A stretch of 39,712 bases of DNA, taken from positions 1-39,712 of the forward strand of contig JAHJKP010000005.1 of the NCBI GenBank assembly GCA_018821985.1, given 5' to 3'. The notes below the pieces were generated by a model. It did no database searches. It was not told the origin of the DNA and saw only the letters and a list, made by a program, of their open reading frames with translations. Source of the stretch: Pseudomonadota bacterium (GTDB lineage Bacteria; Desulfobacterota; Desulfobulbia; Desulfobulbales; Desulfocapsaceae). Shown piece by piece: positions 1 to 39,712 of this stretch (position 1 is the first letter of the stretch; every line of letters begins with the position of its first letter). The position numbers were made by a program, and so were the translations under genes.

Positions 1-256
1 CCACTTTCGCCTTGAATGCTGATGAATGTTTCCGTCTCGTTCCTTTTGCCATTTTCTGCTCCATAATCTAGCCCATTAGAGGGCATTATTTGTAGCAGAT
101 TTTCCACTTAACGGCTTGTTCAAATTTCCGGGGCCACTTCTGATGACTCTCTTTGACAGCCGAAGAATCATATCTGATAAATCTTTTAAGTGTGACTAAA
201 GGTTAACACGCGGACGGTTCCGCAACTTTCACGTTATTCTTTAAAAAAGCGGTCAT
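1..256. other. Left-edge non-coding stretch
   Basis: I see no credible coding sequence here. The base composition is mixed and no terminator or RNA signature stands out. It probably holds the upstream region of the DUF1499 gene that starts at 257. Confidence 0.4.
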
Positions 257-721
257 ATGAAAACTGTTTTTATCATCTTGTCCCTCTTTATCGTCGCCTG
301 TGTTTTATTGCTCTTTATTCTTGGGGGCATTTCCAGGTCAGGAAAAGCCCCGGGTCTGGTTGCAGGAAGGCTTGCGAAATGTCCTGAAACACCTAATTGC
401 GTCTGCAGTGAGCCAAAAGATGATGCCAATCATTTCATTAGTCCCATTCTGCTTCCTCAAAACATCACCTTTGATTCGTTACCCATTCTCAAAAATGCGG
501 TTAGAGATATGGGGGGGGATATTGGAGTTGAAAGTGACAATTATTTTTCAGCTACCTTTTCGTCGGCTATTTTTGGCTTTATGGATGATTTAGAAGTGAG
601 GATCGATTCGACACAGAATATGATCCATCTTCGCTCAGCTTCGAGAGTCGGTTATGGCGATGCGGGTGTTAATAAGAAGAGAACTGAATTATTCAAAAAA
701 CTCTATGGTCAGAAAGTCTAG
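257..721 (+). CDS. DUF1499 family membrane-anchored protein
   Basis: This 154-residue protein has one hydrophobic N-terminal segment (residues about 4-24), then a short Lys/Arg stretch, suggesting a membrane anchor or uncleaved signal. The motif CPETPNCVCS at residues 42-51 (Cys42, Cys48, Cys50) is the hallmark of the DUF1499 family. The later D-D-L-E-V-R-I-D run and the C-terminal R-S-x-S-R-V-G-Y-x-D motif also fit that family. The biochemical function of DUF1499 proteins is not known. The gene stands alone, with about 660 bases of mostly non-coding DNA after it. The ribosome binding site before the ATG is weak (AAGCGG). Family assignment is firm by motif; function is open. Confidence 0.85.
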   Translation: MKTVFIILSLFIVACVLLLFILGGISRSGKAPGLVAGRLAKCPETPNCVCSEPKDDANHFISPILLPQNITFDSLPILKNAVRDMGGDIGVESDNYFSATFSSAIFGFMDDLEVRIDSTQNMIHLRSASRVGYGDAGVNKKRTELFKKLYGQKV

Positions 722-1252
722 CGGCTACCCACTCACTCAAGGTGACACCATAATATGCGCGTATTCTGTTGTATGCTCATGCACCTACCTCTCCCCAGTC
801 CATCAGCCAAGAGTTTGCTCTCATGGAGCTGAAAAGAACTCCACCTTTAATGAAAATAGACGTATAAAGAAGAATTTTATATTGAGTAATCAGTGACATA
901 TCTTTTGCTGTAATGAGGTGTGATATGGTTATTTTCTACACAGAAAACTTCGATGAGATCTCTTTGACTTCCTCTATTATTTAACATAAACTCGAAACAA
1001 ATAGTTTGATAATAAAGGCAATAATTGCAATTTACAGATTGTAAATAGATTCACGTTCCATCCCTTTTAATTTTGCATAACAATTAACGAAAAAGTTGTC
1101 CAAGAGAGGATGACCACTTTTTATTTCTTATTTTAATAGGCTGAAGTGCAAAGGCAAGCGAGTAGCAGGAATTACAGCACCTTCATGTACGGTAAAAAGT
1201 GCATCCAGCTCTGCTGCTCAAAAAATACCGGTACCAAGTTTAAAGGTTAAAC
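722..1252. other. AT-rich intergenic region
   Basis: About 530 AT-rich bases follow the DUF1499 gene. An 80-codon open frame at 654-896 overlaps the upstream gene and has no recognisable protein features, so I do not count it. No terminator hairpin or known RNA is evident. The right part runs into the structured segment that starts near 1253. Confidence 0.4.
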
Positions 1253-1372
1253 GTGCGTAGCATGTCACTCAATCGGTGCGAATCCTTCGTGCCGGTTATA
1301 GTAGGGTGTAAGTCCTGGCCACTGAACGGGTTGCAATGACCGGGGTGTAATATCCAACTAACCCATCATAGG
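1253..1372 (+). ncRNA. Possible structured RNA, perhaps group II intron 5' debris
   Basis: The segment opens with GTGCG-type sequence (GTGCGTAGCATG) and holds an 11-pair hairpin at 1271-1297: arms 1271-1281 and 1287-1297, loop of 5, three of the pairs being G-U. Two related stretches follow, GGGTGTAAGTCC near 1304 and GGGGTGTAATATCC near 1340. Such GTGYG starts and GGTGTAAGTCC loops occur at the 5' end of bacterial group II introns. No reverse transcriptase is present, so at most this is a remnant. It could instead be a leader for the gene at 1381, which begins a few bases downstream. The call rests on pattern memory and one good hairpin. Confidence 0.35.
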
Positions 1373-1380
1373 AGTAAATC

Positions 1381-1959
1381 ATGAAACGAAAAACGTTAAT
1401 GCTTTCTGCTTTGGTAAGTGTCATGTCATTATCATCTGCCGGGTTTACACTGGCAGCTGACCAGGATCGCACGCAGGACCAGATTAAACTTCAAACGCAG
1501 GACAAACTTCAAACGCCAGACCAGGATCAGGACCGGACACGGGACAGACTGCAGACGCAAGACCGTGATCAAATCTACGGCAGTCAGCTCATGACCCAAC
1601 AAGAACGAGAAGAGTTCCGCGCCAAAATGCGTTCTGCGAAAACCGCTATGGAGCGAGAACAGATTCGCAATGAACATCATCTGCGCATGCAAGAGCGAGC
1701 TAAGGAACAGGGTGTGACCCTGCCCAACACCCCCCCTGTCAGGGGCGGCAATATGGGATCCGGTAGTGGTGGAATGGGGTCCGGTGGTGGTGGAATGGGA
1801 TCCGATGGTGGTGGAATGGGATCCGATGGTGGTGGAATGGGATCCGGTGGTGGTGGAACGGGATCCAGTGGTGGCGGAATGGGATCCGGTGGTGGCGGAA
1901 TGGGATCCGGCGGTGGCGGAAAGGGATCCGGTGGTGGTGGGCGTGGTGGTGGGCGCTGA
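1381..1959 (+). CDS. Exported D/Q/R/T-rich protein with Gly-rich repeat tail
   Basis: The 192-residue product has a classic signal peptide (K-R-K start, hydrophobic core, cleavage likely after TLA at about residue 25). Next comes a low-complexity zone of Asp, Gln, Arg and Thr (about 26-65). A conserved-looking domain follows (about 65-115) with IYGSQLMTQQER, EREQIRNEHH and M-Q-E-R-A-K-E-Q-G. This core recurs in uncharacterised periplasmic proteins of proteobacteria. The tail (from about 125) is nine copies of a seven-residue unit of the type MGSGGGG, ending RGGGR. The start has a good AGGAG site 6 bases upstream. The function is unknown; the charged and glycine-rich make-up suggests an envelope or matrix-associated role, which is inference. 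Confidence 0.7.
   Translation: MKRKTLMLSALVSVMSLSSAGFTLAADQDRTQDQIKLQTQDKLQTPDQDQDRTRDRLQTQDRDQIYGSQLMTQQEREEFRAKMRSAKTAMEREQIRNEHHLRMQERAKEQGVTLPNTPPVRGGNMGSGSGGMGSGGGGMGSDGGGMGSDGGGMGSGGGGTGSSGGGMGSGGGGMGSGGGGKGSGGGGRGGGR
1753..1941 (+). repeat. Nine tandem 21-bp repeats encoding (M/T/K)GS(G/D/S)GGG
   Basis: Nine in-frame 21-bp units lie end to end inside the gene at 1381-1959, most of them containing GGATCC. Variation is mostly at two codons: the first (Met, Thr or Lys) and the fourth (Gly, Asp or Ser). Such arrays change copy number by slipped replication or recombination without breaking the frame. Confidence 0.9.
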
Positions 1960-2063
1960 TCCGTACTGAAAAGGAGTGACTCAGGGTCGGGGCTTGATAC
2001 CCATGTGCTTATCAGCAGGGCACAGGCACTCTGCTTTTAATTGTTAATTCCTGATCCTGAGTC

Positions 2064-2285
2064 ATGCCAGAGATAAGGGTGGCCGCGGCCTGCGCCCAAG
2101 TTGTAGCCGACCAAACCGTCAGTAGCGAAGTCGTCCTCAGCATTTTATCCCGAGCCCACGACAAGGAAACGTCGCCGGAACCGTTACCGTTATCATCACA
2201 ACTGCCACTGCTTATGATAATCCCGGTGGTGGATTGTAGCCGCTACGACCTGCTGCTTTCCGGAGGTGCTCATGGTACTGCGTGA
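2064..2285 (+). pseudogene. istA: IS21 IstA transposase, C-terminal fragment
   Basis: Only about 73 residues of the transposase C-terminus remain. The pattern A-D-Q-T-V-S followed by V-V-L-S-I-L, then a Pro/Leu-rich stretch and V-V-D-C-S-R-Y-D-L-L-L before the stop, matches the IstA tail. The catalytic DDE domain is absent. An in-frame stop lies directly upstream of 2061, so the fragment is not part of a longer reading frame. Confidence 0.65.
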
Positions 2286-2732
2286 GCGGATGATGGACGC
2301 AATCGGCAGCCTTGGCCTGTATGGGATTAAGGTTGCCGATTGACGAGATTCTGACCTCTGGCATCAAAAGCCGGTCGACACCCGATAAGATTCTCTGTGA
2401 TCTGCTGGAGGCGGAACTTGCGGAGCGTCAAGTCAGAAGTATCCGCTATCGAATGGGTTTGGCGAAATTCCCGGCGGACATCTCCTATTCCACCTTATCT
2501 CGAAGCTCTACGAGCGAACATCGCTGATCATCACGACCAACCTGACCTTTGGGGAATGGCCGCAGGTGTTCGGTGACGGCAAAATGACCGCTGCCCTTCT
2601 GGACAGGGCTACACATCACTGCGAAAAATAATTGAAACAGGCAACGAAAGCTGGAGAATTAAAGAATCAATAACTGAAAAACTCTGCCTGAGGTGGGTCA
2701 TTTTTCAATGCCGATTAATAGTTCGAGGATAA
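2272..2732 (+). pseudogene. istB: IS21 IstB helper ATPase, frameshifted and internally deleted
   Basis: The reading frame begins at ATG 2272, overlapping the istA stop. It reads L-Y-G-I-K-V-A-D, then shifts frame to continue as [26 protein letters not shown] and [11 protein letters not shown], all IstB N-terminal motifs. The middle, including the Walker ATPase motifs, is deleted. The third piece reads [28 protein letters not shown] and [10 protein letters not shown] last frameshift near 2627 gives [14 protein letters not shown], the usual IstB end. At least two frameshifts plus the deletion make it non-functional. Confidence 0.8.
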
Positions 2733-2938
2733 TAATTGGTATTTATTGTTTTCAATCTACATTAATAGCGTTAAATCGGTAATCAAGATTTTTGACTACA
2801 CTCAGAGCAGGATTGTTTCAGTTAAACAAAAGTCTTTGGTTTTTTGGATCTACACGTTAATACAAGTGAGAAAGCTTTAATCGGAATGAGGTGTGCTATT
2901 GATGTAACTTCAGACAATATAAGGATGGACGACCTGAC
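2733..2938. other. AT-rich intergenic region after the IS remnant
   Basis: This is about 200 AT-rich bases between the IS21 debris and the exported hydrolase gene. I see no gene. It should hold the promoter of the gene at 2939, but no hexamer pair stands out clearly. An AAGGATGG ribosome binding site lies about 11 bases before that ATG. Confidence 0.4.
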
Positions 2939-3676
2939 ATGAAAATCAAATTAGTTCTTATTATACTCATGATGTTGTTTGGAACACTGACGGCTTCGGC
3001 GCAAGAGAGGGTGAGGAGCGATATTGTCAAGACATCGGCCGGTAATCTTGAGCTTACTTTCATCGGGCATGGATCGCTGATGATGACCATTGGCGGAAGA
3101 ATCATCCATTTCGACCCCTACAGCCGGATGGCCGATTACACGAAACTTCCCCAGGCCGATTTGATTTTTCTTACCCACGATCATCCCGACCATCTCGATC
3201 AGGTGGCCCTGCAGATCGTCCGGACCGCTGATACGGTAGTAATCCTTCCTCCTGTCTGCGCCGACAGAGTGCCGGGAGGTACGGTCGTGAACAATGGAGC
3301 TGCCCTGATGGTCTTCGGCATCAAGGTGGAGGTCATTCCTGCCTATAACATTGTGCATAAGCGGGATAACGGTCAGGAATTTCATCCGAAAGGTGTCGGC
3401 AACGGCTATGTGCTGACCTTTGGCGACAAGCGCATCTCTGTGGCTGGAGACACCGAAAATATACCGGAAATGAAGGCCTTACAAGACATCTACTGCGCCT
3501 TCTTGCCGATGAATCTGCCGTATACGATGACGCCGGAGATGGTGGCCGATGCGGCAAAGGCGTTCAAACCGAAACTTCTTTATCCCTACCATTACGGGGA
3601 TACTGATCCGACAAGACTCACGGCACTGTTGAAAGACACGCCAGATATCGAAGTGCGTATCCGGCCGATGCAGTAA
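2939..3676 (+). CDS. Exported metallo-beta-lactamase-fold hydrolase
   Basis: The 245-residue protein has a signal peptide (Lys-containing start, hydrophobic core, cleavage likely after A-S-A at residue 21). It then shows a metallo-beta-lactamase fold: F-I-G-H-G-S, the metal motif THDHPDHLD (His80, His82, Asp84, His85), then G-D-T-E near residue 167 and Y-P-Y-H-Y-G-D near 215 supplying later metal ligands. The layout is that of the short COG2220/UPF0173-like hydrolases. Most of those are cytoplasmic; the signal peptide puts this one in the periplasm. The substrate is unknown. It stands alone. Confidence 0.85.
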   Translation: MKIKLVLIILMMLFGTLTASAQERVRSDIVKTSAGNLELTFIGHGSLMMTIGGRIIHFDPYSRMADYTKLPQADLIFLTHDHPDHLDQVALQIVRTADTVVILPPVCADRVPGGTVVNNGAALMVFGIKVEVIPAYNIVHKRDNGQEFHPKGVGNGYVLTFGDKRISVAGDTENIPEMKALQDIYCAFLPMNLPYTMTPEMVADAAKAFKPKLLYPYHYGDTDPTRLTALLKDTPDIEVRIRPMQ

Positions 3677-3901
3677 ATTCGTCTGTGTCGCTTCAAGCCC
3701 TTGAACCAGAATCAATGCTGTTTGATCATCTTCGGGCGACAGAACTTGCTGTCGTGAATAGTATGGCGAGAACCTTTGCAAGGGGGGAAAGATCATATTT
3801 ACTCGGACGGGCAAGTCTATCTCTTAATAAAGGGTTGTGTTAAGGGGTGTCTTTTTTTTATTCCCTGAATAAATGAAATAAATAGAGATGGGAGATTTTT
3901 T

Positions 3902-5479
3902 GTGGATCTGATAGTGAACAATTTACAAATTCCCATCGAAAAAGACGGAATTTACGAATATATAAATGTTGCTTCCCAAAAGCTGGACATGAGTGAAAGA
4001 AGCATCTCTATCGTCAGAATTCTCAGTAAATCACTCGACTTGAGCAATAAAGAACAGTTCTTTTACCTGATTTCACTGGTCGTCAGGGTTGATGACAGCT
4101 TTGAAAATAGGCAGAATATCCCAGTTTACATAGAGCAGATAACGACTAACCGGAACAGAGCAAGTACCAAGGAGAGACCGATAATAGTTGGTTTTGGTCC
4201 GGCCGGCATGTTTGCAGCCCTTGAACTGATTGATTATGGGCTGAAGCCTCTGATCTTTGAACGAGGGAAAAAGATAGAAGAACGCTCCGTTGACGTGCAA
4301 CGATTTATAAAGGAAAGAGAGCTTAATCCTGAATCAAATATTCAGTTTGGTGAGGGTGGTGCCGGTTCGTACTCGGACGGCAAACTCTTTTCCCGGCGAA
4401 ACAATAATACCAGCTATGTAAATCGGGTGTTGCAGACATTTGTTAAATTTGGCGCTCCTGAAGAGATCGAATATATCAGCAAACCCCATCTGGGGACGGA
4501 TGTCTTGTGTAAAATCGTTCGCAATATACGGCTTTACATCCTTGAGCGGGGCGGGGAGATCTTTTATGGATCAAAGATGACCGACCTCCTCATCTCCGCG
4601 GGCAAGGCCTCAGGTATTATCATCAATGGTGAGAAAGAATATTTGTCATCACGTATTTACATCGCCTTGGGCCATTCAGCACGCGATACAGTGGCGATGA
4701 TGCACGAGAAAGGTGTTGCCCTTGAGCAGAGGCCGATTGCTGTGGGGGTAAGAATTGAGCATCCTGCTGCAACTATTAACCGGATGCGATATGGCGATAA
4801 GTATAAGGACTTTCCAGGCTTAGGGGCTGCTACTTATTCTTTGAATTATACCAATCGAAAAATTAAGAGGGGAACGTATACCTTCTGCATGTGTCCTGGT
4901 GGTGAGGTCGTTAATGCCTCATCAGAACAAGGCCTGCTGGTTCTCAACGGGATGAGCTATTCACGCCGGTCATTACCCTATTCCAATGCGGCATTAGTGG
5001 TAAGCTGTCATGCCGATGATTATCAATCAACCAGTCCTTTGGCCGGGATAGAGTTTCAAAAAGATATTGAGCGCAAGGCCTTTAATGCCGGTGGAGGAAG
5101 ATGGGAGGTTCCGGCCCAGAACTTGCTTCATTTCCTGGGTGAGAAGGGTTCGGTCGGCCTTCATGAAAACTCGTATAAGATGGGTGCCGTCCCTGCTGAG
5201 ATGAAAGAGATCTTGCCAGGATTTGTGGTTTCGGAGCTGGTGGCCGCCTTTCATCAATGGAAGGCAGAGGTCCCTTTATTTGTGTCAAATCAGGCGATAT
5301 TGTTAGGGGCGGAAACCAGAACCTCATCGCCTGTCCGGATTCAACGTAATGAACGGTATGAATCAGTAAATACGGAAAATCTCTTTCCCATCGGTGAAGG
5401 TTCAGGCTATACCGGCGGCATAACGAGCTCTGCCGCAGATGCGATCAGGGCCGTCGAAATCCACCTGTCGGCAGGATAG
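3902..5479 (+). CDS. FAD-dependent dehydrogenase, COG2509 type
   Basis: This is a 525-residue flavoprotein. An N-terminal region of about 90 residues without obvious motifs precedes a Rossmann dinucleotide-binding motif GFGPAG (Gly97, Gly99, Gly102). The block EGGAGSYSDGKL, the G-H-S-A-R-D-T segment and the C-terminal GEGSGYTGGI flavin-binding motif are diagnostic of this uncharacterised dehydrogenase family. The substrate is unknown; the proteins are widespread in anaerobes. The start is GTG at 3902, chosen because GGGAG lies about 7 bases upstream. The DUF2293 gene follows after 59 bases and may be co-transcribed. Confidence 0.88.
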   Translation: MDLIVNNLQIPIEKDGIYEYINVASQKLDMSERSISIVRILSKSLDLSNKEQFFYLISLVVRVDDSFENRQNIPVYIEQITTNRNRASTKERPIIVGFGPAGMFAALELIDYGLKPLIFERGKKIEERSVDVQRFIKERELNPESNIQFGEGGAGSYSDGKLFSRRNNNTSYVNRVLQTFVKFGAPEEIEYISKPHLGTDVLCKIVRNIRLYILERGGEIFYGSKMTDLLISAGKASGIIINGEKEYLSSRIYIALGHSARDTVAMMHEKGVALEQRPIAVGVRIEHPAATINRMRYGDKYKDFPGLGAATYSLNYTNRKIKRGTYTFCMCPGGEVVNASSEQGLLVLNGMSYSRRSLPYSNAALVVSCHADDYQSTSPLAGIEFQKDIERKAFNAGGGRWEVPAQNLLHFLGEKGSVGLHENSYKMGAVPAEMKEILPGFVVSELVAAFHQWKAEVPLFVSNQAILLGAETRTSSPVRIQRNERYESVNTENLFPIGEGSGYTGGITSSAADAIRAVEIHLSAG

Positions 5480-5538
5480 TCTTCGCGCAAGGCCGGTTTC
5501 TCTATCCAGTTATTCCCCATTTCTCACTCTTTTTAATT

Positions 5539-6210
5539 ATGGCTCATGTTCATCGTGTAGTTCAGCCCGGCCGGGTGCAAGGAACTGTTCTCTCAGAAGC
5601 AGGCGAATGGCTTGATCCGCCTGAAGATTGGGCCTTTCTCCCGGCCGGAGACGCCGCAATAACCAGAAGTGTCAAGGCCAAGGGCGAGACTTGGGTCGTC
5701 CAGGTGCGCAAAGGAAAAAGGCTGATTGCAAAGGGGATCTGGGCCAATGAGGCGCATATCCTGGGATCGCAACAGGAGGTCGAATCCAAGAGATCATGCC
5801 CTGAATATGAGAGGCGGCGGGAAAGGGATCTTGCCAGACGTGAGGCCAAACAAAAGAGCTATGTCGGTGAGTTTTACGCCGAGGTAGTCCGCTTCCTCGC
5901 TTTTCATCCGCGTTATCAGGTCGAGGCTACACTTCTCGCAGAAAAAATCAGCGATCACGCAACCCCGGTGGGCAGCGGCACTGTGGCCCGGACTGAACGT
6001 ATCCCCATTGCCAGACGTGCCGAGGCCGCTGTAATAGCCTGGATGCGCCACCAGACCACGGCCTACGATTCAATGACCATCGCCCGGGTCAAGGGTAGAA
6101 GAAGAGAGGTGCGCAGGTTGCTTGCCGCCAGATCTGTTGAACTCCTGCAGGCCTATCGTCAGGGGCAGGGTCTTGCCGAAAACTGTCCCCTGAAAAAGGC
6201 TTTGGCCTGA
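5539..6210 (+). CDS. DUF2293 domain protein
   Basis: The 223-residue protein is soluble and basic. The C-terminal half (about 110-215) carries the pattern F-L-A-F-H-P-R-Y, then A-x-x-I-S-D-H-A-T-P-V-G-S-G-T-V-A-R-T and a long block ending R-R-E-V-R-R-L-L. This matches DUF2293, a family of unknown function with a nucleic-acid-binding-like charge pattern. The N-terminal half (E-W-L-D-P-P, L-P-A-G-D-A-A-I-T) resembles the accompanying domain in bacterial members. The ribosome binding site is poor. It follows the FAD dehydrogenase closely. Confidence 0.75.
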   Translation: MAHVHRVVQPGRVQGTVLSEAGEWLDPPEDWAFLPAGDAAITRSVKAKGETWVVQVRKGKRLIAKGIWANEAHILGSQQEVESKRSCPEYERRRERDLARREAKQKSYVGEFYAEVVRFLAFHPRYQVEATLLAEKISDHATPVGSGTVARTERIPIARRAEAAVIAWMRHQTTAYDSMTIARVKGRRREVRRLLAARSVELLQAYRQGQGLAENCPLKKALA

Positions 6211-6474
6211 GAGCTTTCCTCTGCCTTTTCTGGTACACGAATCTTGTTTACCACCTTTAATCTGTGGAGGTTTGTCAAGGCAAGGCAGCAGATAACCCTT
6301 GCCGGTGAGTTTGTACTGCAGGCTGCCTGTGTTTTCTGCCGGAGATATTGGCCCAGCAGATCCAGGATATTGTCTATCCCGGCCACTGGCCGCAGGATGT
6401 AGATGGGCGTTGTGTAAAAATAGGAACTAATATTAATATGTGGGAGGTTTCTGCTTATTCCATCGACAAAAGCA
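6211..6474. other. Intergenic region between convergent genes
   Basis: Two converging genes end on either side of these 264 bases. A minus-strand frame at 6386-6159 overlaps the end of the DUF2293 gene and shows no recognisable domain. No clear terminator hairpin with a U-tract was found. Confidence 0.35.
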
Positions 6475-7002
6475 TCAGATAGATGGTGGGCCTAAAACAG
6501 AAAACAAGAGCGCCATGATCAGGAACTGAATGATCCAACCGATGGCGCAAACTCCTACAGCCCGTAAGGTGCCCGTGTAATCAAGGGCCTGCCTGACTGC
6601 GATCACCATTGCCACCAGCATCCAGATAGAAGCCACTGCAAAAACCAACGTGCCCAGTCCAGGGATGATCCCCAATATGCGAATCACGCCGGGAGAACTT
6701 GAAAATCCGGTGGTGCGCAGTAATTGGCCGAGATCGGCCTCGGTCTGCGGTTCCGGCAGGAGTTTGGTGCCGATAATGTAGGTGAGATAGGCCCAGATAT
6801 ACCAGCCGCCAAGGGAGGCGAGCGTCCCGAACAATATCCCGCCAATCCCTACGGTGCCGACACTGCCCACCCCGGCGGCTATGCTGGATAGAACAACAAG
6901 CCCCATGGCTTGACCCATTGCACCCTTGTCAGCCTCGACCTCCTCATAAAGATGGACATCCAGTTTTGCCGCATGAATCATCCGATTCATAAAAGTTGTC
7001 AT
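6475..7002 (-). CDS. Yip1-like integral membrane protein
   Basis: The product is 175 residues from the ATG at 7002. That start was preferred over an upstream one at 7143 because AAAGGAGATATACG sits right before it. Residues 1-25 are soluble (MTTFMNRMIHAAKLDV). Four to five hydrophobic segments follow, separated by short Gly- and Pro-rich turns. The first soluble stretch (L-D-V-x-L-Y-E-E-V-E-A-D), the W-Y-I-W-A-Y-L-T-Y-I-I-G-T-K-L segment and the G-F-S-S-S-P-G-V motif fit the bacterial YIP1 domain family. The function is unknown. It is transcribed away from the cobalamin operon. Confidence 0.75.
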   Translation of the reverse strand: MTTFMNRMIHAAKLDVHLYEEVEADKGAMGQAMGLVVLSSIAAGVGSVGTVGIGGILFGTLASLGGWYIWAYLTYIIGTKLLPEPQTEADLGQLLRTTGFSSSPGVIRILGIIPGLGTLVFAVASIWMLVAMVIAVRQALDYTGTLRAVGVCAIGWIIQFLIMALLFSVLGPPSI

Positions 7003-7435
7003 CGTATATCTCCTTTCATTTTTGGAATATTGAGGCAAGAGGAATGATCTCAAGCCTGAGGGAATGGTTGTCTCAATCGCTCCAATCCAGGGACAGGATA
7101 TAGCAGAGAGCCAAGGAGAGAAAGGCATGCGGTTTACTGCCACCTCTCCTTGGGTGATGATGTATAGTTGAAAGTCTCTTATTAATTTCTCATAATTCCG
7201 TTACACTCGTCAAGTAAATTAGACGTGGAGTTTGTTGTCTTGTGGTTGCCTTCCGTTGCCAACGGCTTCGTGAAGTGGCTTGCTATCAGCTGCCCATATG
7301 GATGGACATAATATTCAATGATTGATATATATTAATTCCAGGCTGTATTCACAGGAAAGGGGATGCAGGCAAAAAGAAATTATTTTACCCAATCCTTATT
7401 GGTGCGCGCGGCGTACCTCTACAGTAGAGCATTCA
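7003..7435. other. Divergent upstream region before cbiB
   Basis: About 430 bases separate the Yip1-like gene (minus) from cbiB (plus). An open frame begins with TTG at 7322 in frame with cbiB, but its residues are unlike any CbiB N-terminus. I looked for a cobalamin riboswitch (B12 box GCCACTG and flanking stems) and did not see one. Promoters for both directions must lie here; none is convincing by eye. Confidence 0.45.
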
Positions 7436-8494
7436 ATGTTTTTTCAGATTTTCGAGCTGCAGCTCCTCTGCGCCTTGGCCCTTGATCTGCTTCTGGGCGA
7501 TCCCCGCTGGTTCCCCCATCCGGTACGGATTATCGGCTGGTTTTGTGTCAGATTGGAGACGCTTTTCCGCAGACTTTTCGTAAGCAAGCGGCTGGCCGGG
7601 GTGACGACGGCCAAGGACGGCCTAATGCCGTGGGAGCCATGGATGGCGGGAGCGGCGACGGTTCTTGCTGTCCTGGGAGTGACCCTTGGCCTAGTTGCCA
7701 TGCTGTTGTGGGCTGCCGCGCTGTTTTCGCCACTGCTGGCTGATGGTCTGGCCGTCTTTCTGCTCTATACCTCCATTGCCGCCCGGGATCTGATCCGTCA
7801 TAGCCGGGAGGTTTATGCGGCCCTGCAGCAGGAGGGTGAGTCCGGTCTTCTGGCCGGACAACAGGCCGTGGCGATGATTGTGGGGCGGGATACGGCAGCC
7901 CTTGACCGGTCCGGGGTGATTCGGGCCTCGGTGGAAACGGTGGCTGAGAATATGGTGGATGGGGTGGCAGCCCCTCTTTTCTATGCGGTTATAGGAGGGA
8001 TTTGTGCCCCGTTTCTGCAGATGAGCCCGGTTGTGCTGGCGGCCCTCTGCGCCATGGGGTATAAGGCGGTGAATACCATGGATTCCATGTTCGGCTATAA
8101 AAATGAGCGATATCTTGCCTTTGGCTGGACTGCGGCCAGGCTGGATGATGTGGCCAATTTTATCCCCGCCCGCCTGAGTGGTCTGCACTTGGTGGTGGCC
8201 TCTTTTCTTCTTGGGCTTGATGGGAAGAGTGCCCTGCGGATTTTTTTCCGTGACCGATTATGCCACGCCAGCCCCAATTCCGGTCATTCGGAGGCGGCGG
8301 TGGCCGGGGCTTTAGGGGTGCAACTGGGCGGGGAATCGATCTATTTTGGCCAGACAGTTGTTAAGCCAACCATGGGAGAGAGGACGAGGGAGCTTGCAGA
8401 TAGCGATATTCTGATTACCAACCGGCTTATGCTTGTTGGTTCCGCTCTGTTTCTGATGACCTTGCTGCTGCTCAGACGGATATTACTGGGATAA
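7436..8494 (+). CDS. cbiB: Adenosylcobinamide-phosphate synthase CbiB
   Basis: CbiB is a membrane enzyme that attaches the aminopropanol (phosphate) arm to adenosylcobyric acid in cobalamin synthesis. From ATG 7436 the protein is 352 residues, close to the family norm. The opening L-D-L-L-L-G-D-P-R-W-F-P-H-P-V-R is the diagnostic N-terminus. The later motifs VGRDT, ASVETVAENMVDGV, Y-K-A-V-N-T-M-D-S-M-F-G-Y, N-S-G-H-S-E-A-A-V-A-G-A-L-G-V and G-G-x-S-x-Y are all present. Several hydrophobic segments agree with an inner-membrane location. It heads a tight cluster: cbiA starts 4 bases after its stop. Confidence 0.95.
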   Translation: MFFQIFELQLLCALALDLLLGDPRWFPHPVRIIGWFCVRLETLFRRLFVSKRLAGVTTAKDGLMPWEPWMAGAATVLAVLGVTLGLVAMLLWAAALFSPLLADGLAVFLLYTSIAARDLIRHSREVYAALQQEGESGLLAGQQAVAMIVGRDTAALDRSGVIRASVETVAENMVDGVAAPLFYAVIGGICAPFLQMSPVVLAALCAMGYKAVNTMDSMFGYKNERYLAFGWTAARLDDVANFIPARLSGLHLVVASFLLGLDGKSALRIFFRDRLCHASPNSGHSEAAVAGALGVQLGGESIYFGQTVVKPTMGERTRELADSDILITNRLMLVGSALFLMTLLLLRRILLG

Positions 8495-8498
8495 TGAG

Positions 8499-9899
8499 AT
8501 GATAGCACAAAATGATAGCACCCTGAGCTCTGACAGAGCTCCGAGCTCTTTTGACAGCCAGATCCCGGCTTTTCTCATTGGCGGTACCGCCAGTGGTTCC
8601 GGAAAGACCACAATTACCCTGGGGATACTGGCAGCGCTTGCGGCCCGGGGACTGGCGGTGCAGCCCTTCAAGTGCGGGCCCGATTTTATCGATCCCACCC
8701 TGCACCGGATGGCGACGGGACGTATCTCGTCCAACCTTGATCTGCGGATGTGTGGTCTGGGATTTTGCCGGAAAACCTTTAGCCGGCGTCTCTCAGGTCA
8801 GGATGTGGGGGTGGTGGAAGGGGTGATGGGTCTCTTTGATGGCAATCGCTCCAGCTCGGCAGCACTCGCTACGGCCCTGGCCCTGCCCGTTGTCCTGGTC
8901 ATTGACGCCCGTTCAGCGGCCGAGAGTGTGGCCGCGGTGCTCAAGGGTTTTGAGGTGTATGACGCGCAGGTGCAGATAAAAGGGGTGATCTTTAACCGGG
9001 TGGGTTCTGAACGTCATGCTGAGCTGATCCGCGGGGCCGTGGAGCACTCCTGTCAGGCCAGGATATTGGGATTCTTCCCCCGTGACTCCCGTTTTGAGAT
9101 CCCTGACCGCCATCTTGGCCTGCACATGGGAGAAGAATCGCCGCTGGATGGAATCCAGCTTGCAGGGCTGGTTGCAGCCGTTGAGAAGCATATTGACCTG
9201 GACGGTCTGATGTCTCTTGGTACCAGCAGGGTCAGCAATCAGGTGGACTCTCCTTTGCAGCTAAGGGCGACATCGCTAAAACTGGCTGTGGCCCGTGATA
9301 TGCCCTTCTGCTTTTATTATGAAGACAACCTGGCCATCCTCGAGAAGGCAGGCTTTGAGCTGCTCATGTTCAGCCCCCTGCACGATCAAAGACTTCCCGC
9401 AGGCATGGACGCCCTTTATCTTGGTGGTGGCTATCCTGAACTTTATGCCTCCGCCCTGAGTCGGAATGTGGCAATGCGCACGGCCATAGCAGCCTGGGCC
9501 AAGGGTGGGGGTGTGGTTCATGCGGAGTGCGGAGGATTCATGTATCTGTGTGAGGAATTGATCGATCTTGATGGCAAGGCGCACGCCATGGCCGGGGTCT
9601 TTCCGGCAACGGTCAAGATGCAGAGTCGTCTTTCCCGCCTGGGCTATCGCCAACCACGCCTGCGCAAGGACTGTCTGTGGGGAAAAAAGGGTGAGGCGCT
9701 GCACGGTCATGAGTTTCATTATTCTGTGATTGAGAGGATGGACTCAGATGTTGAGACCATCTACCAGCTGGAGGACGGGCGGGCGGAAGGATTCAAAGTG
9801 GGCAATACGGTGGGCGGCTATATCCATCTCCATTTTGGCCAGACAGAAAAGAACGTGGATGCTTTTTATAATTATATCATGCAGATTCAAAAGGGATAA
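8499..9899 (+). CDS. cbiA: Cobyrinate a,c-diamide synthase CbiA
   Basis: This enzyme amidates the a and c side chains of the corrin ring using glutamine and ATP. The 466-residue protein has an N-terminal dethiobiotin-synthetase-like domain with P-loop GTASGSGKT (about 29-37) and the substrate motif KCGPDFIDP. The C-terminal half is a class I glutamine amidotransferase-like domain with GGGYPELYA and nucleophile block HAECGGFMYL. The tail GGYIHLHFG supplies the last catalytic His. It lies between cbiB and cbiC with gaps of 4 and 2 bases, so the cobalamin role is strongly supported. A second, divergent paralogue lies at 18284-19666. Confidence 0.95.
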   Translation: MIAQNDSTLSSDRAPSSFDSQIPAFLIGGTASGSGKTTITLGILAALAARGLAVQPFKCGPDFIDPTLHRMATGRISSNLDLRMCGLGFCRKTFSRRLSGQDVGVVEGVMGLFDGNRSSSAALATALALPVVLVIDARSAAESVAAVLKGFEVYDAQVQIKGVIFNRVGSERHAELIRGAVEHSCQARILGFFPRDSRFEIPDRHLGLHMGEESPLDGIQLAGLVAAVEKHIDLDGLMSLGTSRVSNQVDSPLQLRATSLKLAVARDMPFCFYYEDNLAILEKAGFELLMFSPLHDQRLPAGMDALYLGGGYPELYASALSRNVAMRTAIAAWAKGGGVVHAECGGFMYLCEELIDLDGKAHAMAGVFPATVKMQSRLSRLGYRQPRLRKDCLWGKKGEALHGHEFHYSVIERMDSDVETIYQLEDGRAEGFKVGNTVGGYIHLHFGQTEKNVDAFYNYIMQIQKG

Positions 9900-9901
9900 A
9901 G

Positions 9902-10540
9902 ATGATCACATTGCAGCAGATAAAACCCCTCGAGATCGAGGCGGAGAGTTTCCGGATCATTGAACGCGAGTTTGCAGATGAGACCGGCAGCCAGATTGAC
10001 GACTATTCCAGAGAGGAGTTTGCCGTCATGCGCCGGGTCATCCATGCCACCGGCGACTTTGGCTTTGCGGCCAACCTGCGTTTTCACAGGCAGGCTATTG
10101 CTGCCGGGCTTGCCGCCATCCGGGCTGGAAAGAATGTACTGACCGATGTGAATATGGCAGCTGCCGGGATCAGTCGCTCGTATCTTGGTAAATTCGGCGG
10201 TCAGGTGATCTGCCGGGTGGGAGAGGTGGAGGTTGCCGAGAGGGCCAGTCGCCAGGGACTTACCCGCTCAGAGACGGCCCTGACTATGGCGGCGGCGGAT
10301 AATGTGGGGATTGTCGCCATCGGCAATGCTCCCACGGCCCTGCTGGCATTGATGGAGCTCATTGAGGTCGGCAAGATCATGCCGGATCTGGTGGTGGGGG
10401 TGCCGGTGGGTTTTGTTAATGCCGCCGAATCCAAAGAAATTCTTTCGCAGAAGAAATATCCCTTTATCACCGCCCTTGGCCGCAAGGGCGGTAGCCCGGT
10501 CGCCGTGGCCATCGTCAACGCCTTGCTGCGGTTGGCGTAA
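9902..10540 (+). CDS. cbiC: Cobalt-precorrin-8 methylmutase CbiC
   Basis: CbiC moves the C-11 methyl group of (cobalt-)precorrin-8 to C-12, giving (cobyrinate) hydrogenobyrinate. The 212-residue length is typical. The motif RRVIHATGDF carries the catalytic His48. The motifs DVNMAAAGI, GNAPTALL and VGVPVGFVNAAESK complete the family fingerprint. AAGGGATAAAG precedes the ATG, which lies 2 bases past the cbiA stop. The other corrin-ring genes are not in this window. The gene ends 24 bases from the convergent CBS-pair gene. Confidence 0.95.
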   Translation: MITLQQIKPLEIEAESFRIIEREFADETGSQIDDYSREEFAVMRRVIHATGDFGFAANLRFHRQAIAAGLAAIRAGKNVLTDVNMAAAGISRSYLGKFGGQVICRVGEVEVAERASRQGLTRSETALTMAAADNVGIVAIGNAPTALLALMELIEVGKIMPDLVVGVPVGFVNAAESKEILSQKKYPFITALGRKGGSPVAVAIVNALLRLA

Positions 10541-10564
10541 TAAAAAAAAAGAAAGGGGAGGAGT

Positions 10565-11014
10565 CTAATCGATCAGGGTTCTGATGATATCTTTTTTGCC
10601 GATGACTCCCACTAATGTCTCCTTGTTGACAACCGGCAGGGTATGAAGACTCTTTTCTGACATGATGGTGGCGATTTCGTCCAAGGGGGTCTCCTCGGTC
10701 ACAGTGATAGGGGAGCTGGTCAGGATGTCTTTCACCTTGGTGCCAGCCATCTTTTTCATCTCATCGCCCATCTTATCCGGATTCTCAAGGTAAAAGACGG
10801 AGTCAAGGATGGTGATAACAGTGGGGATGTGGACTTTCTTGGTCTGAAAAATCAGATCACTCTCGGTCACCACACCGACAAGCTTGCCGCTGTCATTGAT
10901 GACAGGCACGCCGCTTATCTGGTTGCTGGTCAGAATCCTGGCCAGTTCCTTGATTGTTGATTCCTCTGTTACGGTAATGATGTCACGGGTCATGATATCA
11001 CGGGCTGTCAGCAT
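10565..11014 (-). CDS. Tandem CBS-domain protein
   Basis: The 149-residue protein is two CBS motifs and nothing else: M-T-R-D-I-I-T-V-x-E-x-x-T near residue 8, with I-S-G-V-P-V-I-N and the L-V-G-V-V-T-E-S-D-L turn, then I-T-V-x-E-x-T-P-L-D-E near 103, with H-T-L-P-V-V and L-V-G-V-I-G-K-K-D-I-I. Such CBS pairs (Bateman modules) bind adenosyl ligands such as AMP, ATP or SAM and act as energy sensors. The ligand and partner are unknown. It is last in a minus-strand set with nnr, 20 bases upstream. AGGAG lies before the start. Confidence 0.9.
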   Translation of the reverse strand: MLTARDIMTRDIITVTEESTIKELARILTSNQISGVPVINDSGKLVGVVTESDLIFQTKKVHIPTVITILDSVFYLENPDKMGDEMKKMAGTKVKDILTSSPITVTEETPLDEIATIMSEKSLHTLPVVNKETLVGVIGKKDIIRTLID

Positions 11015-11034
11015 GGAAAAACTCCTCGTTGATT

Positions 11035-12633
11035 TTAATTACTCAGATCTTTGATGATCTGGGGCAATGTATAGGCAAGCTCTGTTGCCGTGTAACCTGT
11101 GCCAATCGTCTTTTCTAGCATATCTCCTGCCCGACCATGTAGATAAACAGCAGTGCGGGCGGCCTCGGGCGGACAAAGTCCCTGACAGATCAGAGCCCCG
11201 ATGATCCCGCTGAGCACATCTCCCATTCCTCCTGTTGCCATTCCGGGATTCCCACTGGTATTGACCCAGGCCTCACCTCCTGTTGAGACGATGACAGTGC
11301 CCGCCCCTTTGAGGATGACGGTGCACAACCCGGCTCCCTGATCAAAGAGCAGACAGGCTGACTGCGCTGCCTCAATTCTGTCATCTTGGATCTTGGCCCC
11401 GGAGATGCCGAGGATTCTAGCCATCTCACCGGGATGGGGGGTGAAGATCCGGGAGCCAGGCGGGGCCTTGAGCTGATCTCTATGTTGCGCCAGGATGTTG
11501 AGAGCATCGGCATCGATGACCATGGGTGATTCCACCGTACGATAGAGGTGCAGTACAAGTTGGGCCGTCGCTTCCGCTATGCCCAGGCCCGGACCGATGA
11601 CCATAGCCTTTTTCCCCTGCAGCTGCTCTTCAATAATTGAGAGATCCTCCATGATAATCGTCGACCGTGATGCAGGCAGAGGAATGGTCATGGCCTCAAC
11701 AAGCTGGCTCTCGAAGATTGCGTTGAGGTCCTGGGGGCAGCAGAGGCTGACCAGTCCGCATCCACTGCGTAGGGCGCCTTTGACACTGAGAATGGCCGCC
11801 CCGGTCTTGCCGATGGAGCCTGCCAGAACCAGGAGGTGACCGTGACTGCCCTTGTGGGATGTCGTTTTCCGTTGTATCCGGGCAAGAGAGAGAGCGATGG
11901 TCTGTTCGGTGACGGCTTGCTGCTGAACCTGCAGTGTCTCAAAGGCCGCAGGGGGGATGCCGATATCAATGACATGCAGTCTGCCGCAGAACTCCGGGCC
12001 GTGATGGAGCAGTTGGCCTGGCTTGGCGCAGCCGTAAGCGGCGGTATGATCCGCAGAGATGCAGGCGCCTTGGATCCTGCCACTATCCGCGTGCAGGCCG
12101 GAAGGGATATCAACGGCAATCCGGGGAATGGAGGCACCGAATGTCTCTTCATTGACGAGTTGGATCAGCTCGGCCATGTGGCCACTGATCCCTCTGGTCA
12201 GTCCTGTGCCAAACAGTCCATCGATGATGGCATAGCAGGGTTTGCCTCGGGAGATCTGTTGTTGATAAAGGGTTGGAAGAATATGTACACCTTTCTCTGA
12301 GTCCAGCACATGCAGAGGAAGCGCCAGCTTCTGGACAATGTGCAGATTAGTGGCCGCATCCCCCTGCAGTTTCTCTGGGGGCACCAGAAAGATAAAGATC
12401 GGCTCACAGCCGCGCTGGTGCAGGTGACGTCCGATGACCAGAGCGTCACCGCCATTGTTGCCGGGACCAACCAGGATCAGGGCAAAATGATTCGCTGCCA
12501 GCCCCAATTCTTTCTCCATCATCAAGACGGTGCCCAGACCCGCGTTTTCCATGAGGAGCATGCCGGGGATGCCATATTCTTCTATGGCGCGCCGGTCTAG
12601 TTCCCGCATCTCTCTGGCGAATGGAAGTTTCAT
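11035..12633 (-). CDS. nnr: Bifunctional NAD(P)HX epimerase/dehydratase
   Basis: The enzyme repairs hydrated NADH and NADPH. The N-terminal YjeF_N domain (about 1-215) epimerises R- and S-NAD(P)HX; it shows the motifs MLLMENAG, GPGNNGGDALVIGR and DGLFGTGL. The C-terminal domain (about 235-530) is the ADP/ATP-dependent dehydratase, seen in KGSHGHLLVLAGS, ITPHPGEMARIL-type (here FTPHPGEMARILG), KGAGTVI and the nucleotide motif NPGMATGGMGDVLSG. From ATG 12633 it is 532 residues, a normal length. An upstream TTG at 12660 is in frame but has no better ribosome binding site. Confidence 0.93.
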   Translation of the reverse strand: MKLPFAREMRELDRRAIEEYGIPGMLLMENAGLGTVLMMEKELGLAANHFALILVGPGNNGGDALVIGRHLHQRGCEPIFIFLVPPEKLQGDAATNLHIVQKLALPLHVLDSEKGVHILPTLYQQQISRGKPCYAIIDGLFGTGLTRGISGHMAELIQLVNEETFGASIPRIAVDIPSGLHADSGRIQGACISADHTAAYGCAKPGQLLHHGPEFCGRLHVIDIGIPPAAFETLQVQQQAVTEQTIALSLARIQRKTTSHKGSHGHLLVLAGSIGKTGAAILSVKGALRSGCGLVSLCCPQDLNAIFESQLVEAMTIPLPASRSTIIMEDLSIIEEQLQGKKAMVIGPGLGIAEATAQLVLHLYRTVESPMVIDADALNILAQHRDQLKAPPGSRIFTPHPGEMARILGISGAKIQDDRIEAAQSACLLFDQGAGLCTVILKGAGTVIVSTGGEAWVNTSGNPGMATGGMGDVLSGIIGALICQGLCPPEAARTAVYLHGRAGDMLEKTIGTGYTATELAYTLPQIIKDLSN

Positions 12634-12667
12634 AGACTCTGCCCGACCTGTAACTTTCAAAGCGTCA

Positions 12668-13000
12668 TTATGAGAGATTTTTGAGGAAATAGATCACATT
12701 GTCAATGATTTCCTGCCGTTCACTCTCCGGATGTTTAAAGATGCCAAGATAATAGCGCCCCAGTGAGAAAATCAGAAGATCGTTACCTGATTCCCGTTCA
12801 ATACAGAGATGGATATAACGATTCCCACCCATATCCGTGCTAAGGCTATCGCACTGAGTCCCGCCGGTGGAGATGATTGGAGCATAGGATGCCGCATTTT
12901 CCATGTTTTGGCTGATGATCTGTCCATCACCGCGTACAAGGATGTAGTTGGCAACACCATTGATCTGTTCTAGGCGGGAAAAATCTTTGGCAGAGGCCAT
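12668..13000 (-). CDS. Roadblock/LC7-like small protein
   Basis: The 110-residue protein has the alpha/beta layout of Roadblock/LC7 proteins: an N-terminal helix, then I-N-G-V-A-N-Y-I-L-V-R-G-D-G-Q-I-I-S, a helix, then a strand pair around I-H-L-C-I-E-R-E and L-L-I-F-S-L-G-R-Y-Y-L-G-I. Such proteins usually regulate Ras-like small GTPases, as MglB does for MglA. No GTPase is encoded nearby. It starts 4 bases after the end of another protein with a similar N-terminal half, so the two are surely co-transcribed. The assignment is from pattern, without a profile search. Confidence 0.6.
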   Translation of the reverse strand: MASAKDFSRLEQINGVANYILVRGDGQIISQNMENAASYAPIISTGGTQCDSLSTDMGGNRYIHLCIERESGNDLLIFSLGRYYLGIFKHPESERQEIIDNVIYFLKNLS

Positions 13001-13004
13001 AATA

Positions 13005-13688
13005 CTACTCCTGGGGGAAGAGGTCTTTGATATTGTTATTGAAAATTTTTATATCCTCACTGTCATCGATCTCATTGTTGAGGAGAGGAATCAGGTGTTT
13101 CAAGGTATTCAGCGCGGGGGGATATTCTTGACACCATGCGGTCAGGACATCTTGAAAAACAGGTATTGCCGCTGGACCGATACAATTGGCAAGTTCATCC
13201 TGTAAGGCGTTTAAGAATTTGGCCAATGGTGCTCCAGGGGCCATCAGTGACTCGATATCGACGGGGATTACTTCCTTTGTGACGGGTGACTCGGCAGCAG
13301 CTATCTTCTCAACTTGTGGTTCTGGTTGCATGGCCGGGCTATCGTTTTCCTGGGCACTGTTGTTCAAGGCCAGTTGCAGCGCCATTCGAATCATGCCGCT
13401 GGACAGCTCAGGTTTATGCAGAAGAAAAAGCCATTTCTCTTCAGAGAGCAGACGGCCAGAGAGGATTATGTTGTCAAACGTAGCCTGGAGATGAGTGATA
13501 TCATTAAAATGATCAGAGGCCTTTCCTGCAATGCCGGTCATCTTTTTTCCTATTGCCAGTGAATCGAAATTTCCTATTGAATCATCAATAAGTTGGGAAA
13601 GTATTCCTGTCTGAGGGGTAAAGAGAAAGGCGCCATTTATCTCAGGCAGGCTGTTGACAAGGTCTAAAAGAAAGGATTGGTGATTCAT
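13005..13688 (-). CDS. Roadblock-like N-domain protein with helical C-domain
   Basis: The 227-residue protein is new to me as a whole. Residues 1-115 (N-G-A-F-L-F-T-P-Q-T-G-I-L-S-Q, later L-F-L-L-H-K-P) have the strand/helix order of a Roadblock-like module. Residues about 118-150 are a flexible Ala/Glu/Pro linker. Residues about 155-227 form a helical domain (L-N-A-L-Q-D-E-L-A-N-C-I-G-P-A-A-I-P-V) of the sort seen with bacterial sensory or helper proteins. No transmembrane segment or signal peptide is present. It is first in the minus-strand set followed by the Roadblock protein, nnr and the CBS protein. Confidence 0.5.
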   Translation of the reverse strand: MNHQSFLLDLVNSLPEINGAFLFTPQTGILSQLIDDSIGNFDSLAIGKKMTGIAGKASDHFNDITHLQATFDNIILSGRLLSEEKWLFLLHKPELSSGMIRMALQLALNNSAQENDSPAMQPEPQVEKIAAAESPVTKEVIPVDIESLMAPGAPLAKFLNALQDELANCIGPAAIPVFQDVLTAWCQEYPPALNTLKHLIPLLNNEIDDSEDIKIFNNNIKDLFPQE

Positions 13689-13850
13689 GTCGTATGTGCC
13701 TTTGAGGGTGTCAAGCCGTTATGGTGTGTGATCGTCAGCACTTATTGTCAATGCTGACAGCGTTCTGCCAAGCTTCTTAACTTCTTTTTTCAGCTTATAT
13801 GGCCTGAATCCCAGTGTCAAGTATGAACCCCATCGGCAGGCGGAAGGCGA
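13689..13850. other. Intergenic region with a 7-bp inverted repeat
   Basis: This 162-base gap lies between the lptF stop and the first gene of the Roadblock-nnr set, both on the minus strand. It contains GTCAGCA (13734-13740) and TGCTGAC (13752-13758), a perfect 7-bp inverted repeat with 11 bases between. Read on the minus strand, the loop includes TTGACA, so the repeat may overlap a promoter for the downstream set. The role is unproven. Confidence 0.35.
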
Positions 13851-15353
13851 TTATTGAGGCGTCTTGTCGGATGCCAATGTGCTCTGCTTTTCCAGGATGG
13901 CTTTACAGCTATTACAGGGGGTAAAACCTGCCTGCAGAGCTATTTCCATATTTTTGAATTCAATGGTGCATTGACGACAGGAGTAGGACTCACATCCAGG
14001 GACATGACAGGCCATGCTTTTCACGTTTCCATGGACAGTACCGACAGTCAGGTGGCCAGGGCCAAGGAGCTCTTCCGGAGTCTTGTTATATTGTCGTAGA
14101 TTTAATGTAGATTTTTTTATTAATTTTTTTACCGGCAGGTGGATCCATGCGCGCAATTTTTCCATGAACGGTGGGAGTACTCTGGTAATCAAGGCAGCCC
14201 ATGCATGACTCAGTACTTTGGGTATCAGTGGTCTCTCATTGGCGGTCTGGCGCAGGAGTATCACGGTAAAAACAAAGAAGACGAGATTAGGAAACCACAT
14301 TGCCATCCAGACGGAGTGTGAACTCTCCTCTGCGATATTTTTCCCAATGGTGAACAGCACATAATATAGGATAAATCCTCCCAGCCCAAGAGGGATGCCA
14401 ATTGCGCTTCTGCCGGCTCGAGCCTGGAGTCCGAGGGGAAGACCCAGCAGGCTGAGGATAAAACAGCCCACCGGCAGGACTAGCCGTTTGTGGAAATGCA
14501 CCAGTGCCTCCCGGCCTTCTTTGCTCTCTCGGCCAAATTGTGAGATTGTCTGTTGTAACTGTTCCATGGTCATGGAGCTGATGGCTTGGTGGGTGACATC
14601 GGTGCCGTCAATAATACTGGGAATGTGCAAGGGGATGTTGATCTGGTAGCGGTCAAAGGTGACTGTTTGAGTATAGGTCCCGTCAGGGCGGTTGAGACTG
14701 CCGTTTTCCAGGATGATTGTCACCTGCATCTTCCTGCTGTCGCCAACCATCGAGCCTGATTTCGCCATGGTGATGGAAGGAACAGTCTGGTCCCGCATGT
14801 CGGAAACCCAGACATTCTGCCATTGGCCAGTGGTATTATCGATGGATTGTACATAGACCACTACATCGCCTAAGGCCTCGGTGAAGGCGTTTTCCTTGAT
14901 CCCTTTATCTATTTTTTCTTTGGCCAGTTGAAACAAGAGTTGCTTCATGGCGATCTCACCAGTGGGGATGAGCTTTACCGAGAAGTATCCGGTGATACCG
15001 GCAATGGCCATGGAAACCATGATAACAGGAGGCAGGATGGTGTAAATACTGATTCCGTTGGCCTTGAAGGCCAGAATCTCGGTATCGCTGGAGAGTCTGC
15101 TGAAGGCGATGATCATACCCATCATGGCGGCCATGGGCATGGAGTAGAGGAACATGTTGGGAAAGAGGTAGGAAAAAAGGCGGAGGAAATCGGTAAAGCC
15201 GATATTGAGCTCAAGCACCACATTGAGGAAGGGGATCAGCTTGACCAGAAAGAAAACAGAGTTCATGATCAGAAAACTGGCAAAAAAAGGAGCCAGGATC
15301 TCGGTGGCCAGGTAGCTGTAAAGCAGCAGGGGAAGGCGTGGAAAACGATTCAT
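13851..15353 (-). CDS. lptF: LptF-type LPS export permease with C-terminal Ada-like zinc domain
   Basis: LptF is an inner-membrane half of the LptB2FG transporter that extracts LPS. Residues 1-390 show the family plan: N-terminal helices (L-L-L-Y-S-Y-L-A-T-E-I-L-A-P-F-F), the Y-S-M-P-M-A-A-M-M-G motif, a periplasmic beta domain (about 130-270) and a C-terminal helix bundle. The usual family length is near 360-400 residues; this one runs to 500. The extra tail (about 425-490) has CHVPGC, a Cys pair C459/C462, then AGFTPCNSCK, which matches the layout of Ada-type metal-binding domains (H-x3-C followed by G-x-x-P-C-x-x-C). The frame is uninterrupted. No lptG is in the window. It is divergent from uvrB. 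Confidence 0.85.
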   Translation of the reverse strand: MNRFPRLPLLLYSYLATEILAPFFASFLIMNSVFFLVKLIPFLNVVLELNIGFTDFLRLFSYLFPNMFLYSMPMAAMMGMIIAFSRLSSDTEILAFKANGISIYTILPPVIMVSMAIAGITGYFSVKLIPTGEIAMKQLLFQLAKEKIDKGIKENAFTEALGDVVVYVQSIDNTTGQWQNVWVSDMRDQTVPSITMAKSGSMVGDSRKMQVTIILENGSLNRPDGTYTQTVTFDRYQINIPLHIPSIIDGTDVTHQAISSMTMEQLQQTISQFGRESKEGREALVHFHKRLVLPVGCFILSLLGLPLGLQARAGRSAIGIPLGLGGFILYYVLFTIGKNIAEESSHSVWMAMWFPNLVFFVFTVILLRQTANERPLIPKVLSHAWAALITRVLPPFMEKLRAWIHLPVKKLIKKSTLNLRQYNKTPEELLGPGHLTVGTVHGNVKSMACHVPGCESYSCRQCTIEFKNMEIALQAGFTPCNSCKAILEKQSTLASDKTPQ

Positions 15354-15367
15354 TGCTTGAGAAATAA

Positions 15368-15475
15368 AGGTTTAATGTTTAAGGTTTAAAATGTTCGCAC
15401 ACCATAAGCCGTTCCCTCGAAGAACCTGTTTGGTATCTTAACACTTAAAACTAAAATCTTAAAACCTAAAACTTA
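15368..15475. repeat. AT-rich repetitive segment between lptF and uvrB
   Basis: Reiterated AGGTTTAA-like words at 15368-15393 are mirrored by TTAAAACCTAAAA-like words at 15437-15475 in the opposite sense. The two arms could pair loosely into a long hairpin. Similar short TTTAAG/CTTAAA word repeats occur between genes in many proteobacterial genomes. Both divergent genes must have their promoters in this 138-base gap. Confidence 0.5.
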
Positions 15476-15491
15476 CAAGTATTGCCTGAAT

Positions 15492-17507
15492 ATGGATATC
15501 CCCTTCCAACTCGTCACCCCCTTTTCTCCCTCCGGCGATCAGCCGCAGGCTATTGAGACCCTGGTGCGCGGTCTTAAGAGCGGGGCGCGCAGTCAGCTGC
15601 TGCTGGGGGTGACCGGATCGGGCAAGACCTTTACCATGGCCAGTGTGGTGGCGGAGGTGCAGCGGCCGACTCTGGTCATTGCCCCCAATAAGACCCTGGC
15701 CGCCCAGCTGTTTGCCGAGTTCAAGGAGCTCTTTCCCCATAACGCGGTGGAGTATTTCGTCTCCTATTACGACTACTATCAGCCGGAGGCCTATATCCCC
15801 ACCTCCGACACCTTCATCGAGAAAGACTCAGCCATCAACGACGCCATCGACATGATGCGTCACTCCGCCACCCGTTCCCTGCTCACCCGTCGCGATGTGC
15901 TGATCGTGGCCTCGGTCTCCTGTATCTACGGCCTGGGCTCGCCGGATGAGTACAAGAACATGCACCTCTTCCTGCGCCGCGATGAAGAGTACGCTATGGA
16001 GAAGGTGCAGCGCCGTCTGGTCTTCATGCTCTATGAACGCAATGATATTTCCTTTCATCGCGGCACCTTCCGGGTGCGGGGCGATGTCATTGATATCTTC
16101 CCGGTACATGAGGAAGAGGTCTCCATCCGAATCGAGTTTTTTGGCGACACGGTGGAGGCCATCTCGGTGATTGATCCTCTGTGGGGTGTAGTTTTGCAGC
16201 GGCTTGATGAGTACACGGTCTTCCCGGCCAGCCATTTTGTCACCTCGCGCGACCGTTTGCAGATTGCCATGGCGGCGATAAAGGAGGAGCTGATAGAGCG
16301 GCTGGCCTGGTATCAGCAGGAAAATCGCCTGGTTGAGCTGCAGCGGTTGGAACAGCGCACCATGTTTGATCTGGAGATGATCCAGGAGCTCGGCTATTGC
16401 AGCGGCATCGAGAACTACAGCCGCCATCTGACCGGCAAGGAGCCGGGCGCCGCGCCGCCCAACTTGATCGATTATTTTCCGGATGATTTCCTGCTCTTTC
16501 TTGACGAGTCCCATATCGGCGTGCCGCAGTTGAACGGTATGTACAATGGCGACCGCTCGCGGAAAATGACCCTGGTGGATTACGGCTTTCGTCTGCCCTC
16601 GGCCCTTGATAACCGGCCCTTGCGCTTTGAGGAGTTTAATGCCCGGATCAAACAGGTGATCTTTGTCTCGGCGACCCCCGGCCCTTATGAAATCGAGCAG
16701 GTGGAAGGACGGATTGTAGCCCAGATCATTCGGCCCACCGGCCTGCTTGATCCCAGGATCGAGGTGCGTCCGGCTACCAGTCAGGTGGATGATCTGCTGG
16801 AGGAGATCCGAGTACGAACTGAGCGCAATGAGGCGGTGCTGGTGACCACGCTGACCAAACGCATGTCCGAAGACCTGACCGACTACTATGAAAAACTGGG
16901 GGTCAAGGTGCGCTATCTCCATTCCGATATCAAGACCCTCCAGCGGGTGGAACTGATCCGCGATCTCAGAAACGGCGACTATAATGTCCTGGTGGGGATC
17001 AATCTGCTGCGTGAGGGGCTTGATATCCCGGAGGTGTCGTTAGTGGCCATCCTTGATGCTGATAAAGAGGGCTTTCTCCGTTCTGAACGTTCGCTGACCC
17101 AGACCTGCGGCCGGGCGGCCAGAAATGCCGAGGGCATGGTTATCTTCTACGCCGACACCATCACCGGTTCCATGCAGCGTACTATGGATGAGACGGCACG
17201 GCGGCGGAAGATTCAGGAACAATATAACCAGGAACATGGTATAATCCCCACCACCATCTGTTCACGGATTAAGGATGGGCTGCAGCAGCATGCGCAGGAA
17301 AGCGGCTATCAGGCTGGGTATCAGGCGGATCTTCTGCAGGCGGCAGAAGAACTTCCTGTTTATACCAGTATCCGTGATCTGGAAAAAGAGATCAAAAAAC
17401 TGGAGAAAGAGATGCAGGCTGCGGCCAAAGAACTTGCCTTTGAACAGGCGGCTGCCCTGCGGGATCGAATCAAGGTCTTGCGTCGTTTGGAGATTGAGAT
17501 TGCGTAG
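15492..17507 (+). CDS. uvrB: Excinuclease ABC subunit UvrB
   Basis: UvrB is the damage-verifying helicase-like core of nucleotide excision repair. The 671-residue length is standard. It shows the Walker A block [12 protein letters not shown] (about 39-50), the beta-hairpin [12 protein letters not shown], Walker B L-F-L-D-E-S-H, the SATPGPYE motif, the helicase motifs [10 protein letters not shown] and [20 protein letters not shown] (motif VI), and the C-terminal UVR motif [14 protein letters not shown]. The start ATG was kept because [17 protein letters not shown] follows directly, as in other UvrB proteins. The acyltransferase gene follows closely on the same strand. Confidence 0.98.
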
Positions 17508-17558
17508 GCTATTGGACGGCCTGGTGCCGCTAGCACCATGGAGAAAGGAATAACGACG

Positions 17559-18230
17559 ATGAAAGACGGATTCTGGTATAAGGTGTCGCTGAAGGCGGTG
17601 CCGTTTGTTTTTGTATGGTTGATCAGAATATGGTTCAGCACCTGTCGGCTGACCGTCCATGGACAGGAATATATGGATCGGATCAAGGCTGCTGGAACTC
17701 CTTGCATTGCCAGTTTCTGGCATTATGGGGTCCTGTATGTTCTTTATTTTTTTCGCAAGGAGTCCGGGGTGGCAATGGTCAGTGCCAGCCGGGACGGCGA
17801 GTATATCAGTCGGATTGTTGAGAAGCTGGGTAATGAAACGGTACGTGGATCCCGGAAAAAAGGGGGAATGCAGGCAGTCATAAAATTGATAAGGGCTGTA
17901 CGGGCGGGGAAAAACGCCATTCTGGTGGCTGACGGTTCACAGGGGCCGCCCAGGATCGTGCAGGCAGGTTCTCTGATCCTGGCCTCTAAAACCGGGGTCC
18001 CGGTTCTGCCTTTATCCTGGTCCTGCAACCGCTATAAACGCTTTGGCTCCTGGGATGGAACAGCCCTGCCGCTGCCCTTTTCCAAGGTCGATTTTTTCTA
18101 TGGTGAGCCCCTTTTTGTGCCTCCGGAACTTCAAGATGAGCAACTGGAGGAATATCGTCTGGAGCTTGAAAAAAGGTTGAATGGACTTTATACAAAGGCC
18201 TGGGCCTTGCATGGAAAGATGGAACATTGA
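17559..18230 (+). CDS. DUF374 lysophospholipid-acyltransferase-like protein
   Basis: The 223-residue protein belongs to the DUF374 group of the acyltransferase superfamily. It has an N-terminal hydrophobic segment, F-W-H-Y-G-V-L in place of the usual NHxxxxD box, V-S-x-S-R-D-G-E, G-S-R-x-K-G-G, and L-V-A-D-G-S-Q-G-P-P-R. DUF374 members are predicted to transfer acyl groups in envelope lipid or lipid A metabolism, which fits an LPS-making cell. I chose ATG 17559 over 17538 because AAAGGA lies 12 bases before it. It starts about 50 bases after uvrB and precedes the DsrN-like gene. Confidence 0.85.
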   Translation: MKDGFWYKVSLKAVPFVFVWLIRIWFSTCRLTVHGQEYMDRIKAAGTPCIASFWHYGVLYVLYFFRKESGVAMVSASRDGEYISRIVEKLGNETVRGSRKKGGMQAVIKLIRAVRAGKNAILVADGSQGPPRIVQAGSLILASKTGVPVLPLSWSCNRYKRFGSWDGTALPLPFSKVDFFYGEPLFVPPELQDEQLEEYRLELEKRLNGLYTKAWALHGKMEH

Positions 18231-18283
18231 AATGGCTTCAGTTTTGAGAACAATGATATAAAAATAGAGACGTGGAAAAAGAG

Positions 18284-19666
18284 ATGCAGACAAAAGGAAT
18301 TGTCATAGCCGGTCTTGCCGGTGGGTCGGGTAAGAGCGTGGTCTCGGTTGGCCTGACCGCCCTGCTGGCTCGTCAGGGTAAAAGGGTGGTGCCTTTTAAA
18401 AAAGGACCAGATTATATTGACGCGGGCTGGTTGAAACTGGCGGCTGGCGGCAGCTGCTATAACCTTGATCCCTTCCTGATGGATGAAGAGGTGATCCGCC
18501 GCTCCTTTCTTGTCCATTCTTTAGGGGCCGACCGGGTGATTGTGGAGGGCAACAGGGGCTTGTATGACGGCGTGAATCCGGAAGGGGGGTATTCCACTGC
18601 GGAACTGGCCCTGTCCCTGAAGATGCCCGTTCTGCTGGTGGTCAACTGCACTAAGACCACGCGGACGGTGGCGGCCATGGTGCTTGGCTGCCAGAAACTG
18701 GACGAACGGGTGGATATCCGCGGGGTGGTCTTGAACCAGATCGGCACGGAGCGCCATCGCTCCATTGTTACCCAGGCGGTGGAAACGTATACCGGACTGC
18801 CGGTCTTGGGATCAGTCCCTCGGATGAAGCGTGATATCTTTCCCATGCGGCATCTTGGGGTTACGCCGCATCAGGAATATGAGGGCAGCGGGGCGGCCAT
18901 GGATTTTCTGGTGGCAACCATGCAGGAACACCTTGATCTGGAGCGGATTGAAGAGATCATGGCCCCGGTGGGCAGGCCGGTGACTTCCGGATCGGAGATT
19001 CTTGCGCAGAATCCTTCACGGCTGCGGATCGGAATTTTGATGGATGCCGCCTTCCAATTTTATTATTCGGAAAATCTTGAGGCGCTTGAACGGCTGGGCG
19101 CGGAACTGGTGATGATTGATGCCCTGACCGCCAGCGCCCTTCCTGTGCTTGATGGCTTGTATATCGGTGGCGGTTTTCCAGAAACCAGCGCCGGGGAACT
19201 GGCAGCGAATGCAGGATTCCGGCAGTCAATCAAGCAGGCGGCCGAGGCCGGGCTGCCCATCTATGCTGAATGTGGAGGGCTGATCTATCTGGGAGAGTCA
19301 ATTGTCATTGAAGGTCAGGAGTACCCGCTGGCCGGGGTCTTCCCTATTCGGTTCGGGATGTCCAAGAAGCCTCAGGCCCATGGCTATTCTGTCTTTGAGG
19401 TGGCTGGTGCAAACCCATTTTATAGCCAAGGGGCTGAGATCAAGGGGCATGAATTCCGTTATTCCACCATCCTTGAGTGGCAGGGCCGGCCGGAACACCT
19501 TTCCTTGAAGATGACCCGGGGCCAAGGGTTCATGTCAGGTCGTGACGGTCTGACCATGAATAATGTCCTGGCCCTGTACACCCATGTCCATGCCGATGGA
19601 ACCCCGGAATGGGCAGAGGGGTTCATGAACAGATGCCGGCGGCAGAATGAACGTGTTGGCGGATGA
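18284..19666 (+). CDS. dsrN: CbiA-family amidase, probable DsrN (siroheme amidation)
   Basis: This 460-residue protein is a second CbiA-type glutamine-dependent amidase: P-loop GLAGGSGKS near the start, a KKGPDYIDAGW substrate motif, GNRGLYDG, then a glutamine amidotransferase half with GGGFPETSA, YAECGGLIYL (Cys nucleophile) and a terminal Y-T-H-V-H. Its motifs differ from the operon CbiA (KKGPDYIDAGW against KCGPDFIDP; GNRGLYDG against G-V-M-G-L-F-D-G). From memory these variants are typical of DsrN, which amidates siroheme for dissimilatory sulfite reductase. It sits away from the cobalamin cluster and no dsr gene is next to it, so the gene symbol is a proposal. ATG 18284 follows GGAAAAAGAG; an in-frame GTG lies 12 bases upstream. 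Confidence 0.65.
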   Translation: MQTKGIVIAGLAGGSGKSVVSVGLTALLARQGKRVVPFKKGPDYIDAGWLKLAAGGSCYNLDPFLMDEEVIRRSFLVHSLGADRVIVEGNRGLYDGVNPEGGYSTAELALSLKMPVLLVVNCTKTTRTVAAMVLGCQKLDERVDIRGVVLNQIGTERHRSIVTQAVETYTGLPVLGSVPRMKRDIFPMRHLGVTPHQEYEGSGAAMDFLVATMQEHLDLERIEEIMAPVGRPVTSGSEILAQNPSRLRIGILMDAAFQFYYSENLEALERLGAELVMIDALTASALPVLDGLYIGGGFPETSAGELAANAGFRQSIKQAAEAGLPIYAECGGLIYLGESIVIEGQEYPLAGVFPIRFGMSKKPQAHGYSVFEVAGANPFYSQGAEIKGHEFRYSTILEWQGRPEHLSLKMTRGQGFMSGRDGLTMNNVLALYTHVHADGTPEWAEGFMNRCRRQNERVGG

Positions 19667-19688
19667 AGGGATATGATCGATATCGTAT

Positions 19689-20408
19689 TTATCTGAGGAT
19701 GAATCCGGAGACAGGCAGCTCTTTCCCCCAGTCTTTCCAGGCTCCGGTGAGGATATTCATGGTTCTGGTTGAACTGTTATATTCGGCCACGATGTCTGTC
19801 TCCAGGCTGCATTGACGATCATAATTGGTGTGGCTGAAGATGAAGCGGTAATGCGGGGCCTTTGCAGCAATAACCTCCTCAATATAGGCCACATGGCCAG
19901 TGGGCATGTTATGCTTATTGGCCGCCAGAATGAGAACGCTGTTGGGGCTGGGGATAAGAGAGCTGTTGCCGTGCTTTTTTTCACAGGCGAACCAGGTCAA
20001 TGGGCCGTTATGCCATCCTGTGCGGCAGCTATTGATGCCGCTTCGGCAACGGGCAAAAGGAAGGCTCTGGGGTTCGCAACGGCACCACTTTTTGTTTTTT
20101 TTCTGAGAACTGCTTCGCGGTAGCTGGTAACATTCTTCGGCTAAGCGGCCTGGCCCGCTAGAGGCTGCGGCAACAGAATCAGACGGTGAACTGGTGTCCA
20201 GGGCTTCATCTTCTTCCAGCTGGCTGTGAGCAGATGTGGGCCTGTCAGTCAGCATGTCACCGCATTCGGTACCCTGCGTTGGTTTCTGGCTGATCTTAAT
20301 TGCCGCCTGCTGCTGCTCGTCTCTGGCGCAGCCGACAAGAAGCAGCAGGAACAGTAAAGATCCGCAGATCGTCCAGGACGCGCCACGCGGCAAGTAAGCG
20401 TTTGTCAT
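19689..20408 (-). CDS. Lipoprotein with possible CHAP-like domain
   Basis: From ATG 20408 the protein has 239 residues. A signal peptide ends in the lipobox L-V-G-C with Cys27 as the likely lipid-bearing residue. A polar, Ser/Glu-rich linker follows (about 30-90). The C-terminal part has several Cys, P-L-T-W-F-A-C near residue 135 and the G-H-V-A-Y-I-E-E-V motif near 175. Trp/Cys followed by GHVAYxE is the shape of CHAP cysteine peptidase/amidase domains, but the usual CHAP Cys context is poor, so activity is uncertain. Its start lies 13 bases after the stop of the small Cys-motif gene upstream, suggesting an operon. Confidence 0.6.
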   Translation of the reverse strand: MTNAYLPRGASWTICGSLLFLLLLVGCARDEQQQAAIKISQKPTQGTECGDMLTDRPTSAHSQLEEDEALDTSSPSDSVAAASSGPGRLAEECYQLPRSSSQKKNKKWCRCEPQSLPFARCRSGINSCRTGWHNGPLTWFACEKKHGNSSLIPSPNSVLILAANKHNMPTGHVAYIEEVIAAKAPHYRFIFSHTNYDRQCSLETDIVAEYNSSTRTMNILTGAWKDWGKELPVSGFILR

Positions 20409-20421
20409 CAACAGTTCGTGA

Positions 20422-20778
20422 TCAATTGGTGCGGGGAGTCGTCCCCAGGACCTTGGCACTGATTATCTCTTTCTCTTCCTCTGTTGGCTCAGGTTGAACC
20501 CAGTGGATGAAGGTCTCGGTGACCCGCATGAAATCGCCATTGTCTGCCTTGCATTTGTCACAGATGCTTTCAGCCTGATCCCGGTAGATAATAACCTTTG
20601 AGGCTGGTTCTCCATCTTTTGCCACTGCCGCCATCTTCCGACAGCCGCATTCGAGTCGGACAACAACCACGCCGATCCCATCGGGGCTGCCTTCCAGAAT
20701 CCCCGCAATCATTGCTTCTTCCGATTTTTCTGCTACCAGTGCTGCGCTTGCTTTTGCTTTCTTCGTTTTTGAGGCCAT
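20422..20778 (-). CDS. Conserved small protein with CGC and CxxC motifs
   Basis: The 118-residue protein (ATG 20778) begins with a Lys/Ala-rich stretch. It continues with a beta-rich core G-I-G-V-V-V-V-R-L-E-C-G-C-R-K-M-A-A-V, then I-C-D-K-C-K-A-D-N-G-D-F. The CGC and CxxC pairs could bind one zinc, or may form a redox pair. The domain is not one I can name. It is followed by the lipoprotein gene, 13 bases away. A longer start at 20808 is possible but has no better ribosome binding site. Confidence 0.6.
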   Translation of the reverse strand: MASKTKKAKASAALVAEKSEEAMIAGILEGSPDGIGVVVVRLECGCRKMAAVAKDGEPASKVIIYRDQAESICDKCKADNGDFMRVTETFIHWVQPEPTEEEKEIISAKVLGTTPRTN

Positions 20779-20949
20779 GATTTTTTCCAATGTTGGTCGC
20801 TCTTGCACCGTCCTTGGCGCCTGCGATACTGGGCCGTCCCTAGCCTGTGAATGGATATTGTAATTGTGAGGTTGGAGAGTATATAAATGGAAAATGTGGG
20901 CCTGGTCAATACAATTTGCTCTGCACAGGAAAAATGGTTTGCTGACCGG

Positions 20950-23391
20950 TCAGGGTTCTGTGAAGGTGATAGCCCCTTGTTCAGCGGTAATCAACATCTT
21001 GATCCCTAAGTCAAGGCAACGCTTTCGCACCTCAGGGGTTGGGAAATGATCGGGCCGGAATCGACCCGCTGAGACCACGATCGTATCTGGATTGACCGTC
21101 TTGAGGAATTTTTCGGAGTTGGAAGTTGAGGAACCATGGTGCGGTGAGAGCAGGAGGGTCGATTGGAGCGGCAAGCTCTTTTCGACCAGTTGCGACTCCA
21201 CCTTGTGGCTGATATCTCCGGCAAATAGACAGGAAAGCTTGGCGTGGGCAAAACGAAGGATCAAGCTCTGATCGTTGGATCTGGCCCCGTCAGGTTCTCC
21301 TGGATTTCCCAGGTGGACAACCTCTGCCTTCCCGCTCTCGATCAGTTGCTCCCCTGGCCGTGGTATCCTGATCTGGATATGGAGCTGGTCGGCCAGTGCC
21401 AACATCTGCCGCCAGGCCTTCTCATGTCCGCTACGGTCATTGATCCACAGGATTTCCGGCCGGAAGCGTTGCAGCAGAAAAGGGATGCCGTTGTAATGAT
21501 CCGAGTCGCTATGGGTGATAATGATGGCGTCCAGGTGCTTGATTCCCCTCTGCCAAAGAAAAGGGGCAATGATGTCCTCACCGGCATTGAAGTTGGGAGA
21601 AGTTGCACCGCCGCCATCGATGAGCAGACGTCTGCCAGCGGGGAGCTGGAGGAAGGTGGAGCTACCTTGGCCTACGTCGAGAAAGGTGATATCGCTGGTG
21701 TTGACCCGCTGTTTCAGAAGTTCGGAAGGTGGAAAAATAATGAGGAAAATACTCAAGACCCAGGTGCCGGCGCTAAGAATCCTGGTGTTTCTGCTGACGG
21801 GAATTCCGGATATGGCAACGAGGATGGCTGCATAATAAAGAACGATGAGAGTGAGCGATGGGGTCGGCAGCCAGAGAGAGGAAAAGGGGAGATTGCTGAA
21901 GAAAGTGGTTACCTTCAGTGAGAGCATCAGGCCAATGGAACCAAGGTGCAGGAACAGAGCGGCGGCAGGCGGGGCGATAAAGATAAGCGGGCAAGCAAGA
22001 AAACCGAGGGGCAGGCTCCACAAGCAGATCAGGGATTCAACCGGTAGGTTGGCGGCGGGACCAACCACGGAGATCCGGTTGAAATAAGAGAGCAGCAGGG
22101 GAGCGGTTCCGATGGTGGCGGCCATGGATACGGTCAGGGCAGCTAGGGTGAATTGGCAAAGACGACTTCTCATCCTCTGGTAAAAGGTTTCTTTTCTCTC
22201 TTTTGCTGTCACCAGTCTGGTAAGGATCGGAGATACAAGCGCAATGGAGGCGACCGCCATAAAAGAGAGTTGAAAGGAGGCGGTAAAAAGACTGTTCGGA
22301 TCCCAGAGGAGGATAAGGAGCGCGGCCAGGGCCAGGGGGATAAAGAGGGATTTTCGTTTGTCGGCACAGAGGGCGACCATGAACACGGTCACCATGATCA
22401 TGGCGCGAATAACCGGGGTATTGGCACCGGCCAGCAGGGTGTAAATGGCAAGGGGCAGCAGGCAGAGTCCGGCGGCGATTTTTTTCACCGGATAGCGGAG
22501 GATGAGATATTCTGATCTTCTCAGCAGCCAGTAAATAATGAAGAAAAGAAAGGTGGCCAGGATGGACAAATGGGCTCCTGAAATAGAAAGGATGTGTCGA
22601 CAGCCCGATCCTTTGAAGGCCTCAAGGGTTTCCTGATTTATCCCTGAAACGTCGCCGATCAGCAGCGCCTTATAGACACTGCTGATATCGGGTGTTGTCA
22701 CTGTCTGCTCAATAAAGGAACCGATTCGGCTGCGGAGCCGCTCTGGCAGGTAGCGCGCCTGGTGCAGGAATGTAGGATGCTCATCCAGTCGGTAGATATA
22801 CAACGGAGATTTGATCCAGCCTGTTATGCGAATATCCTGCCGGGCCAGAAAGGTGGGGTAGTCAAAACTGCCGGGATTGTGAAAGGTGTGGGGACGATCC
22901 AGTCTGGCGCGGATGGCGATTTGGTCGCCTGGCAGCAGGTTTTTTGGCCAGGGGGCCTTGAGCTTCAGTTGTACCAGACCGTGTGCAGCGTTATAATCCG
23001 TACTGTCTTTCAGCCGCAGAGAGTGGGCCTCAACCAGCAGGCTGCTGTTCTCACCATTAAATCCCGGCATCTTCGTCAGGGTACAGAGCAGGATTGCCTC
23101 CTGTTCCTGTTTAATCAGATGAAAGATGTTGTTGGGCGATGGCGGTTCTCTGCCGGCAAGGGTGCCATGGACAAAGCCGAGACTGGCGATAAAGGGCAGG
23201 AGCAGAAAGAGCGTTGTTTGGTGATGTCTGCGCAGGTGACTGAACAGGGCACAGCTACCTGTGAACAGGGGCAGGAGGAAAATCCGGCCTTGCATGAAGT
23301 TGATTTGCAGGGCGAGACTGATACCAAGGGCGAAAAAGAAAGTGACAACCAGCAGGAGGTGTGTGGAAAGGAAAGAAGATGCCCTGCTCAC
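20950..23391 (-). CDS. comEC: DNA uptake channel ComEC/Rec2
   Basis: ComEC forms the inner-membrane channel for DNA in natural transformation. The 813-residue protein has the full three-part plan: an N-terminal OB-like soluble domain between helices (about 60-200), a competence domain with many transmembrane segments (about 225-520) opening with I-G-D-V-S-G-I and the SGAHLSIL motif, and a C-terminal metallo-beta-lactamase-like domain (from about 560) with FLDVGQGSS, ITHSDSDHYNGIP and LLLSPHHGS. Its start overlaps the waaA stop by 4 bases. No other competence gene is present in the window. Confidence 0.93.
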   Translation of the reverse strand: MSRASSFLSTHLLLVVTFFFALGISLALQINFMQGRIFLLPLFTGSCALFSHLRRHHQTTLFLLLPFIASLGFVHGTLAGREPPSPNNIFHLIKQEQEAILLCTLTKMPGFNGENSSLLVEAHSLRLKDSTDYNAAHGLVQLKLKAPWPKNLLPGDQIAIRARLDRPHTFHNPGSFDYPTFLARQDIRITGWIKSPLYIYRLDEHPTFLHQARYLPERLRSRIGSFIEQTVTTPDISSVYKALLIGDVSGINQETLEAFKGSGCRHILSISGAHLSILATFLFFIIYWLLRRSEYLILRYPVKKIAAGLCLLPLAIYTLLAGANTPVIRAMIMVTVFMVALCADKRKSLFIPLALAALLILLWDPNSLFTASFQLSFMAVASIALVSPILTRLVTAKERKETFYQRMRSRLCQFTLAALTVSMAATIGTAPLLLSYFNRISVVGPAANLPVESLICLWSLPLGFLACPLIFIAPPAAALFLHLGSIGLMLSLKVTTFFSNLPFSSLWLPTPSLTLIVLYYAAILVAISGIPVSRNTRILSAGTWVLSIFLIIFPPSELLKQRVNTSDITFLDVGQGSSTFLQLPAGRRLLIDGGGATSPNFNAGEDIIAPFLWQRGIKHLDAIIITHSDSDHYNGIPFLLQRFRPEILWINDRSGHEKAWRQMLALADQLHIQIRIPRPGEQLIESGKAEVVHLGNPGEPDGARSNDQSLILRFAHAKLSCLFAGDISHKVESQLVEKSLPLQSTLLLSPHHGSSTSNSEKFLKTVNPDTIVVSAGRFRPDHFPTPEVRKRCLDLGIKMLITAEQGAITFTEP

Positions 23392-24659
23392 AGTATTGCT
23401 TGGATCAGTTGCAGATGGCGCTCAATGACGCCCTGCTGTTTCTCCACGCATTTGAGGGCAGCCAGACCTGCCTCTTTCCGAAGCCGGACATCGGACAACC
23501 AGGTGTCGGCAGCCTGAAATAGAGACTCTTCACCACCGACCCTTATGGCCCCGCCGGCGGTAAGGAGATCCTGGCTGATCTCGGCAAAGTCTTCCATGTG
23601 GGGGCCAAAGAGTACCGGAGCACCCATGACTGCAGGTTCAATGGGATTGTGCCCTCCCTTATGTCGCAGACTCCCACCCACAAAGGCAATGTCGGCAAAA
23701 CGGTAACAGTCGGCCAGCTCGCCAATGGTGTTGAGGATGAGAAGTTTCTGGCTGCACTTGGTCTTCTCGGAGCGACAGTTGCTGCTGATACCCTTGGTCT
23801 CGGCCAGCTCTTGAATCTCTTTGCCCCGGCTGATATCTCTTGGGGCTATAATGAGAAAAAGATTGGGGTATGCTGCTCTAAGCCTGACAAAGGCAGAGAG
23901 GATGATCTCCTCTTCGCCTTTGTGGGTTGAACCGGCGATCAGCAGCAAACTGTCGTCAGGCAGGACCATAGGTTCCTCATGCAACTTTGTGCTGCCCGTG
24001 ATGAGAGGGGTGTCGAATTTTAGGTTTCCCAGGGTGAGGACCCGATCTTCGGCTACTCCCAGGTCAATCATGTTGACCCGGTCGGTCTCGGTCTGCATGC
24101 AGAGGTGGTGAAAGATTTGAAACAGGGGCCGGAAGAAAAAGGAAAAGCGTCGATAGGAGGCCATGGATTTGTGAGAAACTCGGCCATTAACCAGCATGAC
24201 CGGGATTTTTTTTCGTTGCAGACAGGTCAGAATATTGGGCCAGAAATCGGTTTCTATAAGGATGAAAAGATCAGGTTGGATGAGTTTTACAAAAGAGACA
24301 GTCACCGGAAGGATATCGAGCGGAAAGGGAATCAGGAGATCAGCGTGGTCGGCCATGAGTTGTTCCGCGACCTTGGCCCCGGAACTGGTTGAGGCGGAAA
24401 AGACCAGAAATGCATCGGGGAAGCGGTTCCGGATGCCGGAGATGAGCGGCAGGGCAGAGGTCACTTCCCCAACGGAGAGGGCATGGATCCAGATGGTCTT
24501 GCGCTCTCCCCTCTTCTGTTTAACCTGTGATCTGAGGCCGAACCCAAGACGCTTCCAGGTCCGCAGGCGGTACTTGGGAGTCAGCAGTACCAAGGCCAGC
24601 AGGAAGGGGAAAGTAATGAGCAGAAAGATGAGTTGGGCAAAATTATAGAGTGTAAGCAT
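23388..24659 (-). CDS. waaA: 3-deoxy-D-manno-octulosonic acid transferase WaaA
   Basis: WaaA (KdtA) adds Kdo to lipid IV-A, an early step in LPS core assembly, at the inner membrane. From ATG 24659 (AGAGG 9 bases upstream) the protein has 423 residues, the usual length. It shows an N-terminal membrane anchor (Y-N-F-A-Q-L-I-F-L-L-I-T-F), IWIHALSVGEV, FSASTSSGAKVA, I-E-T-D-F-W-P-N, N-G-R-V-S-H-K-S, AGSTHKGEEE, and F-V-G-G-S-L with GGHNPIEPA. All are family motifs. Translational coupling with comEC is likely through the ATGA overlap. Confidence 0.96.
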   Translation of the reverse strand: MLTLYNFAQLIFLLITFPFLLALVLLTPKYRLRTWKRLGFGLRSQVKQKRGERKTIWIHALSVGEVTSALPLISGIRNRFPDAFLVFSASTSSGAKVAEQLMADHADLLIPFPLDILPVTVSFVKLIQPDLFILIETDFWPNILTCLQRKKIPVMLVNGRVSHKSMASYRRFSFFFRPLFQIFHHLCMQTETDRVNMIDLGVAEDRVLTLGNLKFDTPLITGSTKLHEEPMVLPDDSLLLIAGSTHKGEEEIILSAFVRLRAAYPNLFLIIAPRDISRGKEIQELAETKGISSNCRSEKTKCSQKLLILNTIGELADCYRFADIAFVGGSLRHKGGHNPIEPAVMGAPVLFGPHMEDFAEISQDLLTAGGAIRVGGEESLFQAADTWLSDVRLRKEAGLAALKCVEKQQGVIERHLQLIQAIL

Positions 24660-24886
24660 GAAGGATGAGCCTCTGGTAAAAGTCAAAAACGGAGTTGAAT
24701 CATTTTGACTGAAGGGCGACGGCCATGGCCGGAGTCCCGGTTTCGGCTTGCTTACCTGCAAAAGCCTCTGTCGTTAGGAAATAACTGTATCACAATTCTT
24801 TTACGCTGAATATGATAAAGGGAGATATCATTTGTGACAATCTCATGTCTGGCAATAGAGCTTGCTCGGGGAGAGTTATGCATCCC
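24660..24886. other. Intergenic region upstream of waaA
   Basis: These 227 bases lie between the waaA start and the stop of the next minus-strand gene. I see no gene. An in-frame extension of waaA to 24761 exists but its residues are not WaaA-like. The waaA promoter is probably here. Confidence 0.35.
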
Positions 24887-25450
24887 TCAAACAAAGGTGC
24901 TTGATTCGATATAACTTGAGTTCACGCCGATAAAATTATTTGCCATTTTGACCCTTTTTTGTACCCATTTATCCTGCTGCCTGATGATTTCGTGGAGGAT
25001 CACGTCGCTTAAGGGGATATACTTCTGGCTTGATTTGTTCTTGAACAAGCCGTGGAAGGTCGCTTGTATATCAAAAAATGAGTTAACTCTGACTTTTGTT
25101 ATCAGATGAATGGTTTTTTTCTCTTCGTGGGTTTTTTCTTTAAGTTTCTCAGCCCGTTCCTTTTCCTCAGAGTTGCCGAGTTCCGCGAATCCATCATGGA
25201 AAAAGATGATATTCGGCTGCCTGATCTGGATAGTCTTAAATGTCTGATAGTTATCAATGCCATCGATAGAGAGGACTGCATTATACATCAACAGTCCGTC
25301 GCTGAAGCTTTTACTGGCAGGGTCTTTCCAGTACAGATTGGCGCTGTTCAGTAGATCAGTTGTGCGCAGTAAAGGATTAGGTACATCAATTTCACCTGAA
25401 TATCTTTTCCCCGGAGTGAATACTGTTATTGTGCGTCTCGCTGGGACCAT
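24887..25450 (-). CDS. Uncharacterised soluble protein, possibly DUF6812-like
   Basis: The 187-residue protein has no signal peptide or membrane segment. Residues 1-90 look like a beta-rich domain: I-T-V-F-T-P-G-K-R-Y-S-G-E-I-D-V-P, then R-T-T-D-L-L-N, and a later S-I-D-G segment. This G-x-I-x-V-P ... R-x-x-D-x-L-N layout recalls DUF6812-type domains of deltaproteobacteria, but the match is from memory. A charged coiled-coil-like stretch (E-K-E-R-A-E-K-L-K-E-K) follows, then a mixed C-terminal region. ATG 25450 is chosen over GTG 25459 because AAAGGTGG lies just upstream. Confidence 0.55.
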   Translation of the reverse strand: MVPARRTITVFTPGKRYSGEIDVPNPLLRTTDLLNSANLYWKDPASKSFSDGLLMYNAVLSIDGIDNYQTFKTIQIRQPNIIFFHDGFAELGNSEEKERAEKLKEKTHEEKKTIHLITKVRVNSFFDIQATFHGLFKNKSSQKYIPLSDVILHEIIRQQDKWVQKRVKMANNFIGVNSSYIESSTFV

Positions 25451-25623
25451 GGCTGCCACCTTTGCCAGATATTCTGGTATATGTAGTATGGAATCATGTG
25501 TAAATGGGAGTCGACGTCCGATTCCTGATTGTTATTAAACAGTCCATCAATGATCCATCATAGCAAAGAAGTCTGAATGAGGCAAACCGGATTCCTCTGT
25601 TTGCTTGCACAGCTCCGCCCAAT

Positions 25624-25653
25624 TTGACTTATTTAGCTTTTTCCTCATATTAT
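25624..25653 (+). promoter_or_regulatory. Likely sigma-70 promoter for the PhnD-like diguanylate cyclase
   Basis: TTGACT at 25624-25629 and TATTAT at 25648-25653 are 18 bases apart, in an AT-rich stretch about 80 bases before the gene. An overlapping TATAAT at 25651-25656 gives a longer spacing of 21. Confidence 0.5.
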
Positions 25654-25731
25654 AATTAGCTAAGCATTCTATTATTTGATCTGGCTTCCATATACAACTC
25701 AGCCAATATAACACTGATTGTGGATAGGTTT

Positions 25732-28026
25732 ATGCACATGAAACCATTCTTTTTCATACTGATGCTGCTCAGTTACCTGGCCAGCGCAGCACAATCACCC
25801 ATCCCGACCTACGGTGCGGAACCGGTAAAAATCGGTGTAATTGACTTCCCCACCAAAGCACAAGCACTGGCGCGATGGCAATCTTTGACAGTCGTGCTCA
25901 AACAGGCCATGCCGGAGCGTGATTTTGTGGTGCTGGCGTTGAGCTATTCAGAATTGGATCAGGTTGTTGCTGCCCGCCAGCTGGATTTCGTATTGACCAA
26001 TGCCGAACATTACGTGCTGCTGAGAAATCGTAATGGATTGTCTTCGCCACTCGCCACCCTGGATTCCGATGGAACTGGCCAGTCCCTCACTGTTTTTGGC
26101 GGAGTCATTTTCGGTCGGGCTGGACAAGCCGATATCAACTCGTTGAGCGACATCAGGGGCAAAAGCGTCGCCGCAGTCACAGAATCCCAGGGGGCCGCCT
26201 ATCAGATGCGGGCCTATGAACTGAGTCGAGTGGGGATTCGTCTGCCGCAAGACGTCAATCTGATCACCGGTCTTCTTCATGACCAGATCGTTGAGACAGT
26301 GTTGGCCGGTCATGCCGATGTCGGTTTCGTCCGTAGCGGCGTATTGGAAGGGATGGTACGGGAAGGTAAGCTGGATACCAAAAAACTCAAAATTATCAAT
26401 CGTCAGGATTTCCCTGATTTCCCGTTCCAGGTTTCCACCCGGCTTTATCCGGAGTGGCCGTTTGCCGCCATGCCACATATCGACGAAAACCTCGCCAGAC
26501 ATGTCGTTGCAGTGCTTTTTGAGTTGGACGAAAACAAAGCCGCCACACGCGCGATGGGCATACATGGTTTTGTCGTGCCTGCCGACTACAGTTCTGTGGA
26601 ACAGGTGTTGCGGGAACTGCGTATGCCGCCTTTCGATGTGGCGCCCCCATTTACTCTGCAAGACGTCTGGACACGCTATCGCTGGCAATTGATGGTGTCC
26701 CTGCTTGCCAGTGGGGTAATTTTGCTCTTGGGAATAAGTGTATTGCTTATCTACCGGAAACTGGTGGTAAAGCAGTCCTTGCTCTTGCAGCAGCAGCAAA
26801 ATATACAAGAGCACGAGGAGTTCCGCAGTCGGGTATTTGACAGTTCGGTGTTGCCCATTGTGGTGATGGATGCCGTTACTTTCCAGTTCGTGGATTGCAA
26901 TTCGGCGGCAGTATATATTTACAGTTTTCCATCACGCGAAGAAGTTCTTGGCAAAACCCCGCTAGACGTTTCGGCGCCAGTGCAATACGATGGCACTCCT
27001 TCAGCGGAGAAGGCCCGATTTTACATTGAAAAAGCCTTGGCTGGAGAGGTGGTGGTTTTCGAGTGGCTCCACCAGCGCCCCGACGGAGAGTTGTGGGACG
27101 CTGAGGTTCAACTGATGAGGTTTCATGTCGGTCAGTGCCAGTTTTTGCAGTTCACCTTACAGGACATCAGCGAGTCCAAGCGGGCACAGGAAAAAATTCT
27201 TAATTTGGCATCATTTCCGAAATTGCACCCCAGTCCGGTGATTGAACTTGACTCTGCCGGGAAGGTCTCCTACCTCAATCCGGCTGCCGAGAGATTGTTT
27301 CCCGAGTTAAGTGCACTTGGGCCGTCACATCCTTTGCTGCATTGTTCGGGGGAGCAGATTGAGGCCTTGCGGCAAGGTAAAGAGCATGCAGAAGCGGTCA
27401 ATGAGGTTGAGATAGGTGAAGCAACGTATGAATTGCATATTTCCTACATTCAGGATGTCAACCTCATTCGTATCTATGTTATGGACATCACCAAACGCAA
27501 ACGGGATGAGGAAAAAATATATCACCTCGCCACCACTGACAGCCTGACAGGAATAGCCAACCGCCGGGAGTTCACTGCGATCCTGATGAGAGAAATGGAT
27601 CAAGCAAAAAGGTATGGCTCACCCATGGTGCTGGCCATGTACGATCTTGATTACTTCAAGCGCGTGAATGATACCTTCGGTCACGATGTCGGCGATCATG
27701 TATTGCAGGCCGTTACCAGGCTGGTAAAGCAAAATATCCGCTCCTCAGATATCGTCGCGCGGTGGGGGGGAGAAGAGTTCATGGTGCTGATGCCGCAATC
27801 GGACATCGTGTCCGCCAGAAACACGGCTGAGAAGCTCCGCTTGGCAATCGCCGGCCATCACTTCGATATGGTGAATAAACTGACGGTAAGCTTCGGAGTC
27901 ACCGCCTTTGAACCACAGGATGATCTGAAGTCACTTCTGAAAAGGGTAGACGAGGCGCTCTACCAGGCGAAGAAGCAGGGCAGGAATCGTGTCGAGATTC
28001 TGACCGCTGAGGTGGCGTCTCATTGA
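25732..28026 (+). CDS. Membrane diguanylate cyclase with periplasmic PhnD-like sensor
   Basis: The enzyme should make cyclic di-GMP from GTP. From ATG 25732 it has 764 residues: a signal sequence (about 1-25), a PhnD/phosphonate-binding-like periplasmic domain (about 30-300, with K-I-G-V-I-D-F-P and L-S-D-I-R-G-K-S-V-A-A-V), a transmembrane helix (about 318-341), PAS domains (about 365-480 and 490-590) and a GGDEF domain. The active site is GGEEF (about 679-683). An RSSD inhibitory site sits five residues before it, so product feedback is likely. The ligand of the sensor domain is unknown. The half from about 27190 on closely matches the cyclase at 29844. Starts at GTG 25720 or ATG 25738 are also possible. 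Confidence 0.92.
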   Translation: MHMKPFFFILMLLSYLASAAQSPIPTYGAEPVKIGVIDFPTKAQALARWQSLTVVLKQAMPERDFVVLALSYSELDQVVAARQLDFVLTNAEHYVLLRNRNGLSSPLATLDSDGTGQSLTVFGGVIFGRAGQADINSLSDIRGKSVAAVTESQGAAYQMRAYELSRVGIRLPQDVNLITGLLHDQIVETVLAGHADVGFVRSGVLEGMVREGKLDTKKLKIINRQDFPDFPFQVSTRLYPEWPFAAMPHIDENLARHVVAVLFELDENKAATRAMGIHGFVVPADYSSVEQVLRELRMPPFDVAPPFTLQDVWTRYRWQLMVSLLASGVILLLGISVLLIYRKLVVKQSLLLQQQQNIQEHEEFRSRVFDSSVLPIVVMDAVTFQFVDCNSAAVYIYSFPSREEVLGKTPLDVSAPVQYDGTPSAEKARFYIEKALAGEVVVFEWLHQRPDGELWDAEVQLMRFHVGQCQFLQFTLQDISESKRAQEKILNLASFPKLHPSPVIELDSAGKVSYLNPAAERLFPELSALGPSHPLLHCSGEQIEALRQGKEHAEAVNEVEIGEATYELHISYIQDVNLIRIYVMDITKRKRDEEKIYHLATTDSLTGIANRREFTAILMREMDQAKRYGSPMVLAMYDLDYFKRVNDTFGHDVGDHVLQAVTRLVKQNIRSSDIVARWGGEEFMVLMPQSDIVSARNTAEKLRLAIAGHHFDMVNKLTVSFGVTAFEPQDDLKSLLKRVDEALYQAKKQGRNRVEILTAEVASH

Positions 28027-28234
28027 GATGTAGGTAAATTGCTTTTCACCCCTGGTGATCTGAATTTAAAAATAATAGACATCTATGGCGTGAATGGGGA
28101 TTTTGGTGTGATCCAGGACTGTCTGTGGCACTCGGCGATCCTCAATGAAAGAAAATATTGTCCCTCTTGTCCTGCAGGTCCATCACCCTGGATATGATAT
28201 CTGTTTTTATCCGTATGTCAGGGGAAATATCTTG

Positions 28235-29485
28235 TCAACGAATTAATCCTCCGCTTGTTTCTTGCTCCGGCAGAAGGATGATCGCCTCTGTTCCGCGTTC
28301 CTGGCCAGCTTGAAGGCTCAGGGTGCCGCCATGCATCCGGATCACCTTGTCGGCCATGGAGAGGCCGAGTCCCGCTCCGTAAATCTTGGTGGTGAAGAAG
28401 GGTTCAAAGATTCGCGCCCGAAGGTTTTCCTGGATCCCGCCGCCATGGTCTCGGATCCTGATCCGCAATGCACCCTCCGTGCTTTCGAGGAAACACTCAA
28501 TCGTTCCCCCTGCCGGCAATGCCTCGATCCCGTTTTTGACAATATGGAGAAGGGCCTCTTCCATAAGTTCCCGATCAATGAAGAGGACGGGCAGATCCGT
28601 CTGATCATGGAGGAGCGGTTCGATGCCCTGGGATTCCAGATCGGTTTTGAGCAGACAGAGGACCGAGCTGAGCAGGGTCCTGGGCTCGACCGCCTCCCGG
28701 CGTAGTTCAAGGGAGCGGGTATAGGCGACGAATCCGGCCAGGATCTTTTCCAGCCTGACCGCTTCGTGTTCGATCACCTCCAGATAGCGGGCCATCTTGG
28801 TCTCTGGTTCACACATGGTGTGGAGCCGTTTGACCAGGCCACCGAGTGAGGCAATGGGATTGCGAATCTCGTGACAGAGCCGTGTCGCCATGTTGTTCAG
28901 GGCATTGGTCCGCTCCACTGCCACCAGGATCGACTTGTCCCGCTGGACTACCATATTCTCCCTGTGGATTTGATCCTTCTGTTCCATCTCTTTGGAGACA
29001 TCAAGCAGGCAGCCAAAGGAGAGACAGATCCCGTCCGCCGGCCATATCTCAAGGATAGAGCTATCCTTGAGCCAGCTGGTTCCGGCAAGGTTCATCTTGT
29101 AGATGGCTTCCATCCGTCCAGCCTGCAACCGGTGTTGGCGCAGGTTGTGCTCATCTTCTCGTAAGCGGTCAGAGGGGATAATCTCCTCATGGACGTCCAG
29201 ATCGCCTTCTTGGGAGCTATAGGTTCGTTGGTCAAGAACCAGGGAACGGAAACGGGCTGCGGCCTGGTCAGCGGGACAGTCCAGAAGTCGGAGAAAACGT
29301 TGGCCGACAAATTCGTACCAGATTACCTTTTCCTGCTCCTGCCAGGCTGCCATATAGAGCAAGGGCGCGAGTCCAAGCCGCTCAAAATTCTCAAGCCGTT
29401 CGATGCTGCGCAACACGTGTTGGCGCAAGGCCGGTGAGTAGGTGCCCCTGAAGATCCGTCCTGGATACCCTTCTGGAATTAACAT
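28235..29485 (-). CDS. PAS-type sensor histidine kinase
   Basis: From ATG 29485, with AAGGGGAT about 9 bases upstream, the soluble kinase has 416 residues. The N-terminal part (about 1-170) looks PAS-like, including the segment G-D-L-D-V-H-E-E and the coiled-coil-like R-L-R-E-D-E-H. The phosphoacceptor block LCHEIRNPIASLGG carries His205. The C-terminal HATPase domain has N-box IVKNGIEAL, G1 DHGGGI and G2 G-A-G-L-G-L-S-M-A. No transmembrane segment is evident, so it senses a cytoplasmic cue. It lies between two cyclases on the other strand. No response regulator is adjacent; the nearest is at 33599. Confidence 0.9.
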   Translation of the reverse strand: MLIPEGYPGRIFRGTYSPALRQHVLRSIERLENFERLGLAPLLYMAAWQEQEKVIWYEFVGQRFLRLLDCPADQAAARFRSLVLDQRTYSSQEGDLDVHEEIIPSDRLREDEHNLRQHRLQAGRMEAIYKMNLAGTSWLKDSSILEIWPADGICLSFGCLLDVSKEMEQKDQIHRENMVVQRDKSILVAVERTNALNNMATRLCHEIRNPIASLGGLVKRLHTMCEPETKMARYLEVIEHEAVRLEKILAGFVAYTRSLELRREAVEPRTLLSSVLCLLKTDLESQGIEPLLHDQTDLPVLFIDRELMEEALLHIVKNGIEALPAGGTIECFLESTEGALRIRIRDHGGGIQENLRARIFEPFFTTKIYGAGLGLSMADKVIRMHGGTLSLQAGQERGTEAIILLPEQETSGGLIR

Positions 29486-29602
29486 CGCGTTTATCCCCTT
29501 GATCGCAGTTTGTGCCACTCTTGTTTGCGCCCAAGCATGGCCTGGGGTGTTTACACTCTGATGGCCATCTTCAGTATTTTTTAATCTTACACGCCTTAAT
29601 AC

Positions 29603-29617
29603 TATCATAAAATGATA
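29603..29617. promoter_or_regulatory. Inverted repeat TATCAT-N3-ATGATA
   Basis: A perfect 6-bp inverted repeat with a 3-base spacer lies about 120 bases before the kinase start. Its size and place would suit a repressor or activator site, but no regulator is identified and AT-rich DNA makes chance repeats likely. Confidence 0.3.
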
Positions 29618-29742
29618 ACAATACGGAAGAACAGTTGCGATCATGGCATTCAAGGTAAAACAGGTGTTGGAATGTCATGTGTAAAAGGTGTCAATGGCTG
29701 CAAGAATACTGTGCATAAACGGGAAATTGAATTGGATAACCA

Positions 29743-29771
29743 TTGACTTGCAGTTTGCTATTTTGATAGTC
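29743..29771 (+). promoter_or_regulatory. Candidate promoter of the second cyclase
   Basis: TTGACT (29743-29748) is followed after 17 bases by ATAGTC. The first hexamer is good, the second weak. The gene starts about 75 bases downstream. Confidence 0.35.
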
Positions 29772-29843
29772 TTATTGTGTACGATTTGATCCTGGTTTGA
29801 AAAAATATTTTTTTGTGTCACCCAGCACATAAGGAACTCCCAA

Positions 29844-31472
29844 ATGGATGACCTCACCGAGGACAAAGTAGAGGCAGGTGCTCTGCAAAAGGCGAATATC
29901 GAGCTTAGTCTCTTGCGTAAATTATTGGATCATTCCAGCGACGCTATTGAGGTAATCGATCCCTTAACGTTAAGATTCCTTGAAGTGAATGAGACTGCCT
30001 GTCGTGATCTGGGCTATAGCCGGGAAGAACTTCTGTCCATGAGCCTTTACGATATTGATGCTGGATTGAACCCCGATAGCTATAAATTTATCGAGGAGCA
30101 GAAAAAGAAATCGGGAGCTGCACGCTTTGAAACGAGTCACCGGCGCAAGGATGGATCTATTTATGCTGTAGAGGTCAGCGTGGGATTTGTTAATCTCGAC
30201 AAGCCCTATGGACTGTGCGTCGTGCGTGATATCACCGCGCGTAAGCGTACATCTGCTGCACTTCAGCAGAGCGAAGAGAAGTTCCGTGCATTGGTCGAGT
30301 CGACGAGCGACTGGATATGGGAAGTGGACCAGAACGGTCGCTATACCTATGTCAGCCCCAGAGTCGAAACCCTGCTTGGGTACACACAGGAAGAGGTGCT
30401 GGGCAAGTCGCCAATTGACTTAATGCCGCCGGCAGAGGGGCAACGCGTCGCTGAAATCTTCGCCGAGATTTTTAAAAAACAGCAGCCTCTCGTCGCCTTG
30501 GAGAATACCAGTCTTCATAAGAATGGCCGGCTGGTGGTTCTTGAGAGCAGCGGGGTTCCTTTTTTTGATTCGAATGGGAAGTTTGCCGGCTATCGTGGCG
30601 TCGACCGTGACATCACTGAGCGTAAACAGGCGCAGGAGGAAATCCTCCGTCTGGCCTCATTTCCCACGTTGCATCCCAGTCCGGTGATCGAACTTGACTC
30701 TGCCGGGAAGATCTCCTATCTCAATCCGGCAGCTGAGAGCTTGTTTCCCAAGTTGAGTACGCTTGGCCAGTCACATCCTTTGCTGCATAACACCGTGGAG
30801 CAGATTTACGCCTTGCGGCAAGGTAAAATGCAAGGAGAGATAGTCGATGAGGTAAAGATAGATGACGCGACGTATGAACTGCATATTTCCTACGTTCATG
30901 ATGTTAAGCTCATTCGTATCTATGTTACGGACATCACACAACGAAAACGGGACGAGGAGGCAATCTATCTCCTCGCCACCACCGATAGTCTTACAGGCAT
31001 CGCTAACCGCCGGGAGTTCACTGCGATCCTGATGAGAGAGATGGATCAAGCAAAAAGGTATGGATCACCCATGGCGCTGGCCATGTACGATCTTGATTAT
31101 TTCAAGCGCGTGAATGATACCTTCGGTCACGATGTCGGCGACTATGTGTTGCAGGCCGTCACCGGACTGGTGAAGGAAAATATCCGTGTCACTGATATCG
31201 TGGGGCGGTGGGGGGGGGAAGAATTCATGGTGCTGATGCCGCAATCGGACATCCAGTCCGCCAGAAACACGGCCGAGAAGCTGCGTCTGGCAATCGCCGA
31301 GTATCACTTCGACAAGGTAAACAAAATGACGGTCAGTTTCGGAGTCACCGCCTTCGAATCACAGGATGATATGAAGTCTCTCCTGAAAAGGGTGGATGAT
31401 GCGCTCTATCAGGCGAAGAAGCAGGGCAGGAATCGTGTCGAGATTCTCATCGGTGAGGTGGCTTCTCCTTGA
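29844..31472 (+). CDS. Cytoplasmic PAS-PAS-GGDEF diguanylate cyclase
   Basis: The 542-residue protein has no signal peptide or membrane helix. PAS domains lie at about 20-135 (S-S-D-A-I-E-V-I-D-P) and 145-260 (T-S-D-W-I-W-E-V-D), each closing with a D-I-T-x-R-K-type PAC end. A third, shorter PAS-like segment (about 270-375) precedes the GGDEF domain. The active site GGEEF (about 457-461) and an RVTD inhibitory site five residues before it are intact, so it should be an active, product-inhibited cyclase. From about residue 265 it is a close copy of the cyclase at 25732. AAGGA lies about 8 bases before the ATG. Confidence 0.92.
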   Translation: MDDLTEDKVEAGALQKANIELSLLRKLLDHSSDAIEVIDPLTLRFLEVNETACRDLGYSREELLSMSLYDIDAGLNPDSYKFIEEQKKKSGAARFETSHRRKDGSIYAVEVSVGFVNLDKPYGLCVVRDITARKRTSAALQQSEEKFRALVESTSDWIWEVDQNGRYTYVSPRVETLLGYTQEEVLGKSPIDLMPPAEGQRVAEIFAEIFKKQQPLVALENTSLHKNGRLVVLESSGVPFFDSNGKFAGYRGVDRDITERKQAQEEILRLASFPTLHPSPVIELDSAGKISYLNPAAESLFPKLSTLGQSHPLLHNTVEQIYALRQGKMQGEIVDEVKIDDATYELHISYVHDVKLIRIYVTDITQRKRDEEAIYLLATTDSLTGIANRREFTAILMREMDQAKRYGSPMALAMYDLDYFKRVNDTFGHDVGDYVLQAVTGLVKENIRVTDIVGRWGGEEFMVLMPQSDIQSARNTAEKLRLAIAEYHFDKVNKMTVSFGVTAFESQDDMKSLLKRVDDALYQAKKQGRNRVEILIGEVASP

Positions 31473-31639
31473 GGGGAAGGAATTTACTTTTTTACCCCGA
31501 TTATTAAATTTTCTGCCGTTAGCGTAATGGTAGAGAAAGAAACGATACGCCCAATTTCAAGATATTGCCATATCCCAAAGACAGACTGCCAATTTGTAGC
31601 TGTGTCTTTTTTTAGACATAATCCAGCTAGGAGGGAAGG

Positions 31640-32182
31640 GTGAAGAGAAGTGTATCCGTTATCTTCCTGGTTACAATTTGTATCTTTGCTTGTTCTGTTT
31701 CAGCTGACGAAACCATCAGAGTTGTGGTTGTGCCTTTAGGGAGAGGTGAGGCCACAGGTAATGCTGTGGCCAGTGATGTGCTTGCGGGTAAGACTTTTTC
31801 CAACCAGTATGCCGTGGGTGTCCATGGCACCATGCCTAATATCGGCAAACAGGTTATAACGCCAACGACTTCTAATCAAACAATAAGCAAGGGGTACCAT
31901 GACGGGTCAGGCATGGTAGTTGGCGATGGAGATTTAAAAAATATCTATATATTAAAAAATGTAGATATTTTTGGTGTGAAGGGGAACCTTGGTCTGTTTT
32001 GGGGCTGTCGAACAGGGACAGACAGTTGGAGCTCCACATTGTGCGGGGTCGACTGTATTCAGTTTTCTTCACTCGGTGCAGTCGGATGCACAACTCTTTG
32101 TAACGGTATTTATAACCTCCTCACTGTATCCCTTCCATATTATGTCGGTGGTTTCATTTGTGGGGGGAATGGAGGACTTTAA
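31640..32182 (+). CDS. Exported Cys-rich protein with phage-tail-type GYH repeat
   Basis: The 180-residue product begins with a signal peptide (cleavage likely after V-S-A at residue 22). Residues 43-92 read V-A-S-D-V-L-A-G-K-T-F-S-N, H-G-T-M-P-N-I-G, S-N-Q-T-I-S-K-G-Y-H-D-G-S-G. This is the repeat found in phage tail or fibre proteins and in exported proteins that carry Lcl/DUF1566-type domains. The C-terminal part has six Cys (123, 135, 139, 150, 154, 174) and a Gly-rich end. It starts with GTG, preceded by AGGAGGGAAG. The function is unknown. Confidence 0.65.
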   Translation: MKRSVSVIFLVTICIFACSVSADETIRVVVVPLGRGEATGNAVASDVLAGKTFSNQYAVGVHGTMPNIGKQVITPTTSNQTISKGYHDGSGMVVGDGDLKNIYILKNVDIFGVKGNLGLFWGCRTGTDSWSSTLCGVDCIQFSSLGAVGCTTLCNGIYNLLTVSLPYYVGGFICGGNGGL

Positions 32183-32301
32183 ATTATGTACCATTCTCAG
32201 CCAATCTTTAATGAAACAAAAATATTATCGATCTTTTCCAGATAGCTACACAAATCCCACTGCTTTTAGAGTGACCTTGTTACCATCCTTACAGGAATTC
32301 C

Positions 32302-33180
32302 ATGACCCTGCGCCCGCTTTCCCTTGACGACCGGCTCTTTGTTAGCGAATATCTCCGGCGTTTTCCCCCTGAGATCTCTGAGTTGACCTTCACCAATCTC
32401 TATGCCTGGCGCAGCACCCGGCCGATCTGGATAGATATCTTCGAAGAATCACTCATCTTTTTTGCCGAGACCAAGATGGGGCTGATAATCCTGGGAAACC
32501 CCGTCGGTCCTGCATCCCCAGCCGATGTTTTACGTGAGTACGGCAGCCAGATAAGGGGAATGGATCGTTTTCCCAAGACTATGATCACGGATCTTTCCCT
32601 GCTCCCCGGCGCCACAGTGGTCGTCGATCGGGACAACGCTGATTATGTCTACCGCCGGGAGGACCTTGCCAGCCTCGCCGGCAGGAATTTCACAAAAAAA
32701 CGCAATCATATCAACCAGTGTCTGGCCGCGTATCCCTGCCAGTATGAATTCATCACCCCGGAAACAGTTGCCGAATGTCTGGCCATGCAGGAGCGATGGT
32801 GTGCCGCCCGGGATTGCAAGGCCGAGCCAGGGCTGTGCGGGGAATATCAGGCAATAGAAGAAACCCTGTGCCACTATCGGGAATTTGGTTTGACCGGCGG
32901 TGCCATCCGCATTGAGGGGATCATTGAGGCCTTTACCGTCGGTGAGGCGCTCAATCCTTCAACCGCGGTCTGCCATTTTGAGAAGGCCATGCCTCAGTTT
33001 CAAGGGTTGGGCCAGTTGATCAATCAGTGGTTTGCCGGAAACAACCTCGCCGGGTTTACCTATGTCAACCGGGAGCAGGATCTCGGGATTCCAGGCCTGC
33101 GCAAGGCAAAAGAGAGTTACTATCCCGATCATCTGGTTGAAAAAGTGCGGATCATCCTGCCTGACGCAAGCAGCGAATGA
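32302..33180 (+). CDS. DUF2156 domain protein (GNAT-like fold)
   Basis: The 292-residue protein matches the bacterial DUF2156 family: L-T-F-T-N-L-Y-A-W-R near residue 28, Y-V-Y-R-R-E-D-L-A-S-L-A-G-R-N-F-T-K-K-R-N-H near 115, F-T-V-G-E-A-L-N near 212, and Y-V-N-R-E-Q-D-L-G-I-P-G-L-R-K-A-K near 253. The fold is a double GNAT related to the lysyl-phosphatidylglycerol synthase catalytic domain. The precise acceptor is unknown in free-standing members. AGGAA lies just before the ATG. There is no membrane segment. Confidence 0.88.
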   Translation: MTLRPLSLDDRLFVSEYLRRFPPEISELTFTNLYAWRSTRPIWIDIFEESLIFFAETKMGLIILGNPVGPASPADVLREYGSQIRGMDRFPKTMITDLSLLPGATVVVDRDNADYVYRREDLASLAGRNFTKKRNHINQCLAAYPCQYEFITPETVAECLAMQERWCAARDCKAEPGLCGEYQAIEETLCHYREFGLTGGAIRIEGIIEAFTVGEALNPSTAVCHFEKAMPQFQGLGQLINQWFAGNNLAGFTYVNREQDLGIPGLRKAKESYYPDHLVEKVRIILPDASSE

Positions 33181-33268
33181 CCAATATGATGTGGTCGGGT
33201 TGGGTGAAAAGGGTAAGACTTGGGACGCAATCGGGTTGTACTCGCGTAACTGGTTTTTGTTTCTCTCG

Positions 33269-33359
33269 CCAATTGGTCTCTGCAAGGTGCATCTTGTAAG
33301 TGGTCTCCAACTGTTCCGCTCGCAATTGGTTCTCGCGCTGGTTGTTCTCTTCTTCCTGG
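33269..33359 (-). pseudogene. Histidine-kinase fragment (PAS/linker piece B)
   Basis: The minus strand encodes EEENNQRENQLRAEQLE then TTYKMHLAETNW. This lines up with residues 109-138 of the intact kinase at 28235-29485 (REDEHNLRQHRLQAGRME, then AIYKMNLAGTSW). The rest of that kinase is missing on both sides. It appears to be a remnant of a second kinase of the same family. Confidence 0.5.
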
Positions 33360-33527
33360 AATCCCTTCGTTTCTCTCTTCTCTGTGCGGGAGAGATCTAC
33401 TGCAGGAATAAAGGCCGCCAACAAAACGAAAAAGAGCAAACGGAGTTTGCTTTCCATCATTCTATGTGTCAAACTGCTATAAGCTTTCACCTTCATTTTA
33501 CTTGCATTGTATCCTCATCATCAGGGT

Positions 33528-33555
33528 TTGTGATAGACTATCAACCTGATATAAT
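33528..33555 (+). promoter_or_regulatory. Promoter of the response regulator gene
   Basis: A perfect TATAAT at 33550-33555 follows TTTGTG (33528-33533) with a 16-base spacer. It lies about 44 bases before the start codon at 33599. Confidence 0.5.
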
Positions 33556-33598
33556 ATTGATGTGATTTGCAGCCATATTTTCCCCGGGGAGTCAGACC

Positions 33599-34768
33599 AT
33601 GGGTAGTGAAACGATTCTTCTTGTTGATGACGAGCCCTATGTTCTCGAGGCTATAGTTCGGAAATTACGGAACTCTTTTACCATTCAGACCGCATCAAGT
33701 GGAGAGGAAGCGCTCCAGCTTCTCAAGACAAAGGGGCCCTGTGCTGTGGTCGTCTCCGATATGTCTATGCCGGGGATGGGGGGGATTGAGCTTCTGGCCA
33801 AGGTTAAATCCCTCTATCCGCAGACGATCAGAATCATGCTCACCGGTCATGCGGATCTGGGGAATGCCATTGAGTCTGTGAATACCGGTCAGATTTTTCG
33901 TTTCCTTACCAAACCCTGCAGCGTTTCAGTGCTTGAGTTTGCCCTGCGGCAAGGGTTGAGGCAGTATGAACTGCTGCAGGCAGAACGAGATCTGCTCAAT
34001 AATACCTTGAAGAACAGTATCAAGGTCCTTTGTGAACTCTTAGGCCTTGCCAATGCCTCGGCTTTTCGCAGCAGCTATCGGTTGCGTGAGATAGCAGTTT
34101 ATATGGCGGAACGATTGGCTATAGGCAAAAAGTGGCAGATAGAGATTGCTGCCCTTTTATCTCAGGTCGGATGTGTTACCTTGCCCAGGGATGTTCTGGA
34201 AAAATACCATGCCGGCGTACCGCTAGGTGCAGAAGAGCGGCAGATGTGTGAAAGTCATCCTCAAATCGCCGAAAAACTCATTAAGCAGATTCCACGTCTG
34301 GAAAAGGTGGCGGCGATCATCGGCATGCAGAAGCCCCCGAGGGAAAAGTGGGACGGTGATCATGAAGCCCTTCTCCGTGATGAGGTGCGGGTCGGTGCTC
34401 AAATACTGCAGATAGCCCTTGCCTATGACTGCTTACTCGGCTATGGAGAGTCTCATGCTTCCGCGTTAGCCATTCTTCAGAGGCAATCCCTTTACGACCC
34501 TGAACTTCTATCAGTCCTGGCAGCATATGAAGGGTGGATCCGCCATGGCAATATAGCCAGAATTTCGTATCAGGACCTGTTGCCGGGTATGGTGATGGCA
34601 GAAGATGCGATAGCCAAAGACGGGGCGGTACTCATTCGGAAGGATGAAGAGGTTAGCTGGGCGAAGATTCAGAGCCTGGATAGCTTATTCAAGTATATCG
34701 GGATACAGGAACCACTGGTCGTCTATGTGAAATCCGTTCCGCCTGCAAACGATGTTCACGCACGTTGA
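33599..34768 (+). CDS. Response regulator with degenerate HD-GYP-like output domain
   Basis: The 389-residue protein starts with a receiver domain (1-120): acidic pair D10/D11, phosphoacceptor D54 in VVSDMSMPG, T in MLTGHAD and K in FLTKPC. A helical linker leads to an HD-GYP-like domain (about 135-300). There the expected LLHDIGKI block reads LLSQVGCV, so the HD pair is gone, and the later H-H-E/GYP stretch reads IIGMQKPPREKWDG. The S-H-P-Q-I-A-E-K-L motif (M-x-x-H-P equivalent) remains. Phosphodiesterase activity is therefore unlikely. The C-terminal L-L-P-G-M-V-M-A-E-D segment is a common HD-GYP companion domain. Gene context is given in the findings. Confidence 0.9.
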   Translation: MGSETILLVDDEPYVLEAIVRKLRNSFTIQTASSGEEALQLLKTKGPCAVVVSDMSMPGMGGIELLAKVKSLYPQTIRIMLTGHADLGNAIESVNTGQIFRFLTKPCSVSVLEFALRQGLRQYELLQAERDLLNNTLKNSIKVLCELLGLANASAFRSSYRLREIAVYMAERLAIGKKWQIEIAALLSQVGCVTLPRDVLEKYHAGVPLGAEERQMCESHPQIAEKLIKQIPRLEKVAAIIGMQKPPREKWDGDHEALLRDEVRVGAQILQIALAYDCLLGYGESHASALAILQRQSLYDPELLSVLAAYEGWIRHGNIARISYQDLLPGMVMAEDAIAKDGAVLIRKDEEVSWAKIQSLDSLFKYIGIQEPLVVYVKSVPPANDVHAR

Positions 34769-34862
34769 CCTCCTCTTCCCGCAAGCGGCAGGGGATGGAA
34801 AACTTCCTCATGATCGTCCAGATCGCTTTCTCCCGGCTCTACCAAATCGCTCGTGCCTTCCT
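34759..34862 (-). pseudogene. Histidine-kinase fragment (piece A)
   Basis: In one minus-strand frame the sequence reads GESDLDDHEEVFHP. After a frameshift it reads RLREEEVNVRE. Together these match S-Q-E-G-D-L-D-V-H-E-E and then R-L-R-E-D-E-H-N-L-R-Q of the intact kinase at 28235-29485. Piece A therefore encodes the part just upstream of piece B (33269-33359), with the response regulator gene lying between them. It overlaps the last bases of that gene. Confidence 0.5.
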
Positions 34863-34968
34863 TGTTTGCTAAAAAGAGTTTCTCGGGTAAATTGGTTTAA
34901 ATCATAAGCTCATCAGCATTTTGATCTGGTTGGCATTTGTTATGCAGGGTGTTCCCGTAATTTGAAAA

Positions 34969-36045
34969 ATGAAAAGTATCCCCATGGAATTGATTAAACT
35001 TGGATTGGACCCCTGGTTTCAAGAGCGGGCCAGTAAACTCTGTCTGCCTGAACAACGAATTGCCCGGGTAACGGCGGTTGATCGAGGCTGGTATGTGGTC
35101 AGGAATGAGGAGGGGGAGGTACCCGCCAGGGCAACAGGTAAATTCCTGAATTCTACCGAATCGACTATGAATATGCCTTGCGTCGGAGATTGGGTCTGTG
35201 TGCATTACGACTCTGAAGATTCCGCGAGCATCCATACGGTTCTGCCCAGAAAATCCTTTCTCCATCGGAAATCAGCCGGCAAGAACATCGAGTTGCAGAT
35301 GATCGCGGCCAATATTGATGTCGCCTTCATCGTTCAATCGTGCCATTACGATTTTAATGTGGCCAGACTGGAACGCTATCTGGTGATGGCTAATGAAGGT
35401 CATGTCGAACCATTGCTTGTTCTCACCAAGACGGATCTGGTCACTGCGGACGAATTGGAACAATTAATCTCAAAAATTCGTCGTGGAGGGATCAATACCA
35501 GGATTATTGCTGTCAGCAATGTAACCGGATCTGGACTCGAGCAAATCAAAGAGCTTATGGGCCCTGGGAAAACATACTGTCTCCTCGGCTCCTCAGGAGT
35601 TGGCAAGTCAACTCTCATTAATCAGATCAGTGGCCAGGATACCTTGAAAACAGGATCAGTCAGTGATTCCGGAGAAGGGAGACACACGACCGTACGTCGT
35701 CAACTTATTGTTCTTGAGCAGGGTTCCATGTTTATCGATACGCCGGGAATGCGGGAGATCGGAACTTTTGGGGTGAGCGAAGGAATCAATGATATCTTCG
35801 ATGATATTCAAAAAATAGCTGGCAGTTGCCGCTTCACCAATTGCAGCCACACCAAAGAACCTGGATGCGCGGTGTTACAGGCAATAGAAGACGGTAAACT
35901 GCAGCCGGAACACTATGGGAATTATGTGAAGCTCAAGCAGGAATCAGAGTTGAATGAGACGGCCTATAGTGAGAAACGGAAAAAAGCCAAAACTGTTGGG
36001 AAGGTTGTAAACCCAGGAATGAAACAGTCGAATAAGCAGAAATAA
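34969..36045 (+). CDS. rsgA: Ribosome-associated GTPase RsgA
   Basis: RsgA is a circularly permuted GTPase that checks late 30S subunit assembly. The 358-residue protein has an N-terminal OB fold (about 30-105), a permuted GTPase domain with TKTD (G4, near 143) ahead of GSSGVGKS (G1, near 207), G-R-H-T-T (G2) and D-T-P-G-M (G3), and a C-terminal zinc finger C-x5-C-x-H-x5-C near 287-300. It ends in a Lys-rich tail. All parts look intact. The start is uncertain: ATG 34969 or ATG 34984, neither with a strong ribosome binding site. Confidence 0.95.
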   Translation: MKSIPMELIKLGLDPWFQERASKLCLPEQRIARVTAVDRGWYVVRNEEGEVPARATGKFLNSTESTMNMPCVGDWVCVHYDSEDSASIHTVLPRKSFLHRKSAGKNIELQMIAANIDVAFIVQSCHYDFNVARLERYLVMANEGHVEPLLVLTKTDLVTADELEQLISKIRRGGINTRIIAVSNVTGSGLEQIKELMGPGKTYCLLGSSGVGKSTLINQISGQDTLKTGSVSDSGEGRHTTVRRQLIVLEQGSMFIDTPGMREIGTFGVSEGINDIFDDIQKIAGSCRFTNCSHTKEPGCAVLQAIEDGKLQPEHYGNYVKLKQESELNETAYSEKRKKAKTVGKVVNPGMKQSNKQK

Positions 36046-36122
36046 GATATCGGAGCAGTTTCCCAAACGCAAACAGGCAAACTCAATTGGACTCTTTAAC
36101 CTTTCATGAAACGGAGTTGACC

Positions 36123-36488
36123 ATGTTGTGTCAAAAACAAAATTGCCAGGCAGAGATTGAAGAGGGTGAGGGAAGAGAATTTCATGGACAGTTATTGTGC
36201 GATGACTGCTACATGGATGCCTTGTCTCCGGCGCGAACCTGTGATCCCTGGGCAGTACGCAGTGCTGGCCTTGCCAAAGAGAAGGGAGATACAACGGAAC
36301 AGGGTGGAAGCCTTCAGCAGAAAATCATCGACCTGATCAAGAAATCCGGTGGATTGAGCCTTACCGAACTTGCCGAAAAGCTGTCTGTCCGTCAGGGTGA
36401 TATTGAAAGAGAAATCGCCGCCCTGCGTCATATGGAAAAAATACGCGCGGCCATGCAGAACGATAAAAAGGTCATTATTCTGTGGTGA
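36123..36488 (+). CDS. Small zinc-knuckle and winged-helix protein
   Basis: From ATG 36123 (GGAG 7 bases upstream) the protein has 121 residues. Residues 3-29 hold C-x4-C and C-x2-C (Cys3, 8, 26, 29) around G-R-E-F-H-G-Q-L-L-C, a half-LIM-like or ribbon zinc site. Residues about 65-121 look like a winged helix: I-I-D-L-I-K-K-S-G-G-L-S-L-T-E-L-A-E-K-L, a recognition-helix-like R-Q-G-D-I-E-R-E-I-A-A-L, then a wing K-K-V-I-I-L-W. It may be a small DNA-binding regulator. The target is unknown. It follows rsgA after 77 bases. Confidence 0.65.
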   Translation: MLCQKQNCQAEIEEGEGREFHGQLLCDDCYMDALSPARTCDPWAVRSAGLAKEKGDTTEQGGSLQQKIIDLIKKSGGLSLTELAEKLSVRQGDIEREIAALRHMEKIRAAMQNDKKVIILW

Positions 36489-36530
36489 CATTTAGAACTA
36501 GATAAACATGTCTATATTAGGAGAAAAACC

Positions 36531-36932
36531 ATGAAACGGAGAAACCTTACAAAAGAAATGCTGAGCCCTGAAAAATTCAATATTCTTGTTCGGTTTATGG
36601 TGGTTGCAGCGGAGAAAAAAAGATTTGTTGAATACAACGAGTTAAACAAGGCTTTTGGAATCCCTCTTGAAGATTTAAGAGATTATGCTTGTATTCTTGG
36701 CGATTATTGTTACGAAAACGATCTGCCCTATCTGAATGCTTTGATTATTCACACGACTGAGGGTAAGCCAGGCAATGAATTTTTCACTTGGATAGAAGGT
36801 AAAGACTCTTCCGACTGGGGTGATTTGGTTTCTGAATGTCTGAAGGAGTTCCATTTACCCCAAGGCAATCATCTCCGATTCCAGAACACCTCTGAAATAA
36901 ACGACAGCATTAACAAATTTCTGACGATATAA
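36531..36932 (+). CDS. Hypothetical soluble protein
   Basis: The 133-residue protein has no signal peptide or membrane segment and matches no family I know. The first 75 residues look helical and winged-helix-like (F-V-E-Y-N-E-L-N-K-A-F-G-I-P-L-E-D-L-R-D-Y). The rest is acidic with W-I-E-G-K-D-S-S-D-W-G-D. AGGAG lies 8 bases before the ATG, so it is very likely translated. It lies 42 bases past the zinc/winged-helix gene on the same strand. Confidence 0.6.
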   Translation: MKRRNLTKEMLSPEKFNILVRFMVVAAEKKRFVEYNELNKAFGIPLEDLRDYACILGDYCYENDLPYLNALIIHTTEGKPGNEFFTWIEGKDSSDWGDLVSECLKEFHLPQGNHLRFQNTSEINDSINKFLTI

Positions 36933-36985
36933 GGTTTTTCTGTTTCGGAGCTCAAATTGTAAGTGCAACTTATTGAAATCGGTTT

Positions 36986-36999
36986 GACAAACATTTGTC
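36986..36999. promoter_or_regulatory. Inverted repeat GACAAA-N2-TTTGTC overlapping a -35 box
   Basis: The 6-bp arms are perfect. The left arm overlaps TTGACA at 36984-36989, the best -35 hexamer before the FmdB-type gene at 37066. A weak TTTAAT lies at 37011. A repressor site is possible. Confidence 0.35.
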
Positions 37000-37065
37000 G
37001 GGGTGAACTGTTTAATCTTTCGGAACTTCACCCTGAAAAATTAACATCGGAAAAGGAGATTGCCA

Positions 37066-37230
37066 ATGCCCGTATACGAATTCATATGCCAAAACTGCGA
37101 TCATAATTTTACCTTAGCCATGACTATTTCAGAGTATGAAAAGAAAAAATTTACCTGTCCGAAATGCAAAAGCGATAAGGTAACGCGGCAGCTTTCATCG
37201 TTTCACACTATTACCTCTAAAAAAAGTTAA
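37066..37230 (+). CDS. FmdB-family zinc ribbon protein
   Basis: This 54-residue gene opens with MPVYEFICQNCDHNF and has a second knuckle C-P-K-C, giving the C-x2-C...C-x2-C zinc ribbon of the FmdB family. Members are named after a putative regulator near formylmethanofuran dehydrogenase or formamidase genes, but their role is poorly defined. The ribosome binding site AAAAGGAG lies 8 bases before the ATG. It ends S-S-F-H-T-I-T-S-K-K-S. It belongs with a group of small redox or zinc proteins. Confidence 0.9.
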   Translation: MPVYEFICQNCDHNFTLAMTISEYEKKKFTCPKCKSDKVTRQLSSFHTITSKKS

Positions 37231-37431
37231 TCCTGGACTTAGCGTTTTTTCCTGTATTCAATCTGTCCAGACTCTTTGATTTTTTTCCGCCTCATATCAT
37301 AGAACTGACAGAAGATCGTAATAGAAATTATATCATCAGCAGAATCGAGGAAGATGCCACTTCAAGTAGGGTGGGGGCTGAAAATTTCTTTAGGCTATCC
37401 ATCTTGCAACAATTTGTACAAGGAGACATCC

Positions 37432-37761
37432 ATGTCTGAGAAAAGCAAACCGTCGTTTTACAAGAAGGTGAGCAAGCAGTTTCCGGAGGTTATGACAGTC
37501 GTTGCAAGTCTCGGCACGACGCTGCGCACGGCCGGCCCCCTTGATGAGAAGACCTCGCATCTGGTCCAGTTGGCGGCAGCCGCCGCCAAACAGTCGGAAG
37601 GATCGGTGACTTCCCATACCCGCAGGGCACTGGAGGTGGGAGCAAGTCCCGAGGAGATCTCTCACACCCTGCTGCTTCTGATTACCACGATAGGCTTTCC
37701 CCAGGCCATGGCCGCCCTGTCCTGGGCCCAGGAAGTAATGGAAAAGAAATCTAAAAAATAG
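37432..37761 (+). CDS. Carboxymuconolactone decarboxylase-like protein without the Cys pair
   Basis: From ATG 37432 (AAGGAG 8 bases upstream) the protein has 109 residues. The helical core L-V-Q-L-A-A-A-A-A-K ... S-H-T-R-R-A-L-E-V-G-A-S-P-E-E-I is the CMD/AhpD-like fold. In AhpD-type peroxidase members the motif is C-x2-C-x3-H. Here it is S55-x2-S58-x3-H62, so the disulfide chemistry is lost while the His stays. A simple hydrolase or lyase-type role, or a structural one, is possible. It lies between the FmdB protein and rubredoxin, hinting at a redox or stress setting. Confidence 0.85.
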   Translation: MSEKSKPSFYKKVSKQFPEVMTVVASLGTTLRTAGPLDEKTSHLVQLAAAAAKQSEGSVTSHTRRALEVGASPEEISHTLLLLITTIGFPQAMAALSWAQEVMEKKSKK

Positions 37762-37848
37762 ATAATGGATGATTTTGGACAAAGGATGGCTGAGATTCTC
37801 AACCATGTTATTGAGCTACCATCTTCTTAACAGTACGAAAATAAACCT

Positions 37849-37877
37849 TATACTTATAAAACAAATTCGAATTTGTT
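37849..37877 (+). promoter_or_regulatory. Rubredoxin control region: -10 box and perfect 18-bp palindrome
   Basis: TATACT at 37849-37854 could be a -10 box; no strong -35 is seen. Just after it, 37860-37877 is a perfect palindrome, AACAAATTCGAATTTGTT. It ends 27 bases before the rubredoxin ATG. Lying at or past the transcription start, it would suit a repressor. The regulator is unknown. Confidence 0.5.
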
Positions 37878-37904
37878 AATCATTTCTAAAAAAGGAGGAG
37901 TGTC

Positions 37905-38063
37905 ATGCAAAAGTGGGAATGCCCTTGCGGCTATATTTACGATCCTGCAGAAGGAGATTATGAGCATGGAGTGGAACCAGGTACCGCGTGGGAAGACGTT
38001 CCGGAAGACTGGGTCTGTCCCAAATGTGGTGCCGCCAAAGAAGATTTTTTTGAAGCTGACTAA
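37905..38063 (+). CDS. rub: Rubredoxin with a C-x-C first knuckle
   Basis: Rubredoxin carries single electrons on one Fe held by four Cys. This 52-residue gene reads [18 protein letters not shown], then [22 protein letters not shown]. The second knuckle is the usual C-P-x-C-G, but the first is C-P-C-G-Y, one residue shorter than the classical C-x-x-C-G-Y. The aromatic and Gly positions are otherwise standard. AAAGGAGGAG lies just before the ATG. It ends the small-protein group and is followed by a strong hairpin. Partners in anaerobes include rubrerythrin and superoxide reductase; none is present here. Confidence 0.95.
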
Positions 38064-38078
38064 GTCCGAACACCACCT

Positions 38079-38113
38079 GCAGGAGATCGGAGTCCTTGAC
38101 TCCGATCTCCTGC
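38079..38113 (+). terminator. Perfect 16-bp hairpin after rubredoxin
   Basis: Arms 38079-38094 and 38098-38113 pair perfectly around a 3-base loop, 15 bases past the rubredoxin stop. A pyrimidine-rich run with interrupted T's follows, not a clean T-tract. It lies between convergent genes and can serve as a bidirectional terminator. Confidence 0.8.
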
Positions 38114-38192
38114 AACCCCTCCTTTGCTCTTTTCTCCTGTTATAACCTTCTACTCGATACTGAACTAATTTCCTTAATCCATTATTGTGGCG

Positions 38193-39712
38193 TCATTTTG
38201 CCGGGTCCCGCTCAGGTTGGCTCCTCACAAAGGAAACCGTCTGCGACAGGGAGTAGAGCACGGGTACGACTACCAGGGTCAGCAGGGTTGCCACGGCCAG
38301 ACCGAAAATCACCGCCACTGCCATCGGCCCCCACCATTGGGCTGATTCGCCGCCGATCTCCCAGGCGAATCTGCGGAAGTCGAAACTGACCCCCACGGCC
38401 ATGGGCAGCAGACCGAGGATGGTGGTGATCGCGGTGAGCATGACCGGGCGAAAGCGCACCAGACCGGCCCGGATCAGGGCCTCGCGCAGCTCCATCCCCC
38501 TTGCCCGCAGCTGGTTGATGTAGTCGATGAGCACGATGGCGTTGTTGACCACCACCCCGGCCAGAGAGATGACCCCGATGCCGGTCATGATGATGCCGAA
38601 GGGGGTCGCGGTTATCATCAGGCCGAGGAAGACCCCGGTCAGTGAGAGGATGACGGAGCTCATGACGATCAGCATCTGGCGCACCGAGTTGAACTGGGCG
38701 AGCAGCACCATGGCGATAAGGAAGATTGCGGCCACAAAGGCCTTGCCGAGAAAGGCGGTGGCGTTTTGCTGCTCTTCCTGCTCGCCGGAGAAATTGATCG
38801 TGTAGCCGGCGGGCAGATCGAGGGTGGCCAGGCGGCTCTGCACCTCTTTCAGCACCTCGTTGCTGTTGCGGCCGAAGGTGTTGGCGGAGATGGTCACCAC
38901 CCGGTTCTGATCGAGGTGGCGGATTGCACCGAAACCTGCGCCCATCTCGATCCGGGCCACCGTGGAGAGGGGAACCGGAGCCCCGGTCACGGTGGGAATG
39001 AGCAGACTGCCGATGTCGGAGAGGTTCTGACGACGTGGTTCGGGCAGGCGGGCCACGATGTCATACTCATCCTTGCCGTCGCGGTAGACCCCGAGTTTGC
39101 TGCCGCTGATGGCGGCCTTGACAGTGGTGGAGATTGCGGCGGTGGAGAGCCCCAGCAGCGTCGCTTTGTTGCGGTCCACCAGCACCCGGATCTCGGGCTT
39201 GGACTTGGAAAAATCATCCTTGAGATCGACCAGGCCGGGGACATCCTTGATCAGGGCCTTGGACTGCTCCACCAGCGCCCCCAGGGCGCCTATCTCTTCA
39301 CCGCTGATCTCGATATTGACCGGCGGCCCTGTGGGCGGGCCATGCTTCTCCTTCTCCACCTTGATCTCCGCCCCGGCCATGGAGCCAATCGCCTTGCGGA
39401 TACGGCCCAGCACGCTGTTCGAATCTTCGCTCCGCTCATGCCGGTCGACAAAGTCCAGGGAAATTTTGCTCTGATGGGACTGCCCGGCGGAACCACCGCT
39501 CACCTCGCCGCTTGCGGCAACGCCAACCTCGCCGACGACGAATTCCAGGTCCGTTTCCTGGCGGGCGACCTTCTCCACCGCCAGTGCCAGTTGGTTTGAG
39601 GTCTCCAGATTGGCCCCTTCCGCTGCCTTGATCTCGACGAAGGCCCGGTTCGGCTCGGACTCGGGGAAGAGCTCCACTCCGTGACCGAGCAGGCCGTAGC
39701 TGGCGATGATCA
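38193..39712 (-). CDS. RND-family efflux pump, C-terminal part (cut by window edge)
   Basis: About 505 residues of the C-terminal half of an RND (AcrB/HAE-type) inner-membrane transporter are present; the frame runs on past the right edge (S-Y-G-L-L-G-H-G-V-E before the first internal Met). The porter domain shows GPPTGPPVNIEISG and VDRNKA. The membrane half has L-A-Q-F-N-S-V-R-Q, G-V-V-V-N-N-A-I-V-L-I-D-Y and R-F-R-P-V-M-L-T-A-I-T-T-I-L-G-L-L-P-M-A, all classic RND motifs. Substrate class (drug, metal, lipid) cannot be told from this part. GC content is visibly higher than in the neighbouring small genes. Confidence 0.93.
   Translation of the reverse strand, partial: IIASYGLLGHGVELFPESEPNRAFVEIKAAEGANLETSNQLALAVEKVARQETDLEFVVGEVGVAASGEVSGGSAGQSHQSKISLDFVDRHERSEDSNSVLGRIRKAIGSMAGAEIKVEKEKHGPPTGPPVNIEISGEEIGALGALVEQSKALIKDVPGLVDLKDDFSKSKPEIRVLVDRNKATLLGLSTAAISTTVKAAISGSKLGVYRDGKDEYDIVARLPEPRRQNLSDIGSLLIPTVTGAPVPLSTVARIEMGAGFGAIRHLDQNRVVTISANTFGRNSNEVLKEVQSRLATLDLPAGYTINFSGEQEEQQNATAFLGKAFVAAIFLIAMVLLAQFNSVRQMLIVMSSVILSLTGVFLGLMITATPFGIIMTGIGVISLAGVVVNNAIVLIDYINQLRARGMELREALIRAGLVRFRPVMLTAITTILGLLPMAVGVSFDFRRFAWEIGGESAQWWGPMAVAVIFGLAVATLLTLVVVPVLYSLSQTVSFVRSQPERDPAK

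Follow-up and report, generated by a model that had tools for sequence, protein, structure and literature searches.

An Ada-type metal-binding domain, predicted from sequence, at the C-terminus of the LptF permease in Desulfobulbales

LptF (YjgP) is part of LptB2FG, the LPS exporter, and has an N-in topology; the solved LptF chains that match the protein described here are 362-375 aa long. The N-terminal domain of Ada (PF02805; 1adn, 1u8b, 1wpk, 1zgw) is a small metal-binding module with four ligands, in which Cys38 acts as the methyl acceptor. A third family that will matter below, the sunset domain (NCBIfam NF051437), sits on variants of ribosomal proteins L4, L17, L20, S2 and ArfC. The literature that we searched, by titles and abstract starts and with few subscription papers or preprints, shows no accessory domain built into LptF, no LptF fusion with Ada or otherwise, and no paper on the sunset protein domain, which agrees with a preliminary description of our locus, made from the letters of the DNA, whose author knew of no such fusion.

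The protein that we describe is encoded in a window of 39,712 nucleotides (the whole stretch of DNA that was analysed) from a genome of the Desulfobulbales. A single open frame of 500 aa at 13851-15353, on the minus strand, begins with an LptF permease core (residues 1-373, 14235..15353, minus strand) that has six hydrophobic stretches and a beta-rich middle part. The core is delimited by Pfam LptF_LptG, which covers residues 14-368 with 257.8 bits (2e-76, cut-off 27.9; profile positions 2-352 of 353), and by the best solved LptF chain in the PDB, which aligns up to residue 366. On the same ORF the NCBIfam LptF equivalog model (TIGR04407) scores 221.2 bits, slightly below its cut-off of 230, and the LptG model 128.7 bits versus a cut-off of 240. 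LptF fits the ORF better than LptG, and the best-matching solved chains are LptF. It is the sole LptF found in the window and in the genome, which is 99.85% complete; a separate LptG is present (G000:C44:126603-127658, 217.5 bits, 373-aa frame), and a third LptF/LptG match is partial and below the cut-off. As an LptF the protein would be expected to assemble with LptB2 and to move LPS. Because the Pfam match ends at 368 and the solved chain at 366, we count about 127 extra residues, from 374 on, by which this LptF exceeds the solved chains. The preliminary description had rightly seen the frame run past the normal end of LptF, although it put the excess at about 110.

The extension is not an isolated feature of this genome. 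Among 97 related genomes, 94 gave a match to the protein and the best LptF was taken from 90, leaving out four with partial, split or weak matches (G026, G031, G034 and G044; the partial match of G026 includes the tail). A tail bearing the cysteine motif is found in 54 of these 90 ORFs, and the other 36 stop shortly after the core; the survey of LptF homologues that had been proposed as a check thus finds the tail kept in related genomes, with its Cys ligands invariant. Since tail-less ORFs end at most 42 residues from position 378 and tailed ones reach at least 91 past it, a clean separation in length, there is no long tail without the motif. Its presence in 54 of 90 ORFs means that the tail is not due to chance, and a frame error or assembly artefact is ruled out by an open frame in many separate genomes. 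By family, the tail occurs in 48 of 54 members of the window's own (f1), in all four of f12, in two of four of f4 and in none of the 28 others. On contigs of named genomes it is present in 73 of the best 80 of 190 relatives, including Desulfocapsa, Desulfopila, Desulfosediminicola flagellatus, Desulfogranum marinum and Desulfobulbus sp. Tol-SR; those without it among the best 80 are L132, L141, L154, L160, L165, L175 and L190, four of them labelled Desulfocapsa. A wider search of the order matched 235 of 257 genomes, and among the matches listed 138 of 235 run through the tail (74/85 in f1, 62/67 in f12, 2/10 in f4 and none of 73 others, with one further f12 match, G520, cut by the contig end); as these matches reach only E 5.2e-35, a tailed LptF of high divergence may have escaped detection. 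LptF does not need the tail, since 6 of 54 members of f1 lack it, as do 11 of the 85 f1 matches that the wider search gave and most other families. A split gene was rejected as the explanation for tail-less members of f1: five of them (G011, G017, G033, G039 and G045) have no match to the tail profile at E<=0.001, and in G046 the profile matches solely a 373-aa Ada-like protein. In a tail-less member of the window's genus (L017/L132) the domain is absent from all three forward frames after the stop, which looks like a real loss.

The tail is made of two parts. AF2 confidence, charge and dN/dS mark out a linker (residues 374-438, 14040..14234, minus strand), with a predicted helix at 379-404 followed by a stretch, 411-434, of pLDDT <50 in the whole-protein AF2 model, and with a net charge of +7 over residues 372-436. 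It leads to the Ada-type domain (residues 439-497, 13863..14039, minus strand), delimited from Pfam, a PDB profile match, AF2 and Foldseek. Its motifs are C449-H450-x3-C454 (CHVPGC), C459/C462 (CRQC) and G476-F-T-P-C480-N-S-C483 (AGFTPCNSCK), all present as the preliminary description had read them. The predicted metal ligands, all on the minus strand, are His450 (14004..14006), Cys454 (13992..13994), Cys480 (13914..13916) and Cys483 (13905..13907), which stand at the places of Ada Cys38, Cys42, Cys69 and Cys72 in the alignment with 1adn; these four places read His, Cys, Cys, Cys in 54/54 tails. An extra cysteine, Cys462 (13968..13970, minus strand), is absent from Ada in the alignment and present in 51 of 54 tails, as is Tyr457, and both are near-invariant. 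Fully invariant are H450, C454, F466, A472, G476, P479, C480 and C483, even in tails just 22% identical to the window's; the pattern used to pick tails itself required H450, C454 and C480/C483, and it rejected no long tail. The cysteine that precedes His450, Cys449, is found in 15 of 54, those of the window's genus. No convincing second copy of the domain exists in the genome, where the only other match to the tail profile has E 0.93.

The kinship of this domain with Ada is borne by profiles and by fold. Pfam Ada_Zn_binding (PF02805) is matched at E<=1 by all 54 aligned tails, the best at 4.5e-7. A Pfam check had been suggested from the outset, and its outcome is divided: the window's own tail, with 14.6-20.0 bits according to the stretch used, stays below the gathering cut-off of 23, whereas among ten relatives scanned singly four exceed it (L052 26.9, L060 30.2, L073 24.3 and L226 25.9 bits), five fall below and L040 has no match at 0.01. 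Searched against the PDB, the profile of the tails finds the N-domain of E. coli Ada (1adn) at 8.5e-5 to 2.1e-4 and aligns to it ligand for ligand. AF2 gives block means of 82-89 over residues 441-490 in the whole protein and a mean pLDDT of 83.1 for the tail alone. With the tail model, Foldseek returns six PDB matches at E<=10, of which ranks 1-4 are the Ada N-domain, with E only 0.28-0.93, TM by query of 0.52-0.58 and probability of 0.72-0.82, and ranks 5-6 have a probability of 0.04; the confident fold matches of the whole-protein model are to LptF/LptG only, not to Ada. The tail is hence predicted to be a folded domain of the Ada metal-binding type, as had been proposed, and its metal would be zinc. 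Kinship with the methyl-phosphotriester domain of Ada could also suggest that it senses alkylation, an idea contained in the preliminary description. This we consider extremely improbable, because the place of the acceptor, Ada Cys38, is taken by His in 54/54 LptF tails and also in 35/35 copies on other proteins (see below). An Ada-like repair activity was discarded for the same replacement, of the nucleophilic Cys38 by His450, in every copy compared.

Where the domain lies can be judged from hydropathy. In the window protein there are six membrane-like stretches, the last ending at 369, and from 378 on the maximum (19-residue mean) is 0.93, to be compared with the value of 1.5 that we used as the mark of a membrane helix. 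Six such stretches, none of them past residue 378, together with the N-in topology of LptF, place the tail most likely on the cytoplasmic side, in agreement with the earlier proposal. From helix 6 to the domain the net charge is positive in 39 of 54 tails (median +3). In four of 54 the hydropathy of a stretch past the core is above 1.5 (L040 2.29, L043 1.55, L051 1.52 and L047 1.51); L040, and also the other three, might have a seventh membrane helix and carry the domain outside.

The distribution of the tail also informs on its history. When the tail label is mapped on a quick tree built from the 90 LptF cores, at least six changes are needed, five of which are imposed by starred branches; shuffled labels need 28.3 on average. 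Such a tree cannot tell gain from loss, and the simplest reading is that f1 and f12 inherited the tail from an ancestor that had gained it, with losses in genera g18 and g2, in part of g9 and in one lineage of the window's genus; that of f4 is perhaps a separate gain. Further tail-less members, of g6, g14 and f12, come from the wider search. A sample of the phylum comprised 395 genomes, of which 37 have the domain at E<=1e-8, ten of them in the order. We read one stretch from each of 20 of the 27 carriers outside the order (the seven unread have frames <=299 aa), and one of the 20 is an LptF. This protein of 496 aa (locus L226, G453:C75, genome G453) matches LptF_LptG with 294.2 bits and also passes the Ada_Zn_binding cut-off. 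Its core falls in a starred set of eight rows from its own family, seven of which are tail-less (two of these, L252 and L255, are probably LptG, as judged by a weak match), and it is 57% identical to L253; other LptF matches in the family end before the domain. Because its core nests among tail-less LptF of its own family, L226 is an independent LptF-Ada fusion in a distant family. Among the 17 genomes of its class no other has a match at E<=1e-12 that extends over both parts, and its core groups with its own family even though the genome is 6% contaminated. The stretch also has a second LptF/LptG-like frame. The domains of L060, L073 and L226 score best against copies that are not on LptF, in keeping with separate origins, and L226 resembles those copies in carrying R at 469 and D at 471.

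We estimated constraint among 15 members of the window's genus, keeping the pairs that gave a usable value. The core has a median dN/dS of 0.103 (105 pairs) and the domain one of 0.148 (104), whereas the linker reaches 0.289 (82). These values are rough because dS is near 1; the domain is more constrained than the linker and lies near the core. This bears on the idea that the fused domain is a passenger, kept merely as a stabilising cap or because it is harmless, an idea to which the repeated loss of the tail and the occurrence of the domain on unrelated proteins lend some weight. A passenger would hardly be expected to show a dN/dS that is half that of the linker, to conserve its invariant residues in tails down to 22% identity, or to have been fused to LptF more than once, and we hold this explanation to be rather unlikely.

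What sets the LptF version apart emerges from its comparison with copies on other proteins of the phylum. The 54 tails were set against 35 such copies, from 40 loci, leaving out copies on Ada-like proteins, short pieces and L226. Many of the other carriers look, from their sequences, like SNase-type nucleases or small exported proteins, and these are the strongest non-LptF matches found in the phylum. Many start, judging by eye and without a count, with a signal-like hydrophobic stretch, and this exported look suggests that the domain family also occurs outside the cytoplasm. One small exported-looking protein (L233) has two tandem Ada-type domains. Over residues 442-484 the mean net charge is -0.3 in LptF copies versus +4.4 in the others (Mann-Whitney 9e-13, a p value that overstates independence because the sequences are related). 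At position 469, 41/54 LptF copies have V, M, I or L and 20/35 others Arg; at 471, 47/54 LptF copies have I or V and 24/35 others E or Q; and PCxxC is preceded by T, E or S in 34/54 LptF copies and by R or K in 26/35 others. Phe occupies position 482 in 27/54 LptF tails, and positions 486-487 are mostly hydrophobic there (the other copies are cut before these two, so that the comparison stops short of them). The LptF form therefore differs from the other copies by less positive charge, which it has lost, and by hydrophobic positions that it has acquired. This weighs on the possibility that the domain binds nucleic acid or anionic lipid, holding nucleic acid or the phosphates of LPS near the membrane. 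Such binding would suit a module whose four best fold matches are the Ada N-domain and many of whose other carriers resemble SNase-type nucleases; the near-neutral charge of the LptF copies, and their T, E or S where other copies have R or K, argue against it, and we regard it as improbable.

The genes around lptF were considered too. For 52 of the 54 tailed LptF genes of the order lptG is not next door, while it is adjacent for 27 of 33 decidable tail-less ones (three are undecidable). A tie between the tail and the separation of lptF from lptG was nonetheless rejected: tail-less members of the tailed clade are separated as well, and L060 and L073 have both a tail and a neighbouring LptG. The separation in the tailed clade is probably a matter of shared ancestry. 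When ten neighbouring genes were scanned with Pfam, one had two CBS domains and two had no match. Directly downstream of lptF lie two small genes, 12668-13000 and 13005-13688, both on the minus strand and without Pfam match at 0.01; the first looks roadblock-like and may be so. A role in defence was discarded, with no PADLOC match at 0.01.

Thiols are more numerous in the tail than a plain structural site needs, with Cys462 in 51/54 and Cys449 in 15/54, and Desulfobulbales live in sulfidic habitats. The domain could accordingly be a metal or thiol sensor, in which the loss of zinc, or the reaction of the Cys cluster with an oxidant or sulfide, would unfold or move it and so speed or slow LptB2FG, tying export to the zinc or redox state of the cytoplasm; the preliminary description had likewise thought of metal or thiol sensing that would gate LPS export. 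Yet Cys462 is present in 28 of 35 other copies and is thus not special to LptF, no obvious redox regulator appears among the ten neighbouring genes scanned with Pfam, and a linker with pLDDT <50 suggests no rigid path for a signal. We see such sensing as a minor possibility. A bolder version would make the LptF of Desulfobulbales a cytoplasmic zinc/thiol switch whose domain releases LptB2FG when zinc is scarce or when its Cys cluster is attacked by sulfide or an oxidant, changing the rate of export. This is doubtful in our opinion; if true, it would represent post-translational control of LPS transport within the exporter itself.

The explanation that we favour, tentatively and with slightly less than even confidence, is that the domain serves LptB2FG as a docking module on its cytoplasmic side, stabilised by zinc. 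We lean toward docking because the predicted ligands are kept and the fold is that of Ada, the Cys that accepts methyl groups is missing, positive charge has disappeared, and new hydrophobic positions are conserved. The distribution of the tail, the constraint on the domain, its repeated fusion and the predicted topology also speak for this explanation. Against it stand the weak E of the fold match, the sub-cut-off Pfam score of the window's tail, the families whose LptF does without the tail, the exported look of many other carriers, a linker that is positive in 39 of 54 tails only, the four tails with a hydrophobic stretch past the core, and L226 with its charged residues at 469 and 471. An otherwise ordinary LptF would be followed, after its sixth membrane helix, by a flexible linker of about 50 residues and then by the small Ada-type domain. 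His450, Cys454, Cys480 and Cys483 would hold the zinc, with Cys462 as a fifth conserved thiol, and the metal would keep the fold together. The hydrophobic face particular to the LptF version would then bind a partner on the inner side of LptB2FG, for which LptB, the coupling regions of LptF/LptG or an enzyme of lipid A or LPS synthesis are candidates, and docking would tether or tune LPS export. A domain kept in most members of two families, and re-fused elsewhere as a new fusion, offers a concrete, deletable handle on whether this process is tuned from the cytoplasm.

Compared with known systems, the window protein shares with the LptF of LptB2FG the core, the six hydrophobic stretches, the beta-rich middle and the presence of one LptF and one LptG in the genome; it departs from the solved chains in carrying a domain of metal-binding type. 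A kinship with the sunset domain is also suggested. NF051437 is matched at E<=0.1 by 51 of 54 tails, over residues 440-479 (the window's own tail scores 18.6-24.1 bits, below the cut-off of 27), and the tail profile finds the tail of Cutibacterium acnes ribosomal protein L4 in the PDB at E 0.0039. Unlike the LptF tail, the matched stretch of that L4 stops short of the PCxxC pair and carries Ser where Cys454 would be, for which reason it looks metal-free. On ribosomal protein variants, the sunset tail may be related to the Ada-type zinc domain but bind no metal. The C-terminal extension of C. acnes uL4 is reported to show no density and to be likely disordered (PMC10085706). The tails of SNase-like (thermonuclease) and small exported-looking proteins share with that of LptF the pattern HxxxC ... 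YxCxxC ... F ... A ... G[FY]xPCxxC, and differ from it in being basic and in having mostly charged residues at 469 and 471, where LptF has mostly hydrophobic ones. The likeness to the N-terminal domain of Ada lies in the fold, in the spacing of the four ligands and in GFxPCxxC. The LptF tail is unlike it in the His at Cys38, in the extra Cys462, in a net charge near zero and in its carrier, by which a membrane transporter is added to the proteins that bear this small Ada-type module.
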